Of a stretch of DNA of 64,000 bases, positions 1-64,000 are shown piece by piece. Below the pieces are notes generated by a model that did not search any database, had not been told where the DNA came from, and saw nothing but the letters and a program-made list of their open reading frames with translations. The translations under genes and the position numbers were made by a program. Source of the stretch: an uncultured Ruminococcus sp. (GTDB lineage Bacteria; Bacillota; Clostridia; Oscillospirales; Ruminococcaceae); NCBI GenBank assembly GCA_944386525.1, contig CALXBL010000002.1, positions 1-64,000 of the forward strand, in the 5' to 3' direction. Every line of letters begins with the position of its first letter. Positions within the stretch are counted from its first letter, which is position 1.

Positions 1-91
1 CCACTTTCAACAGTGACTGCTTGTTTGTAAATTCCTTTTTAACTTATTTCCCCAATTATTGACAGAGAACCTATTTTTATGCAAATACAAC

Positions 92-120
92 AAAAAAGCA
101 GACTGTAAAAACAGTCTGCC
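92..120 (-). terminator. Rho-independent terminator of the rplK-rplA operon
   Basis: Read on the minus strand, an 8-bp inverted repeat (GCAGACTG / CAGTCTGC) with a short A/T loop is followed by a run of Ts. It lies about 20 bases past the rplA stop. Bases 1-91 hold no gene; rplJ would be the usual next gene beyond the edge, but nothing there identifies its leader. Confidence 0.85.
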
Positions 121-141
121 TTAAAGGTGTTAAATTACAAA

Positions 142-837
142 TCAAACGCCATACTTGTTAGTAGCAACCTTAACGCCAACACCCATAGTAGAGGTAACGG
201 TGCAGGATTTAAGGTAAGTACCCTTAGCTGCAGCCGGCTTAGCCTTTACGATAGCCTCCATGAGAGTTTCGAAGTTCTGCTGGAGCTTTTCAGCACCGAA
301 TGATGCCTTGCCGATAGGGCAGTGGATGATGTTGGTCTTGTCGAGACGGTATTCGATCTTACCAGCCTTAGCCTCAGTAACAGCTTTAGCAACGTCGGGA
401 GTAACGGTACCAGCCTTTGGGTTAGGCATAAGACCTCTCGGACCTAAAACCTTACCAAGACGACCAACCAGACCCATCATATCCGGTGATGCGATAACAA
501 CGTCGAAGTCCATCCAGTTTTCCTTAGTGATCTTGTCAACCAGATCCTGACCGCCAACGTAGTCAGCGCCGGCTGCCTTAGCAGCCTCATACTTATCTTC
601 CTTGCAGAATACGCAGGTACGGATAGTTTTACCGGTACCGTTTGGCAGTACAACTGCGCCGCGAACCTGCTGGTCAGCGTGTCTGGAGTCAACGCCCAGA
701 CGGATGTGAGCTTCTACAGTCTCATCGAATTTTGCCTTTGCATTCTGGCAAACCAAGGTCAGAGCTTCTTCAGAAGCATACTGCTTGGAAGTATCTACAG
801 CCTTCAGGCTGTCAACATATTTCTTTCCGTGTTTCAT
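142..837 (-). CDS. rplA: 50S ribosomal protein L1
   Basis: Structural protein of the mobile L1 stalk of the large subunit; it helps release deacylated tRNA and in many bacteria represses its own operon by binding mRNA. The 231-residue product has full family length, with the conserved stretch [19 protein letters not shown] at about residues 129-147 and a C-terminal GTYLKS...TMGVGV segment. The start has a strong Shine-Dalgarno (CAGGAGGAA) about 5 bases upstream. It is the last gene of rpmG-secE-nusG-rplK-rplA and is followed by a terminator. The 129-base gap to rplK carries a candidate L1-binding site. Confidence 0.98.
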
Positions 838-855
838 GTTATTCCTCCTGATTAA

Positions 856-910
856 GTGGTAATACCGGTAGCTTCAGCGCTTAGCCGGTTAGCGGAATGT
901 TCCTCCCACC
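856..910 (-). promoter_or_regulatory. Candidate L1-binding mRNA mimic in front of rplA
   Basis: On the minus strand the rplK-rplA gap contains GGTGGGAGG (rc of 902-910) and, about 40 bases on, TTACCAC (rc of 856-862), just before the rplA Shine-Dalgarno. The same two blocks precede rplK. In 23S rRNA the L1 stalk base is framed by GUGGGAGG and an AUACCAC strand, and L1 autoregulates by binding an mRNA copy of that fold. The motif match is seen; the function is inferred. Confidence 0.55.
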
Positions 911-966
911 ATTTGAGAAGACAGAGCCTGCGTTGTTGACGCAACACTCCGCATTCGTTTTCGGTT

Positions 967-1392
967 TTAGTCAACAACAACAATGCCCATAGAACGAGCA
1001 GTACCAGCGATCATGCTCATAGCTGCTTCCAGGGAACCAGCATTCAGGTCAGGCATTTTTTGTTCAGCGATCTTCTGGATCTGTTCCTTGGTGATGTTAG
1101 CAACCTTCTTCTTGTTTGGCTCACCTGAAGCGCTCTCAATACCGCAAGCCTTTTTGATAAGAACGGCTGCGGGAGGAGTTTTGGTGATGAAAGTGAAAGA
1201 ACGGTCTGCATAAACAGTGATAACGACCGGAATGATCATACCGATATCGTTCTTAGTTCTTTCGTTGAATTCCTTGGTGAATGCCATGATATTTACACCG
1301 TGCTGACCCAGTGCAGGACCAACAGGCGGAGCAGGTGTTGCCTTACCTGCGGGAATCTGAAGCTTAATATATCCAGTAACTTTCTGTGCCAT
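967..1392 (-). CDS. rplK: 50S ribosomal protein L11
   Basis: Ribosomal protein of the GTPase-associated centre, binding 23S rRNA with the L10/L12 stalk. The 141-residue product carries the Pro-rich N-terminal motif [19 protein letters not shown] and [11 protein letters not shown] in the middle. An in-frame ATG 15 bases further upstream was rejected because it lies inside the Shine-Dalgarno GGAGGTG; translation from 1392 gives [10 protein letters not shown], the family-typical start. It sits between nusG and rplA, the canonical order. Confidence 0.98.
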
Positions 1393-1410
1393 GCTGCACA
1401 CCTCCATAAT

Positions 1411-1453
1411 GTGGTAAATGGCGGGAGCGCATTAATTGCGGATCCCTCCCACC
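1411..1453 (-). promoter_or_regulatory. Second candidate L1-binding mimic, in front of rplK
   Basis: The minus-strand nusG-rplK gap contains GGTGGGAGG (rc of 1445-1453) followed by TTACCAC (rc of 1411-1417), the same pair of blocks seen before rplA. They bracket a hairpin-forming stretch and end just before the rplK Shine-Dalgarno, so binding could block ribosome loading. The resemblance to the L1 stalk base of 23S rRNA is direct; regulation is inference. Confidence 0.55.
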
Positions 1454-1483
1454 GGAATCGTTTGATTCCGTATTGAATGCGTC

Positions 1484-2011
1484 TTAATCATCCAGCTTAA
1501 CGACCTGGTTAAGAGCCAGGGTAGCCGGAGTTTCCCGACCGAACATAGAGATCATAACATCTACATTGCCCGCGTCGAGATCAATATTTTGTACGATACC
1601 GGTAAAGCCGTCCATAGCAGTGCCGATGATAGTAACAGCATCGCCAACAGCGTAATTAACAGTAACGGTTGTACCGAGATCCACACCGAGCGCCTCAACT
1701 TCCTTTTCGGAGAGAGGAGTCGGTTCTGATGCAGGGCCTACAAATCCTGTGACACCACGGATATTTTTCACGATATGCCAAGAGTCATCTGTATAGACCA
1801 TTTTCAGCAAAACATAACTAGGGAACGTTTTGCGTTCCACTTCTTTAACTTTGCCGTCGTTGATTTCCGTCACCCTTTCAGTAGGAACTTTTACTTCAAG
1901 AATCAGATCGTGAAGCTTACGGTTTTCTACAACCTTTTCGATATCCTGAGCCACTTTATTTTCGTAGCCGGAGTAGGTGTGGATAACATACCACTTTGCA
2001 GTTTGTGCCAT
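1484..2011 (-). CDS. nusG: Transcription termination/antitermination factor NusG
   Basis: RNA polymerase-associated elongation factor that couples transcription to Rho or the ribosome. The 175-residue protein begins MAQTAKWYVIHTYSGYENKV, the NGN-domain hallmark, and ends in a KOW domain (GDAVTIIGTAMDGFTGIV, about residues 120-140). An upstream ATG (MTGGNI...) was rejected because the Shine-Dalgarno AGGAGG lies between the two starts. It is cotranscribed with secE upstream and rplK downstream, as in most bacteria. Confidence 0.98.
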   Translation of the reverse strand: MAQTAKWYVIHTYSGYENKVAQDIEKVVENRKLHDLILEVKVPTERVTEINDGKVKEVERKTFPSYVLLKMVYTDDSWHIVKNIRGVTGFVGPASEPTPLSEKEVEALGVDLGTTVTVNYAVGDAVTIIGTAMDGFTGIVQNIDLDAGNVDVMISMFGRETPATLALNQVVKLDD

Positions 2012-2063
2012 AATATTTCCTCCTGTCAAATTTGATGGTGCGGTTTTTTAAGATGGATCTTCA

Positions 2064-2384
2064 TCAGAGATTCATCAGGAAATTAAGAAGTCTGAGGAAA
2101 GCGGTGTCTATGCCGAACATAAGCAGACTGCCCAGAACAACAACGCTCAGTACAACTGTAGTGTTATTGAAAACAGTTTTCTTTGTTGGCCAGGATACAC
2201 GCTTAAATTCACGCTTCAGGTCTTTAAACCAGTTAGCAATCCTGGAAAATACATTTTTCTTATCCTTGTCAGACTTTTTGGATTTCTTGGAGTCTGCATC
2301 TGATTTTGCCTTTTTAGCTTCCTTCTTGGCAAGCTTGGCAGCTTCCTTTTCGGAGAGCTCAGTGTCTTTGATATTTTCAGACAT
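2064..2384 (-). CDS. secE: Preprotein translocase subunit SecE
   Basis: Essential clamp subunit of the SecYEG channel in the inner membrane. The 106-residue protein has a long Lys/Glu/Asp-rich N-terminal extension (about residues 1-48), the conserved cytoplasmic segment FKDLKREFKRVSWPTKKTV, and one C-terminal transmembrane helix (about residues 72-92), the single-helix type of Gram-positives. Start chosen at MSENIK, 10 bases after GGAGG; an ATG seven codons upstream overlaps the rpmG stop. It lies between rpmG and nusG. Confidence 0.95.
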   Translation of the reverse strand: MSENIKDTELSEKEAAKLAKKEAKKAKSDADSKKSKKSDKDKKNVFSRIANWFKDLKREFKRVSWPTKKTVFNNTTVVLSVVVLGSLLMFGIDTAFLRLLNFLMNL

Positions 2385-2404
2385 TGTCTCAGAACCTCCA
2401 ATCA

Positions 2405-2554
2405 TTACTTTGTTTCTTTGTGCAAAGTATGCTTCCGGCAGAACTTACAGTGCTTGTTCATCTCAATACGTTCGGGATTATTGCGCTTGTTCTTCTTGGT
2501 TACATAATTGCGGCGCTTGCACTCTGTACAAGCCAAAGTTACCTTCACTCTCAT
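2405..2554 (-). CDS. rpmG: 50S ribosomal protein L33
   Basis: A 49-residue basic protein, [20 protein letters not shown]..., with two CxxC pairs (C9/C12 and C36/C39) that bind zinc, so this is the zinc-containing (C+) form of L33. A strong Shine-Dalgarno (AGGAGGTG) sits 6 bases before the ATG. It is the first gene of the operon, about 130 bases after the promoter, with secE following directly. Confidence 0.96.
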
Positions 2555-2686
2555 TATCGGCACCTCCTGATCTTATTCTTCTCTCGCAAGGCAAATAAGC
2601 CTTCCGAGCCGTTTGCCTCCCTCCGGATACGGGGATGACTGCATATAAACAGGCATAAAAATAAACCCCATACAAGAGGTAGTACA

Positions 2687-2715
2687 AGTATACCACACTT
2701 GAAGCCTCTTGTCAA
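2687..2715 (-). promoter_or_regulatory. Sigma-A promoter of rpmG-secE-nusG-rplK-rplA
   Basis: Minus-strand TTGACA (rc of 2710-2715), 17-base spacer, TATACT (rc of 2687-2692), with an extended -10 TG. It is near consensus and points into rpmG. Confidence 0.9.
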
Positions 2716-2805
2716 GGCTTTTTTTCATTTTTTCAAAAAACAGGTGATTTACGGTTTGTCTGGGGAGGCTTTTGTAAAAAAATGTTGGGTATGATAGAAA
2801 AAGAC

Positions 2806-2834
2806 TTGCACTGTTTTGTAAAATGTGTTAAAAT
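2806..2834 (+). promoter_or_regulatory. Sigma-A promoter upstream of ddl
   Basis: TTGCAC (2806-2811), 17-base spacer, TAAAAT (2829-2834), with TG before the -10. It is back to back with the divergent rpmG promoter. Confidence 0.8.
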
Positions 2835-2912
2835 AAAATAGGTAGTGCATTCATTATGGAGTTTATTCCATATAAATGTATCAGCTTGCAATTGAGAGGA
2901 GATAATATAGCA

Positions 2913-3986
2913 ATGGCAAAAATTCGTGTAGCCGTACTTTTTGGCGGCGTTTCAAGCGAGCATGATGTTTCGCTGATGTCTGCAACAAACGTTATTAACA
3001 GCATCCCTAAAGATAAATATGATGTCATTTGCATCGGCATTACAAAAAAAGGCAGATGGCTGTATTTTCCGGGAGATGTAAATGAGATCGCCTCTGGTGT
3101 GTGGGAAAAGAATCCCGACTGCACTGCGGCTGTTATCTCTCCCGATCCTATACACAAGGGCATCATCACCATCGAAAACGGCGAGACATACATGAAGAAG
3201 ATAGATGTTGTGTTTCCTGTTCTCCACGGCAGAAATGGTGAGGACGGCAGACTCCAGGGTCTGCTTGAAATGGCAAAGCTCCCGTTTGTTGGCTGCGGTA
3301 CTATAAGCAGTGCCATGTGCATGGATAAGTGCGTAACACATACGCTGCTTGATTGTAATGGCATAAGAACAGCAAGGTGGACATATGTCCGTCAGAAGGA
3401 TATAAACCATCTTGACAAAAAATGCCGTGAAGCAGGCGAGAAGCTGGGATTTCCGGTATTCGTAAAGCCGGCAAATGCAGGTTCATCTGTAGGTGTCAAT
3501 AAGGCAAGAAACCTTGAAGAACTGAAGGACGCTGTACAGATAGCCTTTACACACGACTCCAAGGTTGTAATTGAGGAATTCATAAGCGGCAAGGAACTGG
3601 AGGTTGCCGTATTCGGCTACGACGCTCCTTTTGCTTCATATGTAGGCGAGATAGAGCCGGCTGCTGATTTCTACGACTACGACGACAAGTATATCAACGG
3701 CTCATCAAAGCTCCACATCCCAGCAAGGATTGATGAAAAACAGTCCGATGAAATAAGAAGCATAGCTGTCGAGGCTTATCAGATTATGGGCTGCAAGGGT
3801 CTTTCGAGAGTTGACTTCTTCCTCACAGACGACGGAACTATCTATCTTAATGAGATAAATACAATGCCTGGATTTACAAATATCAGTATGTATCCAAAGC
3901 TGATGGAAAATTTCGGCATGAGCCAGAGCTATCTTGTTGATAAGCTCATTGAACAGGCTATTGAAAATACAGAGCGTGTTCACTGA
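2913..3986 (+). CDS. ddl: D-alanine--D-alanine ligase
   Basis: Cytoplasmic ATP-dependent ligase making D-Ala-D-Ala for peptidoglycan precursors. The 357-residue protein has the N-terminal substrate loop VLFGGVSSEHDVS, the signature HGRNGEDGRLQGLLE (about residues 99-113) and an ATP-grasp domain with GSSVGV and the metal-binding segment LNEINTMPGFT. Start chosen at MAKIRVAV because GAGAGGAGA precedes it; an upstream in-frame ATG at 2856 would add 19 residues with no family counterpart. The next gene, murI, supplies another D-amino acid for the wall. Confidence 0.97.
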   Translation: MAKIRVAVLFGGVSSEHDVSLMSATNVINSIPKDKYDVICIGITKKGRWLYFPGDVNEIASGVWEKNPDCTAAVISPDPIHKGIITIENGETYMKKIDVVFPVLHGRNGEDGRLQGLLEMAKLPFVGCGTISSAMCMDKCVTHTLLDCNGIRTARWTYVRQKDINHLDKKCREAGEKLGFPVFVKPANAGSSVGVNKARNLEELKDAVQIAFTHDSKVVIEEFISGKELEVAVFGYDAPFASYVGEIEPAADFYDYDDKYINGSSKLHIPARIDEKQSDEIRSIAVEAYQIMGCKGLSRVDFFLTDDGTIYLNEINTMPGFTNISMYPKLMENFGMSQSYLVDKLIEQAIENTERVH

Positions 3987-4015
3987 CAGGTGGACATTCG
4001 GAAAGGAGAACTGCC

Positions 4016-4837
4016 TTGGCAGCAACAGACAGCATCAGAGATTACGCCATAGGCGTGTTTGATTCGGGAATGGGCGGACTTACGGCTGTCCAGGAGCTTA
4101 ACCGGATACTGCCAAATGAGAACATAATATATTTCGGCGATACTGCAAGGATACCATATGGCAGCAGAAGCCGTGAGACTATACTCAGATATGCGGCTGA
4201 GGACGTGGCTTTCCTTAGACAGCATGAAATAAAGATGATAATCGCAGCCTGCGGAACGGTAAGCTCCATGGCGCTTGATACTCCCATTGTGGAGGATATG
4301 CCCTTTACGGGAGTTATAGCTCCTGCAATAGAGGCTGCGTGTTCAGCCACAAAGAAAAAAAGAGTGGGCATAATAGGTACACCTGCCACCATAAAGAGCG
4401 GCAGCTATATTAGAGCCGCAGCAGCCACTCATCCCGACGTTATGATAATACCGCAGGCTTGTCCGCTGTTGGTTCATCTTGTTGAAAACGGATATACCGC
4501 CTTTGACGATCCGGTGACAAGGCTTGTGGCTGAGGAATATCTCACTCCTGTTAAAAAGGAAAATGTGGACGTTCTTATTCTGGGCTGCACGCACTATCCG
4601 GTCATAGCTGATATTATCGGTGATATTATGGGTGAGGGCGTAAGGCTCATCTCAGCAGGCGCAGAGGCTGCAAAGTTTGCAAAGAAATGCCTTATGAAAC
4701 AAGACCTTCTTACCAGCAGGTCTGAAAAGGGTAAAAATACTTATTATGTAAGCGACAGTACAGAGATGTTTGAGGAAAATGCACGCTATTTTCTCCATGA
4801 GGAAGTCCACGGCGACGTTTTCAGAAGCAATTTCTGA
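4016..4837 (+). CDS. murI: Glutamate racemase (TTG start)
   Basis: Cofactor-independent racemase producing D-glutamate for peptidoglycan. The 273-residue protein has the N-terminal FDSGMGGLT motif (Asp16) and the two catalytic cysteines, C79 in IIAACGTVSS and C191 in LGCTHYP. The first cysteine motif is CGT where most family members have CNT. Translation starts at TTG, 7 bases after AAGGAGAA; no ATG gives a complete N-terminus. It follows ddl by 29 bases and is probably cotranscribed with it. Confidence 0.93.
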   Translation: MAATDSIRDYAIGVFDSGMGGLTAVQELNRILPNENIIYFGDTARIPYGSRSRETILRYAAEDVAFLRQHEIKMIIAACGTVSSMALDTPIVEDMPFTGVIAPAIEAACSATKKKRVGIIGTPATIKSGSYIRAAAATHPDVMIIPQACPLLVHLVENGYTAFDDPVTRLVAEEYLTPVKKENVDVLILGCTHYPVIADIIGDIMGEGVRLISAGAEAAKFAKKCLMKQDLLTSRSEKGKNTYYVSDSTEMFEENARYFLHEEVHGDVFRSNF

Positions 4838-4882
4838 TATACTAATATTAATAATAATGCACATAATACAAAGGAGCACAAA

Positions 4883-5308
4883 ATGGAACAGGTTAATCTG
4901 AAGCTGCGCAGTGTTCTTGATTCGGATGACGATCACTCCGAAACAGAGCTTATGACCGAGGGCACTATGGCGAAAGACGGTGATATGTGGGTGATAACCT
5001 ACGAGGACTCCGATGCTACGGGCTTTGAAGGCTCAACTACTACTATAAAAGCTGACGGTGATAGGCTGGTATCTATCGAGAGGACAGGTACTGCAAGCTC
5101 CAATCTGGTCATTGAAACAGGAAAAAAGCACTTCTGTCTTTATGGAACGCCCTATGGCGATATAACTGTGGGAATATTTACCCACACAATTAATAATAAG
5201 CTGTCTGAAAAAGGCGGTAAACTTTATCTGAAATATACTATCGACGTAAATTCTGCGTATATGTCTGATAATGAAATATATCTTGATATTGAGAAGATCA
5301 AGTCGTAA
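4883..5308 (+). CDS. DUF1934 domain protein (YwiB-like)
   Basis: A 141-residue protein without signal peptide or membrane helix, rich in alternating polar/hydrophobic beta-strand segments (GTMAKDGDMWVITYEDS, GDRLVSIERTG, NLVIETGKKHFCLYGTPYGD). This matches the small beta-barrel family DUF1934, whose Bacillus member YwiB is also encoded directly before argS. The function is unknown. It begins 45 bases after murI with a good Shine-Dalgarno (AAAGGAG), and argS starts 16 bases after its stop. Confidence 0.8.
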   Translation: MEQVNLKLRSVLDSDDDHSETELMTEGTMAKDGDMWVITYEDSDATGFEGSTTTIKADGDRLVSIERTGTASSNLVIETGKKHFCLYGTPYGDITVGIFTHTINNKLSEKGGKLYLKYTIDVNSAYMSDNEIYLDIEKIKS

Positions 5309-5324
5309 GAAAGAGGAATGTGAA

Positions 5325-7016
5325 ATGGCAAATTGTATAAAGCTTGCTTCTGAAGAGCTGAAAGGATTGCTGCTGGACGCTGTGGGACGTCTTGCAGCTG
5401 ATGGAAAAGTTCCTGCTGAACCGCTGCCGGAGTTTGGGATTGAGATACCAGCTGATAAGTCGCACGGAGACTTTGCATCAAATCTGGCTATGGTCAGCGC
5501 TAAAGCTTTCCGTATGCCTCCGAGGAATATCGCTTCGCTTATTTGTGAGGCGCTCATGCTCGAGGGCAGCTCTTTTGAGAGAGCTGAGGTAGCAGGACCC
5601 GGATTCATCAATCTTTTCCTGAGAAAGAGTTGGTTTTCCGGTGTTGTGAAGAACGTTCTTGAGGAAAAGGAAGACTACGGCAAAACTACCACCGGAAACG
5701 GTAAGCGTGTGCTTGTGGAATTCGTATCTGCAAATCCGACAGGTCCGATGCACGTGGGCAACGCAAGAGGAGGCGCTTTAGGCGACAGTCTGGCTGAAAT
5801 ACTCATCTGGGCAGGCTACGACACACAGCGTGAATTCTACATCAACGACGCCGGCAACCAGATTGAGAAGTTTGCAACATCTCTGGAGGTGCGCTATCTC
5901 CAGCATTTCGATCCGTCTGTTGAAATGCCTGAGGACGCCTACCACGGTGCGGATATTACCGAGCACGCTGAGAATTTTATTGCCGAATACGGCGATAAGT
6001 ACGTATCTGCCGATCAGAAGGAGAGGAGAGACGCTCTGGTACAGTTCGCACTCCCGAAGAATGTGGCAGGTCTGGAACGTGACCTTGGAAAGTACCGTAT
6101 CGTATACGACAACTGGTTCAGCGAGAGTACGCTCCACAAAAACGGCAGCGTCAAGAATATCGTTGAACAACTCACAAAGCGTGGCTATACCTATGAGCAG
6201 GAGGGTGCTGTCTGGTTCAAGGCGACCGAATTCGGCGCTGATAAGGACTTCGTGCTTGTCCGTGCAAACGGCATACCCACCTATATCGTGCCGGATATCG
6301 CATACCACTACGACAAGCTGGTGACAAGAGGCTACGATAAGGCCATCGACATTCTCGGCGCCGACCACCACGGCTACGTCCCAAGACTCAAGGCAGCCCT
6401 TACGGCTCTGGGCGTTGACGCCGGCAGACTCGATGTTGTACTCATGCAGATGGTAATGCTCATGCGTGACGGTCAGGTTGTGAAGCTCTCAAAGAGAAGC
6501 GGCAAGGCTATAACTCTTGTAACTCTGCTTGAGGAAATACCGATAGATGCTGCAAGATTCTTCTTCAACACACGTGAGGCGAATTCACACTTTGAATTTG
6601 ACCTTGACCTGGCAGTTGAACAGTCCTCCCAGAATCCGGTGTATTATGTACAGTATGCTCATGCGAGAATTTGCAGTATACTGAGAAATATGGCTGACGA
6701 AGGCGTATCGGCTGAGGGTGCGGATACATCACTGCTGGATCTGCTCGGCAAGCCTCAGGAGATAGAGCTTATCCGCCATATTGCAGCTCTCCCGACGGAG
6801 ATCGACAGCGCTGCAAAATATTACGATCCGTCAAAAATTACAAAGTATGCAACTGAGCTTGCAACTCTCTTCCACAAGTTCTATGACGGATGCAGCGTAA
6901 AGCACGCTGAAACTCTTGAACTCAGACTTGCAAGACTCATGCTCTGCAACGCCGCAAGACAAACTCTCAGAAATACGCTTAGTATTCTGAAAATAGATTG
7001 TCCGGAGAAGATGTGA
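5325..7016 (+). CDS. argS: Arginine--tRNA ligase
   Basis: Class I aminoacyl-tRNA synthetase charging tRNA-Arg. The 563-residue protein has the N-terminal additional domain, the HIGH-type motif HVGNARGG (about residues 145-152), a KMSKS-equivalent VKLSKRSGKA and the C-terminal DALR anticodon-binding domain. The upstream ATG at 5271 lies inside the DUF1934 gene; MANCIKLAS at 5325 follows AAGAGGAA and was chosen. Full family length. Confidence 0.97.
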   Translation: MANCIKLASEELKGLLLDAVGRLAADGKVPAEPLPEFGIEIPADKSHGDFASNLAMVSAKAFRMPPRNIASLICEALMLEGSSFERAEVAGPGFINLFLRKSWFSGVVKNVLEEKEDYGKTTTGNGKRVLVEFVSANPTGPMHVGNARGGALGDSLAEILIWAGYDTQREFYINDAGNQIEKFATSLEVRYLQHFDPSVEMPEDAYHGADITEHAENFIAEYGDKYVSADQKERRDALVQFALPKNVAGLERDLGKYRIVYDNWFSESTLHKNGSVKNIVEQLTKRGYTYEQEGAVWFKATEFGADKDFVLVRANGIPTYIVPDIAYHYDKLVTRGYDKAIDILGADHHGYVPRLKAALTALGVDAGRLDVVLMQMVMLMRDGQVVKLSKRSGKAITLVTLLEEIPIDAARFFFNTREANSHFEFDLDLAVEQSSQNPVYYVQYAHARICSILRNMADEGVSAEGADTSLLDLLGKPQEIELIRHIAALPTEIDSAAKYYDPSKITKYATELATLFHKFYDGCSVKHAETLELRLARLMLCNAARQTLRNTLSILKIDCPEKM

Positions 7017-7152
7017 TACAGCATACAGTTACATTTTGGTTACAATAATGGAAAATAAAGTATCAATAACCGGAAGAATGCGGAAAAACGTGAGCTTTAT
7101 TGTGAATTTTATTGAAGTTTAACAAAAAATCCATATATTGAGGAGCGTGATG

Positions 7153-7161
7153 TGTTACAAT
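7153..7161 (+). promoter_or_regulatory. Possible extended -10 promoter before the PucR-type regulator
   Basis: TGTTACAAT matches an extended -10 but has no good -35. The 237-base gap 7017-7253 holds no gene. Downstream bases 7175-7225 contain short inverted repeats (GGATG / CATCC) and could fold, but match no riboswitch I recognise. Confidence 0.35.
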
Positions 7162-7253
7162 TTGTAATATGTTGAAACGCTGCCTTTTAGGATGGCGCAG
7201 CATCGGGCGAAGTCATCCGTAATATACGACAACATAGTGAAAGGATGTTTTAA

Positions 7254-8339
7254 ATGTCAAACAGATTATTTCAGGGCCTTGTTCATCAGATGAGAGATAC
7301 TATCGACGCTACGGTTGGAGTTGTGGACGATACTGCAACTATTATTGCCTGCAGCGACCTTGCAAAGATAGGTACCACAAATGAGTTTGTATCCCTCGAT
7401 CTCAGCGATGTACATGACATATTTATTCGTGATGGATACACCTACAAGCCATTCGGCTCACGCACAAAGCCTGAATATGCCGTATTTGTAGAGGGCACAG
7501 ACGATATAGCAGCTAAGTATGCTAATATCCTGGCAATCTCCCTCTACAATATCAAACAGTATTATGACGAAAAGTACGACCGCAACAACTTCATCAAGAA
7601 TGTGGTGCTCGACAACGTTCTGCCGGGCGATATTGTCATCAAGGCAAGAGAGCTTCACTTCAGCGCAGAAGTGAGCCGTGTTGTTCTGCTTATACGCATT
7701 GTATCAGCAAATGAAGTTTCTGCTTACGATGTTATCCAGAACCTGTTCCCTGATAAGAATAAGGACTTTGTATTCACCATCTCCGAAACAGATATAGTTC
7801 TGGTTAAGGAGATAAAGGGACTCGTTGATACAAAGGATCTTGAAAAGCTTGCACGTTCCATCGCTGACACACTAAGCAGCGAATTCTACACAAGAGTAAA
7901 CGTTGGTATCGGTACTATCGTAAACAACGTAAAGGAACTGTCACGCTCATTCAAGGAAGCACAGATGGCAATTGAGGTCGGCAAGGTGTTCGACACCAAC
8001 GAGACTATCATGAGCTACGACAACCTGGGTATTGCAAGACTCATCTACAACCTGCCGACAACTCTCTGCGAGATATTCCTCAAGGAAGTGTTCAAGAGAG
8101 GCAGCATTGAGTCGCTCGACCATGAAACACTGTTTACTATCCAGAAGTTCTTTGAGAACAATCTTAACGTATCCGAAACATCACGAAAGCTGTTCGTACA
8201 CCGCAACACACTGGTGTATCGTCTTGAGAAGATCAAGAAGCTTACAGGACTCGATCTGCGTGAATTCGACCATGCGATAATATTCAAGATCGCACTTATG
8301 GTAAAACGCTATCTGTCAGCTAACCCTGCAAAGTTCTAA
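7254..8339 (+). CDS. PucR/CdaR-type helix-turn-helix regulator
   Basis: A 361-residue soluble protein. The C-terminus has the PucR-family helix-turn-helix SRKLFVHRNTLVYRLEKIKK (about residues 312-331), ending near the usual family terminus. The centre (about residues 170-250) resembles the GGDEF-like domain of CdaR/PucR proteins (FYTRVNVGIGTIVNNVKEL). Its target cannot be told from sequence. It precedes ftsE by only 48 bases with no terminator, so it probably shares a transcript with the ftsEX cell-division module and may regulate it. Shine-Dalgarno GAAAGGATG fits the ATG. Confidence 0.8.
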   Translation: MSNRLFQGLVHQMRDTIDATVGVVDDTATIIACSDLAKIGTTNEFVSLDLSDVHDIFIRDGYTYKPFGSRTKPEYAVFVEGTDDIAAKYANILAISLYNIKQYYDEKYDRNNFIKNVVLDNVLPGDIVIKARELHFSAEVSRVVLLIRIVSANEVSAYDVIQNLFPDKNKDFVFTISETDIVLVKEIKGLVDTKDLEKLARSIADTLSSEFYTRVNVGIGTIVNNVKELSRSFKEAQMAIEVGKVFDTNETIMSYDNLGIARLIYNLPTTLCEIFLKEVFKRGSIESLDHETLFTIQKFFENNLNVSETSRKLFVHRNTLVYRLEKIKKLTGLDLREFDHAIIFKIALMVKRYLSANPAKF

Positions 8340-8387
8340 GGAGCGTTTCGGCAGAAAATTATTCTGTGAAAGGAATTGTGGGAAACC

Positions 8388-9077
8388 ATGATAGAAATGA
8401 GAGATGTCTCCGTTGTCTACTCCGGCGGAGTGGATGCGCTGCATCATGTCAATCTGAAGATAAACGACGGTGACTTTGCCTTCGTAGTGGGACCGTCTGG
8501 CGCAGGCAAGAGCACCCTTATCAAGCTTATCCTGAAAGAGATCGACCCAAGCAGCGGAGCAATTTATGTAAACGGATATAATCTGAATAAGCTGCGCCGC
8601 CGCAGGATACCTGCACTGCGCAGGACGATAGGCTTTGTATTCCAGGATTTCAGGCTTATATCATCAATGACAGTATATGAAAACGTGGCATTCGTGCTGC
8701 GTGTAGTTGACGCACCGCCAAAGTACATAAAAAAGCGTGTGAAATACGTTATTGATCTGGTAGGTCTGTCAGACAAGGCGAACAATTATCCCAATGAGCT
8801 GTCGGGCGGCGAGATGCAGCGTGTTGCTATCGCACGTGCCCTTGTGAACGACCCGCAGCTTATTATTGCCGATGAGCCTACGGGAAATATCGACCCGGAA
8901 ATGTCGTACGAGATAATGGAGCTGCTCCAGAGTATTAATGAGATAGGTACCACTATACTCATGGTAACGCACGAGCACAGCCTTGTACGCCATTTCGGCG
9001 GACGTATCATCAATATCAATCAGGGCGAGATAGTCTTTGATGAGATAGTTGGAGGCAATTTGATAAATGAGAGCTAG
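8388..9077 (+). CDS. ftsE: Cell division ATP-binding protein FtsE
   Basis: ABC ATPase of the FtsEX complex, which does not transport but signals across the membrane to peptidoglycan hydrolases. It has Walker A GPSGAGKST (about residues 36-44), Q-loop VFQDFRLI, signature LSGGEMQR, Walker B LIIADEPTGN and the switch His in MVTHEH. The 229-residue length is typical. The ATG at 8388 is preferred to a TTG at 8376 that abuts the Shine-Dalgarno AAAGGA. The end overlaps ftsX by 11 bases. Confidence 0.96.
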   Translation: MIEMRDVSVVYSGGVDALHHVNLKINDGDFAFVVGPSGAGKSTLIKLILKEIDPSSGAIYVNGYNLNKLRRRRIPALRRTIGFVFQDFRLISSMTVYENVAFVLRVVDAPPKYIKKRVKYVIDLVGLSDKANNYPNELSGGEMQRVAIARALVNDPQLIIADEPTGNIDPEMSYEIMELLQSINEIGTTILMVTHEHSLVRHFGGRIININQGEIVFDEIVGGNLINES

Positions 9078-9972
9078 TGGTGTAAGATATCTGCTGGGAA
9101 AGGGATTTGAAAATATCTGGAAAAACAGGATGATGGCGTTTGCTTCATTCTGCGTACTGCTTATCTCGCTGCTGCTGGTGGGATTATCAGTCCTTGTATC
9201 CATGAATATTTCGTCCATGATCGGCGGAATGGAAGACAAAAACGAGGTCATCATCTACCTTGAAGATGATACAACTGATATAGAGATAAGTGATCTTTAT
9301 GGCGCTCTTTGCCGTATGGACAACGTTGCAGAAGCCAATTTCTATTCCAAGGAGGAGGCTTTTGAAGATATGAAGGCAAGCATGACCGATGCAGAGCTTC
9401 TGTTTGATTCTCTGGGCGAGGACAATCCTCTGGTGGATTCCTATCGGGTGCGTGTTGCCGATATCGACCGCATTGACGAGACTATAGCTGCAATTGAAAC
9501 GATGGATAATATCGAATCAATAAGCGCTCCTATGGACTTTGTGAATGTACTTATAGAGCTGAGACATATACTCGCACTCATATTTGCAGTTATTATAGCA
9601 GCTCTTGTTATTATTTCGATAGTTATCATAGCCAACACAACAAAGGCAAGCGTATTTGCCCGCCGTGCTGAGATACAGATCATGAAGTACGTGGGCGCTA
9701 CTAATTCATTCATACGCATACCGTTTTTTGTAGAGGGCATGGTAACGGGTTTTTTTGCAGGCTGCGGCGCTTTGGCGATCACATGGTTCGGCTATGACGC
9801 TCTTGTTGAGCTGCTGACCGGCGGTACAAATGTGGTCTCTATTTTCGGGATTTCGAGCATCATACAGTTTGAGGAAGTTGCTATACCGGTAATTGTAGCA
9901 TATCTTGCGGCAGGAACGTTCTTTGGGGCAATCGGAACGGTATTCTCAACACGCAAGCATCTGAACGTCTGA
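9067..9972 (+). CDS. ftsX: Cell division protein FtsX (permease-like)
   Basis: Membrane partner of FtsE. The 301-residue protein has four predicted transmembrane helices (about residues 21-43, 170-193, 220-245 and 272-294) and a large extracytoplasmic loop (about 45-165), the region that contacts hydrolase coiled coils in studied species. The ARRAEIQIMKYVGATNSFIR segment is the conserved cytoplasmic loop. It is translationally coupled to ftsE by overlap, and the M23 peptidase follows. Confidence 0.95.
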   Translation: MRASGVRYLLGKGFENIWKNRMMAFASFCVLLISLLLVGLSVLVSMNISSMIGGMEDKNEVIIYLEDDTTDIEISDLYGALCRMDNVAEANFYSKEEAFEDMKASMTDAELLFDSLGEDNPLVDSYRVRVADIDRIDETIAAIETMDNIESISAPMDFVNVLIELRHILALIFAVIIAALVIISIVIIANTTKASVFARRAEIQIMKYVGATNSFIRIPFFVEGMVTGFFAGCGALAITWFGYDALVELLTGGTNVVSIFGISSIIQFEEVAIPVIVAYLAAGTFFGAIGTVFSTRKHLNV

Positions 9973-9974
9973 AA

Positions 9975-10004
9975 GGAGGAATTCCGCACTGCGGAAGAAC
10001 TATT
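9975..10004 (+). promoter_or_regulatory. Shine-Dalgarno separated from its start codon by a hairpin
   Basis: GGAGGA (9975-9980) is 24 bases from the ATG of the M23 gene, too far for normal initiation. Between them lies a perfect 6-bp hairpin (TTCCGC 9982-9987, loop ACT, GCGGAA 9991-9996). Folding it leaves an effective spacing of about 9 bases. Confidence 0.5.
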
Positions 10005-11447
10005 ATGCAGAAACGAGGTTTATTGCGCTTTGTCAGTGCTGCGCTCAGCGTGACTGTTCTGGCAGGAAGCGTATACTGTAAGGATATATGGAACGAACCG
10101 CCTGTATGGGCATGGGCTTCATCGGAGCTCCAGGAGCAGAAAGAGGCAAACGACGCTGAGATCGCAAATATGCAGGATCAGCTTGAAGACCTTGGCTCAG
10201 AACAGGCGTCCGAGGCTGAATATCAGGAGACTCTTACAAATAAGCTGGAACTCCAACAGGAGAATATTGCTATTGTCGACGAACAGCTTACACGTTTGGA
10301 GGAGGAGATCGATAAAACTCAGCAGGAGATAGCCGACACGGAAGTCGAGATAACCAATATGGAGGCTGATATTGCTGTTGGCCTTGATGAGTTCAAGGGC
10401 AGGATACGTGCAATGTACATAAGCGGCAACAACAGCCTTGCATCAGTACTGGTGGGAGCTACCGACTTCTTTGATTTCCTGTCAAAGTATAATCTCATCT
10501 CACGAGTGGCAAAGCACGACAATGAGCTTATCCACGATCTGAATGGTCAGCTTACAGAGTGCAACGAAAAGAAGGAGTACCTTGAAGCTGAAAAGGAGGA
10601 GCTTGATATTCAGCTTGCTGATGAGACTGAAAAGAGGGATGAGCTGAAAACAGCTATCATTGAACTTCAGTACGATTACGAGGAATCAGTTGAATATTCA
10701 CAGATGCTCGACAACAAGGCGGCTCTGCTCAGTGATGGCATTGCAGATCTGGAGGCTTCCAACGCTGAACTGGAGGCTGAGGATGAACGTATCCTTCAGG
10801 CTATTCTTGCCGCCGAGGAGGAAAAGAGAAAGCAGGAGGAAGCTGCAAAGACTACAACTACTGCAAAGCCTGCTTCTCCTGTAACTACCACAACTACTAC
10901 GAAAAAGCCGTCAAATGAAAACGGCGGCAATGCCCAGAAACCGGTTCAGACTACAAAGGCACCGGTGCAGACAACAGCAAAGACCACCACAACAACTACT
11001 ACAACTCAGTCATCCTCATCGTCCACAGGACGATTTGCATGGCCATGCCCTGGATTCTACACACTGACCAGCGGCTTTGGTCCGAGATGGGGCACACATC
11101 ACAGCGGCATCGACATTGCCGGCGGCGGCATATCAGGAGCTGCGGCTGTATCCTCACTGAGTGGTACAGTTATCCATGTAAGCTCCGGATGCACCCATAA
11201 CTACGGCAAGAGTTCAAGCTGCGGCTGCGGCGGCGGATACGGCAACTATGTTATCGTTCAGCACAGCAACGGCTTTGCTACAGTCTACGCACATCTTTCA
11301 TCTGTAGCAGTTTCTAAGGGACAGAGCGTTTATCAGGGTCAGACTGTAGGTTATGTAGGTTCTACGGGATTTTCTACAGGCCCGCACCTGCATTATGAGG
11401 TTCGTCTTAACGGTACCAGAGTTGACCCGGAGGCTTACCTCTACTAA
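10005..11447 (+). CDS. Secreted murein hydrolase activator/endopeptidase: coiled coil plus M23 (LytM) domain
   Basis: A 480-residue exported protein: signal-like hydrophobic segment (about 5-25), long coiled coil rich in Glu/Gln/Leu (about 40-280), Thr/Pro linker (about 285-340) and a C-terminal M23 domain. Zinc ligands are present: HHSGID and HLHYE. A short Cys/Gly-rich insert (SSCGCGGGYG) lies inside the domain. The layout parallels CwlO, PcsB and EnvC, the FtsEX-controlled hydrolases or activators, and it follows ftsX by 32 bases, so it is probably the FtsX partner (inference). Its start is reached through a hairpin-spaced Shine-Dalgarno. Confidence 0.93.
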   Translation: MQKRGLLRFVSAALSVTVLAGSVYCKDIWNEPPVWAWASSELQEQKEANDAEIANMQDQLEDLGSEQASEAEYQETLTNKLELQQENIAIVDEQLTRLEEEIDKTQQEIADTEVEITNMEADIAVGLDEFKGRIRAMYISGNNSLASVLVGATDFFDFLSKYNLISRVAKHDNELIHDLNGQLTECNEKKEYLEAEKEELDIQLADETEKRDELKTAIIELQYDYEESVEYSQMLDNKAALLSDGIADLEASNAELEAEDERILQAILAAEEEKRKQEEAAKTTTTAKPASPVTTTTTTKKPSNENGGNAQKPVQTTKAPVQTTAKTTTTTTTTQSSSSSTGRFAWPCPGFYTLTSGFGPRWGTHHSGIDIAGGGISGAAAVSSLSGTVIHVSSGCTHNYGKSSSCGCGGGYGNYVIVQHSNGFATVYAHLSSVAVSKGQSVYQGQTVGYVGSTGFSTGPHLHYEVRLNGTRVDPEAYLY

Positions 11448-11492
11448 TAAACGGGGTACATAATACTTAAATAACTGGTATAAAATAATAAG

Positions 11493-11525
11493 AGGGCAGG
11501 GGACAGGTGATTCTCTGCCCTTTTT
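11493..11525 (+). terminator. Terminator between the M23 gene and ctpA
   Basis: AGGGCAG / CTGCCCT stem with an internal loop, followed by five Ts. It ends only 17 bases before the ctpA start and may attenuate rather than fully stop read-through. Confidence 0.75.
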
Positions 11526-11541
11526 GAGACGAGGTGGCTAT

Positions 11542-12723
11542 ATGGAAAATTTTGATATTGATGAAAGAGAAAGACGCTCCGTTCTGCCATATGTGCTGTT
11601 TGGAGTTATAGCAGTACTGGGTGTTGTCTGCGTACTTTTGTGGCAGAGGAACGCCGAGCTTGAAAGTGAGCTTGAAGATACGGCAAGGCTCGCAGAGCTT
11701 AGCGAATATGTGGATGAGAAATACTACACCAGCACCGATGAGGACGCCCTTATGGACGGCGCACTCAAAGGATACATCTCAGGACTTGAAGACCCTTATT
11801 CATCATATCTCACTATGGATGAATACAACAGCTGGCAGGAGATGGAATCAGGCACATCTGTGGGTATAGGCATTACTGTCACATATGATGAGGCAGGTTT
11901 GTATGTAATATCTGTTACAGAGGATTCTCCTGCTGAAAAGGGCGGATTTATGGCTGACGATATCATAACTGCAGTTGACGGCAAGCTTGTTTCTGAGCTT
12001 GGATACGAGGAGTCTGTTGCGGCAGTTAAGGGAGAGATAGGCACAGATGTAACTCTCACAGTAGACAGAGCCGGTGAGGAGCTGGAGCTTGTTATAACAC
12101 GTGAGGAGATAGTATCAATAAGTGCAAAAGGAGAGATGCTCTCTGGAAATGTGGGATATATCCGCATTTCAGCATTCAGGGAGAACACCTTTGAGCAGTA
12201 TCAGGCGGCTATGGACGAACTTCTGAAAGATGGTGCAGAGTCGATAATATTTGATGTGAGAGACAACGGCGGCGGACTGCTCACATCTGTTGAGGACGTA
12301 CTTGACCCTCTGCTGCCGGAGGGAGATATAGCTGTAGCCAATTACGGTGACGGAACTGTAAGGACTATAGTAGAATCCGACGCTGAGGAACTGACCATAC
12401 CAATGGTGGTATTGATGAATGAGAACACAGCAAGTGCAGGAGAGCTTTTTGCGGCGTCGCTTAGTGATTTCGGCAAGGCACAGCTTGTAGGTACGGTGAC
12501 TTTTGGCAAGGGCGTCATGCAGGACACGAGAACTGTTGCAGGGGGCGCAGTAACTCTTACAGTTGCGACTTACCAGACGGTAAAGGGTGAGTGTTATCAT
12601 GGAGTGGGCGTATCACCTGACGTGGAGGTGACATTGCCGGAGGAATACACTGTAGATTTTGATGAACCTGATATAGAGGGTGACGCACAGTTAAAGGCGG
12701 CATATGGGCTGCTGACGAAATAA
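11542..12723 (+). CDS. ctpA: S41 family C-terminal processing peptidase (CtpA-like)
   Basis: Serine protease with a PDZ domain, anchored outside the membrane. The 393-residue protein has a cytoplasmic N-terminus, one transmembrane helix (about 15-35), a PDZ domain (about 105-185, SPAEKGGFMADDIITAVDG) and the S41 catalytic core with Ser in ENTASAGELFAASL and Lys in GTVTFGKGVMQ. ATG at 11542 follows GAGGTGG; an upstream TTG is less likely. Clostridia often place such a protease after ftsEX and an M23 hydrolase, where it may process or degrade the hydrolase (inference). Confidence 0.93.
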   Translation: MENFDIDERERRSVLPYVLFGVIAVLGVVCVLLWQRNAELESELEDTARLAELSEYVDEKYYTSTDEDALMDGALKGYISGLEDPYSSYLTMDEYNSWQEMESGTSVGIGITVTYDEAGLYVISVTEDSPAEKGGFMADDIITAVDGKLVSELGYEESVAAVKGEIGTDVTLTVDRAGEELELVITREEIVSISAKGEMLSGNVGYIRISAFRENTFEQYQAAMDELLKDGAESIIFDVRDNGGGLLTSVEDVLDPLLPEGDIAVANYGDGTVRTIVESDAEELTIPMVVLMNENTASAGELFAASLSDFGKAQLVGTVTFGKGVMQDTRTVAGGAVTLTVATYQTVKGECYHGVGVSPDVEVTLPEEYTVDFDEPDIEGDAQLKAAYGLLTK

Positions 12724-12741
12724 TGCAGTCATAAAATAAAT

Positions 12742-12766
12742 AAACGTCCCGGGTAATGGGACGTTT
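12742..12766 (+). terminator. Hairpin after ctpA
   Basis: Perfect 9-bp inverted repeat AAACGTCCC / GGGACGTTT with a 7-base loop, 18 bases past the ctpA stop. There is no downstream T run, so termination efficiency is uncertain. Confidence 0.5.
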
Positions 12767-12823
12767 AGAACGTACTATTAAAACACACTAAACCACACAA
12801 ACACAAACTTTAATCATATGCTG

Positions 12824-12867
12824 AAAAAGTCTGCCGCATACTAACGGCAGACTTTCTGTTTATAGAT
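12824..12867. repeat. 44-base hairpin repeat, copy A
   Basis: Contains the perfect 11-bp stem AAAGTCTGCCG / CGGCAGACTTT. A second copy with one mismatch lies at 15993-16036. Both are between convergent genes. On the minus strand the stem ends in a short T run, so it may terminate the MFS gene. Bases 12868-12987 hold only a weaker CCTGCA / TGCAGG stem. Confidence 0.85.
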
Positions 12868-12987
12868 GCCTTGTACCTGCAGGGCGAAGAATTCTCTTGC
12901 AGGACTTATCCTCATACCACCATAGACATTCGCCGTGACTCCGCTAAAGGGTGAATTTCATTTGGCGATTCACGTTTGTGCGTTATT

Positions 12988-14202
12988 TTAGGTTGCCTTT
13001 ACATTCTGGGTTTGTGTGCCTTTTGAGGCAGTTCTTGCTTCACGCCTGTAAAGCATCAGAACTGCAATAAACATCACCGGGAAAATAACAGCGCTCAGTA
13101 TTCCTATGGAAAGCTCGCCGCCGAAGATATCCGATACAAACCCCACCAGCGTAGGACCTGCATTGCAGCCAAGATCACCGGCGAGGGCAAGGAGTGCAAA
13201 CATTCCCGTGCCGCCTGACTTAAGAGATGCTGCTCCCAGACTAAATACGCCTGGCCAGAGTATTCCCACAGAAAATCCGCATATTCCGCAGCCCATAAGA
13301 CTTATCGCAGGTATGGGGGAAAGTGCTGTTACAAGATATGCGGCTATGCAAAGGCATATGCTGAAGGTCATGAATTTAACAAGATTTATTCTGTCGCCGA
13401 ATTTTCCGTAGAGCAAACGTGCCAGTCCCATGAGAACTGCAAAGAACATAGGTCCGGCAATATCGCCAACAGCCTTGCTTACGCCAAGTCCCTGTTCCGC
13501 AAAAGCTGACGACCACTGACTTACCGCCAGCTCACAAGCGCCTGCACATAACATGAGCATGAGCAGTATCCAGAATATCCTGGATTTGAGAAGACCGTAT
13601 ACAGGTATAGTCTCCTCATCCTCGCTGAGCAGCGGAGCTATGGGTACTCTTGTAAATATTATACCGTTTACGAGAGGTATGCACGCCCATATGAGTGCCA
13701 TTATTCTCCAGTTTTCTATGCCGTAGGTTTTAAAGAAAACTGTGGAGATAAATACAACTCCCATCTGTCCCCAGCAGTAGAAGGAGTGGAGCATACTCAT
13801 GGTCTTTTCCTTGTGGTCGGTGGGACAAGCTTCTACTACCGGACTTACAAGCACCTCCAACAGACCGCCGCCTATAGCGTACATGACTACTGATATGAGT
13901 ATGCCTGCATACGCCGAGGGCAGGATATACGGCAGGAATGCAAGGCATATAAATCCTGCAGCAGCAAGAAAATGGGCAAGCACCATTCCGGCACGGTAGC
14001 CTATTTTGTCGATGTACTTTGCTGCGGCAAGGTCAGTCAGCAGCTGGACTGAAAAGTTGACCGTTATAAGAGATGTTACCTGCGAAAGGCTCAGTCCCAG
14101 CTCAGACCGAAACGTGAGAAACAATAGGGGTACAAAGTTATTCACTACAGCTTGTACTATATATCCGGTGAAGCAGCTTCTTATCGTATGATTATATGTC
14201 AT
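12988..14202 (-). CDS. Major facilitator superfamily transporter
   Basis: A 404-residue integral membrane protein with about twelve hydrophobic helices, an MFS-type loop after helix 2 (AAKYIDKIGYRAGMV) and a second-half equivalent (LLYGKFGDRINLV). No substrate can be read from the sequence; the fold resembles sugar-type MFS carriers. It has its own promoter (rc of 14235-14263) and Shine-Dalgarno GAAAGGAAG, and is transcribed alone against the surrounding plus-strand genes. Codon use and GC look like the neighbours. Confidence 0.88.
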   Translation of the reverse strand: MTYNHTIRSCFTGYIVQAVVNNFVPLLFLTFRSELGLSLSQVTSLITVNFSVQLLTDLAAAKYIDKIGYRAGMVLAHFLAAAGFICLAFLPYILPSAYAGILISVVMYAIGGGLLEVLVSPVVEACPTDHKEKTMSMLHSFYCWGQMGVVFISTVFFKTYGIENWRIMALIWACIPLVNGIIFTRVPIAPLLSEDEETIPVYGLLKSRIFWILLMLMLCAGACELAVSQWSSAFAEQGLGVSKAVGDIAGPMFFAVLMGLARLLYGKFGDRINLVKFMTFSICLCIAAYLVTALSPIPAISLMGCGICGFSVGILWPGVFSLGAASLKSGGTGMFALLALAGDLGCNAGPTLVGFVSDIFGGELSIGILSAVIFPVMFIAVLMLYRREARTASKGTQTQNVKAT

Positions 14203-14234
14203 ATTATTCTTCCTTTCATAAAAATATCAGGTAA

Positions 14235-14263
14235 ATTATATTACAGTACAAGACCGTTGTCAA
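14235..14263 (-). promoter_or_regulatory. Sigma-A promoter of the MFS gene
   Basis: Minus-strand TTGACA (rc of 14258-14263), 17-base spacer, TATAAT (rc of 14235-14240), about 30 bases before the start codon. Confidence 0.85.
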
Positions 14264-14299
14264 TGGCATTAGAAAATTTGACAAAACAGAGATTTCCTA

Positions 14300-14328
14300 T
14301 TTACAAAATATCAAATGTATGATATAAT
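14300..14328 (+). promoter_or_regulatory. Sigma-A promoter of the nfeD-SPFH pair
   Basis: TTTACA (14300-14305), 17-base spacer, TATAAT (14323-14328) with TGA before the -10, divergent from the MFS promoter. Confidence 0.85.
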
Positions 14329-14374
14329 AATTATATGTGAAAATGGATATATTACATGGGAAGGGATGGTATAA

Positions 14375-14833
14375 TTGATAGAAGCAATAGTTTTATGGAG
14401 TATACTTCTTGTGGTATCAATCGTTGCCGAGCTCGCAACGCAGCAGCTTGTATGTATATGGTTTGCGGCAGGAAGCCTTGGCGCACTTATTACTGCTGCT
14501 GCAAATGCATCATGGACAGTTCAGCTTATAGTATTTGTGGCACTGTCTGTGCTGCTGCTCATATTCACACGGCCGATACTTCGCAAGGTTCTGGGTTTTG
14601 AGTTCAAGGATACAAATGCAAAGCTGGATATAGGCAAGACTGCTGTCGTTATTCAGGAGATAGACAGCATCAAAGGCACAGGCAGAGTTCGTCTCGGAGA
14701 CTCTGAGTGGATCGCAGTAGCTGAATCTGAGCTTGTTGTTCCCGTAGGCACAACGGTGAGAGTCGACAAAATAGATGGCGCAAAGCTGTTTGTATCCCTT
14801 TTGCCGGAAAAGGAAACTGAAAATATAAAATGA
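14375..14833 (+). CDS. NfeD-like membrane protein (TTG start)
   Basis: A 152-residue protein with three closely spaced hydrophobic helices (about 2-20, 25-45, 48-66) followed by a soluble OB-fold-like domain (about 85-145, GKTAVVIQEIDSIKGTGRVR). This is the short NfeD type, which nearly always sits beside an SPFH/stomatin gene, as here (19 bases upstream of it). Such pairs are linked to membrane microdomains. Start taken as TTG after GAAGGGATGG; no ATG fits this frame. Confidence 0.88.
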   Translation: MIEAIVLWSILLVVSIVAELATQQLVCIWFAAGSLGALITAAANASWTVQLIVFVALSVLLLIFTRPILRKVLGFEFKDTNAKLDIGKTAVVIQEIDSIKGTGRVRLGDSEWIAVAESELVVPVGTTVRVDKIDGAKLFVSLLPEKETENIK

Positions 14834-14852
14834 CAATTGGAGGAGCTTTTTT

Positions 14853-15839
14853 ATGATATTTGTAATTTTAGGCATTATTATTCTTCTGGTGATAGTTCTC
14901 ATCACACGCATCAAGATTGTACCTCAGTCCAATATCTATGTTGTAGAGCGTCTGGGCGCATTTTACAAGGCTTGGGAAACAGGTATACATTTCCTTGTAC
15001 CATTCATCGACAGAGTTGCAAGAAAGGTATCCATCAAGGAACAGGTGGTTGACTTTAAGCCTCAGCCTGTTATCACTAAGGATAACGTTACAATGCAGAT
15101 AGACACTGTAGTATTCTTCCAGATCACAAATGCGGTACAGTATACCTACGGTGTAGAACGTCCCATTGCTGCTATTGAGAACCTGACTGCAACAACCCTC
15201 CGTAATATAATCGGTGAGCTTGAACTGGACGCTACCCTTACATCACGTGATCTGATCAACACAAGAATAACAGAGGTTCTCGACCTTGCAACAGACCGTT
15301 GGGGTATCAAGGTTATACGTGTTGAGCTGAAGAACATCCTGCCGCCTAACGAGATCCAAGATGCTATGGAAAAGCAGATGAAGGCAGAACGTGAAAAGCG
15401 TGAGAAGATACTCCGTGCAGAGGGCGAGAAACAATATCAGATAACTGTTGCCGAGGGTGAAAAGGCAGCAATGATCCTCCGGGCAGAGAGCGAAAAGCAG
15501 ACTGAAATCCTCCGTGCCGAGGCTGAAAAGGAGGCAACTATCCTCCGTGCGGACGCTATACGTGAGGAGAAGATAAGAGTTGCTGCCGGTGAGGCTAATG
15601 CGATCGAAATGGTACAGAAGGCATATGCGGAGAGCCTTGTAATGCTCCGTGAATCTTCTCCTGATCAGGCAGTACTTCAGCTGAAGGCTATTGAGGCGTT
15701 CGGCAAGGCTGCTGACGGCAAGGCTACAAAGATAATCATTCCAAGTGAGATACAGGGACTTGCTGGTCTTGCAGGCGGTCTTAAATCCGTAGTGGACGGT
15801 GTGGAAGACGCTGCAGATTCACCTGCTGTTAAAAAATAA
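14853..15839 (+). CDS. SPFH/Band 7 (stomatin-like, QmcA type) membrane protein
   Basis: A 328-residue protein with one N-terminal membrane helix (about 1-18), an SPFH domain (about 19-190, including NIYVVERLGAFYKAWETGIH) and a helical region with repeated ILRAE(A/S/G)EK motifs (about 170-240) that forms a coiled coil for oligomerisation. The C-terminus is Ala/Gly-rich. It probably organises membrane microdomains or controls membrane proteolysis with its NfeD partner; no substrate can be read. A strong terminator follows. Confidence 0.92.
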   Translation: MIFVILGIIILLVIVLITRIKIVPQSNIYVVERLGAFYKAWETGIHFLVPFIDRVARKVSIKEQVVDFKPQPVITKDNVTMQIDTVVFFQITNAVQYTYGVERPIAAIENLTATTLRNIIGELELDATLTSRDLINTRITEVLDLATDRWGIKVIRVELKNILPPNEIQDAMEKQMKAEREKREKILRAEGEKQYQITVAEGEKAAMILRAESEKQTEILRAEAEKEATILRADAIREEKIRVAAGEANAIEMVQKAYAESLVMLRESSPDQAVLQLKAIEAFGKAADGKATKIIIPSEIQGLAGLAGGLKSVVDGVEDAADSPAVKK

Positions 15840-15846
15840 TAATAAG

Positions 15847-15875
15847 AGGCAGTCTTGTAAAGGACTGCCTTTTTG
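15847..15875 (+). terminator. Terminator of the NfeD-SPFH operon
   Basis: AGGCAGTC / GACTGCCT stem with an 8-base loop, followed by five Ts, just past the SPFH stop. Bases 15876-15992 show nothing further. Confidence 0.9.
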
Positions 15876-15992
15876 TGTGATGTGAATAAGTTATGAATGT
15901 TTAAATATGGCGTTTTGTCAATGGACAGTGGATTTCAGGCGGAACGTTTAAAACGCACAAAGCTATTCAAATAGAACTGGGGTCGTATGTCA

Positions 15993-16036
15993 AAAAAGTC
16001 TGCCGCATACTAACGGCAGACTTTCTATTTATAGAT
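15993..16036. repeat. 44-base hairpin repeat, copy B
   Basis: Identical to 12824-12867 except for one base. It lies about 50 bases past the stop of the minus-strand TPR gene, where its minus-strand T run could terminate that gene. Confidence 0.85.
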
Positions 16037-16086
16037 ATTTTGTTCTGGTTTAATTCATCACCTTGCGGAGCACTGTTTCAGGGTTG

Positions 16087-17100
16087 TTACTTTATCTTAT
16101 CAAGCTGATTGATCGTATTTTTAACATCAGGATCGTTTGTCAGTCCGTAAAGTATGCGGAAATATATCTTTGCTCTGGGTATATCCTTCTTTTCGAATGA
16201 ATCCTTTGCAAGTGCTGCAACTACAGCTGTAACCTCCTCATTCGGACCCGGCTTTAGACCGTACTTTTCAAATGCCTCGTTCACCTTTGTGCGTGACGGA
16301 GGATTGATCTTCTTGCCTGTAACAGTGTGTATATGATGCAGCTCAGCTGTAATTATCGGATTGTTTGCGTATATCATAGCCTCGTAATAGAAACAAACTG
16401 CACTGTCATAATCCTTTATCTCCACACAATAGAAGCCGAGATTGCAGTAGCAGCGTGAGATCTCTTCTGGGGTGGTTGCAATGCTCAGGGTTTCCTTGGT
16501 GCAGCCGAGCAGGTCTTCGGGTTGATTCATGAATTTATAGCACTCAGCCAGTTCGAAGTAAGCATCGGTATTGAGAGGATTGTAGCGGATAGCGTCCTCC
16601 AGAACGGCAACAGCGTCAGCTGGTCTTTTAGCCTCCAACAGATTGTAGCCGTGGAGCATTACCATACGTGAAAGGTCAAACGGCGGACGCTCCAGACGCT
16701 TTGAGGGTTGATAGAAATAAAGGTAAAGCTGGTGCTCCAGCGGATTGCGAAGGCTCAGGTACATAAGTTCCTCAGTTTCACGGTATGCAAGTCGTATCTT
16801 AGTGTAAAGTCCCTCAGTCAGCTTGAAAGCCTCTTCGTGCTTATTATCCTTTATAAGCTGGAGAGCCTCGTTCATAACGGCGTCGAGACGCTTTTCGTCA
16901 AGATACATCATTTTTGAGACCTGTTCCTTTTTATCCTCGGGAAGTATCTCGTATGCAAGCTCAGCGATACCGCTTTCGATCTCGGCAGCGTCCTTATGGT
17001 TCTTGTATTTTGTGACCTGACCTTCCAGATACGCCATATCAACGCCGTATTCTCCTGAGAGTCCGTCACGTATTTCCTGTAAAATTTCTTTTGTACTCAT
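16087..17100 (-). CDS. Tetratricopeptide-repeat protein, function unknown
   Basis: A 337-residue soluble, helical protein. TPR-like pairs are visible at about residues 145-230 (AVLEDAIRYNPLNTDAYFEL; CYCNLGFYCVEIKDYDSAVC) with the usual small-residue/aromatic spacing. No catalytic domain, signal peptide or membrane helix is seen, so an adaptor role is likely but unproven. It is a monocistronic minus-strand gene between convergent neighbours; a good Shine-Dalgarno (AAAGGAGT) precedes the ATG. Confidence 0.75.
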   Translation of the reverse strand: MSTKEILQEIRDGLSGEYGVDMAYLEGQVTKYKNHKDAAEIESGIAELAYEILPEDKKEQVSKMMYLDEKRLDAVMNEALQLIKDNKHEEAFKLTEGLYTKIRLAYRETEELMYLSLRNPLEHQLYLYFYQPSKRLERPPFDLSRMVMLHGYNLLEAKRPADAVAVLEDAIRYNPLNTDAYFELAECYKFMNQPEDLLGCTKETLSIATTPEEISRCYCNLGFYCVEIKDYDSAVCFYYEAMIYANNPIITAELHHIHTVTGKKINPPSRTKVNEAFEKYGLKPGPNEEVTAVVAALAKDSFEKKDIPRAKIYFRILYGLTNDPDVKNTINQLDKIK

Positions 17101-17192
17101 TTATTTAACTCCTTTTTTGTGGTGCGACTTAGTATGATATCCACCTTACTCCTGTTATTATACCATATTCAGACATAAATTGCAACACTTTT

Positions 17193-17810
17193 TCACTTAA
17201 TTTTATCGCTTTTACATAAATTTGTTTTGTTTGGATATTTATTCTTCTTTTTCTTTTTCCTGACCGACCAGCCGAAGTCACCCAGCTTTCGTCCCAGAGC
17301 GAAATATTCACCGTGAGCATACGCCATAAGTCCGCACTGCTGGAGATTGAGCTTTCCCTTGCTGTCGATATAGCGTTCGTCAGCATTAACGCCTGTTATC
17401 TCAGCGATAAACATAGTGTGGCTGCCGAGCACTTTGGTTTCGGTGACTTTGCATTCAAGACTTACGGGACATTCAGCTATCATAGGAGCTGATACTGTAT
17501 GAGCAGGCTCAGGAGTAAAATTGCACTGTGCAAATTTGTTGGTGTTTTTACCGCTTTTAACTCCGCAGAAGTCGGTTTGCCTGCACATGGCGGAGGTGGT
17601 GAGATTTATGACAAACTCCTTTTTCTCCATGAGAATTGGGTAGGAGTGGCGTGTGGGACGGACTGATATATACGTCATAGGCGGATGCGTGCAGAGAACC
17701 CCTGTCCAGGCGATCGTCAGAACATTGGGATTTTCCACAGTGCCGCAGGATACAAGTGCTGCCGGTACAGGGGCGAGCAGTACGCTGCCCTTCCAGTGGT
17801 GTTTAGCCAT
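17193..17810 (-). CDS. Flavin reductase-like FMN-binding protein
   Basis: A 205-residue soluble protein of the flavin reductase/flavoredoxin fold: KGSVLLAPVPAALVSCGT at the N-terminus, then NVLTIAWTGVLCTHPPMTYI and the FVINLTT strand that line the FMN site. Members bind FMN and reduce it or pass electrons; the partner is unknown. The longer reading frame from 17987 was rejected because it runs through the promoter at 17840-17869; ATG 17810 follows AAGGAGG and gives the family length. A Lys-rich tail ends the protein. Confidence 0.87.
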   Translation of the reverse strand: MAKHHWKGSVLLAPVPAALVSCGTVENPNVLTIAWTGVLCTHPPMTYISVRPTRHSYPILMEKKEFVINLTTSAMCRQTDFCGVKSGKNTNKFAQCNFTPEPAHTVSAPMIAECPVSLECKVTETKVLGSHTMFIAEITGVNADERYIDSKGKLNLQQCGLMAYAHGEYFALGRKLGDFGWSVRKKKKKNKYPNKTNLCKSDKIK

Positions 17811-17839
17811 TATTATCCTCCTTATAGTAGTATAATTAC

Positions 17840-17869
17840 ATTTTAACACGACATGGGGCAATGTGTCAA
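17840..17869 (-). promoter_or_regulatory. Promoter of the flavin reductase gene
   Basis: Minus-strand TTGACA (rc of 17864-17869), 18-base spacer, TAAAAT (rc of 17840-17845). Confidence 0.75.
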
Positions 17870-17898
17870 TCTGTGGGAGAATTTTTATTTCTCTGCCC

Positions 17899-17927
17899 TT
17901 TACAACGGCGGGGAATCGTGATATAAT
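17899..17927 (+). promoter_or_regulatory. Promoter of lepA
   Basis: TTTACA (17899-17904), 17-base spacer, TATAAT (17922-17927) with TGA before the -10. It is divergent from the flavin reductase promoter. Confidence 0.85.
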
Positions 17928-17970
17928 AAAATGTATGACTAACGAAAACGATACTGAAGGAGCAGATATA

Positions 17971-19770
17971 ATGGACAACATCCGCAATTTTTGTATTATT
18001 GCCCATATTGATCATGGCAAGTCAACTCTTGCCGACCGTATCTTAGAGCAGACCTTTACAGTAGCCAAGCGTGATATGGAGGATCAGATCCTTGACAACA
18101 TGGATATTGAGCGTGAAAGAGGAATCACTATCAAGGCACGTGCTGTTCACCTTAACTATAAGGCGAAGGACGGGAAGACATATGTTTTCAATCTGATAGA
18201 TACTCCCGGACACGTTGACTTCAACTATGAGGTATCACGAAGCCTTGCCGCCTGTGAGGGCGCAATACTCGTGGTGGATGCCTCCCAGGGAATCGAGGCT
18301 CAGACTCTTGCAAACACATATCTCGCAATAGAACACGATCTGGAAGTAGTGCCTGTTGTAAATAAGATAGATCTTCCTGCTGCTGATCCGGAGCGTGTTT
18401 GCAATGAGATAGAAAATATAATAGGCATACCTGCAATGGATGCTCCCAGAATATCCGCAAAGGCAGGACTTAACATAGAAGAGGTTATGGAGCGCATAGT
18501 TACAGATATCCCGGCTCCTAAGGGCAACCCAGATGCACCTTTAAAGGCTCTTATCTTCGACAGCTACTATGATGCATACAAGGGCGTTGTAATATATATC
18601 CGTGTGAAAGAGGGTACGGTAAAGGTTGGCGATACTATCCGCCTTATGGCTACAGGTGCAACCTTTACTGTAGTAGAAGCCGGATATATGGATACAAATC
18701 AGCTTGTAAACACCGGAGTTCTGCAAGCCGGGGAGGTTGGATATCTTACAGCCTCAATAAAGAGTATCGGCGATACTCAGGTGGGAGATACTGTAACTCT
18801 TGACGATAACCCATGTGCAGAGCCGCTGCCCGGCTACCGCAAGGCGAATCCCATGGTATTCTCGGGCATATATCCAGCAGACGGCGCAAAGTACGGCGAT
18901 TTGCGTGAGGCTCTTGAAAAGCTACAGCTTAACGATGCCTCTCTCACATTTGAACCAGAGACTTCAATTGCACTGGGCTTTGGATTCAGATGCGGCTTTT
19001 TGGGTCTGCTCCACATGGAGATAATCCAGGAGAGACTGGAGAGAGAATATAACCTCGACCTTATAACAACTGCTCCGTCGGTTATATATAAAGTAACGCT
19101 TACAAACGGTGAGACTTTATATATCGATAATCCGACCAATTATCCCGACCCTGCAATTATCCGTGAGGCACAAGAGCCTATGGTAAAGGCTGAGATACTA
19201 ACGCCATCTGACTATGTTGGGAATGTAATGGATCTCTGCCAGAACAGACGCGGAGTTTTTCACGATATGCAGTATATCGACGATACCAGAGTAAGCCTTA
19301 AATATGACCTGCCGCTCAATGAGATAGTCTACGACTTCTTCGACGTGCTGAAATCACGCACAAAGGGCTACGCCTCCTTTGACTATGAGCTGAGTGAGTA
19401 TGCTCCATCAAAGCTCGTAAAACTGGATATCCTGCTGAATGGCGATATAGTTGACGCACTGTCGTTTATAATCCATGCGGACAAGGCTTACGAAAAGGCA
19501 AGGAAAATGGTTGAGCGTCTTAAAGAGAATATCCCACGTCAGCTCTTTGAAGTCCCCGTGCAGGCTGCTATCGGCGGAAAGATAATTGCCCGTGAGACTA
19601 TAAAGGCTATGCGTAAGGATGTGCTTGCCAAGTGCTATGGCGGCGATATAACACGTAAGAAGAAACTGCTGGAAAAGCAGAAGGAAGGCAAGAAGAGAAT
19701 GCGTTCATTGGGTACTGTAGAGGTTCCTCAGGAGGCATTCATGAGTGTACTGAAGCTTGATACTGAATAA
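17971..19770 (+). CDS. lepA: Elongation factor 4 (LepA)
   Basis: Translational GTPase that acts on stalled or immature ribosomes. The 599-residue protein has a P-loop in AHIDHGKST (about residues 10-18), switch region [14 protein letters not shown] and NKID motifs, and a C-terminal LepA-specific domain ending with [14 protein letters not shown]. Start set at MDNIRNF (17971), preceded by GAAGGAG; in-frame ATGs at 17863 and 17935 lie before or at the transcription start. Confidence 0.97.
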
Positions 19771-19782
19771 GGAGTGATAATA

Positions 19783-20118
19783 ATGAGCAAGGGATCTATC
19801 TATAACTGTCCTCACTGCGGAGCCAAGTCTTTTAATCCTGTTACAAAGGCTATGGCAGGAGGTCTTAACTCAAAGGGCAGGGTATGCAAGGCCTGCGGCA
19901 GACGCTGCTGCAATGGTCAGGTGTCTACTGTTGTGAATGCGGTTGTATATGTAATTGCGCTTATAGGCGTTATCTGCTTTTATTTTGTGATAGATAATAA
20001 TCTACTGGCATATGCCCTTATGGCAGGATGCATTTTGGGAGCGTTTCTCATCTGCAAGATATTTGATGCGTTTTTTATGCCGCTTACAAAGGTGATACGA
20101 AATGACGTCAGCAGCTGA
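19783..20118 (+). CDS. Small zinc-ribbon membrane protein, function unknown
   Basis: A 111-residue protein: N-terminal zinc ribbon (CPHC at about 9-12 and CKAC at about 35-38, then an adjacent CC pair), followed by two hydrophobic helices (about 50-67 and 72-95) and a short charged tail. No family name is recognised. It starts 12 bases after lepA with Shine-Dalgarno AAGGAGTG and overlaps hemW by 17 bases, so all three are probably translated from one transcript. Two membrane spans put the ribbon and tail on the same side, probably the cytoplasm. Confidence 0.72.
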   Translation: MSKGSIYNCPHCGAKSFNPVTKAMAGGLNSKGRVCKACGRRCCNGQVSTVVNAVVYVIALIGVICFYFVIDNNLLAYALMAGCILGAFLICKIFDAFFMPLTKVIRNDVSS

Positions 20119-21196
20119 CACGCTGGGAATATATATCCATGTACCGTTTTGTCTAAGGAAATGTCCGTATTGTGATTTTTATTCATGTGAAAACAGCCTG
20201 CAAAAGCGTGATGCTTATGTGCAGGCTGTCTGCCGTAATCTGGACTTTTACGGCGACGGCAGATATGTGGATACCATTTATTTTGGCGGAGGAACTCCCT
20301 CACTTCTCACGCCTAAGCATATTGAGACGATACTAAGCCATGCAGGTGTAGTGTTTGAACTTAAAAAGCCTGAGGTCACCATGGAGATAAATCCTGCAAC
20401 AGTTACAGCTGAAACTCTTGATGGCTGCCGGAGAGCAGGAGTTAACCGTATATCCATAGGGGTGCAGGATCTGAATGATGAGGCTCTTCGTACACTCGGA
20501 CGTCTTCACACGGCACAGCAGGCGATAGATACTGTATATGCCGCAAGAGAGGCAGGCTTTGAAAACATCTCCTGCGACCTTATGATAGGTACTCTTGGGC
20601 AGGATTCCGGGAGACTTCGTGAGACTCTTGAAAGGCTCACATCACTGCCAATTACCCACATATCCGCATATCTCCTGAAAATAGAGGATGGGACGCCCTA
20701 TGCAGCTCAGAATATGAAGCAGCGTGTTCCCAACGATGATGAATCAGCCGACCTCTACATGGAAATGACAGACTTTCTAAGAAAGCACGGCTTTTTCCAG
20801 TATGAAGTCTCAAACTTTGCAAAAAAGGACTTTGAGAGCCGTCATAACTGCCGCTACTGGAAGTGTCTGCCGTATCTTGGGATAGGTCCGGCAGCTCATT
20901 CATGCATGGATACAAGGTTTTATGTGCCTGCCGATCTGGATGGATTTATAAATGCTGAAAAGCAGACCGTTATTACCGAGGACTCTTCCCCCTGCACTAT
21001 TGAGGAGCGGATAATGCTGGGACTTAGACTTGTGGAGGGTATACCGCTTGAATGGCTCGGTGAACGCCAGAAACACCTTGCCGAAAGATTTATAAAGGCA
21101 GGCTTTATGTCGCAGTCGGACGGACGCTTGTCATTTACGCCGGCAGGATTTTTAGTGTCGAATGCAATCCTTGCAGAAATTTTATATGAGGACTGA
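20102..21196 (+). CDS. hemW: Radical SAM HemW-type protein (heme chaperone family)
   Basis: A 364-residue protein once annotated as oxygen-independent coproporphyrinogen III oxidase; HemW homologues bind heme rather than oxidise the porphyrin. The radical SAM cluster motif is CLRKCPYC (C17, C21, C24) after YIHVPF. The segments YFGGGTPSLL and RISIGVQDLNDEAL follow, as usual, and a HemN C-terminal domain ends it. lepA followed by hemW is a common Firmicutes order. The start lies inside the preceding gene. Confidence 0.92.
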   Translation: MTSAADTLGIYIHVPFCLRKCPYCDFYSCENSLQKRDAYVQAVCRNLDFYGDGRYVDTIYFGGGTPSLLTPKHIETILSHAGVVFELKKPEVTMEINPATVTAETLDGCRRAGVNRISIGVQDLNDEALRTLGRLHTAQQAIDTVYAAREAGFENISCDLMIGTLGQDSGRLRETLERLTSLPITHISAYLLKIEDGTPYAAQNMKQRVPNDDESADLYMEMTDFLRKHGFFQYEVSNFAKKDFESRHNCRYWKCLPYLGIGPAAHSCMDTRFYVPADLDGFINAEKQTVITEDSSPCTIEERIMLGLRLVEGIPLEWLGERQKHLAERFIKAGFMSQSDGRLSFTPAGFLVSNAILAEILYED

Positions 21197-21241
21197 ATGA
21201 ACCGGCAAATTCCGGCTCATACTCTTACCGAGGTGAGTTAC

Positions 21242-21847
21242 ATGAAAAAAATGGAAATTGCAGGTATTATAGGTATGGCGGCAGCATTGCTTATATCGTC
21301 GGTGGGACAGAGCGAGTCTGTGCACGAAAGTCTGGAGGAGGATGTGCTGAGACTTCATATTCTCGCCAACTCCGACAGTATGGAAGATCAGCAGCTCAAA
21401 TATACTGTCCGTGATGCGGTACTTGAAAAGGGAAGTGTGTATTTTGAAAACGCTGCCTCTCAGGAGGATGCAAAAAACACCGCAAAGGGCTGCCTTCAGA
21501 GCATTGAGGAAATAGCACGTGAAACTGTTGCACAGGCAGGATACGACTACACGGTAAATGCAGAGTTTGTGACTATGGCGTTTGATGAGCGCACCTACGA
21601 GGAGGTCACACTTCCTGCTGGAGTTTACGACGCCATAAGAATAAACATCGGCAGTGCAGAGGGTCAGAACTGGTGGTGTGTTATGTATCCGCCCCTGTGC
21701 ATTCCGGCGGCATCGGATGAAGATGTGAATATGGAGCAGTATTTTACTGATGAAGAATCTGAAATGCTCCGTGAACCACAAAAATTCCGCTATAAACTCA
21801 AATGTGCTGAGTGGTTAAAAAAATTTTGGGAAGAAGTTTGTGAATAA
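21242..21847 (+). CDS. spoIIR: Stage II sporulation protein R
   Basis: Secreted forespore signalling protein that, in Bacillus, triggers SpoIIGA to process pro-sigma-E. The 201-residue protein has a signal-anchor-like N-terminus (about 5-22), the conserved LRLHILANSDSMEDQQLKY segment (about 36-54) and WWCVMYPPLCIP. ATG at 21242 (MKKMEIAG) follows GAGGTGAG; an upstream ATG adds 15 unmatched residues. Located 45 bases after hemW. Its presence implies at least remnants of a sporulation pathway. Confidence 0.92.
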   Translation: MKKMEIAGIIGMAAALLISSVGQSESVHESLEEDVLRLHILANSDSMEDQQLKYTVRDAVLEKGSVYFENAASQEDAKNTAKGCLQSIEEIARETVAQAGYDYTVNAEFVTMAFDERTYEEVTLPAGVYDAIRINIGSAEGQNWWCVMYPPLCIPAASDEDVNMEQYFTDEESEMLREPQKFRYKLKCAEWLKKFWEEVCE

Positions 21848-21871
21848 AATGTAAAAAACGAACTGTGAGGC

Positions 21872-21900
21872 TTGACTTTGGATTTAGTATGGTGTATACT
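21872..21900 (+). promoter_or_regulatory. Sigma-A promoter of infC-rpmI-rplT
   Basis: TTGACT (21872-21877), 17-base spacer, TATACT (21895-21900). It gives a leader of about 175 bases before infC. Confidence 0.85.
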
Positions 21901-21906
21901 ATTCAG

Positions 21907-22050
21907 AGTAAACAAAGCAGAGCATCACAGTTCTCACCGTTTGGCAACAGGGTCGAAACGGTCAATACATTCAGTCCTTTAAAAGCCTATAGACAGATTG
22001 TGGACTGAGGTGTCAGGAGAGTGCTCACAGTGTGATGCACTCATTTTTGT
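21907..22050 (+). promoter_or_regulatory. Structured leader with attenuator, candidate L20-responsive leader
   Basis: The leader holds ACCGTTT (21936-21942) pairing with AAACGGT (21956-21962), TCAGTCC (21971-21977) pairing with GGACTGA (22002-22008), and an intrinsic terminator hairpin at 22019-22042. In Bacillus the infC-rpmI-rplT leader is controlled by L20 through premature termination. The structure is seen; L20 control is inferred. Confidence 0.6.
22019..22050 (+). terminator. Attenuator terminator before infC
   Basis: Stem GAGTGC-TCAC / GTGA-(T)-GCACTC followed by five Ts (22044-22048), 34 bases before the infC start and well inside the transcript. Confidence 0.75.
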
Positions 22051-22081
22051 TTGTAATTAAAATGTTTGGAGGTGCTGGCTT

Positions 22082-22600
22082 ATCAGCAAACAGGAGCTGC
22101 AGATCAATGAGGAGATCCGTGATAAGGAAATCCTTGTAATTGACGCCGATGGAACAAAACTGGGAAATATGTCTGCAAGGGACGCACAGAAGCTTGCATA
22201 CGATCAGGATCTTGACCTCGTTAAGATCGCACCGCAGGCAAAGCCGCCGGTATGCCGTATAATGGACTACGGCAAGTACTGCTTTGAACAGCAGAAACGT
22301 GAGAAGGAAGCCCGTAAGAATCAAAAGGTCGTTGCTATAAAGGAAATCAGAATGTTTTCTGCGATAGATACACACGACTTTGAAACAAAGGTCAATCAGG
22401 CAAGGAAGTTTCTTGAGGGCGGCGATAAGCTGAAGGTATCAGTAAGATTCCGCAAACGTGCAATAGCACATCCGCAGATTGGCGAGGAGCTGCTTGAAAG
22501 ATTCAAGGAAGCTTGTGCAGCTGTTGGAACAGTTGAAAAGCCCGCAAAGATGGAAGGCCGTAGTATGGTCATGTTCATTTCACCAAAGGCATCCAAGTAA
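22082..22600 (+). CDS. infC: Translation initiation factor IF-3, non-canonical AUC start
   Basis: IF3 binds the 30S subunit and rejects wrong start codons. The 172-residue product reads ISKQELQINEEIRD..., covering the whole IF3 N domain (including VCRIMDYGKYCFEQ) and C domain (VSVRFRKRAIAHPQIGEELL). No ATG, GTG, TTG or CTG occurs in frame between the Shine-Dalgarno GGAGGTG (22068-22074) and this sequence. ATC at 22082 lies exactly 7 bases after it. AUU/AUC/AUA starts are known for infC, where they allow IF3 to repress itself. The ATG at 22169 would delete the N domain. Confidence 0.93.
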   Translation: MSKQELQINEEIRDKEILVIDADGTKLGNMSARDAQKLAYDQDLDLVKIAPQAKPPVCRIMDYGKYCFEQQKREKEARKNQKVVAIKEIRMFSAIDTHDFETKVNQARKFLEGGDKLKVSVRFRKRAIAHPQIGEELLERFKEACAAVGTVEKPAKMEGRSMVMFISPKASK

Positions 22601-22615
22601 AAGGAGGATATATCC

Positions 22616-22819
22616 ATGGCAAAGATTAAGACAAAAACACATTCCGGCGCAAAGAAGCGTTTTAAGCTGACAGGTTCCGGTAAGCTGAAGTATCAGAAGA
22701 CAAATAAGAGACACAGACTCACACAGAAGGATACAAAGCGTAAGAGAATCGCTCGTACCGCAGGTGTAGCTGATGTAACAAACGCACCGGCACTGAAGAA
22801 GCTGCTGCCGTATCTCTAA
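22616..22819 (+). CDS. rpmI: 50S ribosomal protein L35
   Basis: A 67-residue, very basic protein ([20 protein letters not shown]...), a component of the large subunit. Full length, 15 bases after infC with Shine-Dalgarno AAAGGAGG, in the canonical infC-rpmI-rplT order. Confidence 0.97.
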
Positions 22820-22874
22820 TCTGAGAAAGCGAATTTAGAAAAACAAAAAACAGAAAAATCGGAGGTAGAAGATT

Positions 22875-23228
22875 ATGGCACGTGTTAAGGGTGCAATGAT
22901 GACTCGTAAGAGAAGAAATAAGACACTGAAGCTGGCTAAGGGTTACTGGGGCAGCAAGAGCAAGCACTTCAAGATGGCTAAGCAGGCTGTTATGAAGTCC
23001 GGCAACTATGCATACATCGGCAGAAAGCAGAAGAAGAGAGAGTTCAGACAGCTCTGGATAACAAGAATTTCTGCTGCCTGCAAGATGAATGGTATGAACT
23101 ATTCTACATTTATGAACGGCTGCAAGAAGGCTGGCATTGAACTGAACAGAAAGATGCTGTCTGAAATTGCAATCACCGATCCGGCAGGCTTTACTGCAAT
23201 CGTTGAAAAGGCAAAGGCAGCTCTGTAA
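22875..23228 (+). CDS. rplT: 50S ribosomal protein L20
   Basis: A 117-residue assembly-initiating 23S rRNA-binding protein with a long basic N-terminal helix ([20 protein letters not shown]) and globular C-terminal domain ([10 protein letters not shown]...NRKMLSEIA). In Firmicutes it also represses its own operon by binding the leader. Shine-Dalgarno CGGAGG is about 10 bases upstream, and a terminator follows. Confidence 0.98.
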
Positions 23229-23239
23229 AAAGTAATTTT

Positions 23240-23270
23240 AACACGCTCTGGTAATATCGGAGCGTGTTTT
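23240..23270 (+). terminator. Terminator of infC-rpmI-rplT
   Basis: Perfect AACACGCTC / GAGCGTGTT stem with a T run, 11 bases after the rplT stop. Confidence 0.9.
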
Positions 23271-23310
23271 GTTATAATACTGCCGTACGTCGTCCCATAA
23301 GGGGAAATTA

Positions 23311-23321
23311 TGGTATATAAT
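23311..23321 (+). promoter_or_regulatory. Possible extended -10 promoter before the TrmH-type gene
   Basis: TGGTATATAAT with no recognisable -35. It lies between the rplT terminator and the TTG start at 23342. Confidence 0.4.
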
Positions 23322-23341
23322 AGTGTAAGGAGGAGATCCTA

Positions 23342-24151
23342 TTGGGCTTTGTTCAGCAGGAGCTTACGGCAAAGGATAATCAGATGATAAAGCTCTACAG
23401 AAAGCTTGCAGGCAGCAAAAAGGCAAGGATTGAGGAAAATGCCTTTGTGCTGGAAGGATACAGGCTTGTTTCCGACGCTCTCAAAAATGGAGCAGATATC
23501 ACAAGGCTTTTTTTAACTGTCGGCGCCTTTGAAAAATATGGCAGCGAACTTTGCACACTTTCAGCTGAAAAGTGCCGTATATACAAGATATCCGACGAGC
23601 TTGGCAGATATATGGCTGAGACTGAATCTACGCAGGGAGTGTTTTCAGTATGCAGCCTGCCGGAGAAAAAGCCTCTTGGGGAGTTTGTGAGCAGAGGCGG
23701 AGTTTACGCTGTGCTCTATCAGATTCAGGATCCCGGCAATGCAGGCATGATACTCCGTACAGCCGATGCACTTGGAGTCAACGGTGTAATATTCTCAAGG
23801 AGCTGTGATATATACAGTCCAAAGGTCGTGAGGGCGACAATGGGCTCGCTTTTCCGGGTGCCGGTTGCGGTATGCTCTGATGTGGATGAAATATTCAGAG
23901 AGCTTTCCGGAGCTGGCATAGAAAGCGATGCAGCGGTCGTGAGAAATGAAACAGTGCTTGCAGGAAAATGCGCATATCCCGGCAGTGGAAGAGCTGTTTG
24001 GATAGGCAACGAGGGGAACGGTCTGCCCGATGAGATATCGGAAAGATGCAGCAGACGCATAACTATCCCCATGCATGGCAACATAGAATCCCTTAACGCT
24101 GCAATGGCAGCCGGCATACTCATGTGGGAAATGACGAAGGGCAGGGAGTGA
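23342..24151 (+). CDS. TrmH-family (SpoU) RNA 2'-O-methyltransferase, TTG start
   Basis: A 269-residue SAM-dependent RNA methyltransferase of the knotted SPOUT fold. It has an N-terminal L30e-like substrate domain (about 10-100) and the three SpoU motifs: DPGNAGMILRTADALG, WIGNEGNGLPDEI and IPMHGNIESLNAAMAAGILM. The exact rRNA or tRNA target cannot be read. TTG at 23342 follows AAGGAGGAG at good spacing, and no ATG lies upstream of the conserved N-terminus. dprA begins 2 bases after its stop. Confidence 0.9.
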   Translation: MGFVQQELTAKDNQMIKLYRKLAGSKKARIEENAFVLEGYRLVSDALKNGADITRLFLTVGAFEKYGSELCTLSAEKCRIYKISDELGRYMAETESTQGVFSVCSLPEKKPLGEFVSRGGVYAVLYQIQDPGNAGMILRTADALGVNGVIFSRSCDIYSPKVVRATMGSLFRVPVAVCSDVDEIFRELSGAGIESDAAVVRNETVLAGKCAYPGSGRAVWIGNEGNGLPDEISERCSRRITIPMHGNIESLNAAMAAGILMWEMTKGRE

Positions 24152-24153
24152 AT

Positions 24154-25437
24154 ATGAATCTTGAATACTGGCTGTGGCTCGTACTTGTGATGGGTGCAGG
24201 CAATCCAAAGATATGGGATGTTATTAATACAACTAAAACACCAGAGCGGGCGTACGACGTGCTGAAGGACAGTTCTCAGCGGCAGCGCTTTCACCTTAAT
24301 GAAAACATAAAACGCTCCGCCTCAAGCTATACGCTCGAACATTCGGAAAAAATTTTAGAGCTGTGCCGTAATAAGAATATATCTGTCGTCAGCTATGACG
24401 ATGATGATTACCCTGATCAGCTCAGACATATCCACAACTCTCCGGCTGTGCTGTTTTATCAGGGAGATATAGGGATACTTTCAAGATACATCTCTGTCAC
24501 TGTGGTGGGTACAAGACAGCCCTCGGAGTATAGCGTAAGAGTCGCAGACTGGATATGCAGAGATCTTGCGAGAGCCGGAGTTGTAATAATAAGCGGTTTT
24601 GCGCTGGGGATTGATTCGACAGCCCACAGGGCGGCACTTTTGTCACACGGCAGAACTGCCGCAGTTCTCGGGTGCGGTATAGATGTGGATTATCCCAGAG
24701 ACAACTCCGCGGCAAAGAAATATATTGTAAGGACAGGACTGCTGCTTACAGAATTTCTGCCGGGGACCACTCCTGCTTCCAGAAACTTTCCTCTCAGAAA
24801 CAGGATACTGTCCGCTCTGAGTCAGGGCACGCTTGTAGTAGAGGCAACTGAAAGGAGCGGTTCACTTATTACAGCGTCTCTTGCACTGGAGCAGGGAAAG
24901 AACGTATTCTGTGTTCCGCCAGCAGATTTATTTGACAACAGGTATTCAGGTGTGGTAAAATATCTCCGTGACGGTGCGATACCTGTATTCAGCTATCTTG
25001 ACATAATTAATGAATACTACGATGCATATGCACATAAGCTTAACTCATCAGTGTTGTTCGGACTTTATCACAATCCGGATGAGTCGTCGGTATTTCCAGA
25101 CAGCAAAGTGACTGACAGTAAAGACGGCTCAGACAAGCACATCGGGAAAAAGTCTGAGCACAGAAAAACAAAAGAGAAAAAAGAAGAGGAATTTGAAAGT
25201 ACAGCAGAGGAAAATCAGGAGAAAGCCCAGGATGCAAATGAATTCAGGGACTTTTCAGAGCTTGAAGGCATTGAACTTGATATTGTGGTACTCCTTTCGC
25301 AGGAGCACCAGATGCATATTGATGATATAGTTGAACATCTTGGGATATCTGAGGATGAGGCTGCCTCAGCTCTTACAGAGCTTTCGATTGGCGGATATGT
25401 AAAGCGTTTCTTCGGACAGTGCTACGGAATCCTGTAG
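24154..25437 (+). CDS. dprA: DNA-processing protein DprA
   Basis: Cytoplasmic protein that loads RecA onto incoming single-stranded DNA during transformation. The 427-residue protein has a helical N-terminal region (1-75), the Rossmann-like DprA core (about 80-290; VVGTRQPSEYSVR, SGFALGIDSTAHRAAL, FPLRNRILSALSQGTLVVEA), a charged low-complexity linker of about 70 residues rich in Lys/Glu, and a C-terminal winged helix (about 375-427). The linker is longer than usual. dprA-topA-trmFO is a conserved Firmicutes order. ATG 24154 was preferred to one inside the preceding gene. Confidence 0.95.
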   Translation: MNLEYWLWLVLVMGAGNPKIWDVINTTKTPERAYDVLKDSSQRQRFHLNENIKRSASSYTLEHSEKILELCRNKNISVVSYDDDDYPDQLRHIHNSPAVLFYQGDIGILSRYISVTVVGTRQPSEYSVRVADWICRDLARAGVVIISGFALGIDSTAHRAALLSHGRTAAVLGCGIDVDYPRDNSAAKKYIVRTGLLLTEFLPGTTPASRNFPLRNRILSALSQGTLVVEATERSGSLITASLALEQGKNVFCVPPADLFDNRYSGVVKYLRDGAIPVFSYLDIINEYYDAYAHKLNSSVLFGLYHNPDESSVFPDSKVTDSKDGSDKHIGKKSEHRKTKEKKEEEFESTAEENQEKAQDANEFRDFSELEGIELDIVVLLSQEHQMHIDDIVEHLGISEDEAASALTELSIGGYVKRFFGQCYGIL

Positions 25438-25474
25438 AAAGGAGTCAGCTCTGTTAAAAGCAGAGCGGTTTGAT

Positions 25475-27568
25475 ATGGCAAATCTTGTTATAGTAGAGTC
25501 GCCGGCTAAGGCAAAAACAATACAGAAATATCTGGGGAAGGACTTTGAGGTGATAGCCTCTATGGGGCATGTCAGAGACCTGCCCAAATCAAAGCTGGGT
25601 GTTGATATTGAGCATGGATTCCAGCCCCAGTATACCGATATGAAGGGCAAGGAGGAAGTTATAAAACAGCTCAAAGCTCATGCGAAAAAATGCAGCCGTG
25701 TTTACCTTGCAACCGACCCTGACCGTGAGGGCGAGGCAATATCATGGCATATTGCAGCTATGCTGGGTCTTGATATGCAGGACAATAACAGAGTAGAGTT
25801 CAACGAGATAACAAAGTCGGGTATAGAACACGGTATGGCAAATCCACACAAGATAGATATCGATCTTGTGAACGCCCAGCAGGCAAGACGTATCGTGGAT
25901 AGAATCGTTGGCTATAAGCTTAGTCCGTTTTTGTGGAAAAAGGTAAGACGAGGTCTTTCTGCCGGAAGAGTGCAGTCTGTTGCTGTGCGTCTTGTTGTGG
26001 ATAGGGAAAACGAGATAAAAGCTTTTATCCCGCAGGAATATTGGTCGATCGATGCAAAATTCTCATCGGCATCCTCGCGAAAGGTCTTTTCAGCTAAGCT
26101 TGCTTCTGTTGACGGAAAACGTGTTGATAAAACCGAGATAAGCACTAAGGACGAGGCAGACGCTATCCTTGCAAGACTTGAGGGAGCACAGTTCACCGTG
26201 TCGAAGGTGAAAAAACGTGTTACAAAGAAGCATCCGGCAGCACCGTTTATAACATCAACTCTGCAGCAGGATGCGTCTTATCGTCTGGGTTTCCAGTCAA
26301 AGCGTACCATGAAGGTGGCTCAGGAGCTTTATGAAGGTGTGGACGTTGACGGAATGGGCGCTATAGGTCTTATCACCTATATGAGAACCGACAGCCTGAG
26401 AATATCCGACGAGGCAAGAAACGCTGCCAGTGAATATATCAAGGCAACCTATGGTGAAGATTATCTTCCGTCTTCTCCTCGTGTGTACAAGTCCAAGAAA
26501 AACGCTCAGGACGCCCACGAAGCTATAAGACCATCAATGCCTTCTCTTACCCCTGCGAGACTAAAAAGCAGTCTCAGCTCCGACCAGTTCAAGCTTTATA
26601 AGCTTATCTGGGAGAGATTTATCGCAAGCCAAATGGCAGATGCCTCACTTGATACTGTTTCAGTTGATATAGCTGCAGACGGCTGCATTTTCAAGGCAAG
26701 CGGCAGTACAGTGCGCTTCGATGGATTTACTGCGCTCTATGAGGAGACAAAGGACGCCAAGGGTGAAAATAAAAATCTCCCCGAGCTTAACGAGGGCGAT
26801 ATATTAAAACTCCGTTCACTTGACGGAAACCAGCACTTTACCCAACCGCCTGCACGCTTCACAGAAGCGTCTCTTATCAAGACTCTTGAGGAAAACGGCA
26901 TAGGCAGACCAAGTACCTATGCGCCTACTATTACGACTATAATATCACGTCTCTATGTGGAGCGTGAGGGAAAGTCGCTTAAGCCCACTGTACTGGGCGA
27001 GGTTACAACAGAGCTTATGAAGGAGCACTTCCAGAATATAGTTGACGCCGCCTTTACCGCTAAGATGGAAAGCGATCTTGACGAGGTTGAACAGGGCAAG
27101 CGTGACTGGGTAAGCGCACTTGACGAGTTTTACGGTGACTTTTCAAAGACTCTTGCCGAGGCTGAGGAGAAGATGGAAGGCAAGCGTGTAAAGGTGCCGG
27201 ACGAGGAAACTGATGTTGTATGCGAAGTCTGCGGACGAAATATGGTAATAAAGATAGGACGCTTTGGCAGATTCCTTGCGTGTCCGGGCTTTCCGGAGTG
27301 CACCAACACAAAGAAAATCGTGCAGGAAACTCCCGGAAACTGTCCAAAGTGCGGAGGAAAGATAATCCTCAAAAAGTCAAAGCGGGGCAGAAGCTTCTAT
27401 GGATGTTCCCAGTATCCGGAATGTGACTTTATGACATGGAATGTTCCGCTGGAGGAGAAGTGTCCTCAGTGCGGTTCAACGCTTTTCCAGAAGGGCGGCA
27501 AGTCGGGGCGCAAGGTGTGTGAAAAGCAGGGCTGCGGCTACGACAGACCTATGAACGACGGAGAATAA
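25475..27568 (+). CDS. topA: DNA topoisomerase I
   Basis: Type IA topoisomerase relaxing negative supercoils. The 697-residue protein has the Toprim start LVIVESPAKAKTIQKYLG, the acidic metal motif ATDPDREGEAISWH, the catalytic Tyr in GLITYMRTDS (about residue 307) and three C-terminal Cys4 zinc ribbons (CEVC...CPGFPEC, CPKC...CSQYPEC, CPQC...CEKQGC). Full length; between dprA and trmFO, 2 bases before the latter. Confidence 0.98.
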   Translation: MANLVIVESPAKAKTIQKYLGKDFEVIASMGHVRDLPKSKLGVDIEHGFQPQYTDMKGKEEVIKQLKAHAKKCSRVYLATDPDREGEAISWHIAAMLGLDMQDNNRVEFNEITKSGIEHGMANPHKIDIDLVNAQQARRIVDRIVGYKLSPFLWKKVRRGLSAGRVQSVAVRLVVDRENEIKAFIPQEYWSIDAKFSSASSRKVFSAKLASVDGKRVDKTEISTKDEADAILARLEGAQFTVSKVKKRVTKKHPAAPFITSTLQQDASYRLGFQSKRTMKVAQELYEGVDVDGMGAIGLITYMRTDSLRISDEARNAASEYIKATYGEDYLPSSPRVYKSKKNAQDAHEAIRPSMPSLTPARLKSSLSSDQFKLYKLIWERFIASQMADASLDTVSVDIAADGCIFKASGSTVRFDGFTALYEETKDAKGENKNLPELNEGDILKLRSLDGNQHFTQPPARFTEASLIKTLEENGIGRPSTYAPTITTIISRLYVEREGKSLKPTVLGEVTTELMKEHFQNIVDAAFTAKMESDLDEVEQGKRDWVSALDEFYGDFSKTLAEAEEKMEGKRVKVPDEETDVVCEVCGRNMVIKIGRFGRFLACPGFPECTNTKKIVQETPGNCPKCGGKIILKKSKRGRSFYGCSQYPECDFMTWNVPLEEKCPQCGSTLFQKGGKSGRKVCEKQGCGYDRPMNDGE

Positions 27569-27570
27569 TA

Positions 27571-28890
27571 ATGGAAAATAAACAAAGAGTCACTGTTATA
27601 GGCGGCGGTCTTGCAGGCTGTGAGGCAGCATGGCAGCTTGCACAGGCAGGATATCCGGTAACTATATATGAGATGAAGCCTGTGAAATACACACCGGCTC
27701 ATCATTACAAGGGACTTTCGGAGCTTGTGTGCTCCAATTCCCTTAAAGCAGACAGACTTGCCTCAGCAGCAGGACTTCTGAAAGCAGAGATGGAGCGTAT
27801 GGGCTCACTGCTCATACCATGCGCAAGAGCTGTTTCTGTAGCGGCAGGCGGAGCTTTAGCGGTTGACCGTGAGGCTTTTTCCGACATGGTGACAGAGAGG
27901 ATAACGTCGCATCCGCTGATAACCATACGTACCGAGGAAGCAACAAGTCTGCCTGAGTCTCCTGCAATAATCGCAAGCGGACCTCTTACAGCGGACGGAC
28001 TTGAAAGGAGCATTGAGGAAAAATGCGGTCAGAGACTGAGCTTTTTTGATGCAGCAGCTCCTATCGTAACCTACGAGAGTCTTGATAAGGATGTGGTGTT
28101 TTACGCCTCACGCTACGACCGCGGAGACGCAGACTATATAAACTGCCCCATGAACAAGGAGGAGTATCAGGCGTTTTTCAATGCGCTCATAAACGCCGAG
28201 CGTGCGCCGCTCAGTGAATTTGACAAGGAGATATTCCGTGTATACGAAGGCTGTATGCCCATAGAGGTGCTTGCCTCACGAGGCGAGGACACAATGAGGT
28301 TCGGACCGCTAAAGCCGGTAGGCCTCATCGACCCACGCACCGGCAGACGTCCGTATGCGGTAGTACAGCTTAGGCGTGAAAACAGCGCAGGTACGCTTTT
28401 CAATCTGGTGGGTTTCCAGACAAATTTGAAATTCCCCGAGCAGAAGCGTGTATTCTCAATGATACCGGGACTTCAGAACGCTGATTTCATGCGCTATGGA
28501 GTTATGCACCGTAATTCATTCCTCGACAGTCCAAGACTTTTGAGTGCTGATTATTCGCTCCGCACCGACCCGCTCATGTTTTTTGCAGGTCAGATAACAG
28601 GCGTTGAGGGATATATTGAATCGGCGGCAAGTGGTATTCTTGCAGGCAGAAATATGGCAAGAAAGCTTTCGGGAAAAGCACCTCTTATTCTGCCGGCAGA
28701 CACTATGATGGGCGCTCTTGCGGCGTATATAAGCAGTGAGGACACTAAGGATTTCCAGCCTATGGGCTGCAATATGGGCATACTTCCCGATCTTTCAGAG
28801 AGAATACGTGACAAAAAGCTGAAATATCAGGCGTATGCCGACAGAGCTTTGGCGTCGCTTGAGAATTACCTGACATCACAGGAAGGATGA
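27571..28890 (+). CDS. trmFO: Methylenetetrahydrofolate--tRNA-(uracil-5-)-methyltransferase
   Basis: FAD- and folate-dependent enzyme making ribothymidine at position 54 of tRNA, typical of Firmicutes. The 439-residue protein opens with the FAD-binding motif VIGGGLAGCEAAWQLA, has the LSELVCSNSLKAD segment carrying a conserved Cys, and contains the CPMNKEEY and FAGQITGVEGYIESAASG blocks. It follows topA at a 2-base gap, a widely conserved pairing. Confidence 0.96.
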   Translation: MENKQRVTVIGGGLAGCEAAWQLAQAGYPVTIYEMKPVKYTPAHHYKGLSELVCSNSLKADRLASAAGLLKAEMERMGSLLIPCARAVSVAAGGALAVDREAFSDMVTERITSHPLITIRTEEATSLPESPAIIASGPLTADGLERSIEEKCGQRLSFFDAAAPIVTYESLDKDVVFYASRYDRGDADYINCPMNKEEYQAFFNALINAERAPLSEFDKEIFRVYEGCMPIEVLASRGEDTMRFGPLKPVGLIDPRTGRRPYAVVQLRRENSAGTLFNLVGFQTNLKFPEQKRVFSMIPGLQNADFMRYGVMHRNSFLDSPRLLSADYSLRTDPLMFFAGQITGVEGYIESAASGILAGRNMARKLSGKAPLILPADTMMGALAAYISSEDTKDFQPMGCNMGILPDLSERIRDKKLKYQAYADRALASLENYLTSQEG

Positions 28891-28896
28891 TAACAA

Positions 28897-29892
28897 ATGA
28901 ATATTATAGTAGACGCATTCGGCGGAGATAATGCGCCGCTTGAAGTACTGAAGGGCAGCGCACAGGCTGTCAGTGAGTTCGGGATAAAGGTAACTCTTGT
29001 GGGTAATACTGACCTTGTTCGAAAATGTGCAGAGAAGAATAATATATCTCTTGAAAATATAGAGCTGCTTCACGCCAGCGAGGTGTTTGATATCCACGCA
29101 GAGCCTGTCTCTCTTATAAAGGAGCACAAGAACTGCTCAATGGCTGTTGGAATGCAGGCTCTAAGCGACGGCAAGGGCGATGCCTTTGTATCGGCGGGCA
29201 GCAGCGGTGCACTTGTGGTTGGCTCAACTTTTATAGTAAAGCGCATAAAGGGTATAAAGAGGATTGCATTTGCTCCTGTAATGCCAACGTCCAAAAAGCC
29301 GTTTCTGCTGCTTGACGGAGGAGCGAATAACGACTGTCGTCCGGAGATGCTCCAGCAGTTTGCGATAATGGGCAGTGCGTATATGGAAAAGGTAATGGGC
29401 TTTAAGAACCCAAGAGTAAAGCTGCTGAACGTTGGAGCAGAGGAAACTAAGGGCAGGGAACTGGAGCTTGAAACGTATAAGCTTTTAGAGAACTCTCCCA
29501 TAAACTTCTGCGGAAACGTGGAGGCACGTGAACTTCCTATAGGCAATGCAGATGTAGTTGTGACCGACGGCTTTACCGGAAATGTGACGCTGAAGCTCTA
29601 TGAGGGCATGGGCAGCTTCATGAAGGAGCAGCTAAAGGACAATATCTTTTCGGGCGCCGGCAAGCTTGCTGCACTTCTGGTGATAAAGAGGATAAAGGGT
29701 ATTACTACAAAGATGGATTACAAGGCAACTGGCGGCGCACTTTTGCTGGGAGCTTCAAAGCCTGTGATAAAGGCACATGGCAGCTCTGACGCAAGAGCTT
29801 TTTTCAACGCAATTCGTCAGGCAAGGGACTGTGTAAAAGGTAACATGATCGAAGCCATAGCAGATACAGTATTTGATCTGCAGAAAGGATGA
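28897..29892 (+). CDS. plsX: Phosphate acyltransferase PlsX
   Basis: Converts acyl-ACP to acyl-phosphate for phospholipid synthesis. The 331-residue protein starts MNIIVDAFGGDNAP, the family N-terminus, with SAGSSGALVVGS and VVTDGFTGNVTLK further on. The acpP gene that often separates plsX and rnc in Firmicutes is absent: rnc starts 7 bases after the stop. It is probably cotranscribed with trmFO and rnc. Confidence 0.96.
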   Translation: MNIIVDAFGGDNAPLEVLKGSAQAVSEFGIKVTLVGNTDLVRKCAEKNNISLENIELLHASEVFDIHAEPVSLIKEHKNCSMAVGMQALSDGKGDAFVSAGSSGALVVGSTFIVKRIKGIKRIAFAPVMPTSKKPFLLLDGGANNDCRPEMLQQFAIMGSAYMEKVMGFKNPRVKLLNVGAEETKGRELELETYKLLENSPINFCGNVEARELPIGNADVVVTDGFTGNVTLKLYEGMGSFMKEQLKDNIFSGAGKLAALLVIKRIKGITTKMDYKATGGALLLGASKPVIKAHGSSDARAFFNAIRQARDCVKGNMIEAIADTVFDLQKG

Positions 29893-29899
29893 TTGATTT

Positions 29900-30610
29900 A
29901 TGGAACATACAGTATATGAAGATCTTAACCGTTTTGAGGAGTATATCGGCTATCATTTCAATAACAAGGAGATACTTATAGAGGCTCTGTCTCATTCGTC
30001 TTATGCTAACGAGAAGAAAAAGTGCCGCTGCAGCAATGAGCGTCTGGAGTTTCTGGGCGACAGCGTACTTTCCATTATTGTATCGGAGTATCTGTTCAGC
30101 CATTATACTGAAATGCCGGAGGGCGAACTGACAAAGCTCAGGGCGTCGCTTGTATGCGAAAAGGCTCTGCACGTATTTGCAAAGGAGATACATCTGGGCG
30201 ACTTCCTGCTTCTGGGTAAGGGCGAGGAGAACACCGGCGGCAGAACACGTTCCTCTATTTTAGCAGACGCATTTGAGGCTGTTATAGCTGCAATATATCT
30301 TGACGGCGGCATGGAGCCGGCTAAAAAGCACGTTCTGAGATTTGTTCCAAAGCACGCTGAAAAGAGCGGAAGTCTCAATTTCCGGGACTATAAAACGGTT
30401 CTCCAGGAGATAATTCAGAAAAACCCGGAGGAAAAGATTGAATATGTTCTTGCAGGCGAGACAGGTCCCGACCACGACAAGGCTTTTACAGTGAACGTTT
30501 GTCTCAACTCAAACGTTATCGGTACAGGTATGGGAAAGAGCAAAAAGTCAGCCGAACAGATGGCTGCCAAGGAAGCACTTATGCTTATGGGTTATGAAGA
30601 AACATTGTAA
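29900..30610 (+). CDS. rnc: Ribonuclease III
   Basis: Double-strand-specific endoribonuclease for rRNA and mRNA processing. The 236-residue protein has the signature ERLEFLGDSVLSIIVSEYLF (about residues 43-62), the second acidic site with DAFEAVIAAIYLDGG, and a C-terminal double-stranded RNA-binding domain (about 160-232, GMGKSKKSAEQMAAKEAL). It overlaps the next gene by 17 bases. Confidence 0.97.
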   Translation: MEHTVYEDLNRFEEYIGYHFNNKEILIEALSHSSYANEKKKCRCSNERLEFLGDSVLSIIVSEYLFSHYTEMPEGELTKLRASLVCEKALHVFAKEIHLGDFLLLGKGEENTGGRTRSSILADAFEAVIAAIYLDGGMEPAKKHVLRFVPKHAEKSGSLNFRDYKTVLQEIIQKNPEEKIEYVLAGETGPDHDKAFTVNVCLNSNVIGTGMGKSKKSAEQMAAKEALMLMGYEETL

Positions 30611-31706
30611 TCTGGCGTTTTTCATACCGCACATGGGCTGTCCGAATATGTGCAGCTTCTGCGACCAGAGAGCCATAAGCGGCGAGGTGAAGCCGCCGAC
30701 TCCTGAAGAAATTGCAGAGCAGTGCAGAGAGAGCCTTATAGGCGGTATTGACGGGAAAAATTCAGAGATAGCCTTTTTCGGCGGAAGCTTCACAGCTATC
30801 CCGGAGGAGCAGATGACAGCCTGCCTTGAGGCAGTACAGCCATACTTGGGCAGTGGCGGTTTTTCGGGAGTGCGCATATCCACAAGACCCGACGCAGTGC
30901 CGGACAGGATACTTGCCATTCTAAAGAAATACGGTGTGACTGCAATAGAGCTTGGGGCTCAGAGTATGTCGGACAGAGTGCTTTTGCTGAACAGGCGTGG
31001 TCATACGTCGCAGGACGTGCGGGAGGCGTCGAAGTGTATAAAGTCACACGGCTTTTCGCTGGGACTTCAGATGATGTATGGTCTTTTCGGCAGCACTGCC
31101 GAGGACGAGGAACATACCCTTTCTGAGTGTATAAAGCTCCGTCCGGATACTATGAGGATATATCCCACAGTAGTCCTGGAGGGAACTCACCTTGGAGAGC
31201 TTTATAAAAGCGGAAGCTATATCCTGCCCTCATGGGACGATATGCTGACATTTACAGCAGATGCCATATGCCGGCTGAAGGCAGAGGGGATAAATCTCAT
31301 ACGTCTTGGTCTTCACGCTGAAAAGGGCATTGAGGAGCGCATTCTGAGCGGATTTTATCATCCTGCACTCAGAGAGCTTGCAGAGGAACGGCTCTATCTT
31401 GCGGCAATGAAAAGGTGGGCGGAGAGTCATGTGGATATCCTCACGGAGCAACGCAGCAAGGTGACGTACATACTTGCGGAGGTCTCAACTGGAGACGCAG
31501 GTCTTGCGGCTGGTCACGGCAGAGCAAACAGAAAGGCATTTGCTGAATTTACTCTGGGGGCAAGGCTCAGGATAAGCGAAAGAAATGACTTTTCAGAGGG
31601 CATGATGAAACTCAGCCTTTGCATGGAGGATAAGTCGGGCACACTAAAACAACTCGGAGAGGAAGTGTACAATGTATTTAAAATCACTGGAACTTCAGGG
31701 CTTTAA
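30594..31706 (+). CDS. Elp3-like radical SAM protein
   Basis: A 370-residue protein with a radical SAM cluster motif in HMGCPNMCSFCDQRAISG (C16, C20, C23), FFGGSFTAIP and IELGAQSMSD, the layout of Elp3/TIGR01212-like enzymes. Unlike full Elp3 it lacks a C-terminal acetyltransferase domain. Clostridia commonly carry this gene between rnc and smc; its substrate is not established. It overlaps rnc by 17 and smc by 35 bases, so translation is tightly coupled. The C-terminal 70 residues are family-specific. Confidence 0.85.
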   Translation: MKKHCNLAFFIPHMGCPNMCSFCDQRAISGEVKPPTPEEIAEQCRESLIGGIDGKNSEIAFFGGSFTAIPEEQMTACLEAVQPYLGSGGFSGVRISTRPDAVPDRILAILKKYGVTAIELGAQSMSDRVLLLNRRGHTSQDVREASKCIKSHGFSLGLQMMYGLFGSTAEDEEHTLSECIKLRPDTMRIYPTVVLEGTHLGELYKSGSYILPSWDDMLTFTADAICRLKAEGINLIRLGLHAEKGIEERILSGFYHPALRELAEERLYLAAMKRWAESHVDILTEQRSKVTYILAEVSTGDAGLAAGHGRANRKAFAEFTLGARLRISERNDFSEGMMKLSLCMEDKSGTLKQLGEEVYNVFKITGTSGL

Positions 31707-34700
31707 GTCCTTTCCGGATAAGATAAAGCTTAATTTCGACGCAGGTCTGACGGCGGTAGTAGGTCCGAACGGCAGCGGAAAGAGTAATATCGGCGATGCA
31801 GTAAGATGGGTACTGGGTGAACAGTCCACCAAAACTCTGCGCGGAAACAAAATGGAGGATGTTATTTTTTCCGGTACCAAACAGCGGAAGCCTACTGGAT
31901 TTGCAATGGTCACACTCAATATTGATAACAGCTCTGGCATCCTTGGGGAGGAGTATGGCGATGATGTAAGCGTTGCACGAAAGCTCTATCGAAGCGGTGA
32001 AAGTGAATATCGGATAAACGGTAAGCTGGTGCGTCTTAAAGATGTAAACGAGCTGTTTATGGATACGGGTATGGGCAGAGACGGCTATTCCATAATAGGA
32101 CAGGGACGCATTGCTGAGATAGTCAGCGCAAAGAGCACAGACCGCCGTGATATCTTTGAGGAGGCTGCGGGAGTTTCAAAATTCCGCTATAAGAAAGAGG
32201 AGGCACAGCGTAAGCTTGCCCATGCGGAGGATAACCTATCCAGACTGAGGGATATTGCCTCTGAACTTGAGGGACGTGTTGAGCCGCTGCGTTTGCAGGC
32301 TGAAAAGGCAAAGAAATTCCTTGTGCTTGCAGAAGAGCAGAAACAGCTTGAAGTTTCCCTCTGGATACAGCAGTCAGACGCCCTTAAAGCTAAGCTCCAG
32401 ACGCTTTCCGATGAGCTTTTGCAGGCTCAGGCTGAATATGAAAATATAAAGCGTGATCTTGAAACTGCCGAGGAGCAGGTGCAGGAGGGCTACAGAAAAC
32501 TTCAGGAGAGCACTCTGAAAGTCGAGGAGTTTCGTGACAGGATAAAAGCTGCCGAGGAGGAGACTGCACAGCTTACAGCATCTCTTGCGGTGTGTGAAAA
32601 CGATATACAGCATGCCTTACAGCGTTCCGGAGGACTTGAAGCGCAGGCAAAGGAGCTTTCCGGACAGTCAGAAAATGCAGGCAAATATCTCACTGAACTC
32701 CAGGAGCAAGAGGAAAAGCTCCACCGCAGGGAAGTTGCTCTGCGTGTGGAATCCGAACAGCTGCAGCACGACTGGGAACGCATGGAGGAAAAAGCTGCCA
32801 GCCTTGGCGAGGGATTTGATGAAGCCGGAAAACTTCTCCAGGAGCTGTATGTAAAACAGGGACAGCTTAAAGTAAGACGTGAAAACGTTCTCCGCCAGCA
32901 GGAGGAGTATAACGCACAGCTTGCCGGAAATAGTATGCGAATGGCTGCTATAGCTCAGGAGCACGAGGCTCAGGCTGAGAAAACTAAGAAGTGGTCGGAG
33001 TCTCTTTCTGAGATTGAGAACAAGCTCTGCAGAATGAAAGCTGACATTGAACAGCAGCATAAAATATGCGGTGAGGCACTTCGTCAGGCCGACGCTTTGC
33101 GAGCTGAGAAAAACCAGATAGCCTTTTCCATACGTGAAAAGCAGCAGAGACAAAAGCTGCTGTCCGATATGGAGCAGAACATGGAGGGCTTTGCAGGAAG
33201 TGTTAAGGCAGTTCTCAGGGCTGACGGCGGAAGTCCGGAAGGCGTGCACGGCACAGTCGCACAGTGTATCGAGACCGACAGCCGGTGCGGAGTTGCCATT
33301 GAGACGGCTCTTGGCGGAGCAATGCAGAATCTTATTGTGGATGATGAATCCTCCGCTAAAAAGTGGATAAGATTCTTGGCACAGCACCGAGCAGGACGTG
33401 CAACATTCCTGCCGGTAACATCTGTAAAGGGTAAGACGCTGTATGAACCGGGTCTTGAAAATGAGCCGGGCTTTGTGGACTATGCATTTCGACTTGTAAA
33501 ATACGCACCCGTACACGAGGGTATAGTAAAGTCACTGCTCGGCAGGATAGCAGTTGCAGAAAACTTAGACCGTGCCTCTGATATTGCAAAGAAATATGGC
33601 TACCGATTCCGTATTGTTACTCTGGACGGACAGGTCATCAATGCAGGAGGCTCATTCACCGGCGGCTCTGCACAGAAGAGCGGCGGCATGATAACACGTA
33701 AGACTGAAATATCCTCTCTCAAGCAGAATATAGAAGCTCTCAGGATACGTGAACAGGAAAACGCACGTAAGCTTTCAAAGGCTGAGACTGAAACTGCTGA
33801 AATGCAGGCTGCCATTGAGGAACTGCGCCGGAAATGTGCTCAGGCTGAGTCGGACTTTATGCAGGCAAAAGCTGAATCCGACAAGGAACAGTATCTGCTC
33901 GGACAGATAGAGATGAGAAAAACTGAACTGCTTGCTCAGCAGCAGGACGTCCAGGATAAGAGCAGAAAGGCTCGTGAGGAGATAGGCGCTCTTGCAAAGG
34001 CTCTCACTCAGGCTGAAGATGAGATAGCAAAGGCTCAGTATAGAATGGCTGAAGCTCAGGGAATGCGTGACAGTCTCCGTGAGGAGCAAAGCGCTCTTGC
34101 TGAAAAGCGGGCGCAGATGCGCATTGAGACAGCGGCTCTGGAAAAAGATATGGACGCACTCCAGCGTGAGCTTGACAGCGCCGAGGAGCAGAAGAAAAAT
34201 GCTAAGGAACGTGCTATTCAGGTAAGAGATGAGCTTGCTGCAGCATATAAGCTTATTGCTGATAAAAAGCAGGAGGCTGAAAATTCAAGGCTGCGTCTTG
34301 GTATGCTTGATGAGATAAAGAAAAACTCACAGCAGGAGATGACTCACTGGAAGACAGTCCACGACACTCAGCAGCAGCATATACGCCAGCTGCAGGAGGG
34401 TATGAAGTCCACCAATGAGGCAAAGCAGAAATACGCCGGCACTGTAACAAGACTGGAGGAGAGAAAGATATCCGTCCAGAATGAGTACGACGGCATTATA
34501 AACAGGCTTTTAGAGCAGTATGAAATGACTCGTACCGAGGCTCTTGAAATGGCAAAGCCACTTGAAGATGTGGCGGCAGCCCAGAGGGAACTCTCGTCAC
34601 TTAAAGGAAAGATACGTGCTTTGGGCAGCGTGAACGTTTCTGCTATCGAGGAGTATGAGGACGTATCCACACGCTGGAGATTCCTCACGGCACAGATGAA

Positions 34701-35250
34701 GGACGCCGAAAATGCCAAGTCTGAACTGGAAGAACTGATAGAACAGCTCACTGAGGAGATGCAGAAAATATTCTCCGAAAGCTTTGCTGAGATAAATAAA
34801 AACTTCAAGGCGATATTCCGTGACCTGTTCGGCGGAGGTGAGGCGAATCTCACGCTGACCGACCCTGAAAACGTACTCGAATCCGGCATTGAGATACACG
34901 TTGCACCGCCAGGAAAGGTCATAAAGAATCTGATATCACTGTCGGGCGGTGAGCAGTCGTTTGTGGCGATAGCAATATATTTCGCCATACTCCGGCTGAG
35001 ACCATCACCGTTCTGTATACTCGACGAGATCGACGCAGCTCTCGACGAGGGCAATGTAAGAAGATACGCCCAGTATCTCCACAATTTTACAAACACCACC
35101 CAGTTTATTCTGGTAACTCACAGAAGAAGTGCTATGGAGGAGGCAAAGGTGCTCTATGGCGTTACTATGCAGGAAAGCGGAGTTTCAAGGCTTCTGCGAA
35201 TGGAGCAGGAGGAGTTTGAGGCTGAAACATCAGCCGCAGGTATCAATTGA
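31672..35250 (+). CDS. smc: Chromosome segregation protein SMC
   Basis: Chromosome-organising ATPase of the bacterial condensin complex with ScpA and ScpB. The 1192-residue protein has Walker A GPNGSGKSNI (about residues 32-41), a first coiled-coil arm (about 170-500), a hinge (about 515-690; GGSFTGGSAQKSGG), the return arm (about 690-1030), ABC signature LSGGEQSF and Walker B CILDEIDAALDEGNV. The start lies within the radical SAM gene, and ftsY follows at 28 bases. The N-terminus YLKSLELQGFKSFPDK is canonical. Confidence 0.98.
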   Translation: MYLKSLELQGFKSFPDKIKLNFDAGLTAVVGPNGSGKSNIGDAVRWVLGEQSTKTLRGNKMEDVIFSGTKQRKPTGFAMVTLNIDNSSGILGEEYGDDVSVARKLYRSGESEYRINGKLVRLKDVNELFMDTGMGRDGYSIIGQGRIAEIVSAKSTDRRDIFEEAAGVSKFRYKKEEAQRKLAHAEDNLSRLRDIASELEGRVEPLRLQAEKAKKFLVLAEEQKQLEVSLWIQQSDALKAKLQTLSDELLQAQAEYENIKRDLETAEEQVQEGYRKLQESTLKVEEFRDRIKAAEEETAQLTASLAVCENDIQHALQRSGGLEAQAKELSGQSENAGKYLTELQEQEEKLHRREVALRVESEQLQHDWERMEEKAASLGEGFDEAGKLLQELYVKQGQLKVRRENVLRQQEEYNAQLAGNSMRMAAIAQEHEAQAEKTKKWSESLSEIENKLCRMKADIEQQHKICGEALRQADALRAEKNQIAFSIREKQQRQKLLSDMEQNMEGFAGSVKAVLRADGGSPEGVHGTVAQCIETDSRCGVAIETALGGAMQNLIVDDESSAKKWIRFLAQHRAGRATFLPVTSVKGKTLYEPGLENEPGFVDYAFRLVKYAPVHEGIVKSLLGRIAVAENLDRASDIAKKYGYRFRIVTLDGQVINAGGSFTGGSAQKSGGMITRKTEISSLKQNIEALRIREQENARKLSKAETETAEMQAAIEELRRKCAQAESDFMQAKAESDKEQYLLGQIEMRKTELLAQQQDVQDKSRKAREEIGALAKALTQAEDEIAKAQYRMAEAQGMRDSLREEQSALAEKRAQMRIETAALEKDMDALQRELDSAEEQKKNAKERAIQVRDELAAAYKLIADKKQEAENSRLRLGMLDEIKKNSQQEMTHWKTVHDTQQQHIRQLQEGMKSTNEAKQKYAGTVTRLEERKISVQNEYDGIINRLLEQYEMTRTEALEMAKPLEDVAAAQRELSSLKGKIRALGSVNVSAIEEYEDVSTRWRFLTAQMKDAENAKSELEELIEQLTEEMQKIFSESFAEINKNFKAIFRDLFGGGEANLTLTDPENVLESGIEIHVAPPGKVIKNLISLSGGEQSFVAIAIYFAILRLRPSPFCILDEIDAALDEGNVRRYAQYLHNFTNTTQFILVTHRRSAMEEAKVLYGVTMQESGVSRLLRMEQEEFEAETSAAGIN

Positions 35251-35278
35251 GCATAACTAAAGTGAAAGGAGCATTATT

Positions 35279-36679
35279 ATGGGACTTTTCGGAAAAAAGA
35301 ACAAAAAGGAAAAGAAGGGCATTTTCGGCAAGAAACATCGTGAGGAGCAGGAGGACATACTGGAGCAGGAGGAAAAGTCGGAGACGCCGGAAGAAACTGA
35401 GACTGAGGCTGAAACTGAGACTGCGCCTGCTCCGGAAAATGATATAGACGCCGCAATATATGAGCGTGAATCCGCAGTCCGTGAGGAGGAGGAACGTATG
35501 CGTGCCGAGGCTGCTGAGGCGGCTGAAAAGGAGCGTGCCGAGGCAATGGTTCTTGCAGCGCAGGCAGCACAGCTTGCCTCCCTTTCACAGGACGCCGACC
35601 AGTTTGAGGCTATCCCGGAAGATGATGAATACGAGGAAAAAGAATTCCAGTCTGAACCAGAAGCCGCAGCTGAGCCTGAAACTCAGGAGGAATCGGCGAC
35701 TGAACTCAAAACTGAAACTCAGGAGGAAGAAAAAGAAGCTGAACCAGTCAGAGAATGGAAAGGCATATTTTCCAAGATAAAAGAGGGGCTGCGCAAGACA
35801 AAGGAATCCATGATGGGCAGGATCCAGAGCGTTCTGAGCAGCTTTACTAAAATCGACGAGGACCTCTTTGATGAGCTGGAGGAGATCATGATAATGGGCG
35901 ATATGGGTGTGGAGACGTCCGAGGCCATATGCAATGCGCTTCGCCAGAGGATAAAGGAACGTGGCGTTACAGATCCCAAGGAGATCATGGGTATGATACA
36001 GGAGATAATCACCGAAATGCTCGGTGAGGATCAGCAGCTTGACCTCAGCACAAAGCTTTCAGTAATAATGGTAATAGGCGTAAACGGCGCTGGTAAGACT
36101 ACTACTATCGGCAAGCTCTGTCACCAGCTCAAAGCTGAGGGCAAGAATGTTATCGTTGCAGCAGCGGATACATTCCGTGCGGCAGCTATCGATCAGCTCG
36201 AGGTATGGACACAGCGTTCGGGAGTGCCGCTTATCAAGCATGAGGAGGGCTCAGATCCTGGTGCAGTTGTATATGATGCGATCGACGCCGCAAAGGCAAG
36301 AGGCTGTGATGTTCTCATATGTGACACAGCAGGCAGACTCCACAACAAGAAGAACCTTATGCAGGAGCTTGCCAAGATAAACAGGATAATTTCCACAAGA
36401 GCAGAGGGATGCAGCGTTGAAACCCTGCTTGTGCTCGACGCCACCACCGGTCAGAACGCCGTAAATCAGGCACGTCTTTTCAAGGAGACTGCCGATATTA
36501 CAGGCATAGTCCTCACAAAACTCGACGGCACAGCAAAGGGCGGTATAATCGTTTCCATCAAGAACGAGCTTGATATTCCTGTAAAGCTTATCGGCGTAGG
36601 CGAGAAGATAGACGATCTCCAGCCTTTCCATGCAGAGGACTTTGTAAGTGCCCTCTTTGAACGAGAGGAGCGTGTGTGA
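35279..36679 (+). CDS. ftsY: Signal recognition particle receptor FtsY
   Basis: GTPase receptor that docks SRP-ribosome complexes at the membrane. The 466-residue protein has a basic N-terminus ([18 protein letters not shown]), a long acidic A domain rich in Glu (about 20-155), the N helical domain and the G domain with [30 protein letters not shown] and [10 protein letters not shown]. The acidic domain is at the long end for Firmicutes. The stop overlaps the rdgB start. Confidence 0.97.
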
Positions 36680-37260
36680 TGAAGGTCATACTTGCATCGA
36701 ACAACAAGAACAAGATACGGGAGATGGCTCGTATACTTGAGCCGTTCGGCATGGAGGTGGTGTCTCAGCGTGAGGCAGGCGCAGACTTCGAGGTGGAGGA
36801 AAGCGGAGCTACATTTCGTGAAAATGCTGAGATAAAGGCTGCTGCTGTGTTCGAGAGACTGCGCAAACCCGTTATTGCAGACGACAGCGGACTTGTTGTG
36901 GACGCTCTCGGCGGTGCTCCGGGAGTATATTCCCACAGATATGCAGGAGAAAATGCTAAAGATAAGGAAAGATGCGAAAAGCTCCTCAGTGAGATGACAG
37001 ATGTCCCGGAGGAAAAGCGTACAGCAAGGTTTGTTTGCGAGATATGCTTTATCGACGAAAACGGCATCAGGCATTTCTTCACCGGCAATTGCGAGGGAAT
37101 AATAGGTACAGAGGAAAAGGGTGAAAACGGCTTTGGTTACGACCCGGTATTCTACTGTGATGGGAAGTCTCTTGCGGAAATGACAGATGACGAAAAGAAC
37201 AGTATCAGTCACCGTGGCAATGCGCTCAGGCTGATGAGAGAATATTTGGAGGAAAGATAA
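36679..37260 (+). CDS. rdgB: XTP/dITP diphosphatase (RdgB/HAM1 family)
   Basis: House-cleaning pyrophosphatase that removes dITP and XTP from the nucleotide pool. The 193-residue protein shows [10 protein letters not shown] at the N-terminus, the [18 protein letters not shown] metal-binding region and [14 protein letters not shown], with [10 protein letters not shown] near the end. The ATG overlaps the ftsY stop (TGATG), indicating coupled translation; a GTG one codon upstream is less likely. yhbY follows after 1 base. Confidence 0.95.
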
Positions 37261-37261
37261 T

Positions 37262-37555
37262 ATGCTTACAAGCAAACAGAGAGCAAAGCTGAGAGGCATT
37301 GCAAGCACATACGAGACAATTTTCCAGATAGGCAAGAGCGGTATCGGAGACCAGCTTGTACAGCAGGTTCTGGACGCACTGAAAAAACGTGAGCTTATCA
37401 AGATACATGTTCTTGACAACTGCGAATACAGCGCAGGCGAGGCAGCTGCAATTCTGGCTGAGCGTTCAAAGTCCGAGGTAGTACAGGTTATCGGCAGTCG
37501 TTTTGTGCTCTATAAGCGCAATCCGCAGGATCCAGTCATAGACCTTAAAGACTGA
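37262..37555 (+). CDS. yhbY: YhbY-family RNA-binding (CRM domain) ribosome assembly protein
   Basis: A 97-residue protein made of a single CRM domain: [13 protein letters not shown] at the N-terminus and the GxxG-type loop [10 protein letters not shown] (about residues 22-31). Family members bind the pre-50S subunit. It lies in the ftsY-rdgB-yhbY-nadD-yqeK-rsfS run, where yhbY-nadD-yqeK-rsfS is a conserved Firmicutes order. Confidence 0.93.
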
Positions 37556-37558
37556 TCA

Positions 37559-38161
37559 ATGAAACGTATCGGCATATACGGCGGAAGCTTTGATCCGGTG
37601 CACAATGGACACATACATCTGGCGAAAACTGCAATGGAGGGTCTTAGCCTTGATGAGATAGTGTTCGTGCCGGCTAATATTTCCCCGTTCAAGCAGGACA
37701 GGATAGACGTTACAAGCGGCGAGCACCGTCTGGCTATGCTCCGTCTGGCTGCTGAGGATATGGAAAATGTGACAGTCAGCGGATATGAACTGAATGCTCA
37801 GAGCGTGAGCTACACGGTGTATACTCTCCGTCATATGAAAGAGGTCTATCCGGACTGTCAGCTTGTGCTGCTTATGGGCAGCGATGGACTTATGAGCCTT
37901 GAACGGTGGTTTTGCTGGCAGGAGATAATGTCGCTGGCAGAGATAGGATGTGTATCACGAAACGGAGACGACGGCGATAAACTTCGGAAAAAGGCGGAGA
38001 TACTGTCAAAATTCGGAATGGTGCACATCTTTTCCGACAACGCTCTTCCAATGTCTTCAACGGAAATTCGCAGTGCACTCAAAAAAAATGAAGATTGTTC
38101 TTGCTATTTGCCGGAAAAAGTAGTAGAATATATAGTAAGGCATCATCTGTATAACAGATGA
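37559..38161 (+). CDS. nadD: Nicotinate-nucleotide adenylyltransferase
   Basis: Adenylates nicotinate mononucleotide in NAD synthesis. The 200-residue protein has the nucleotidyltransferase motif GIYGGSFDPVHNGH (about residues 4-17), the VFVPANISPFKQ substrate loop and the C-terminal motif SSTEIRSAL. It starts 3 bases after yhbY; yqeK follows after 18 bases. Confidence 0.96.
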   Translation: MKRIGIYGGSFDPVHNGHIHLAKTAMEGLSLDEIVFVPANISPFKQDRIDVTSGEHRLAMLRLAAEDMENVTVSGYELNAQSVSYTVYTLRHMKEVYPDCQLVLLMGSDGLMSLERWFCWQEIMSLAEIGCVSRNGDDGDKLRKKAEILSKFGMVHIFSDNALPMSSTEIRSALKKNEDCSCYLPEKVVEYIVRHHLYNR

Positions 38162-38179
38162 CGGAAGGAGGCGCAGCTT

Positions 38180-38767
38180 ATGTATGATGCAGAGAATATG
38201 CAGGCTTTTTTGAAAAAGCGTCTTTCAAACGAGAGATACGAACACACCATGAATGTTGCACGGGAGTGCAGACGTCTGGCAAAGCTCTACGGAGAAGACG
38301 AGGATAAGGCTTATTTCGCCGGAATGGTTCACGATATATGCAAGGAGGACCCAAGAGAACAGCAGTTGCAATGGGCAGCTCTGTCGGGAATGGGCTTTTG
38401 TGACGAGGAGGCATCTTCGTGGAAGGTCTGGCACGGAGTGGCAGGAGCATATTTTCTGAAAAATCATTTTGGCGTTGCAGACAAGGATATCTTAAATGCA
38501 GTACGCTTTCATACAATAGGCAGAAGCGGTATGTCATTGCTTGAGAAGATAGTATATCTTGGCGATATGACATCAGAGGAGCGTAACTACAGCGGAGTTG
38601 ATATCATGCGTGAAACCTGCAATAAAAGCCTTGAAAAGGGAATGCTGTATGCGCTCAGGTATTCAATGAAAAAACAGCTGAAGCGGTGCGCCGTAATTCC
38701 GCACTTCACACTGGAGGCATATAACGAATATACGAATATGTTTCCTGAGGACACATATCATATCTGA
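38180..38767 (+). CDS. yqeK: HD-domain Ap4A hydrolase-type protein YqeK
   Basis: A 195-residue HD-domain protein; YqeK relatives hydrolyse diadenosine tetraphosphate symmetrically. Metal ligands are visible in YEHTMNVARECRRLA (His), FAGMVHDICKE (HD) and HGVAGAYFLKNHFG, with VRFHTIG and VYLGDM (Asp) towards the C-terminus. Fixed neighbour of nadD and rsfS in Firmicutes. Start follows GGAAGGAGG. Confidence 0.93.
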   Translation: MYDAENMQAFLKKRLSNERYEHTMNVARECRRLAKLYGEDEDKAYFAGMVHDICKEDPREQQLQWAALSGMGFCDEEASSWKVWHGVAGAYFLKNHFGVADKDILNAVRFHTIGRSGMSLLEKIVYLGDMTSEERNYSGVDIMRETCNKSLEKGMLYALRYSMKKQLKRCAVIPHFTLEAYNEYTNMFPEDTYHI

Positions 38768-38793
38768 ATGCTGATTGGGTAAGGTGAAAAACA

Positions 38794-40107
38794 ATGGGAA
38801 GCAAAAAGAAAAACGCCAGCAATGGCTCCGTAAACGACAACATGGAATGGTACGATGACGGACAGCAATATGAAGAAGATGAGGTATACTCTGCACAGGC
38901 AGAAAAGAGAAGCTTTAAGAATGTGCTCCTGAATATCGGACTTAAAGTTGTATCAGTAGCAGCAGCGGCGGCGATAATAATTGCACTGGGCGTAAATTTG
39001 CCTATAGTTGCATACCGCACGGTTAGTGGCAATGAGGTGGTCGTAGAGAATATTTCCTATCTTGATACGATTAAGCGTGCACAGCCTGCTATTCTTCAGG
39101 AGGGTGAGCTTGAAAAACCGGCTCCCGAAGCAGTTGATGAGCTTGATCTCAAGCAAGAGGTTATCGAAAAACAGGATGAACACAACGATGGACTTAACCT
39201 TGACCAGATAGTAGAGGGACAGTATACCCTGCTGTTCATGGGCATGGATGAGAGTGGTATGCTATCGGATGTAAACTGGATATTTCAGTTCGACCTGTTT
39301 GCGGGCACAATGAATGTCCTCCAGATACCAAGAGACAGCTTTATGCCGGACTATGCAAATTTGTCAACAGGTAAATTCAACAGCGTATATGGTTCCGGTC
39401 AGGAGCAGGGAGTAACTCAGCTCCAGCGTGTAGTAAACTGCATTGAGGAGAGCTTCTGCGTTGTTATCGACTGCTATGTAAAGCTTGACTGTGAGGATAT
39501 AAAGCATATCGTTGACTCGGTGGGCGGTGTACCAATTACTCTGCCAGAGGAGATAGTTTATGAGGCGGACAAGGTGCTTCCGGCAGGAGAACAGGTACTT
39601 ACCGGTGAGCAGTCTGAGTGGTTTATCAGGTTCAGAAGAGAGTATGATGAGGGCGATATCGGACGAGTAAAAGCTCAGAGAATATTCCTTGCAGCAGCTA
39701 TGGAAAGGCTCCTGAATATGGGCGAGGCTGGTCTTATGGACGCCATGGAGGAGATATACGACAACGAGTGGCTGGCAACAGATCTTTCTCTGGCTGAGAT
39801 GAGTATGCTTGCCGACTTTGCCTCAAAGCGGCTTACTTTAGACAGTGTGAATATCTTCATGGTGCCCGGCGAGGGTGCTATGTGGAATGGTCAGTCGGTG
39901 TATTCCATCCACAAAAACGAGACTATCGACATAATCAACGGATATTTCCGACCATATCAGAATGAGGTCTATCCGGAGGAAAGCACTATTACCGAGCTTA
40001 TTCCCGAGGGTCAGTATCTTGATAATACAAACGACGGCAACAAGGAGAACCTTGACGATATAAGCAATGGTGATACCGACGCCGGACGACAGAATATATA
40101 TAGTTAA
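38794..40107 (+). CDS. LytR-CpsA-Psr (LCP) family cell-wall protein
   Basis: A 437-residue protein with a charged cytoplasmic N-terminus, one transmembrane helix (about 52-72) and an extracellular LCP domain. The domain carries LLFMGMDESGM, the NVLQIPRDSFM arginine motif and GRVKAQRIFLAAAMERL. LCP enzymes attach teichoic acids or polysaccharides to peptidoglycan. Between yqeK and rsfS, as in many Clostridia. The C-terminal 50 residues are acidic and probably disordered. Confidence 0.9.
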   Translation: MGSKKKNASNGSVNDNMEWYDDGQQYEEDEVYSAQAEKRSFKNVLLNIGLKVVSVAAAAAIIIALGVNLPIVAYRTVSGNEVVVENISYLDTIKRAQPAILQEGELEKPAPEAVDELDLKQEVIEKQDEHNDGLNLDQIVEGQYTLLFMGMDESGMLSDVNWIFQFDLFAGTMNVLQIPRDSFMPDYANLSTGKFNSVYGSGQEQGVTQLQRVVNCIEESFCVVIDCYVKLDCEDIKHIVDSVGGVPITLPEEIVYEADKVLPAGEQVLTGEQSEWFIRFRREYDEGDIGRVKAQRIFLAAAMERLLNMGEAGLMDAMEEIYDNEWLATDLSLAEMSMLADFASKRLTLDSVNIFMVPGEGAMWNGQSVYSIHKNETIDIINGYFRPYQNEVYPEESTITELIPEGQYLDNTNDGNKENLDDISNGDTDAGRQNIYS

Positions 40108-40121
40108 GGAGTAAAACAAAT

Positions 40122-40484
40122 ATGGCAGAAAACAAGCTTCTTGAAACGATCGTAAAGGCTCTCGACAGCAAGCGTGCTGAGGACATACAGGTAATAGGCG
40201 TTGGTGAGCTTACGATATTGGGCGATTATTTTGTAATTGCAAACGGTACAAGTACAACACACACACGTACTCTTGCAGACGAGGTTGAGTATAAGCTGTC
40301 GGAAATAGGAGTTGAGCCTATCCGCCGAGAGGGCAGAGGTAACGGCTCAAGCTGGATCGTTCTCGACTACGGCGACATTATAGTTCACGTATTCTATAAG
40401 GAGGCAAGAGACTTCTACAAGCTTGAGCGTATGTGGGCTGACGGAGAGCATATTGATATTTCACAGTGGCTGAAGAAGAACTGA
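40122..40484 (+). CDS. rsfS: Ribosomal silencing factor RsfS
   Basis: A 120-residue protein that binds L14 and blocks subunit joining under starvation. Family motifs: DIQVIGVGELTILGDYFVIANG, GNGSSWIVLDYGDIIVHVF and the terminal tract YKLERMWADGEHIDIS. Shine-Dalgarno AAGGAG lies upstream, 14 bases after the LCP gene. Canonical place after nadD-yqeK. Confidence 0.96.
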   Translation: MAENKLLETIVKALDSKRAEDIQVIGVGELTILGDYFVIANGTSTTHTRTLADEVEYKLSEIGVEPIRREGRGNGSSWIVLDYGDIIVHVFYKEARDFYKLERMWADGEHIDISQWLKKN

Positions 40485-40498
40485 GGAGGTAGTTCACA

Positions 40499-40834
40499 AT
40501 GGCTGAGACCGGCAAAAAAATATCTATGGCAATAGGCATATATGTAATAGTGAAAGCTGTTATAAATCTGATTTTAGGATTTTCTTTCGGCAATATTATG
40601 AGTCTGGTCATAGCAGGAGTTATATTTGTGCTGCTTTATAAGAGAGTACCGTATACAAATTATATAATAGCAGCATATCTAATCATCATATTCCTTGCGT
40701 ATTTTTGGGGAAATATCACCAATCTGGGAAACAGCTGGGTATACTGGCTCTACCTTGCAGAGGGACTTATCGACCTTGCATCAGGTGTTCTTCTCATAGT
40801 CAGCAAGAATATAAAGGCGTACTATCAGCAATAA
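40499..40834 (+). CDS. Small four-helix membrane protein, function unknown
   Basis: A 111-residue, strongly hydrophobic protein with about four predicted transmembrane helices (about 8-27, 29-46, 52-70, 80-101) and a short basic C-terminus. No family is recognised. Shine-Dalgarno GAGGAGG fits the ATG. It is embedded between rsfS (14 bases) and leuS (26 bases) and is probably cotranscribed with both. Confidence 0.7.
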   Translation: MAETGKKISMAIGIYVIVKAVINLILGFSFGNIMSLVIAGVIFVLLYKRVPYTNYIIAAYLIIIFLAYFWGNITNLGNSWVYWLYLAEGLIDLASGVLLIVSKNIKAYYQQ

Positions 40835-40860
40835 AAATTTAAAATAAAGGATGAATAAAC

Positions 40861-43266
40861 ATGAGCAAGTATGATTTTACCGCCATTGAGAAAAAATGGC
40901 AGAAGTACTGGGAGGATAACCACTCCTTCCGTGCAGGCACCGATTACAGCAAGCCTAAGTTTTATGCCCTTGTAGAGTTTCCATATCCGTCAGGACAGGG
41001 ACTTCATATAGGACATCCCCGTCCTTATACGGCAATGGATATCGTATCCAGAAAGCGCCGTCTTGAGGGCTACAATGTACTGTTTCCGATGGGCTGGGAC
41101 GCATTTGGTCTGCCCACTGAGAACTTTGCCATCAAGAACAAGATACACCCGGCAATCGTTACTAAAAACAACGTTGCACGTTTCAAGGGTCAGCTTCAGT
41201 CATTAGGTCTGTCGTTTGACTGGGAGAGAGAAGTAAATACCACCGATCCCGATTACTTCCACTGGACACAATGGATATTCCTTCAGATGTTTAAGAAGGG
41301 TCTTGCTTACAAGAAGGAAATGGCTGTAAACTGGTGTACATCATGTAAGGTCGTACTTGCAAACGAGGAGGTTGTAGGCGGCGTATGCGAACGCTGCGGC
41401 GGTGAGGTTGTCCGCAAGGTAAAGTCTCAGTGGATGCTGAAGATAACTGAGTATGCCCAGAGACTGCTGGACGATCTGGACGAGGTAAACTATCTGGAAA
41501 GAATAAAGACTACACAGCGCAACTGGATCGGACGTTCCACAGGTGCGGAGGTCGACTTTGCAACTACTGCCGGCGATACCCTCAGAATATATACAACACG
41601 TCCCGATACTCTTTTCGGAGCAACATATATGGTAATGTCTCCTGAGCATCCGATGATTGAAAAGTGGAGCGGCCGTCTGGAGAATATGGATGAGATACGT
41701 GCATATCAGGAAAAGGCTGCCCGTAAGTCCGACTTTGAGCGTACTGAAATGGCAAAGGAAAAAACCGGCGTATGCCTTAAAGGCGTATGCGGCATAAATC
41801 CTGTAAACGGCAAGCAGATTCCCATATTCCTGTCTGACTACGTTCTTATGAGCTACGGTACAGGCGCTATCATGGCAGTTCCGGCTCATGATACACGTGA
41901 CTATGAATTTGCAAAGGTATTCGGTCTGCCTATTATTGAAGTCGTAAAGGGCGGAGATATTGATAAGGAGGCATTTACCGACTGCGAAACAGGCATTATG
42001 ACAAACAGCGACTTCCTTGATGGTCTTACTGTCGAGGAGGCAAAGGTGAGGATAAAGGAATGGCTGGAGACAAATGGCAAGGGCGAAAGCAAGGTAAACT
42101 TCAAGCTTCGTGACTGGGTGTTTTCACGTCAGAGATACTGGGGCGAGCCTATCCCGATAGTGCACTGTGAAAAGTGCGGCTATGTGGCGCTGCCTGAGAG
42201 TGAGCTGCCTCTTACCCTGCCGGATGTTGACAGCTATATGCCTACCGACAACGGCGAAAGTCCGCTTTCCACCCTCGACAGCTTTATCAATACCACCTGT
42301 CCACAGTGCGGAGGTCCTGCAAAGCGTGAGACAGATACAATGCCGCAGTGGGCAGGCTCATCATGGTACTATCTGCGCTACTGCGACCCAAAGAACGACA
42401 AGGAGCTTGCCTCAAAGGAAGCTCTTGACTACTGGATGCCTGTTGACTGGTACAACGGCGGTATGGAGCATACAACTCTTCACCTGCTGTACTCACGTTT
42501 CTGGCACAAGTTCCTGTATGATCTGGGCAAGGTGAGCACTAAGGAACCTTATATGCGCCGTACATCTCACGGTATGATACTGGGTGAGGACGGTCAGAAG
42601 ATGTCCAAGTCCAGAGGAAACGTTATAAATCCCGACGATGTAGTAGCGACATATGGCGCAGATACGCTCCGTCTGTACGAGATGTTTGTAGGCGATTTTG
42701 AAAAGACTGCTCCATGGAGCACATCAAGTATCAAGGGCTGCAAGAGATTCCTCGACAGAGTATGGGCACTTCAGGACGTGCTTGTTGACGGCGATGAATA
42801 CCGTGACGAGCTGAAGTCAAAATTCCATAAGACTATCAAGAAGGTATCCGAGGATATTGAGAACCTGAAGTTCAACACAGCAATCGCTGCAATGATGGAG
42901 CTGCTCAACGATATCGCAGCAACAGGCAGCGTAAACCGTGCAGAGCTGAGAACTCTCATAATGCTGCTGAATCCTTTTGCACCACACATCACTGAGGAAA
43001 TGTATGAGGCAAACTGCGGCGGCATATTGAGTGAGCAGTCTTGGCCTGAATACGACGAGACTCTCTGCGTAGACCAGACAGTTGAGATTGTAGCACAGAT
43101 AAACGGCAAGGTAAAATGCAAGCTGAATATCCCCGTTGGAGCTGAAAAGGACGCTGTACTCCAGATGGTCGAGAATGAACCAAAGATGCAGGAGGCTCTT
43201 GAGGGCAAGAATATCATCAAGAAGATATATGTACCAAATAAGCTGGTTAATTTTGTGGCAAAATGA
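40861..43266 (+). CDS. leuS: Leucine--tRNA ligase
   Basis: Class I aminoacyl-tRNA synthetase. The 801-residue protein has HIGH-motif [13 protein letters not shown] (about residues 50-62), a Cys4 cluster (CTSCKVV...CERCGG), the CP1 editing domain (about 225-410; [12 protein letters not shown]), KMSKS in KMSKSRGNV and the anticodon-binding helical domain plus the C-terminal domain. Full length. There is no T-box leader: the gap to the preceding gene is only 26 bases. Confidence 0.98.
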
Positions 43267-43294
43267 CAAAAATAGTGTGCTCCAAAAAAACGGC

Positions 43295-43323
43295 TTGACA
43301 AGAATATGAAAACGTGGTAGAAT
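43295..43323 (+). promoter_or_regulatory. Sigma-A promoter of rpsU
   Basis: TTGACA (43295-43300), 17-base spacer, TAGAAT (43318-43323) with TGG before the -10. Confidence 0.87.
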
Positions 43324-43464
43324 ATAATATAAATTAATGCAAGCTATATGAAAAACAGAGAAGTATCCCGTATGTCATAAGTGATATATCGGTGGTATAG
43401 GTCGGAAAGAGGTAATCTCTGACTGATCATCCTCTGCCGTGGCGGCAAAGGGAGGGAAATGTAA
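43324..43464 (+). promoter_or_regulatory. Structured 5' leader of rpsU
   Basis: About 135 transcribed bases precede the GTG. They include a GTC...GAC helix enclosing AGAG / CTCT and a TGCCG / CGGCA hairpin directly before the Shine-Dalgarno GGGAGGG. No ORF is present. A ribosomal-protein autoregulatory leader is possible but no known class is recognised. Confidence 0.4.
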
Positions 43465-43638
43465 GTGGCAGAAGTTCGTGTTGGCAAAAATGAATCTCTG
43501 GATACAGCGCTCAAGCGTTTTAAGAGATCCTGTGCTAAGGACGGCGTGATTGCTGAAGTTCGAAAGAGAGAACATTACGAAAAGCCTTCAGTAAAGCGTA
43601 AGAAGAAGTCTGAGGCTGCTCGTAAGCGCAAGTATTAA
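43465..43638 (+). CDS. rpsU: 30S ribosomal protein S21 (GTG start)
   Basis: A 57-residue basic protein, [20 protein letters not shown]..., full S21 length, with the usual Lys/Arg-rich tail ([14 protein letters not shown]). It sits near the anti-Shine-Dalgarno in the 30S subunit. Translation begins at GTG, about 9 bases after GGGAGGG; no ATG lies in frame upstream of the conserved N-terminus. It is monocistronic between its own promoter and terminator. Confidence 0.95.
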
Positions 43639-43659
43639 TAATAATCTGCGATACAGCAT

Positions 43660-43692
43660 AGCGGGCGCACTGATGAGTGCGTCCGCTTTTTA
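43660..43692 (+). terminator. Terminator of rpsU
   Basis: Long stem AGCGGGCGCAC / GTGCGTCCGCT (one G-U pair) with a 6-base loop, followed by Ts, 22 bases past the stop. Confidence 0.93.
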
Positions 43693-43720
43693 TCTATAAA
43701 AGCGAAAGGAGATCCGGACG

Positions 43721-44218
43721 ATGTTCAGAATAACTATCGCACTAAATACTATATGTGATCTGTCGCCTGCACTTCTGAGGAAGCACGGAATAAAGGGACT
43801 GCTCCTTGATCTTGACAATACTCTGACTACTCACGACAATCCAAAGCCCGCAGAAGGCGTTATGGAGTGGATAGAGACTATGAAGAATAATGGCATAAAG
43901 CTGTGTATAGTCTCAAATAATCATCCGCCAAGAGTAAAACCCTTTGCTGATATGCTGGGACTCGACTTTGTGTGCGAGGGGAAAAAACCTCTTTCAAAGG
44001 GGTTTCGTGAGGCAAAGGAGAGGATGGGGCTTCAGTGGAGCGAGCTTTCGGTGGTGGGCGACCAGATATTTACAGATGTGCTGGGGGCAAATCTCAAAAG
44101 GCTCAAATGCGTTTTTGTATTCCCAATTGAGCACGAGACTACTCTCTTTTTTAAGTTTAAGAGAAAGATGGAGATACCGTTTCTTCCAAAAAAGCTTACA
44201 GAACCTATAGACGAATGA
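43721..44218 (+). CDS. yqeG: YqeG-family HAD (IIIA) phosphatase
   Basis: A 165-residue HAD-superfamily hydrolase with motif I LLLDLDNTLT (about residues 28-37, nucleophile Asp), motif II VSNN and motif IV VGDQIFTDV. YqeG relatives are phosphatases of unsettled substrate. There is no cap insert of size. Shine-Dalgarno AAAGGAG sits before the ATG. aroQ starts 14 bases after its stop. Confidence 0.9.
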   Translation: MFRITIALNTICDLSPALLRKHGIKGLLLDLDNTLTTHDNPKPAEGVMEWIETMKNNGIKLCIVSNNHPPRVKPFADMLGLDFVCEGKKPLSKGFREAKERMGLQWSELSVVGDQIFTDVLGANLKRLKCVFVFPIEHETTLFFKFKRKMEIPFLPKKLTEPIDE

Positions 44219-44232
44219 AAGGATGGATATAT

Positions 44233-44661
44233 ATGAAAAAAGTACTTGTAATACACGGACCTAATCTCAACCTGCTCGGAGAGAGAGAGCCGGGAGTTTA
44301 CGGCAGCACAACGTTTGCTCAGCTCAACGAGATGATAATGGACAAGGCGGAGAGCCTTGGCATGGAGTGCGAAATATTCCAGTCTAACCACGAGGGAGCA
44401 ATAATCGACCGTCTCCATGCGGCAAGAAAGAATTTCGATGGCGTGGTAATAAATGCAGGCGCATATACACACTATAGCTATGCTATACACGATGCTATCC
44501 ACGATATCCGCATACCTGTTGTGGAGGTGCATATCAGCAATATCCATGCAAGAGACGCCTTTCGCTCACATTCTGTGATAAGTCCCGTATGCGTAGGAAC
44601 TATCGCAGGCTTCGGCATAAACAGCTATTTTCTGGGACTTCAGGCTTTAGCCGATATGTAA
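44233..44661 (+). CDS. aroQ: Type II 3-dehydroquinate dehydratase
   Basis: Third step of the shikimate pathway. The 142-residue protein has the signature VIHGPNLNLLGEREPGVYG, the flexible lid with catalytic Arg/Tyr in this segment, QSNHEGAIID, NAGAYTHYSYAIHDA and EVHISNIHARD. Start at MKKVLVIHG (44233) after GAAAGGATGG; an upstream ATG six codons earlier overlaps yqeG. aroQ, M24 peptidase and efp in this order are conserved in Firmicutes. Confidence 0.96.
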   Translation: MKKVLVIHGPNLNLLGEREPGVYGSTTFAQLNEMIMDKAESLGMECEIFQSNHEGAIIDRLHAARKNFDGVVINAGAYTHYSYAIHDAIHDIRIPVVEVHISNIHARDAFRSHSVISPVCVGTIAGFGINSYFLGLQALADM

Positions 44662-44671
44662 GGTGAATAAT

Positions 44672-45748
44672 ATGAATAAGCGTATAGAAAAACTTATGGA
44701 GCTGCTGCCCGGTGATATTGACTGTGCTCTTATTACATCTGATGTGAACAGGCGGTATTTTACAGGTATGCTCTCATCGGCAGGAACACTTGTGTGCTTT
44801 CGTGAGGAGGCTTACCTTATAATTGACTTCAGATATATTGAAAAGGCAAGGAAAACGGCCAAAGGCTGTAAGGTCATAAGGCAGGACAATCTCTACAGTC
44901 AGATAAAGGAGCTTCTTGCAAAGCATGGTGCAAAGACTGTTACTGTGGAGTCTATGGAGATGTGTCTCTATAATTTTGCCCAGCTCAAAGAAAAGCTCAG
45001 TGACCAGGCGGAGTTTGATAGCACAAATGTGCTGAGCAAGGCGATATATGCCTGCCGTATGGTGAAAGAGCCGGAGGAGACAGAATATATCCGGCAGGCT
45101 CAGGGTATTGCAGAGGAGGCTTTCCAGTATATCCTCGGCTTTATAAGAGAGGGCGTTTCTGAGCGTGAGATACAGCTTGAGCTTGACTTCAAAATGCTCC
45201 GGCTTGGCGCAGAGGAGCTTTCGTTCCCGACTATTGTGCTCACTGGTACGGCTACATCAATGCCCCATGGAGTTCCCTCGGCGGACAGGATTGTACAAAA
45301 GGGGGATTTTGTGCTCATGGACTACGGCGCAGCAGTAAACGGCTATCACAGCGACATGACACGAACTGTAGCAGTGGGACAACCCTCAGAGGAAATGGAG
45401 CTTGTATATAACATCGTCCTCACCGCTCAGGAAAAGGCTCTTTCAGCAGTGCACAGCGGCATAACGGGTCATCAGCTCGACTCAATAGCACGTACCCACA
45501 TAGCAGAGGCAGGCTATGGTGAATGCTTCGGGCATTCTCTGGGTCATGGTGTTGGCATGGAGATACATGAGTACCCAAACGCTGCACCGTCAAATACAGC
45601 TGTGTTTCGTCCGGGAAATGTTGTGACTATTGAGCCGGGTATATATATCCCCGGGAAATTCGGCGTAAGAATAGAGGATTTTGTGCTTGTAACAGAAAAT
45701 GGGTGTGAAAATCTCACGTCAGCGCCTAAAAATATGATTATTTTATAA
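44672..45748 (+). CDS. M24-family Xaa-Pro aminopeptidase
   Basis: A 358-residue metallopeptidase with a creatinase-like N-terminal domain (about 1-130) and pita-bread catalytic domain. Metal ligands lie in DYGAAVNGYHSDMTRT (two Asp), GHSLGHGVGMEIHE (His) and TIEPGIY and RIEDF (Glu). It probably releases N-terminal residues before proline, or acts on dipeptides. ATG 44672 follows AAGGTG at 6 bases; a GTG at 44663 is part of that Shine-Dalgarno. Confidence 0.92.
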   Translation: MNKRIEKLMELLPGDIDCALITSDVNRRYFTGMLSSAGTLVCFREEAYLIIDFRYIEKARKTAKGCKVIRQDNLYSQIKELLAKHGAKTVTVESMEMCLYNFAQLKEKLSDQAEFDSTNVLSKAIYACRMVKEPEETEYIRQAQGIAEEAFQYILGFIREGVSEREIQLELDFKMLRLGAEELSFPTIVLTGTATSMPHGVPSADRIVQKGDFVLMDYGAAVNGYHSDMTRTVAVGQPSEEMELVYNIVLTAQEKALSAVHSGITGHQLDSIARTHIAEAGYGECFGHSLGHGVGMEIHEYPNAAPSNTAVFRPGNVVTIEPGIYIPGKFGVRIEDFVLVTENGCENLTSAPKNMIIL

Positions 45749-45776
45749 CCTGGATAAAATTTTTATCAGATAGGTA

Positions 45777-45804
45777 TTGCCAAAACTTTTTTTTGTAGTA
45801 TAAT
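45777..45804 (+). promoter_or_regulatory. Promoter of efp
   Basis: TTGCCA (45777-45782), 16-base spacer, TATAAT (45799-45804). Confidence 0.75.
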
Positions 45805-45881
45805 AAGAATATATTATGCGTTTTGTGAACTGTAGAAACGGTTCACTATTAAACGACACAATAAACGGAGGTTTAATTTTT

Positions 45882-46439
45882 ATGATTTCAGCAGGCGACT
45901 TCAGAAACGGTGTAACATTTGAGATGGATGGCAACGTTGTACAGGTAATCGAATTTCAGCACGTAAAGCCGGGTAAGGGCGCAGCTTTTGTCCGTACAAA
46001 GTATAAGAATGTTATCACAGGCGCAGTTGTAGAGCGTTCATTTAATCCTACAGATAAGTATCCCACAGCTTTCATTGAAAGAAAGGATATGCAGTATCTA
46101 TATAACGAGGACGATCTGTACTACTTCATGGATATGGAAAGCTATGAGCAGATCCCGATTGACAAGTCAAAGCTGGGTCCGTCCTTTGCATTTGTAAAGG
46201 AGAACACAGAGGTTAAGGTATTGTCCTACAAGGGCAACGTATTTGGCGTAGAGCCGCCTTTCTTCGTAGAGCTTGAGGTTACCGAGACAGATCCGGGCTT
46301 CAAGGGCGATACAGCTACAAATGCTACAAAGCCGGCTGTTCTCGAAACAGGCGCAGAGATTAAGGTGCCGCTGTTCATTGATCAGGGTGATATGATTCGT
46401 ATCGACACAAGAACAGGCGAATATATGGAACGTGCATAA
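45882..46439 (+). CDS. efp: Elongation factor P
   Basis: Relieves ribosome stalling at polyproline. The 185-residue protein has three OB-type domains and the loop [10 protein letters not shown] with Lys32 at the tip, the position modified in other bacteria. Start [10 protein letters not shown] at 45882 follows CGGAGG; the longer in-frame ATG at 45816 lies in the leader. This organism encodes proline-rich proteins (57.8 kb) that would need EF-P. Confidence 0.97.
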
Positions 46440-46472
46440 GTTATCCGCCATATTGAATGGAGGTAGATTTAT

Positions 46473-46928
46473 ATGAAACTTAGCGAGCAGATGTCTTATT
46501 TTAAAGGTCTTGTAGATGGCATGGAAATCGACCTTACCACTAAGGAAGGCAAGATTCTTAGCCAGCTCATGGAAGTTCTTCAGGCTTCAGTTCTCTATAT
46601 CGACGATCTCCAGAATCAGGTAGACGAGCTGACAGAGCTTTGCGAGGATCTGGATTCCGATCTGGGCGCAGTTGAGGAGCTGCTGCTTGATGAGGATGAA
46701 GAGATCGAGTTTGACGACGACGATGACGATGATGATTATGATTACGACATCGACGACGACGAGGAGCTCTATGAGACAGTATGTCCCACCTGCGAGAACA
46801 CTATCGTACTGGCTGATTCCGTTCTGGATGAAGGCTCAATGAAGTGCCCTTGCTGCGGTGAGCTGCTTGAATTCGACTTCGATGATATTTCCATCGACGA
46901 TTTCGAGGACTCTGAGGACGCTGAATAA
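46473..46928 (+). CDS. Acidic zinc-ribbon protein (CD1247 N-terminal-like)
   Basis: A 151-residue protein with a helical N-terminal domain (about 1-68, KLSEQMSYFKGLVDGMEIDL) resembling the CD1247 N-terminal family, an extremely acidic stretch (about 73-98, eight Asp in a row) and a C-terminal Cys4 zinc ribbon (C104/C107 and C125/C128). The function is unknown; the zinc ribbon and acidic tract could suit binding to a basic partner. It follows efp by 33 bases with Shine-Dalgarno GGAGG and a terminator after it. Confidence 0.75.
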   Translation: MKLSEQMSYFKGLVDGMEIDLTTKEGKILSQLMEVLQASVLYIDDLQNQVDELTELCEDLDSDLGAVEELLLDEDEEIEFDDDDDDDDYDYDIDDDEELYETVCPTCENTIVLADSVLDEGSMKCPCCGELLEFDFDDISIDDFEDSEDAE

Positions 46929-46959
46929 GATCATAGCTTGTTTTAAACAGGTTGCAGAA

Positions 46960-46991
46960 AATAAGCTGACACTTTGTCGGCTTATTTTTTT
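46960..46991 (+). terminator. Terminator after efp operon
   Basis: AATAAGCTGACA / TGTCGGCTTATT stem (one G-U pair), three-base loop, then seven Ts. Confidence 0.93.
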
Positions 46992-47027
46992 GTATGAAAA
47001 AAGATTGATAAATATATCGAAAAATGC

Positions 47028-47056
47028 TTGAAACTAAGCGGAATGTGTGATATAAT
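47028..47056 (+). promoter_or_regulatory. Promoter of nfnAB
   Basis: TTGAAA (47028-47033), 17-base spacer, TATAAT (47051-47056), TGA before the -10. Confidence 0.87.
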
Positions 47057-47105
47057 AAAAACAATTGCGCAGATACAGGCAAAATTCTATAGAGAGGTGA
47101 ATACT

Positions 47106-47945
47106 GTGTTTCTGATCACAGAGAAAACAGTTCTCAATCAGGACGTTGTAAAGATCAAGGTTTCAGCGCCGCTGATTGCTAAAAAGGCTCTTCCCGGTCA
47201 GTTTATAATCTTCAGAGTAAACGAGCTCGGCGAAAGAGTTCCGCTTACAATAGCGGATTACGACCGTGAAGGCGGTACTATTACACTTATATTCCAGCTT
47301 GTGGGCAACTCTACAAGACAGCTGGCTCAGCTTGAAGTCGGAGATTCTATCCTTGACCTGGTAGGACCTCTGGGCGTTGCAACTGAGATACCGGAGGATG
47401 TGAAGTCCGTATGCGTTATCGGAGGCGGCGTAGGCTGTGCTATCGCATATCCCCAGGCAAAGGCACTCTTCAACCAGGGATATGATGTTGACGTTATAGC
47501 TGGTTTCAGAAATAAGGATATTGTTATTTTGGAGAATGAGTTCAAGGCTGTAAGTAATAATCTGTATGTATGTACAGACGATGGCAGCTATGGCATAAAG
47601 GGTCTTGTAACAGCAGTTCTGAAGGAACAGATCGACTCCGGAAAGAAGTATGATTTGGTCATTGCTATCGGACCGATACCTATGATGAAGTTCGTATGCA
47701 AGACTACTGAGCCTTACGAGATAAAAACTATAGTTTCACTCAATCCTGTTATGATTGACGGCACCGGAATGTGCGGGGGCTGCCGTGTAACTGTTGGCGG
47801 AAAGATAAAGTATGCCTGTGTGGACGGTCCCGACTTCGACGGTCACCAGGTGGATTTCGATGAGCTTATGCGCAGAAACGGTACATACCGTGAACAAGAG
47901 CATGAGTGCCGCATGATGAAGTTGGCTGACAAGGCTGATAAGTAA
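47106..47945 (+). CDS. nfnA: NfnA-type FAD/NAD-binding subunit (electron-bifurcating transhydrogenase), GTG start
   Basis: Small subunit of the NADH-dependent ferredoxin:NADP oxidoreductase, also called sulfide/dihydroorotate dehydrogenase-like protein. The 279-residue protein has a ferredoxin-reductase FAD domain (RVPLTIADYDRE), an NAD domain (VIGGGVGCAIAYPQAKAL) and a C-terminal [2Fe-2S] site with MCGGCRV and YACVDGP. GTG at 47106 follows GAGAGGTGA; an in-frame ATG at 47028 is excluded because it overlaps the promoter -35. nfnB follows in 20 bases. Confidence 0.92.
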   Translation: MFLITEKTVLNQDVVKIKVSAPLIAKKALPGQFIIFRVNELGERVPLTIADYDREGGTITLIFQLVGNSTRQLAQLEVGDSILDLVGPLGVATEIPEDVKSVCVIGGGVGCAIAYPQAKALFNQGYDVDVIAGFRNKDIVILENEFKAVSNNLYVCTDDGSYGIKGLVTAVLKEQIDSGKKYDLVIAIGPIPMMKFVCKTTEPYEIKTIVSLNPVMIDGTGMCGGCRVTVGGKIKYACVDGPDFDGHQVDFDELMRRNGTYREQEHECRMMKLADKADK

Positions 47946-47965
47946 GAGGAAAGGAAGATAACACA

Positions 47966-49354
47966 ATGGCAAATATGGCTATGGAAAAGGTTCCAATGCC
48001 GGAACGTGACCCCAAGGAACGTGCCAAGTGCTTTGAAGAAGTAGCAACAGGCTATACTGCTGCAATGGCACAGGAGGAGGCTGCAAGATGTCTCGGCTGT
48101 AAAGCAATGCCCTGTGTAAAGGGATGTCCTGTAGGCGTTCAGATACCTGATTTTATCCAGAAGATAGCAGCAGGTGACTTCGAGGGCGCATATGATACTA
48201 TAACTGCAACAAACAGCCTTCCGGCAGTGTGCGGCAGAGTTTGTCCGCAGGAAAGCCAGTGCGAAGGCAAGTGCGTTCGGGGCGTAAAGGGCGAGCCTGT
48301 AGGTATCGGCAGACTTGAAAGATTTGCAGCAGACTATGTCCGTGAAAAGGGAAACAAGAAAATAGAGACCGTTCCGTCAAATGGTCATAAGGTGGCAGTT
48401 ATCGGCGGAGGTCCTGCTGGTCTTACCTGCGCAGGCGACCTTGCAAAGCTGGGATATCAGGTTACTATATTTGAGGCTTTCCAGGTGGCAGGCGGTGTAC
48501 TTATGTATGGTATCCCTGAATTTCGTCTGCCAAAGCAGATAGTTCAGGAGGAGATAAATAACCTGAAGGATATGGGTGTTGAGATAAGAACCAATATGGT
48601 TATCGGTAAGATTCAGTCTATTGATGAGCTTATGGAGGAGGGCTTTGAGGCTGTATTTGTAGGCTCCGGCGCAGGTCTGCCCAGATTCATGGGTATACCG
48701 GGCGAGGGACTTATTGGTGTATGCTCAGCAAATGAGTATCTGACAAGAATCAACCTTATGAAGGGATACCTTCCTGAGTATGAAACTCCCGTTATTAAGT
48801 CAAAGGCTGTTGCAGTAGTAGGCGGAGGCAACGTTGCTATGGACGCAGCAAGAAGTGCACTCAGAATGGGAGCAGAGCACGTATATATCGTATACCGCCG
48901 TTCCGAGGCAGAAATGCCGGCACGTCTGGAGGAAGTTCACCACGCCAAGGAAGAGGGTGTTGAGTTCCTCAACCTTAATAATCCTGTTGAACTTATCGGC
49001 GATGAAAACGGCAGAGTGTGCGGTATGAAGTGCATTCGCATGGAGCTCGGGGAGCCTGATGAAAGCGGCAGACGCCGACCCGTTGAGATAAAGGGTAGTG
49101 AGTATGTACTGGATGTTGATACAGTTATCATGTCTATCGGCACATCGCCGAATCCGCTTATCAGATCAACTACCGAGGGGCTTGAAGCTAACCGCTGGGG
49201 ATGTATTGTAGTAAACGAGGAAACTATGGCTACTACAAAAGAGGGCGTATATGCAGGCGGCGACGCTGTAACAGGCGCAGCAACTGTTATTCTTGCAATG
49301 GGCGCAGGCAAAACAGCCGCAGCTTCCATTGATGAATATATAAGAAGCAAGTAA
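47966..49354 (+). CDS. nfnB: NfnB-type / glutamate synthase small-subunit-like NADPH oxidoreductase
   Basis: The 462-residue protein has an N-terminal pair of [4Fe-4S] clusters (CLGCKAMPCVKGCPVG and CGRVCPQESQCEGKCVRG), an FAD domain (VIGGGPAGLTCAGDLAKLG) and an NADPH domain (VVGGGNVAMDAARSALRMG). It is often annotated as gltA, but the paired NfnA gene and lack of a glutamate synthase large subunit nearby favour NfnB, which bifurcates electrons between NADPH, NADH and ferredoxin. The ferredoxin-using 2-oxoacid oxidoreductase lies 5 kb on. Confidence 0.9.
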   Translation: MANMAMEKVPMPERDPKERAKCFEEVATGYTAAMAQEEAARCLGCKAMPCVKGCPVGVQIPDFIQKIAAGDFEGAYDTITATNSLPAVCGRVCPQESQCEGKCVRGVKGEPVGIGRLERFAADYVREKGNKKIETVPSNGHKVAVIGGGPAGLTCAGDLAKLGYQVTIFEAFQVAGGVLMYGIPEFRLPKQIVQEEINNLKDMGVEIRTNMVIGKIQSIDELMEEGFEAVFVGSGAGLPRFMGIPGEGLIGVCSANEYLTRINLMKGYLPEYETPVIKSKAVAVVGGGNVAMDAARSALRMGAEHVYIVYRRSEAEMPARLEEVHHAKEEGVEFLNLNNPVELIGDENGRVCGMKCIRMELGEPDESGRRRPVEIKGSEYVLDVDTVIMSIGTSPNPLIRSTTEGLEANRWGCIVVNEETMATTKEGVYAGGDAVTGAATVILAMGAGKTAAASIDEYIRSK

Positions 49355-49381
49355 ACCCAGTATACGAAAGGAATTAAAACA

Positions 49382-49897
49382 ATGAAAAAGCTTTTTGCGA
49401 AAATTGGACTTACATCTTCTCTGACTGCACTTGCAGCAAGTGCAATGGCAGTAACAGCCTCTGCAGAAGGCGGCACAGCCACTCAGGCGTCAGGCACTGG
49501 CGGTATGATGACATCACTTATCATCATGGTTCTGCTTTTTGCTGTTATGTATTTTATTCTGATCCGTCCTCAGAAGAAGAAGGATAAGGAACAGAAGGCT
49601 ATGCAGAACGACCTGCGCATTGGCGACAGAGTTGTTACAATCGGCGGTATCGTTGGTATTGTAGTGAAGCTGGGTGACGACTCCGTAGTTATTGAGAGCG
49701 GCGGCGACAGAAACAGACTTCGCATAAAGAAGTGGGCTATCCAGGAAAATGTTACAGTCCGTGAAGATGCTGAACGTGAACATGCAGCAGCTATAGCTGA
49801 AGCTCAGAAGAAAAAGGAAGAAAAGAAAAAAGGCAAGAAGTCCGGAGTCGAAACCGAAACCGAAATCTCTGACGATAAGGGAATGCTTAAGGACTGA
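49382..49897 (+). CDS. yajC: YajC preprotein translocase accessory subunit
   Basis: A 171-residue protein, longer than the usual 85-110. The N-terminal 28 residues look like a cleavable signal peptide (LTALAASAMAVTASA), then a Gly/Thr stretch, one membrane helix (about 41-58), the conserved FILIRPQKKK motif, a soluble YajC domain (RIGDRVVTIGGIVGIVVKLG), and a Lys/Glu-rich tail. YajC associates with SecDF. It is followed by a terminator. Confidence 0.93.
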   Translation: MKKLFAKIGLTSSLTALAASAMAVTASAEGGTATQASGTGGMMTSLIIMVLLFAVMYFILIRPQKKKDKEQKAMQNDLRIGDRVVTIGGIVGIVVKLGDDSVVIESGGDRNRLRIKKWAIQENVTVREDAEREHAAAIAEAQKKKEEKKKGKKSGVETETEISDDKGMLKD

Positions 49898-49950
49898 CGT
49901 GAATATCATGCGTTTGGGCAGATTACGATCTGCCCTGGTGCAGATCGATA

Positions 49951-49985
49951 ATGAGAGCAGTTCTTTGAGACTGCTCTCATTTATT
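49951..49985 (+). terminator. Terminator of yajC
   Basis: ATGAGAGCAG / CTGCTCTCAT stem with a 10-base loop, followed by an interrupted T run. A smaller GGGCAGAT / ATCTGCCC hairpin precedes it. Confidence 0.8.
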
Positions 49986-50006
49986 TATTGACAATGGAGG
50001 TATTTC

Positions 50007-51245
50007 ATGCATTATTTGCAGAAAATGACATGGCTAAGACCGGCAGCGGTTATCATAGCGGCAGCTATAGCTCTTGTAAGTTTTTCTCCGGCAGAAGTCC
50101 GTATGAAAGCTGAGGCGTTCAGCAGTTCGGATTATGTTGATGAATACGGGGACTTTCTTTATGAGCTTGGTACAATGGAATCGGGCAATGACTATTCTGT
50201 TGAGAGCGGACAGTATCTTGGTTACTGGCAGATGGGCGACGCTGCGCTGATAGAAGCCGGCTTTATTGATGCATCGGGCGGCTGGACTGAGTTTGCCGGC
50301 TCTTTCGGCATAAGCGACAAGGAGAGCTTCCTTGCTTCTGAAGAGGGTCAGGATTACGCTGTTCTTGCGTATCATAAAAAGATATATTACTATGCCTGCA
50401 ATATGGGAGTAGATAACTATATAGGTACTGATGTGGGCGGAGTCGAAATGACCTTTTCCGGTATGATAGCAGGAGCTCATGTGCTGGGAATAGGAGCTTT
50501 GAAGTCGCTTATTGTAAATGGAACAAGCGGAAACTCTGGCAATGATTCCATAGCACTGAAATATATGAATGTCTGCGGCGGATATGATATCGAAAGCACT
50601 ATTTATGGAGATGCATCATTTGATGCAGATAGTATTGTGACGACCACTACAACAACTGCAACAACGACCACTACAACAACTGTAACAACTACAGCAACGA
50701 CCACTACAACTCAACTTAAAGTACCATCTCATATAACGGTAAAGCCGGAGTCAGATGTGGTGATAGCCGGTGATTTTATAAAGCTGTATATTGAGAGTGA
50801 CAATGCAGATTATTATCTTGTGAATATAACTGCACCCGGCAACATTGTAACTGAATATATATTAGCCGGCTCTATGATTGGTATAACAGCAAAAAGTACA
50901 GGTATATACGCTATAGATGTAACAGCAGTGAACAGTGCGGGAGAATCTTCAGCCGAGACTGTATTTGTATTCGTACAAGCAAAACCCATATTAGACGAGG
51001 AGGATATAGGCGACGTCAATTCCGACGGCAGTGTGGATATATCAGACGCATCTCTTATAATCCAGTATTATTCCTGTGCTACGGTAGGTGCAGTTATGCC
51101 GGGTGAAGGTGTGTTTAATGTTTACTGCGCAGACGTAGATGATAATAATGTTATTGAACTCAAGGATGGTTCATTCGTGCTGAGCTTTTATTCGCATAAA
51201 GCAGCCGGAATCGACGTAAGCTGGTCGGATATCACGGGCAAGTGA
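50007..51245 (+). CDS. Secreted dockerin protein with lysozyme-like N-terminal domain
   Basis: A 412-residue exported protein. Signal peptide (about 1-30); an N-terminal domain (about 40-200) with YELGTMESGNDYSV and YLGYWQMGDAAL that resembles lysozyme-like/transglycosylase folds; a Thr/Ala/Val linker (about 210-235); a beta-rich, Ig-like region (about 240-325); and a C-terminal type I dockerin with two Ca-binding repeats (GDVNSDGSVDISD and ADVDDNNVIELKD). The dockerin should tether it to a cohesin scaffold, as in cellulosomal Ruminococcus. The N-domain assignment is tentative; no cohesin or carbohydrate-binding module lies in the window. Confidence 0.82.
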   Translation: MHYLQKMTWLRPAAVIIAAAIALVSFSPAEVRMKAEAFSSSDYVDEYGDFLYELGTMESGNDYSVESGQYLGYWQMGDAALIEAGFIDASGGWTEFAGSFGISDKESFLASEEGQDYAVLAYHKKIYYYACNMGVDNYIGTDVGGVEMTFSGMIAGAHVLGIGALKSLIVNGTSGNSGNDSIALKYMNVCGGYDIESTIYGDASFDADSIVTTTTTTATTTTTTTVTTTATTTTTQLKVPSHITVKPESDVVIAGDFIKLYIESDNADYYLVNITAPGNIVTEYILAGSMIGITAKSTGIYAIDVTAVNSAGESSAETVFVFVQAKPILDEEDIGDVNSDGSVDISDASLIIQYYSCATVGAVMPGEGVFNVYCADVDDNNVIELKDGSFVLSFYSHKAAGIDVSWSDITGK

Positions 51246-51304
51246 TAAAACATCAGTTTTCCGCATATAATGTCACATCACTATAACCAACAGGAGGTGT
51301 CGTT

Positions 51305-51721
51305 GTGCGGAACAGATGCAAGACCTTTTGCTGTAGGCTTCAGGATTCAAGATTCTGCTGCATAGCCGGAGCAATCGCAGCAGGACTTGTTATAATAATT
51401 CTATTTATATCGGGATTTTCCTTGCTTATGACAAGTCTCGACGCCTCGGATGAGCTTGTGTCGTGTATGGCGGCGGTATCGCTTTGCGCAGGAAGTTTTA
51501 TTGCAGGTTTTATTGCAGCTAAAAAGAGGCGAAAACATGGTCTGCTGACAGGTTTGCTGTGCGGTGCGGTAATATATTTTGCGGTGTTTTTCTTTGGTCT
51601 GATACTTCTCAGGAGCTTTGCCGGAGCAGGTACGTTCATGAAGCTGATACTTATAATCCTTTGCAGCTGCATAGGCGGAGTTTGTGGAGTGAACACCAGG
51701 TGCCGCAGACCACATAAATAG
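51305..51721 (+). CDS. TIGR04086-family membrane protein, GTG start
   Basis: A 138-residue protein with a Cys/Arg-rich N-terminus and four hydrophobic helices (about 20-42, 50-68, 76-100, 106-128). It matches the small four-helix family TIGR04086, which in Clostridia is typically encoded beside yajC and the SCIFF genes; its function is unknown. GTG at 51305 follows CAGGAGGTG at good spacing. No ATG fits. scfA's own promoter lies 72 bases past its stop. Confidence 0.8.
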   Translation: MRNRCKTFCCRLQDSRFCCIAGAIAAGLVIIILFISGFSLLMTSLDASDELVSCMAAVSLCAGSFIAGFIAAKKRRKHGLLTGLLCGAVIYFAVFFFGLILLRSFAGAGTFMKLILIILCSCIGGVCGVNTRCRRPHK

Positions 51722-51792
51722 CAGTAGAATGGTCATCAGATGAATCTCAATTGTGCAATATGTAAAAATTCTGTGTTTTATATCGAATGCTA

Positions 51793-51821
51793 TTGAATTT
51801 TAAAGTTGTTTGTGGTAAAAT
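51793..51821 (+). promoter_or_regulatory. Promoter of scfA
   Basis: TTGAAT (51793-51798), 17-base spacer, TAAAAT (51816-51821) with TGG before the -10. Confidence 0.8.
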
Positions 51822-51856
51822 GGAATAAGTAATTCTTAAAATAGGAGGTACTCCAG

Positions 51857-51994
51857 ATGAAGCACATCAAGACCATCAATAAGGCTAACCTGAAGGCAAC
51901 TGCTGCTGTGGGTGGCTGCGGCAAGTGTCAGGCTTCCTGCCAGTCTGCTTGCAAGACATCCTGTACTGTTGCTAACCAGAAGTGCGAGAGATAA
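51857..51994 (+). CDS. scfA: SCIFF ribosomally made peptide precursor
   Basis: Exactly 45 residues with six cysteines (C21, C24, C28, C32, C36, C43), the definition of the SCIFF family, near universal in Clostridia. The leader-like N-terminus is MKHIKTINKANLKA. In the studied Clostridium thermocellum homologue the maturase makes a thioether between Cys32 and Thr37; both are present here. Shine-Dalgarno ATAGGAGG is 9 bases before the ATG. The biological role is unknown. The maturase follows after two hairpins. Confidence 0.96.
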   Translation: MKHIKTINKANLKATAAVGGCGKCQASCQSACKTSCTVANQKCER

Positions 51995-52017
51995 TCGAAA
52001 AACAGTAACCTGAAAAT

Positions 52018-52047
52018 ATCCGCACGCCTTTATGGTGTGCGGATTTA
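52018..52047 (+). terminator. Hairpin 1 between scfA and scfB
   Basis: ATCCGCAC / GTGCGGAT stem with an 11-base loop and a short TTTA run, 24 bases after scfA. Confidence 0.6.
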
Positions 52048-52057
52048 TCAGTCATAA

Positions 52058-52083
52058 GAAAGGGACAGAGGGTGTCCCTTTTC
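52058..52083 (+). terminator. Hairpin 2 between scfA and scfB
   Basis: AAAGGGACA / TGTCCCTTT stem with a 6-base loop followed by Ts, 36 bases before scfB. It may act as a partial terminator and lower maturase output. Confidence 0.7.
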
Positions 52084-52118
52084 CTGTTGATATTCAATGA
52101 GAAAAAAGGGTGTATAAA

Positions 52119-53501
52119 ATGATTCATAAGTATAAGCTTTGCGGATATAACGTTGTTCTCGATGTTAACAGCGGAGGCGTTCATATCGTGGACGACCTTA
52201 CATATGATATGCTTACAGATATAGAACCGCCTTTTGGTGACTCATGTCCCCAGGCTGTTGTGGAAAAGCTGTCTCATTTCTATAAGTACGAGGATATTAT
52301 TTCCTGCTATGATGAAATTGTGGCGGCGTATAAGGAAGGCATACTATTCTCCGAGGACGACTATGAGCAGTATGCCGAGGTCGCAGTGGCCTCTCCCATA
52401 AAGGCGATGTGCCTTAATATTGCCCACGACTGCAATCTGAGATGCGAATATTGCTTTGCCTCCACCGGTGACTTCGGTGTGGGCAGAAAGCTGATGACTC
52501 TCGAAACGGGCAAAAAAGCGATCGACTTCCTGATCGAACATTCCGCCAATAGAGAAAATCTGGAGCTCGACTTCTTCGGCGGAGAACCTCTTATGAATAT
52601 AGAAGTTGTCAAGCAGATAGTGGAATACGCCAGAAGCAAGGAAAAAGAACACAACAAGCATTTCCGCTTTACTATAACTACCAACGGTATGCTGCTGAAT
52701 GACGATATAGTTGACTTTATCAACAAGGAGATGTCGAACGTGGTGCTCTCCATCGACGGCAGAAAGGAAGTCAATGACAGAATGCGCAAGCGTGTTGACG
52801 GCAGCGGATGCTACGACAGGATAATCCCAAAATACCGTGACCTCGTTGAAAAGCGCGGCGACGGCGAATATTATGTGAGAGGTACCTATACAAAGTATAA
52901 TCTCGACTTCGCAGACGATGTTTTTAGCCTGCTGGACGAGGGGTTTGACCAAATTTCAGTAGAACCTGTTGTAACTGACCCTAAGGAACCATATGCTCTC
53001 ACCGAAAAGGATCTTCCCGTTATCTTTAAGGAGTATGAGCGTCTTATGCACAAAATCCTTGACTACGAAAAGACCGGCAGGAAGTTTAACTTCTTCCACT
53101 TTATGCTCGACCTCGACCAGGGACCGTGTGCTATAAAGCGTCTGAGAGGCTGCGGCTGCGGCAATGACTATGTGGCTATTACTCCGGATGGAGATATTTA
53201 CCCATGTCACCAGTTCGTAGGCGAGGAAAAGTACAAGATGGGTAATCTTGACGAGGGAACTTTCGACTATGAGATGAAGAAAGACTTTGCTAAGATGCAC
53301 GTCTACACAAAGCCTGACTGCCGTGACTGCTGGGCGAAGTTCTATTGCAGCGGAGGCTGTAATGCAAACAATTACATCTATGCAGGAGATCCACGCAAGG
53401 CTCATCGTATGTCGTGCGAGATTGAGAAGAAGCGTCTGGAGTGCGCTATCGTACTGAAGGCGATACGCATGGGCGAAAGTACCGACCCAAGTGAAGAATG
53501 A
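52119..53501 (+). CDS. scfB: SCIFF maturase, radical SAM/SPASM thioether synthase
   Basis: A 460-residue radical SAM enzyme that installs thioether bonds in the SCIFF peptide. It has an N-terminal peptide-binding RRE-like region (about 1-85), the cluster motif CNLRCEYC (C105, C109, C112), GGEPLMN, and a C-terminal SPASM domain with CAIKRLRGCGCG, DIYPCHQF, PDCRDCWAKFYCSGGC and MSCEIEK, enough cysteines for two auxiliary [4Fe-4S] clusters. ATG 52119 (MIHKYKLCGYN) preferred to a GTG three codons upstream. It ends at a strong terminator. Confidence 0.96.
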   Translation: MIHKYKLCGYNVVLDVNSGGVHIVDDLTYDMLTDIEPPFGDSCPQAVVEKLSHFYKYEDIISCYDEIVAAYKEGILFSEDDYEQYAEVAVASPIKAMCLNIAHDCNLRCEYCFASTGDFGVGRKLMTLETGKKAIDFLIEHSANRENLELDFFGGEPLMNIEVVKQIVEYARSKEKEHNKHFRFTITTNGMLLNDDIVDFINKEMSNVVLSIDGRKEVNDRMRKRVDGSGCYDRIIPKYRDLVEKRGDGEYYVRGTYTKYNLDFADDVFSLLDEGFDQISVEPVVTDPKEPYALTEKDLPVIFKEYERLMHKILDYEKTGRKFNFFHFMLDLDQGPCAIKRLRGCGCGNDYVAITPDGDIYPCHQFVGEEKYKMGNLDEGTFDYEMKKDFAKMHVYTKPDCRDCWAKFYCSGGCNANNYIYAGDPRKAHRMSCEIEKKRLECAIVLKAIRMGESTDPSEE

Positions 53502-53505
53502 TCAG

Positions 53506-53536
53506 AAGGGACTGTCAAATGACGGTCCCTTTTTTG
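53506..53536 (+). terminator. Terminator of scfB
   Basis: AAGGGACTGTCA / TGACGGTCCCTT stem, two-base loop, then Ts, directly after the stop codon. Confidence 0.92.
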
Positions 53537-53666
53537 TTGTTTCAAACTAAGGAACGCACAGATATGGGATTCTAAAGATAATGACTCTGGTGGAGTCTGG
53601 AGAGAAGTCCGGCTTGTTCGAATGGTAATCTTTTAATGATTTGATCTGGAAAAGTATAAAAAGCGG

Positions 53667-53695
53667 TTGCAATTTTAAAATGAATGTGGTATAAT
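53667..53695 (+). promoter_or_regulatory. Promoter of the P-loop/2-oxoacid oxidoreductase operon
   Basis: TTGCAA (53667-53672), 17-base spacer, TATAAT (53690-53695), TGG before the -10. The rest of 53537-53736 holds no gene. Confidence 0.87.
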
Positions 53696-53736
53696 AAATA
53701 AACATGGGTAAAGTAAACCATGCGGAGGTATTCTCT

Positions 53737-54393
53737 ATGAAAAAAATAACTATCATTACAGGGCACTATGGCACCGGCAAGACTAACTACGCTGTAAATA
53801 TGGCGCTGGAACTTGCTGAAAAAGGTGAAAAAGTAACTATTGTGGATTTTGATATAGTCAACCCCTATTTCCGTACAGCCGACTTCAAAGAGCTTTTCGC
53901 TGAAAAGGGAGTTACCCTTGCGGCTTCAGTGTATGCCAATACAAGTCTTGATATTCCGGCGATAACGTTTGACTTAGAGCGCATGGCTTATGAGCCGGGA
54001 TACCTTATAATTGATGTTGGTGGAGATGATGCAGGTGCAATAGGTCTTGGAAGATATGCAGACGCTCTGTCCGAGTACAATGAGCAGCTCGATATGCTTT
54101 ATGTTATTAACTGCTACCGCTACCTGACAGAAGCACCGGAGGAAACTCTGAAGCTCATGTATGAAATTGAACAGGTATCACGTATGAAACATACAGGAAT
54201 AGTAAATAATTCCAACCTTGGCAGAGAAACTACAGCCGAAACTGTAGAAAAATCTGTGGAGTATGCAAAGCGTGTGGCAAAGTCAGCAGGTCTGCCGCTT
54301 ATAGGAACAGCCTGCCGCAGGGATATAAATGCTGATATTCCCGACAGGATACCTGTTGATGTTTATGTAAAACCGGTATGGGAGCAGGACTGA
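53737..54393 (+). CDS. P-loop ATPase of MinD/ParA/CobQ type, function unknown
   Basis: A 218-residue soluble protein with a Walker A variant at the N-terminus (GHYGTGKTNYA), TIVDFDIVNPYFRTADF as switch I/A'-like region, LIIDVGGDDAG as Walker B-like segment and GIVNNSNLG near the base-binding site. This is the deviant-Walker nucleotide-binding fold, without recognisable partner domains. It heads an operon with 2-oxoacid:ferredoxin oxidoreductase genes, so a maturation or assembly role for that iron-sulfur enzyme is possible (inference). ATG 53737 follows GCGGAGG; an upstream ATG overlaps the leader. Confidence 0.8.
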   Translation: MKKITIITGHYGTGKTNYAVNMALELAEKGEKVTIVDFDIVNPYFRTADFKELFAEKGVTLAASVYANTSLDIPAITFDLERMAYEPGYLIIDVGGDDAGAIGLGRYADALSEYNEQLDMLYVINCYRYLTEAPEETLKLMYEIEQVSRMKHTGIVNNSNLGRETTAETVEKSVEYAKRVAKSAGLPLIGTACRRDINADIPDRIPVDVYVKPVWEQD

Positions 54394-54439
54394 ATGTCCG
54401 TGCTGCCGTCCTTATAGATGACAGGGAGGAGGTATATAC

Positions 54440-54646
54440 ATGGAAAAGATGCAGGTTCGTTTTGAACGCTGTAAAGGCTGCGGACTTTGCGTTTCCGCCT
54501 GTCCTAAGAAGCTGGTAGTTATCCAGAAGGAGAAGCGTAACGAAAAGGGCTATTTTACCGCTGTATGTTCTGATCAGGATGCGTGTATTTCTTGCATGAT
54601 GTGTGCTATGATGTGTCCTGACTGTGCAATTAAAATCGAAAAGTAA
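54440..54646 (+). CDS. 2-oxoacid:ferredoxin oxidoreductase, ferredoxin (delta) subunit
   Basis: A 68-residue two-[4Fe-4S] ferredoxin with both clusters visible: CKGCGLCVSACPKK and CISCMMCAMMCPDC. It carries electrons from the catalytic subunits to free ferredoxin. It lies first in the subunit order delta-alpha-beta-gamma, typical of 2-ketoisovalerate/2-oxoglutarate (Vor/Kor) enzymes. Substrate cannot be fixed by sequence alone. Shine-Dalgarno GGGAGGAGG. Confidence 0.92.
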   Translation: MEKMQVRFERCKGCGLCVSACPKKLVVIQKEKRNEKGYFTAVCSDQDACISCMMCAMMCPDCAIKIEK

Positions 54647-54664
54647 GAAAGAAGGGAATTCTAA

Positions 54665-55726
54665 GTGGAAAGAAGTCTTATGAAAGGCAATGAGGCTCTT
54701 GCTGAAGCAGCTATCCGCTGCGGATGTAAGTGTTTCTTTGGCTATCCTATTACACCTCAGACTGAGCTTTCTGCCTATATGGCAAAGCGTATGGAAAAGT
54801 CAGGCGGTGTTTTCCTGCAGGCAGAATCTGAAATTGCTGCTATCAACATGGTGCTTGGTGCGGCGTCAACAGGTGTTCGTGCGATGACATCATCTTCATC
54901 TCCGGGTGTATCACTGAAGGCAGAGGGCATATCTTATATGGCAGGCTCTGATCTGCCGGCAGTTATAATAAATGTACAGCGTGGCGGTCCTGGTCTGGGC
55001 TCTATCCAGCCGGCACAGTCAGATTATTTCCAGGCTACAAAGGCTATGGGACACGGTGATTTCCATGTAATGGTACTTGCTCCATGTTCTGTACAGGAAA
55101 TGGTTGACGCTGTAACTCTGGCATTCGACAAGGCTGACCAGTACCGTATGCCTGTAATGATACTTGCCGACGGTCTGCTGGGACAGATGATGGAGCCGGT
55201 AACTTTCCCTGAGGCAAAGACAGAACTTCCGGACAAGTCTGACTGGGCTGCCTGCGGTCATAAGAATGGACGCAAGCACCACATCATCAACTCACTGTTC
55301 CTTGACGCACCTCTGCTGGAGGCAAAGGTAAAGGAACGCTATGAGAGATATAAGCAGATCGAGGAAAACGAAACAGACGCCGAACTCTATATGTGCGACG
55401 GCGCAGAGATCGTAGTTGCTGCATATGGTGCAACTGCACGTGTAGCTAAGTCTGCCGTTACAAAGGCAAGAGCTGAGGGTATAAAGGCAGGTCTTTTCCG
55501 TCCCAAGACACTCTGGCCGTTCCCTGTTAAGGAGATTAACCAGGCGTGCAAGGACGCAAAGTGTATCCTTGATGTTGAAATGTCTATGGGTCAGATGATA
55601 TATGATGTTAAGCTGGCTACAGAATGCCGTATTCCTGTTGAGTTTTACGGCAGAACAGGCGGCGTTATCCCAACACCGGCTGAGGTCTATGATGAGATAA
55701 AGAAACTGACAGGAGGTGCGCAGTAA
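54665..55726 (+). CDS. 2-oxoacid:ferredoxin oxidoreductase alpha subunit (VorB/KorA type), GTG start
   Basis: The 353-residue subunit carries the pyrimidine-binding and domain II fold: GYPITPQTELSAYM (about residues 22-35), QAESEIAAINMVLGA, TSSSSPGVSLKAEG and NVQRGGPGLGS. It forms the active site with the TPP subunit encoded next; CoA-dependent oxidative decarboxylation of a branched-chain or dicarboxylic 2-oxoacid is expected. GTG at 54665 follows AAGAAGGGAA. The stop overlaps the beta-subunit start (TAATG). Confidence 0.92.
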   Translation: MERSLMKGNEALAEAAIRCGCKCFFGYPITPQTELSAYMAKRMEKSGGVFLQAESEIAAINMVLGAASTGVRAMTSSSSPGVSLKAEGISYMAGSDLPAVIINVQRGGPGLGSIQPAQSDYFQATKAMGHGDFHVMVLAPCSVQEMVDAVTLAFDKADQYRMPVMILADGLLGQMMEPVTFPEAKTELPDKSDWAACGHKNGRKHHIINSLFLDAPLLEAKVKERYERYKQIEENETDAELYMCDGAEIVVAAYGATARVAKSAVTKARAEGIKAGLFRPKTLWPFPVKEINQACKDAKCILDVEMSMGQMIYDVKLATECRIPVEFYGRTGGVIPTPAEVYDEIKKLTGGAQ

Positions 55727-56484
55727 TGGCAGTTGTATTTGATCGTCCCAATTCTCTTGAGGATGTTTCTACACATTTTTGTCCCGGCTGCGGACACGGT
55801 ATAGTACATCGCCTTGTGTGCGAGGTGCTTGATGAAATGGGCGTTATCGGAGATACTATCGCAGTAGTTCCGGTAGGCTGCTCTGTAATGTCATATAATT
55901 ATTTCGGCTGCGATGTTATCCAGGCTCCTCACGGCAGAGCTCCGGCTGTTGCTACAGGCGCAAAGAGAGTAAATCCCGATAAGGTGGTATTTACATATCA
56001 GGGCGACGGCGACCTGGCTGCTATCGGTACAGCAGAAACTGTACACAGCGGCACAAGAGGCGAAAATATCGTTATAATCTTCATCAACAACACAACATAC
56101 GGAATGACCGGCGGACAGATGGCTCCCACAACACTTCCGGGTCAGGTAACTCAGACAACACCTTTTGGCAGAAATACTGATACAGCAGGTTTCCCGATAC
56201 GCATCTGCGAGATGATGTCTACACTCAGCGGCGTTGCACTTGCTCAGCGTGTTGCCATAGACAGCGTTCCGCATATCCGTGAGGCAAAGAAGGCTATCCG
56301 CAAGGCGTTCGACAACCAGGTGAACAAGCGTGGTCTGTCTATCGTAGAGGTGCTTTCGACCTGTCCTACAAACTGGGGACTTTCTCCGACAGCATCTATG
56401 GATTTTGTAAGAGATAAGATGATCCCGTACTATCCTCTTGGCGTATACAAGGATAAGACAGCAGATGAGGAGGCAGCGAAGTAA
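55726..56484 (+). CDS. 2-oxoacid:ferredoxin oxidoreductase beta (TPP-binding) subunit
   Basis: The 252-residue subunit has the start FCPGCGHGIVHRL and the TPP pyrophosphate/Mg motif running from GDGDLAAIGTAETVHS to NNTTYGMTGGQMAPTT. It binds thiamine diphosphate and Mg. Stop-start overlap with the alpha gene implies coupled translation. The gamma subunit starts 2 bases after its stop. Confidence 0.93.
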   Translation: MAVVFDRPNSLEDVSTHFCPGCGHGIVHRLVCEVLDEMGVIGDTIAVVPVGCSVMSYNYFGCDVIQAPHGRAPAVATGAKRVNPDKVVFTYQGDGDLAAIGTAETVHSGTRGENIVIIFINNTTYGMTGGQMAPTTLPGQVTQTTPFGRNTDTAGFPIRICEMMSTLSGVALAQRVAIDSVPHIREAKKAIRKAFDNQVNKRGLSIVEVLSTCPTNWGLSPTASMDFVRDKMIPYYPLGVYKDKTADEEAAK

Positions 56485-56486
56485 TT

Positions 56487-57020
56487 ATGACTACAGAAAT
56501 TATTTTAGCAGGCTTTGGCGGACAGGGTATCCTGTTCACTGGTAAGGTACTGGCATACTGCGGTCTTATGGCAGGCAAGGAGCTTTCATGGCTTCCGTCA
56601 TACGGTCCTGAGATGAGAGGCGGTACGGCTAATTGTTCCGTATGTATCTCAGATGAGCCTATCGGCTCTCCGCTGGTGGCAAATCCTGATATTCTGATTG
56701 CTATGAACGGTCCGTCATACAACAAGTTCATTGGCACTGTAAAGCCCGGCGGACTGGTACTTGTAGACAGCTCCATCGTTGACGAAGCCTGCACAAGAGA
56801 CGATATAACATATGTAGCGATCCCTGCAACAGATATGGCGTCAGAAAGCGGCATGAACGGCAGTGCAAATATGATACTGATGGGTAGAATGCTTGTTGAG
56901 TCCGGTCTGTTTGATATGGACGTTGTAAAGAAGGCTATGGAAAAGTGCATACCGCCTAAGCGTGCCAACCTCATTGAGGTGAACATGAAGGCTGTTCAGA
57001 TGGGCGCAGCTTCAAAGTAA
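56487..57020 (+). CDS. 2-oxoacid:ferredoxin oxidoreductase gamma subunit
   Basis: A 177-residue subunit with the family N-terminus IILAGFGGQGILFTGKVLA, WLPSYGPEMRGGTANC and SSIVDEACTRDD. It completes a delta-alpha-beta-gamma set in order. The enzyme feeds reduced ferredoxin to processes such as the nfnAB complex encoded upstream (inference). A terminator follows. Confidence 0.93.
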   Translation: MTTEIILAGFGGQGILFTGKVLAYCGLMAGKELSWLPSYGPEMRGGTANCSVCISDEPIGSPLVANPDILIAMNGPSYNKFIGTVKPGGLVLVDSSIVDEACTRDDITYVAIPATDMASESGMNGSANMILMGRMLVESGLFDMDVVKKAMEKCIPPKRANLIEVNMKAVQMGAASK

Positions 57021-57038
57021 AATTTGATAATATTAGAG

Positions 57039-57072
57039 AGCACCTGATTTTATATTGGGTGCTTTTGTTTTT
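57039..57072 (+). terminator. Terminator of the 2-oxoacid oxidoreductase operon
   Basis: AGCACC / GGTGCT stem with a 13-base A/T loop and a long interrupted T run. Confidence 0.75.
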
Positions 57073-57100
57073 GTCTGCTTTAAATTTCCAGACCCAAGGC

Positions 57101-57129
57101 GCATAAATAGACAATACCTGCAAATACTA
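57101..57129 (+). promoter_or_regulatory. Candidate sigma-G/sigma-F promoter of spoVT
   Basis: GCATA (57101-57105), 17-base spacer, AATACTA (57123-57129). The sigma-G consensus is GHATR, 17-18 bases, CATWHTA: five of five and six of seven positions match. spoVT is sigma-G-dependent in Bacillus. No sigma-A promoter is seen in the gap. Confidence 0.45.
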
Positions 57130-57163
57130 TTTCCACAAACCGAAAATTACGGAGGTAATAACA

Positions 57164-57703
57164 ATGAAGGCTACAGGAATCGTAAGACGCATCGACGATT
57201 TGGGTCGTGTTGTAATTCCTAAGGAGATCCGCAGAACAATGCGTATCCGTGAGGGCGATCCTCTTGAGATTTATACCAGCAGCGATGGCGAAGTCATATT
57301 TAAGAAGTATTCTCCCATAGGCGAGATAAGTGAAAATGCAGCTCAGGTTGCCGACATAATGCATAGGCTCTCGGGGTGTCCGGTGGCGGTTTTTGACCGT
57401 GACCACGTGGTATCCATTTCGGGTGCAGCTAAAAAGGAGTGGAATGCAAGGCGGGTATCTCCGGAGCTGGAGGAGCTTATGGAAAACAGAAAGCAATATT
57501 ATTCCGACAGCGGCAGAGGATTGTTTATGCCTGCCGAGGGTGTTGATAAGAATGCGGTTGCGTGTCTGCCGATCATTTCCGCAGGAGATGTTACCGGAGC
57601 TGTGGTTTTTCTCGAAAACGGTACGGATTCCAAACTGAGTGAAAGCCAGAGATCACTCATACAGGCGGCGTCCCAGTTCCTTGGAAAACAGATTGAGCTT
57701 TGA
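57164..57703 (+). CDS. spoVT: Stage V sporulation protein T
   Basis: Forespore DNA-binding regulator. The 179-residue protein has an AbrB-type swapped-hairpin domain (about 1-53, MKATGIVRRIDDLGRVVIPK) and a C-terminal GAF-like ligand domain (about 60-179, with VAVFDRDHVVSISG). This two-domain layout separates SpoVT from AbrB and Abh. Shine-Dalgarno ACGGAGG. It is monocistronic, with a candidate sigma-G promoter before it and a terminator after it. Confidence 0.93.
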   Translation: MKATGIVRRIDDLGRVVIPKEIRRTMRIREGDPLEIYTSSDGEVIFKKYSPIGEISENAAQVADIMHRLSGCPVAVFDRDHVVSISGAAKKEWNARRVSPELEELMENRKQYYSDSGRGLFMPAEGVDKNAVACLPIISAGDVTGAVVFLENGTDSKLSESQRSLIQAASQFLGKQIEL

Positions 57704-57715
57704 ATAAATACTGAA

Positions 57716-57745
57716 AGGACTGCTGCATTGCGGCAGTTCTTTTTG
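57716..57745 (+). terminator. Terminator of spoVT
   Basis: AGGACTGC / GCAGTTCT stem (one G-U pair), 9-base loop and a run of Ts. It separates spoVT from the next operon. Confidence 0.88.
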
Positions 57746-57775
57746 TCATATGCTTTTAGTTGTGCGCATATAAAT
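57746..57775 (+). promoter_or_regulatory. Candidate sigma-E promoter of the signal-less peptidoglycan-binding operon
   Basis: TCATATG (57746-57752), 14-base spacer, CATATAAAT (57767-57775). The mother-cell sigma-E consensus is KMATATT, 14-15 bases, CATACAHT: six of seven and six of eight positions match. It immediately follows the spoVT terminator and precedes a good Shine-Dalgarno. No sigma-A promoter is seen here. Confidence 0.4.
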
Positions 57776-57806
57776 ACAAACAACAGAAGTTTTTTGGAGG
57801 TATTAT

Positions 57807-58472
57807 ATGGCAGTTAAAACTCCCGATGATTATATGAGAGAAATGATGGAAATGCACCGGCGTTCAAGTGCATCGGCGGAGCATACTCCTAAGCCTGAGC
57901 CAATGACAAGACCTGAGTCTGAACCAAGACCAGAGCCAGCGCCAAGACCAGAGCCTGCGCCGAGACCAGAGCCTGCGCCGAGACCAGAGCCTGCGCCGAG
58001 ACCAGAGCCTGCGCCAAGACCAGAGCCTGCACCAAGACCCGAGCCTGCGCCAAGACCAGAGCCTGCACCCGAACCAGAGGCGGTTATTATAACTCCTGAC
58101 GCAACTCCGGATGAGACATCTTTTGGATGGCTTCAGGTGACGGCAAGAGCAGCGTCACAGGCGCAGCCTCTTGAGGGCGTTGTGGTGCACATAACAAAGG
58201 GCGATGACCTGCTGTATACGCTCACCACTGATAAGAGCGGTACTGCTCCTAAGGTTAAGCTTCCGGCACCTGCTATAACTAATACGCCTGTTCAGCCGTT
58301 CAGCATATATAATGTGACAGCATATCTGGAGGGCTACTCCAGGCTGAAAAGTCAGGCTGTACCGGTATTTTCAGGAATTACAACGATCCAGCCGTTTACT
58401 ATGATCCCGCTTGCAAAAGGAGCAGATCCGGACAAAGTTATCATAAACGAAAATACAGAGCCTGAATTTTAA
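57807..58472 (+). CDS. Proline-rich PRPEPA-repeat protein, function unknown
   Basis: A 221-residue protein with no signal peptide: a charged N-terminus (1-38), eight PRPEPA hexapeptides (about 40-87) that should be extended and disordered, then a beta-rich domain (about 100-215) with [24 protein letters not shown] and [10 protein letters not shown]. That pattern resembles carboxypeptidase-regulatory-like domains that carry short prefix strands. Function not known. It heads a three-gene run with the SpoIID-like and peptidoglycan-binding genes, 12 bases before the next; Shine-Dalgarno TGGAGGT. Confidence 0.75.
57924..58067 (+). repeat. Eight tandem 18-base units coding PRPEPA
   Basis: Eight in-frame units of the form CCAAGACCAGAGCCTGCG, nearly identical in DNA with only third-position and few other changes, so the array is recent or actively homogenised. 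It lies wholly inside the preceding CDS and is not a CRISPR array. Confidence 0.95.
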
Positions 58473-58484
58473 GGAGGTGACAAG

Positions 58485-59894
58485 ATGCCAATAGGAGAAC
58501 CATACGTTCCTGAAACTATTACAGTGCATCTGGGAAGTCTCGACAGCGACGCTGAAAACGTGACTCTGCCCTTTCCCGACTACATAAAAAACGTTGCGTC
58601 GAGTGAGATTTATCCTACATGGCCGGAGGCTGCACTGCGTGCAAATATATATGCAATAGTGAGCGTTGCCCTCAACCGTATATATACCGAATGGTACAGG
58701 GTAAGGGGATATGACTTTGACATTACGGATTCAACGCAGTACGATCAGAAATTCATCAAGGATAGACAGATATTTGAAAATATCTCCCAGATAGTAGACG
58801 AGATATTCGACGACTATGTTCGCCGGCAGGGTTCTGTAGAGCCGCTGTTTACGCAATTCTGCAACGGTACTACAGTTACCTGCGATGGTATGTCCCAATG
58901 GGGCACAGTGGAGCTGGCTGAACAGGGAATGACGCCCTATGAGATACTCCAGTATTATTACGGAGACGATATAGAGATCGTGAGGAATGCTCCGATCCGC
59001 ACGGGTACACCATCATATCCGGGTTTCCCCATATCACTTGGATACGTGGGCAACGAGGCCCGCACCATACAGATACAGCTGAACCGTATTGCAAGGAATT
59101 ATCCTGCCATACCTAAAATTGGCGACGTAAGCGGAGATTTTGACTACGCCACAGAAGAGGCTGTCCGTGCCTTTCAGGAGATATTTAATCTGCCTGTAAC
59201 CGGAGTTGTGGATAAGGCTACTTGGAATAAGATTGCCTATATTTATCTTAGCGTAAAGAAACTGGCGGAGCTTGACTCAGAGGGACTTCGTGCTGAGGAG
59301 GCAGAAAAACAGTTTACCGAGACACTGGAAGTTGGTATGCAGGGTAAGCAGGTAAGGGGGCTGCAATATTATCTGGCAGTTATAGGCGCATATTATGAGG
59401 AAGTTATGCCAGTGGAGATTACAGGTTACTTTGGAACAGAGACCGAGAATTCAGTGAAATCATTCCAGCGTGTGTTCGGACTGCCCGAGACCGGCATTGT
59501 AGACATAAATACTGCAAGAGATCTCTACAGAGCATATTTCGGCATACTCGACAGTCTGCCGCCGCCTGATCCTGAGGTGGGAAATGTAGTGCTTTTTCCG
59601 GGCGTTGTGCTGCGTGAGGGGGCAAGCGGAGAATATGTCAAGATACTGCAGACATACCTTAGTTATATTCACCAGACCTTTCCCGAGATAAACGATGTAA
59701 CTCCCACAGGCTACTTCGGACCTATGACAAAAGCAGCAGTAACATCGTTTCAGAAACTTTTTGGTATGCCTGAAAACGGCGTTGTAAGTCTTGCCGTGTG
59801 GGATAAGATAACTGAGATATATTCCGACCTGAGATTCGGCATGGATAAACGCCCATACCAGTCACCGGGCTATACGATATCCGGAGATTCATAA
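58485..59894 (+). CDS. SpoIID/LytB-like domain with three peptidoglycan-binding domains, no signal peptide
   Basis: A 469-residue protein. The N-terminal half (about 1-165) follows the SpoIID/LytB amidase-enhancer pattern: IYPTWPEAALRANIYAIVSV (with a Glu just before it, the likely catalytic position), CDGMSQWGTVELAEQGMTPY and EILQYYYGDDIEIV. Then come three PG_binding_1-type repeats (about 190-255, 285-350, 380-445), each with YFG...VKSFQRVFGLP-type motifs. SpoIID is a lytic transglycosylase of engulfment. Unlike it, this protein shows no signal peptide or membrane helix, so its compartment is puzzling. Confidence 0.8.
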   Translation: MPIGEPYVPETITVHLGSLDSDAENVTLPFPDYIKNVASSEIYPTWPEAALRANIYAIVSVALNRIYTEWYRVRGYDFDITDSTQYDQKFIKDRQIFENISQIVDEIFDDYVRRQGSVEPLFTQFCNGTTVTCDGMSQWGTVELAEQGMTPYEILQYYYGDDIEIVRNAPIRTGTPSYPGFPISLGYVGNEARTIQIQLNRIARNYPAIPKIGDVSGDFDYATEEAVRAFQEIFNLPVTGVVDKATWNKIAYIYLSVKKLAELDSEGLRAEEAEKQFTETLEVGMQGKQVRGLQYYLAVIGAYYEEVMPVEITGYFGTETENSVKSFQRVFGLPETGIVDINTARDLYRAYFGILDSLPPPDPEVGNVVLFPGVVLREGASGEYVKILQTYLSYIHQTFPEINDVTPTGYFGPMTKAAVTSFQKLFGMPENGVVSLAVWDKITEIYSDLRFGMDKRPYQSPGYTISGDS

Positions 59895-59908
59895 GGAGGT
59901 ATCATCAT

Positions 59909-60412
59909 ATGGCATACACACAGGAACAGCAGCGTGAGCATATAAGAGAGCTTCAGAAGATGCTCTACGAGCTGTCTTTTATTGATGACAGAATTCCAGT
60001 GATAATACCCGACGGCATATATGACAGGGAGACAGCTCAGGCTGTAAAGACCTTTCAGCAGCTATACGGACTCCGTCCCACCGGAGAGGTCAATCATGCT
60101 TCGTGGGAACTCATTGCGGCAGAGCACTTTGATAAGGTGGGCAGCACTCCTGTAAGGCTCGATATTTTTCCTAAGGACAGAATATATATATCCAAAGGAG
60201 ACAGAGGTCTTGAGGTCTACGCCGTACAGGCACTTCTTGCAGTTCTTGCAGAGGCTTTTGGTAATTTTGCCGCACCCCTTGTAACGGGCATATACGACGA
60301 CGAGACAGAACGTGCTGTCGGAGCATTTCAGAACATAGGTCTTATTCCCGTTACAGGCAGCACCGACAGGGAGACATGGAATCTTCTTGCTGCTGCCGTG
60401 GGAAATGTATAA
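59909..60412 (+). CDS. Protein with two peptidoglycan-binding domains, no signal peptide
   Basis: A 167-residue protein of two PG_binding_1-type domains (about 5-75 and 90-165): DGIYDRETAQAVKTFQQLYG and GIYDDETERAVGAFQNIG are the repeated halves, each ending in a TW motif. There is no signal peptide, catalytic domain or membrane helix. It lies 14 bases after the SpoIID-like gene with Shine-Dalgarno AAGGAGG, and a terminator follows. It may be an adaptor that places the other two products on peptidoglycan (inference). Confidence 0.8.
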   Translation: MAYTQEQQREHIRELQKMLYELSFIDDRIPVIIPDGIYDRETAQAVKTFQQLYGLRPTGEVNHASWELIAAEHFDKVGSTPVRLDIFPKDRIYISKGDRGLEVYAVQALLAVLAEAFGNFAAPLVTGIYDDETERAVGAFQNIGLIPVTGSTDRETWNLLAAAVGNV

Positions 60413-60433
60413 CCGGATTATCTTTGAATTTTT

Positions 60434-60466
60434 GCTGTGCCTATAGGCGCAGCCTTTCTTTTTTTG
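60434..60466 (+). terminator. Terminator of the peptidoglycan-binding operon
   Basis: GCTGTGCC / GGCGCAGC stem (one G-U pair), TATA loop, then a long T run. Confidence 0.92.
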
Positions 60467-60486
60467 TGTAAATTGCATATTTGATG

Positions 60487-60515
60487 TTGAAAAATTAACA
60501 ATTACATGGTATAAT
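60487..60515 (+). promoter_or_regulatory. Promoter of the HD-hydrolase operon
   Basis: TTGAAA (60487-60492), 17-base spacer, TATAAT (60510-60515), TGG before the -10. Confidence 0.87.
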
Positions 60516-60550
60516 ACAAATGATACTATTGAGAAAAAGGAGGTACTGTG

Positions 60551-61138
60551 ATGACTAACAGAGAGAAATTTATAAGTATATACGAGGAGAATATAAAGCG
60601 TCCGGGCAGTGATAAGCTGCTTAGCTGGATATGCTCCGATAGCAGTGATTTTTTTACTGCTCCATCAAGCACACGCTACCACGGCTCGTATGAGGGCGGA
60701 CTCCTTGAGCACAGCCTTAATGTGTATGAGTGCCTGAAGGACTACCTTTCAAGACCACGCACCAAGGAGCTTTACGGCATGGATTATTCTGATGAATCTA
60801 TAGCAATAGCTGCACTGCTTCACGATCTTTGTAAGGTGAATTTCTATGCTGTAGATTATCGCAATGCTAAAAACGCTCAGGGAGTTTGGGAAAAAGTGCC
60901 CTACTATACAATAAGGGACGAGTTGCCGTATGGTCATGGTGAAAAGTCGGTCTATATAATATCCGGCTTTATGAGACTTACCCGTGAGGAGGCGTTTGCT
61001 ATACGCTACCATATGGGCTTTTCAGGAAATGAAGACAAAAATCTTGTGGGTCAGGCTCTTGAAAAATTTCCGCTTGCACTTGCTCTCAACGTTGCCGACA
61101 TGGAGGCAGCATATTTTATGGAGGGCAGCAATAAGTAA
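60551..61138 (+). CDS. HD-domain hydrolase
   Basis: A 195-residue metal-dependent phosphohydrolase of the HD fold: GLLEHSLNVYECL (His), IAALLHDLCKVNFY (HD) and IRYHMGF towards the C-terminus. Similar Firmicutes proteins are annotated as HD hydrolases with unknown substrate; the fold often acts on nucleotides or phosphoesters. ATG 60551 gives better spacing from AAAGGAGG than the GTG one codon earlier. It is probably the first gene of an operon with the GH13, HAD and methyltransferase genes. Confidence 0.85.
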   Translation: MTNREKFISIYEENIKRPGSDKLLSWICSDSSDFFTAPSSTRYHGSYEGGLLEHSLNVYECLKDYLSRPRTKELYGMDYSDESIAIAALLHDLCKVNFYAVDYRNAKNAQGVWEKVPYYTIRDELPYGHGEKSVYIISGFMRLTREEAFAIRYHMGFSGNEDKNLVGQALEKFPLALALNVADMEAAYFMEGSNK

Positions 61139-61174
61139 CACAATATCAACAATAAACACACGGAGGTAAATATA

Positions 61175-62761
61175 ATGCATTGGTACGACAACGCTATAAT
61201 GTATCACATATATCCGCTTGGGTTCTGCGGAGCACCTAAATACAACGAGGGCGGAGATGTTGTAAACCGCCTTGAAAAGGTGAGAGAGTGGATCCCTCAT
61301 TTGAAGGAGATGCAGGTTGACGCTGTATATTTCGGACCGGTATTTGAATCCGCTGAGCATGGCTACGACACTACCGACTACAAGCTGATAGACCGCCGCC
61401 TTGGTACAAATCAGCTTTTCAAGGAAATATGCGGCGAGCTTCACGAAAACGGAATACGTGTTATACTTGACGGCGTTTTCAATCATGTTGGCAGAAACTT
61501 CTGGGCTTTCAGGGATGTTCAGGAAAAGGGACAGGCTTCTGCGTACTGCAATTGGTTTGCAGGACTCAATTTCGGCGGAAACAGTCCATGCGGCGATCCT
61601 TTCTGGTACGAGGGCTGGAATGGTTTCTATAATCTGGTGAAGCTCAATCTCCACAATCAGGACGTGTGCAGCCACCTGCTGGACGCTGTCGGCTACTGGA
61701 TGGATGAATTCAAGATAGATGGTATCCGCTTCGATGCTGCTGATTGTGTGGATTTCGGATTCTTCCGTCAGATACGCAATTTCTGCAAGAGCAGAAACCC
61801 TGAGTTCTGGCTTATGGGCGAGATAATCCACGGCGACTATAACCGCTGGGCAAATCCAGAGATGCTTGACAGCGTTACCAACTATGAGTGTCATAAGGGA
61901 ATCTACTCCTCTCACAACGACAAAAACTACTGGGAGATTAACTATTCCATCAATCGACAGTTCGGCAACGGCGGCATCTATAAGGGCTTGCAGCTCTATA
62001 ATTTCGTCGACAACCACGACGTAGACCGCCTTGCAAGCAAGCTGACGGATAAGAGAAACTTAAAGCTCTGCTATACGCTGCTGTATGCAATGCCAGGTAT
62101 ACCATCTGTTTACTATGGCAGTGAGTACGGTGTTGAGGGCAGACATGAAAACAACTCCGATGATGGTCTCAGACCGTGCCTTGATCTTGCAGAGCTTGAG
62201 AAAACAGGCGACACTGAGCTTTATCGTCATATAGTAAAGCTGGGTAGAATATACCGTGCATATCCGGAGCTGAGAACAGGCGTTTATGAGACTATCCAGG
62301 TACAGAACAAGCAGCTCCTTTTTAAGAGGGAACTGGATGGCAGATGCGTATATGTTGCTCTGAATATCGACGACAACAGCACATGGTTCAACTTCCGTTC
62401 CAACTGTCCGAGCCTTGTCGATGTTATATCAGGTCAGCCGGTAGCCGTAAATGACGGCAGCGCTTCATTTGAACTGAAGCCATATACAAGCATGATACTC
62501 GTTGAGGACGATATTGTAAACGGCACAGAAGCTCCCGAAGCTGCACCGGTTGAGACAGTACAGGAGATGACTGTTGAGGTCGGCGCAAATTATCGCCACT
62601 ACAAGGGCGGAGAGTATCAGGTGACTGCACTTGCACAGCACACCGAAACAAACGAAGAACTTGTAATATATAGGAGCCTCAGTGACGGAAAGGTATGGGC
62701 AAGACCCAAGACTATCTTCACCGGCGAGGTAAACGGCAGAAAGCGATTCGAGAGGATGTAA
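61175..62761 (+). CDS. Cytoplasmic GH13 alpha-amylase-family enzyme fused to DUF1653
   Basis: A 528-residue protein without signal peptide, so acting inside the cell on maltodextrins or similar glucans. GH13 regions are clear: I DGVFNHV (99-105), II GIRFDAAD (Asp187 nucleophile), III MGEIIHG (Glu216 acid/base), IV FVDNHDV (stabilising Asp). The barrel and C-terminal beta domain end near residue 445. A short linker rich in Ala/Pro/Glu leads to a DUF1653-type domain at 470-528 (NYRHYKGGEYQV, HTETNEELVIYRSL, WARPKTIF, RFERM). The exact glycosidase specificity is not certain. Confidence 0.9.
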   Translation: MHWYDNAIMYHIYPLGFCGAPKYNEGGDVVNRLEKVREWIPHLKEMQVDAVYFGPVFESAEHGYDTTDYKLIDRRLGTNQLFKEICGELHENGIRVILDGVFNHVGRNFWAFRDVQEKGQASAYCNWFAGLNFGGNSPCGDPFWYEGWNGFYNLVKLNLHNQDVCSHLLDAVGYWMDEFKIDGIRFDAADCVDFGFFRQIRNFCKSRNPEFWLMGEIIHGDYNRWANPEMLDSVTNYECHKGIYSSHNDKNYWEINYSINRQFGNGGIYKGLQLYNFVDNHDVDRLASKLTDKRNLKLCYTLLYAMPGIPSVYYGSEYGVEGRHENNSDDGLRPCLDLAELEKTGDTELYRHIVKLGRIYRAYPELRTGVYETIQVQNKQLLFKRELDGRCVYVALNIDDNSTWFNFRSNCPSLVDVISGQPVAVNDGSASFELKPYTSMILVEDDIVNGTEAPEAAPVETVQEMTVEVGANYRHYKGGEYQVTALAQHTETNEELVIYRSLSDGKVWARPKTIFTGEVNGRKRFERM

Positions 62762-62767
62762 CTGCTC

Positions 62768-63427
62768 ATGGAACAGAATACACTTTCCGGAGCAATAATC
62801 GATCTTGATGGTACACTTCTCGATTCAATGGACGTATGGTCACGGATAGACCGTGACCTGCTCACGTCCTACGGTATAGAGCCTCCGGAGGATATTTCCG
62901 ACATAGTTAAAAAGATGACTATCGAGGAATCCTCACAATATTTTGTGGACAGATTTGGTCTGCCTCTAACAGCCGGTAAGATAGCCGATACCGTTGAGGA
63001 GATGGCTGCCGACCAGTATAAAAACAAGCTCCAGCTCAAGGACGGCGCATTGGAATTTCTTGACGGACTCGACAAAATGGGCATAAAGTACGGAATTGCA
63101 ACGGCGACATATCCCGATCTTGCAAGAACTGCTGCCGACAGGCTTGGACTTTCCGGCAGAATACAGTTCCTACTCACCGAGGCTGAGGTTGGATCCGGCA
63201 AAACTGAGCCTAAGATATACTATGAGGGAGCAAAGAGACTTTCTCTTGGCAAGCGTCAGATAATCGTGGCTGAGGACGCTCTCCACAGCATCACGACAGC
63301 AAAAAAAGCAGGTTTTTTTACCGCCGGAGTTTTCGATAAGGCGACTGCTCCTGAGGAGTGGACTCAGATATGTGCTCTTGCAACAGTTTCCGTAAAGAGA
63401 CTGCCCGACCTGCTGAAACTCATATAA
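62768..63427 (+). CDS. HAD-family phosphatase (beta-phosphoglucomutase/phosphatase-like)
   Basis: A 219-residue HAD hydrolase with motif I DLDGTLLDSMDVW (nucleophile and acid Asp), a helical cap (about 20-90), motif II TATYPDLA and motif IV VAEDALHSI. Small HAD proteins of this type dephosphorylate sugar phosphates or similar metabolites; the substrate is not readable. It starts 6 bases after the GH13 gene and may share its sugar-phosphate metabolism. Confidence 0.88.
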   Translation: MEQNTLSGAIIDLDGTLLDSMDVWSRIDRDLLTSYGIEPPEDISDIVKKMTIEESSQYFVDRFGLPLTAGKIADTVEEMAADQYKNKLQLKDGALEFLDGLDKMGIKYGIATATYPDLARTAADRLGLSGRIQFLLTEAEVGSGKTEPKIYYEGAKRLSLGKRQIIVAEDALHSITTAKKAGFFTAGVFDKATAPEEWTQICALATVSVKRLPDLLKLI

Positions 63428-63439
63428 AGGAAAACAACT

Positions 63440-64000
63440 ATGGAACTTCATTGCGAGCCGCTTACAGGCGGTATATACGTATATTCAAGCCAGGAACACC
63501 GCTTTGGCACAGATGCCTTTCTACTTGCAGCATTTGCCGGCTGGAGACGAAAAGACCTTGCTGTCGATCTTGGAACAGGCTGCGGAATTATCCCCATGAT
63601 AATGCAGCGTGATTCTCCGCCTGAGCACGTATGGGGTGTTGAGATACAGGAGCAGGGCATAGAGCAGTTCCGCATGGGTATAGAAAAAAGCGGACTTTCT
63701 CCTGAGAAGATAACGCCCGTATTGGCAGACCTAAAATCACTGCCCGATGATATGCCCTTTGAAAAATGCGACCTTGTCACCTGCAATCCGCCGTATAAGG
63801 CTTATCAGGCTGGGATAGAGAGTACACTCACTGCCCAGAAGATAGCACGTCACGAGGCGCTCTGCAATATATACGACGTATGTGCGGCGGCTAAGAGACT
63901 GCTGAAATTCGGCGGAAGACTCTGTATCTGCAATCGACCGGAGCGGCTTGCAGACTGCATGGACGCCATGCGCTTAAATGGAATAGAGCCTAAGAGACTA
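63440..64000 (+). CDS. TrmN6/YfiC-type SAM-dependent methyltransferase, truncated by the window end
   Basis: The 187 visible residues run to the last base with no stop. The protein opens ELHCEPLTGGIYVYSSQEH, then FGTDAFLLAAF and the SAM site DLGTGCGIIPMI, followed by the catalytic NPPY motif (CNPPYKAY) of N6-adenine methyltransferases. COG4123 members modify tRNA1(Val) A37; that target is inferred. The expected full length is about 240-250 residues. It starts 12 bases after the HAD gene. Confidence 0.85.
   Translation, partial: MELHCEPLTGGIYVYSSQEHRFGTDAFLLAAFAGWRRKDLAVDLGTGCGIIPMIMQRDSPPEHVWGVEIQEQGIEQFRMGIEKSGLSPEKITPVLADLKSLPDDMPFEKCDLVTCNPPYKAYQAGIESTLTAQKIARHEALCNIYDVCAAAKRLLKFGGRLCICNRPERLADCMDAMRLNGIEPKRL

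Follow-up and report, generated by a model that had tools for sequence, protein, structure and literature searches.

The SCIFF family of peptides is said to have been described by Haft and Basu in 2011. Within this precursor family, the closest described system is CteA/CteB (thermocellin) of Clostridium thermocellum (PDB 5wgg and 5why), a bacterium of a different genus than the one analysed here, and for CteA a non-alpha thioether, the ranthipeptide criterion, is known according to the available text of two articles (PMC8326336; PMC8172795). The position of the crosslink has been reported differently, with in vitro work giving Cys32-Thr37 (Bruender 2016; Grove 2017) and co-expression giving Cys32-Thr34 with an S-Cgamma bond (Hudson 2019), results that the accessible parts of the same two articles term inconsistent and the difference between them unexplained. 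Equally, the freyrasin ranthipeptides PapA/PapB involve a thioether-forming radical SAM/SPASM maturase like the ScfB treated here, although, as far as the available text goes, the freyrasin precursor has Cys-to-Asp bridges in Cys-X3-Asp motifs, unlike the SCIFF core (PMC8326336; PMC8172795).

A locus of this type is located in the window, that is, the whole stretch of 64,000 nucleotides from an uncultured Ruminococcus sp. that was analysed, with the following features.

49382-49897, + strand: yajC, remainder of the ancestral Sec-operon surroundings, considered a bystander (TIGR00739, 85.1 bits, cut-off 44.2)
51305-51721, + strand: gene for a TIGR04086/DUF3792 small membrane protein, common to many SCIFF loci, judged a bystander (66.4 bits, cut-off 30)
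51793-51821, + strand: possible sigma-70-type promoter of scfA, TTGAAT, 17 nt, TAAAAT, with TG before the second hexamer
51844-51850, + strand: strong ribosome-binding site of scfA, AGGAGGT, read from the sequence
51857-51994, + strand: scfA, SCIFF precursor with leader (residues 1-20) and Cys-rich core (21-43) (TIGR03973, PF13165)
52018-52044, + strand: hairpin between scfA and scfB with an 11-bp stem, probable attenuator (-21.0 kcal/mol, z -8.1)
52119-53501, + strand: scfB, radical SAM/SPASM thioether-forming SCIFF maturase of the CteB family (TIGR03974, alignment with 5wgg)
53504-53533, + strand: intrinsic terminator after scfB, 13 pairs, T-rich tail

The scfA product of 45 amino acids has, as read from the sequence, cysteines at positions 21, 24, 28, 32, 36 and 43, a spacing of C-x2-C-x3-C-x3-C-x3-C-x6-C, and threonine at both 34 and 37. 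It covers model positions 1-43 of 43 of the SCIFF precursor model TIGR03973 (79.4 bits, cut-off 50) and matches PF13165 with 82.9 bits (cut-off 27), and an earlier sequence-only reading of this DNA, which had proposed a 45-residue, six-cysteine SCIFF precursor, was exact in coordinates, length and cysteine count. The maturase gene adjoins the precursor gene, with 124 bases between the scfA stop codon and the likely ATG start of scfB at 52119 (460 aa; alternatively GTG at 52110, 463 aa). The score of ScfB with the maturase model TIGR03974 (707 bits, cut-off 425) is higher than with the 'not_ScfB' exception model NF040492 (568 bits, own cut-off 855), and with the PapB model NF047865 it reaches 280.6 bits, below the cut-off of 340. 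The nearest solved structure is CteB 5wgg (E 7.7e-181), and in the full-length alignment the CNLRCEYC stretch, a CxxxCxxC radical SAM motif, and the SPASM cysteines are in register with CteB, so that the maturase equally is of the kind that had been proposed. ScfB occurs as a single copy in the genome from which the window is derived (1.85 Mb, 102 contigs, 91.9% complete). Judged by these models and alignments, the locus is a correctly annotated, ordinary member of the described SCIFF family.

Among 80 named loci, the closest ScfB proteins were those of a Clostridium sp. metagenome-assembled genome (L204, 77.7% identical) and of Ruminococcus flavefaciens FD-1 (L208, 75.6%), which differ from the window by sequence divergence only and have the core start CGKCQASCQ with Lys23, as in the window precursor, at a position occupied by Glu in 72 of 73 distinct precursors. 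Because these two are the closest and have this unusual lysine in common, the window contains a Ruminococcus-type copy. With respect to expression, a scan of the region for promoters found four sites of the kind seen at 51793-51821 against 4.0 in shuffles, as many as by chance, so that position alone speaks for this candidate. The hairpin between the genes recurs: in 56 same-strand scfA-scfB pairs (55 loci and the window), 47 of which are separated by 40 nt or more, the z value versus mononucleotide shuffles is below -2 in 42 of these 47 gaps. We infer a partial terminator or attenuator that leaves more peptide message than enzyme message.

The precursor had been called near universal in Clostridia, which is borne out in 291 genomes sampled evenly across the class. 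SCIFF is present in 245 of them, nearly always in one copy, and ScfB in 242, with 239 genomes possessing both, six SCIFF only, three ScfB only and 43 neither (Fisher p 3.5e-41, from counts that ignore phylogeny). In 60 loci, hand-chosen with one or a few per family and analysed with flanks of up to 10 kb, scfB adjoins scfA in 55; in four of the other five it is located elsewhere in the genome (G003, locus L038; G220, L046; G027, L051; G190, L065), the fifth being in genome G094. In one genus (g105), the listed places of scfA and scfB are far apart in all five genomes. Six Selenomonas/Selenomonadaceae loci (L149, L161, L165, L170, L173 and L176) contain SCIFF with an adjacent ScfB, and the gene pair therefore extends beyond Clostridia. 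Four of the SCIFF-only genomes were not counted as cases of true maturase loss, since scfB is present as two adjoining fragments in G020, as one fragment in G175 and as a copy truncated where the contig stops in G240, while G230 is only 69% complete. The split scfB of G020 (G020:C189:8637-9964), a broken gene or an assembly error, stands with an intact SCIFF. A location of SCIFF on mobile elements was equally discarded: the sole 'plasmid' match is a 2.63-Mb Acetoanaerobium record, and the matches in the phage collection are ten unannotated human-faecal 'Bacteriophage sp.' records. Three of these ten were inspected (L226-L228; MT835472.1, MT836984.1 and MT836452.1), all of them labelled UNVERIFIED; the scfA-scfB pair is found in all three, TIGR04086 in two and secDF in one, and because of this content they look like bacterial DNA, probably misfiled as phage.

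Conservation of the core bears on which threonine is crosslinked. The 92 loci yield 73 distinct precursors, in all of which the six cysteines, S27, Q29-A31, K33-S35 and N40 are identical; Thr34 is thus found in 73 of 73, whereas position 37 is threonine in 61 and glycine in 12. The restriction to ScfB-bearing genomes gives Thr34 in 57 of 57 and Gly37 in 11 of 57 distinct precursors. Because the lineages with Gly37 retain ScfB and yet cannot form a gamma-carbon bond at residue 37, the alignment favours Thr34 over Thr37 as the crosslink site; a sulfur bond to the alpha carbon of Gly37 is conceivable in principle, whereas one to a gamma carbon is not. Of the Cys32/Thr37 pair put forward in the sequence-only reading, the residues are therefore present, but Thr37 is the older assignment, followed by Cys32-Thr34 in the partly accessible literature, and position 37 varies. 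In the portions of the literature covered by our search, an earlier conservation argument for Thr34 over Thr37 was not found.

Genomes with SCIFF and no detectable maturase provide another view of the peptide. In G094 (99% complete) and G229 (98% complete) SCIFF is present and ScfB was not found even at E 1e-20. The family to which both belong, sampled with 36 genomes of five genera of the class Clostridia, contains an intact SCIFF over the cut-off in seven genomes of three genera (stand-alone loci L109-L115 in G308, G319, G094, G316, G229, G307 and G318), and ScfB in none of the 36 in a search at E 1e-60, for which the matches of the same model in 242 class genomes serve as positive control. 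The seven orphan genes encode the full core in every case, have, judged by eye, a ribosome-binding sequence in six and a terminator in several, and are found in six different gene contexts. In G307 and G308, SCIFF is located at the same place beside recG; because of this shared context and of a RecG that is mostly 57-70% identical to that of other family members, a comparison within the family, their contigs look native and not like contamination. For the G316 gene, on a 5.7-kb contig, this is less certain.

When G307 is compared with G308, the core shows eight synonymous and one amino-acid codon change and the leader five and five, and the mean core change over all 21 orphan pairs (11.8 synonymous, 1.9 amino-acid) equals that of 60 class-set loci (11.8 and 1.9), of which 59 come from ScfB-bearing genomes. 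The simplest reading of these counts would be that the core is still under selection without ScfB. Since the orphan core is as constrained as in ScfB-bearing genomes, we tentatively consider a ScfB-independent function of the core, in which the thioether would be a dispensable improvement to a thiol-rich peptide that is active without it, an idea that is possible but carries well under even odds. The leader, which presumably only the maturase needs, may be drifting in the orphans, as leaders of the seven score lower than those of 57 ScfB-bearing sequences (p 0.0027); a relaxed leader is nevertheless not secure, because the comparison with eight low-GC ScfB-bearing loci gives p 0.12 and AT-rich drift could explain the difference. 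Alternatively, orphan SCIFF might be modified by another radical SAM enzyme. SPASM proteins are found in five of the seven genomes by TIGR04085 and in four by PF13186, and the one of G319 scores 124 bits with the ScfB model and 133 with that of PapB; by neither TIGR04085 nor PF13186 was a SPASM protein found in G229 and G316, and of the six SPASM proteins scanned none attains the curated cut-off of any peptide-maturase family among those listed. Orphan SCIFF might also have been acquired by transfer too recently to have decayed, with which the resemblance of some orphan alleles to different lineages and the lack of SCIFF in 29 of the 36 family genomes are in line.

Upstream of scfA the window encodes YajC, a dockerin protein and the TIGR04086 membrane protein, and downstream of scfB a ParA/MinD-like ATPase and 2-oxoacid:ferredoxin oxidoreductase genes. 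The dockerin-type gene (50007-51245), between yajC and the TIGR04086 gene, has a product of 412 aa that contains a linker rich in threonine and matches dockerin type I weakly; this insertion into the usual order is in line with a cellulosome-bearing Ruminococcus. Further downstream, a protein with several Pro-Glu-Pro-Ala-Pro-Arg type repeats is encoded at 57807-58472, and two adjoining open reading frames at 58485-60412 seem by eye to have multiple peptidoglycan-binding repeats, one of them with a SpoIID-like stretch. No recognisable peptide exporter or protease was found among the window neighbours on either side of scfA-scfB, as had been stated before, with the qualification that a small membrane protein is encoded by the gene nearest upstream.

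What is known of the family allows the mechanism that the locus would embody to be outlined. ScfB would bind the KHIKT leader through its N-terminal recognition domain, cleavage of SAM would lead to a radical on a threonine side chain, and Cys32 would become linked to Thr34 by one S-Cgamma thioether, so that five cysteines remain free. The intergenic hairpin would result in an excess of peptide over enzyme, and the mature product would, as its conservation suggests, act on a conserved target in some general function of the cell, either regulatory or related to thiols or metals. A general function and not a strain-specific signal or antibiotic is proposed because the core is almost invariant, single copy and inherited; together with the lack of linked export and sensor genes this is inferred to fit a general function better than a signal or bacteriocin. 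Taken as a whole, a standard scfA-scfB pair with a Cys32-Thr34 thioether, peptide excess, a general cell function and an ancestral gene order is the probable explanation, held with good though not full confidence.

Could the neighbouring genes be partners of the peptide? The frequent order is queA-tgt-yajC-TIGR04086-scfA-scfB-secDF-recJ, in which the names of genes other than the family-scanned ones are those we take them to have, as recognised from the sequences. Within 2.5 kb and on the same strand of the 60 SCIFF loci, yajC is found 32, TIGR04086 30, secDF 26 and tgt 25 times, a recurrence which might indicate that TIGR04086, YajC and SecDF export the peptide or are regulated by it. Against this stands the statistical independence of TIGR04086 and SCIFF in the 291 genomes (184 with both, 61 SCIFF only, 30 TIGR04086 only, 16 neither; Fisher p 0.20), including the 61 of 245 SCIFF genomes without TIGR04086. 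SCIFF-less genomes can equally keep the operon, since at 20 TIGR04086-centred loci from 20 of the 30 such genomes yajC is found eight and secDF six times within 2.5 kb, gene order being only partly kept as the rest are without yajC or secDF. As these neighbours serve housekeeping purposes and have long been arranged in this common order, a role of the Sec operon in SCIFF biology is improbable, and yajC, TIGR04086 and secDF look like inherited gene order and not like partners. TIGR04086 as the missing SCIFF exporter was discarded because of the lack of co-occurrence and its presence in Bacillus subtilis, in which the control match was found. The search for conserved neighbours that had been proposed thus recovered a recurring Sec-operon order, while a partner role for it is not supported.

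Peptide signals are usually divergent between species, and the SCIFF core hardly varies across the class. This argues against the reading that matured SCIFF is exported for quorum sensing and governs agr, sporulation and solvent genes, as does the lack of export, processing and sensor genes among the window neighbours. Spo0A is equally unassociated with SCIFF in the 291 genomes (179 with both, 66 SCIFF only, 34 Spo0A only, 12 neither; p 1.0), and a distribution linked to sporulation was rejected on this ground. A signal would, on the other hand, fit the phenotype in C. beijerinckii, in which disruption of precursor and maturase led to lower expression of sporulation genes and higher expression of agr (Chen 2020), while in C. 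ljungdahlii no link with sporulation could be made, both according to the available part of the source (PMC8102284); equally, a table in the accessible part of a review enters 'Quorum sensing' (PMC8326336). The earlier statement that the family has no established function overlooked these mutants, which, on what can be seen of these sources, are themselves not conclusive. A quorum-sensing role is accordingly rated as unlikely, although it deserves more weight than a partnership with the Sec operon. An antimicrobial, bacteriocin-like peptide is the most improbable reading of all: a Hungate1000 survey counts TIGR03973 among putative bacteriocin clusters, but the available text of the same work describes the class as ubiquitous in Clostridia and without well-characterised antimicrobial activity (PMC13289728), the wide spread speaks against such a role in the accessible part of the review (PMC8326336), and immunity and export genes are absent beside a locus with a near-universal, nearly invariant core.

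The locus on its own matters little, being one more copy of a known family, and it is the wider comparison that could matter. To the conflicting reports on the crosslink it adds a sequence-based evolutionary argument for Thr34 over Thr37. Furthermore, the genomes that possess SCIFF without its maturase represent a natural experiment on the function of the peptide that points to the unmodified core: the retention of the peptide in some related bacteria after loss of the enzyme suggests that the Cys-rich core may have a role of its own.

Follow-up and report, generated by a model that had tools for sequence, protein, structure and literature searches.

Three adjacent genes in the 64,000-nucleotide stretch of uncultured Ruminococcus DNA analysed here (the window) encode proteins whose recognisable domains belong to the cell wall, although none of the products appears equipped to leave the cytoplasm. 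In which process could such a set be used? A preliminary description of the locus had listed a PRPEPA-repeat beta-domain protein (ORF1), a SpoIID-like protein with three peptidoglycan (PG)-binding domains (ORF2) and a two-domain PG-binding protein (ORF3), and knew of no described system with this trio. All three genes are present, and a profile search agreed with the domain make-up given for them.

The operon and its promoter region

The source genome is a 1.85-Mb assembly of 102 contigs, approximately 92% complete; among named organisms, Ruminococcus and R. flavefaciens are closest to it. The trio is set in the chromosome with housekeeping genes on both sides. Each of the three genes is preceded by a GGAGG-type ribosome-binding site, and positions 57807-60412 form a three-gene operon between two terminators (Table 1).

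Table 1. Features of the locus; positions are those of the window.
Feature	Position	Strand	Remarks
Intrinsic terminator of the upstream spoVT-like gene	57722-57737	+	57708-57746 folds at -20.1 kcal/mol, z -6.3
Sigma-E/K-type promoter-like site	57746-57774	+	TCATATG-N14-CATATAAA; 3/15 mismatches to KMATATT/CATACAHT
ORF1	57807-58472	+	221 aa; N-terminal helix motif, P/E-rich linker, beta domain
ORF1 N-terminal motif	57816-57866	+	Member of the conserved xEKYKxEMMKLYxRS-type motif
18-bp tandem repeat	57907-58066	+	About 9 copies; encodes the PRPEPA linker
ORF1 beta domain, SleC N-terminal domain type	58125-58412	+	Residues 107-202; fold match to 9h68
ORF2	58485-59894	+	469 aa; SleC catalytic (SpoIID/LytB) domain and three PG_binding_1 domains
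SpoIID/LytB catalytic domain of ORF2	58563-58796	+	Residues 27-104; PF08486
Codon of Glu41, predicted catalytic acid	58605-58607	+	SSEIYPTWPEAALRANI matches AEMP...EALKAQAVA of SpoIID
PG_binding_1 no. 1 of ORF2	59049-59234	+	Common to canonical SleC
PG_binding_1 no. 2 of ORF2	59328-59534	+	Borders approximate
PG_binding_1 no. 3 of ORF2	59598-59813	+	Borders approximate
ORF3	59909-60412	+	167 aa; two PG_binding_1 domains, without a catalytic domain
Intrinsic terminator 3' of ORF3, operon end	60434-60453	+	z -4.1

The gene upstream of the operon is SpoVT-like (SpoVT_C, 2e-35), scoring 193.8 bits and thus below the NCBIfam SpoVT equivalog cut-off of 235.9. Its position had been taken as a sign of a sporulation role for the trio. 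This argument was dropped, since a strong terminator separates the two units and spoVT adjoins the trio in one of the 80 named loci.

A mother-cell-type promoter had also been proposed. The sigma-E-like site in the window is weak by itself (P ~0.07 against shuffles), and scans of the same upstream region with sigma-70, sigma-G and sigma-K consensus sequences gave nothing better than shuffles. Support comes from the orthologues: sigma-E-like boxes are enriched 5' of ORF1 genes, with 13 of 48 carrying one as compared with 7 of 124 control genes of equal GC (p=2.5e-4). For these boxes, sigma-E and sigma-K are indistinguishable.

A SleC-type protein in two halves

ORF2 matched the SpoIID family PF08486 above the curated cut-off (2.8e-5), and PF01471 matches gave three PG-binding domains in ORF2 (1.9e-46) and two in ORF3 (2.2e-24), as previously described. 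The relationship with SpoIID itself is limited. The two share the catalytic domain family and the motif of the catalytic Glu, which is also found in the SpoIID that the source genome encodes separately (L001); in C. difficile SpoIID the catalytic residue is E101 (PMC6221140), and the Glu41 column was invariant in alignments of ORF2 homologues. However, SpoIID carries a hydrophobic segment at its N-terminus and lacks PG-binding domains, whereas the reverse is true of ORF2, which scored 30 bits against the SpoIID equivalog TIGR02870, well below its cut-off of 235.

A much closer relative was found in C. difficile SleC (CD0551), the structure of which is deposited in its zymogen form (PDB 9h68). 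Residues 4-264 of ORF2 align with residues 215-477 of SleC without large gaps (E=4.4e-74), and the four best fold matches of the ORF2 model, predicted with moderate confidence (pLDDT 75), were all 9h68 chains (E 9e-23; 49% identity over 257 residues). Similarly, the beta domain of ORF1, for which all Pfam matches were sub-threshold, was modelled with a pLDDT of 91.6, and its four best PDB fold matches were again chains of 9h68 (E 5e-9, TMq 0.75). Its sequence similarity to residues 61-167 of 9h68 is weak (E=0.07) but colinear. Matches of full-length ORF1 to MCT8 and other PDB entries were of low complexity, caused by the PRPEPA repeat, and were disregarded.

Ahead of the beta domain, the N-terminal motif of ORF1 recurs in 48 of 66 orthologues (3.0+-1.7 in shuffles). 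The linker that follows varies greatly in length and sequence and is often rich in P and E; the PRPEPA repeat, correctly noticed at the outset, is the local version of it.

Two kinds of single-chain protein connect ORF1 with ORF2. The phage protein family phrog_28785 contains the end of ORF1 and the start of ORF2 in one chain, and fused homologues of 590-1140 aa occur in the same bacterial family. Together with the homology and fold matches to 9h68, they indicate that ORF1 and ORF2 together correspond to one SleC-type protein, cut in two near the N-terminus of the mature enzyme. In the family's canonical SleC proteins, encoded by L055-L058 and 411-421 aa long, the N-terminal domain is followed by some 30-50 residues (KIPEEEVK...GFVVLPRPVVPETIVVHGG) before the enzyme begins. 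This cleavage linker is missing from split loci: ORF1 stops soon past the beta domain and ORF2 mostly begins 3-8 residues ahead of the equivalent of IPETITVHLG. The mature SleC of C. perfringens begins around this same junction of domain and enzyme, so the fission would lie approximately where proteolysis yields mature SleC.

We built a gene tree from the catalytic domain and the first PG-binding domain. Csp-linked SleC proteins, including that of C. difficile, were separated from a second clade with support of 100/100. All 57 split rows formed one group within this second clade (99/97*), with the fused forms outside it, so that a single fission accounts for all of them. The split form reaches genomes of Sedimentibacter (L170) and a Butyricicoccus-like organism (L159). 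In 79 of the 80 named loci ORF1 and ORF2 are distinct genes side by side, the contig being cut in the remaining one, and ORF3 adjoins them in 51; the trio is thus kept in other genomes, in support of the preliminary description. One isolate with all three genes is R. flavefaciens XPD3002 (L104). In the only congener (G027), ORF2 and ORF3 are frame-broken, which may be an assembly error or real decay.

In its predicted working the trio can be likened to SleC. Both have the same N-terminal beta domain, here in a gene of its own, and a SpoIID/LytB catalytic domain followed by a PG-binding domain, homologous over its length, and both have a sporulation-restricted distribution. SleC, however, is one protein of ~410-480 aa from which YabG and Csp cut away the pre and pro parts, whereas the trio lacks the pro-linker, has two extra PG-binding domains in ORF2 and has ORF3 in addition. 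Neither Csp nor YabG was found in the source genome, and ORF2 falls in the sister clade. By sequence, therefore, the trio departs from SleC in chain number, Csp linkage and clade membership.

It comes nearer to SleC2a and SleC2b of C. botulinum Group II, proteins of ~698-792 aa with a SpoIID/LytB domain and 4-5 PG-binding domains, whose function is untested (PMC5083711). By this published domain description they resemble ORF1, ORF2 and ORF3 joined, with the three PG-binding domains of ORF2 and the two of ORF3, and the fused homologues of the family look like the SleC2 form. They differ from the trio in being encoded by one fused gene, and in C. botulinum Group II they coexist with SleC-Csp. 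The trio is consequently not the undescribed system it had been taken for, but a split relative of SleC and SleC2-type cortex-lytic enzymes. The operon is a widespread form of a known kind, and its fission was not found described before: no account of the split arrangement was found in the openly searchable literature, nor was a structure paper for 9h68.

The absence of export signals can also be placed in this context. No segment resembling a signal peptide or transmembrane helix was found in ORF1, ORF2 or ORF3, for which the KD19 maxima over the first 50 residues were -1.2, 0.4 and 0.7, respectively, and none of 205 orthologous ORFs exceeded 1.6 over that range, which bears out the original observation. 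Canonical SleC relatives adjoining Csp genes likewise have no N-terminal signal-like segment; the lack of a signal is thus a trait of the whole SleC family.

Distribution in spore-forming genomes

We surveyed 119 genomes of the bacterial family, using SpoIVA as the marker of sporulation and a completeness of at least 90% as the limit for near-complete genomes. SpoIVA was found in 102 genomes, GerA in 107 (the source genome included), a SleC-type catalytic gene in 65 and YabG in none of the 119. With fused, split and canonical forms pooled, the SleC-type gene was present in 50 of 82 near-complete SpoIVA-positive genomes and in 0 of 8 SpoIVA-negative ones (p=1e-3, the genomes not being independent). 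The link to sporulation that had been suggested for the trio is supported by this distribution. Two SpoIVA-negative assemblies, 55% and 86% complete, do carry the gene.

SleB is distributed almost in reverse. Among the SpoIVA-positive near-complete genomes, 44 have the SleC-type gene only, 28 true SleB only and 6 both, and 4 lack the two. On these counts, pooled and not independent like those above, the odds ratio is 0.02 (p=4e-12); in the six with both, the SleC-type gene may have another role. On the SpoIVA tree each of the two genes changes at least 20 times, and in independent pairs changes in opposite directions averaged 5.2, as compared with 0.1. With six supported pairs and a median p of 0.06, a swap of SleB and SleC-type genes under phylogenetic control is only suggestive, since resolution of the SpoIVA tree is poor.

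In the source genome we found no Peptidase_S8 (subtilase), Hydrolase_2, SleB/CwlJ or YabG, and these absences, from an assembly ~92% complete, are not proof. Across the family, SleC-type genes and Peptidase_S8 showed no correlation (p ~0.8); many of the subtilases are large, in frames of ~1000-2200 aa. A true Csp pair, with matches to the CspB prodomain and the CspBA model, adjoins the canonical SleC gene L055 (genome G053), and similar S8 pairs lie beside canonical SleC in G061 and G066. The idea that the split had freed the enzyme from Csp was dropped. Fused relatives are also without Csp, so the loss of Csp control and the fission of the gene are separate steps.

Possible function and alternative readings

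The near-exclusion of SleB, the restriction to SpoIVA-positive genomes among near-complete ones and the lack of SleB/CwlJ, Csp and YabG from the source assembly are read most simply if the trio fills the niche of SleB or SleC in cortex hydrolysis. We consider it probable that it is a split SleC2-type cortex-lytic system, made in the mother cell and acting at germination. The three soluble proteins would be made in the mother cell during sporulation from a sigma-E or sigma-K promoter and would lodge in the cortex and coat layers of the spore. In C. difficile, sleC belongs to the sigma-K regulon and csp to the sigma-E regulon (PMC3789822); there, YabG is responsible for processing SleC and CspB for activating it (PMC10681294, PMC3567191), and SleC occurs in cortex/coat extracts (PMC10681294). 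ORF2 would be a lytic transglycosylase of the SpoIID fold, with Glu41 in its active site, held on cortex peptidoglycan by its three PG-binding domains, and ORF3 an accessory binder with two. Once GerA-type receptors signal, ORF2 would be released or activated and the cortex hydrolysed, a task that belongs elsewhere to SleB/CwlJ or to Csp-activated SleC. The transglycosylase action, mother-cell synthesis and deposition in the spore envelope are inferred from the protein families, as are activity and timing. SleB and CwlJ would share with the trio the predicted role in germination, and PG_binding_1 is also common to SleB; their catalytic domain, Hydrolase_2, is absent from the trio. Of the wall-remodelling or coat-linked complex that had been envisaged, the wall-active nature of the proteins stands, and the remodelling is better read as hydrolysis of the cortex at germination by a stored enzyme.

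ORF1, as the free counterpart of the SleC pre/pro domain, may chaperone ORF2 in trans, inhibit it, or both; that its release would be the switch is speculative. We put forward only tentatively that the one fission turned the SleC prodomain into a free inhibitor or chaperone, so that cortex lysis is triggered by displacement or dissociation of a partner and not by Csp proteolysis. If true, this would be a third mode of control of cortex-lytic enzymes, besides SleB/CwlJ and Csp-SleC, in much of the gut Oscillospirales. The germination of commensal gut spore-formers such as Ruminococcus is largely unstudied, the models being Bacillus (SleB/CwlJ) and C. difficile and C. perfringens (Csp-SleC). Our results suggest that in much of one bacterial family SleB gives way to a SleC-type system that is Csp-free and often split. 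They also yield a defined group of proteins in which to study what keeps a cortex hydrolase silent throughout the dormancy of the spore without a protease switch.

ORF1 could instead be a scaffold and not a regulator, its helix and P/E-rich linker tethering the complex to the coat or the outer forespore membrane while the SleC-like domain docks ORF2. The frequent N-terminal motif and, behind it, a linker that differs widely in length would suit this arrangement, as would the fact that no pro-peptide is left for cleavage. We regard it as possible but doubtful: according to a title cited in PMC3567191, the prepeptide of C. perfringens SleC is needed to obtain active enzyme from the precursor, which argues for a folding or inhibitory role. 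The two roles are compatible and not exclusive. It is unlikely that the trio is a SleC-derived factor of the spore envelope or of mother-cell lysis, remodelling cortex or wall during maturation or lysing the mother cell, with germination left to other hydrolases. The coexistence of fused SleC2 with SleC in C. botulinum Group II, where no function was tested (PMC5083711), and the six genomes with both SleB and a SleC-type gene fit such a role, and engulfment is where relatives of SpoIID act. The near-exclusive distribution with SleB speaks against it, as does the source genome, in which no other SleB, CwlJ or SleC was recognised and which has its own engulfment SpoIID, encoded apart from the trio and bearing a hydrophobic segment at the N-terminus.

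Returning to the split cortex-lytic system, we find a phage or prophage origin, with the trio as a lysis module of endolysin-like PG-binding proteins, very improbable. PHROG matches do include endolysin families as well as phrog_23452 and phrog_28785, and gut phages do carry sporulation genes (PMC10294663), but the endolysin matches are confined to the PG-binding domains, the trio sits among chromosomal housekeeping genes, and SleC-type genes occur in most SpoIVA-positive genomes of the family and form a gene-tree clade with a deep chromosomal spread. That ORF1 and ORF2 are really one fused gene, separated only by an error of sequencing or annotation, is barely conceivable. The two frames are the same in the window and only 12 nt apart, but the ATG of ORF2 has its own ribosome-binding site, and in the 79 named genomes with separate genes the spacings and frames differ, short overlaps included.

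Proteases of the family

YabG is a described genomic signature of endosporulation. It was detected in none of the 119 genomes surveyed in the family (0/119), while the B. subtilis positive control was detected; the sporulation marker SpoIVA was present in 102 of the same 119 genomes. In two genomes, a small subtilase-like protease of 365-385 aa was encoded next to a fused SleC-type gene, in which N-terminal domain and enzyme form one chain. The CspB prodomain was absent from both proteases, and it is possible that they serve as an alternative activator of the fused enzyme.

Neighbours of the trio and other SpoIID-type genes

The spoVT-like regulator scored below the NCBIfam SpoVT equivalog cut-off. 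The HD-domain and amylase-like genes likewise adjoined the trio in G019, and did so at no other locus examined besides the window.

Location of the flanking genes and candidate proteases
Feature	Location	Strand	Remark
spoVT-like regulator	window 57164-57703		clear SpoVT_C domain
HD-domain and amylase-like genes	window 60548-62761		downstream of trio
HD-domain and amylase-like genes	L034:2699-4967 (G019)		adjoin trio
Small subtilase-like protease	L052:8139-9293	-	directly upstream of fused SleC-type gene
Small subtilase-like protease	L061:1347-2441	+	directly upstream of fused SleC-type gene

Beyond the trio, the window's own genome encodes two more proteins of this type (L001 and L002; C4 and C77): one is a conventional SpoIID, the other a SpoIID/LytB-domain protein in which the order of the motifs appears permuted.

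Variants of the three genes

In the sole congener sampled (G027, L036), the frames of ORF2 and ORF3 were broken, reflecting either decay or an assembly error. In Sedimentibacter saalensis DSM 13558 (L170), which lies outside Oscillospirales, ORF1 and ORF3 flanked two tandem ORF2 copies. At four loci (L140, L142, L163 and L168), a Cys motif of the approximate form CxxGCxxCPRRxxC took the place of the EKYKxEMMKLY helix at the ORF1 N-terminus; it may bind a metal or form a disulfide.
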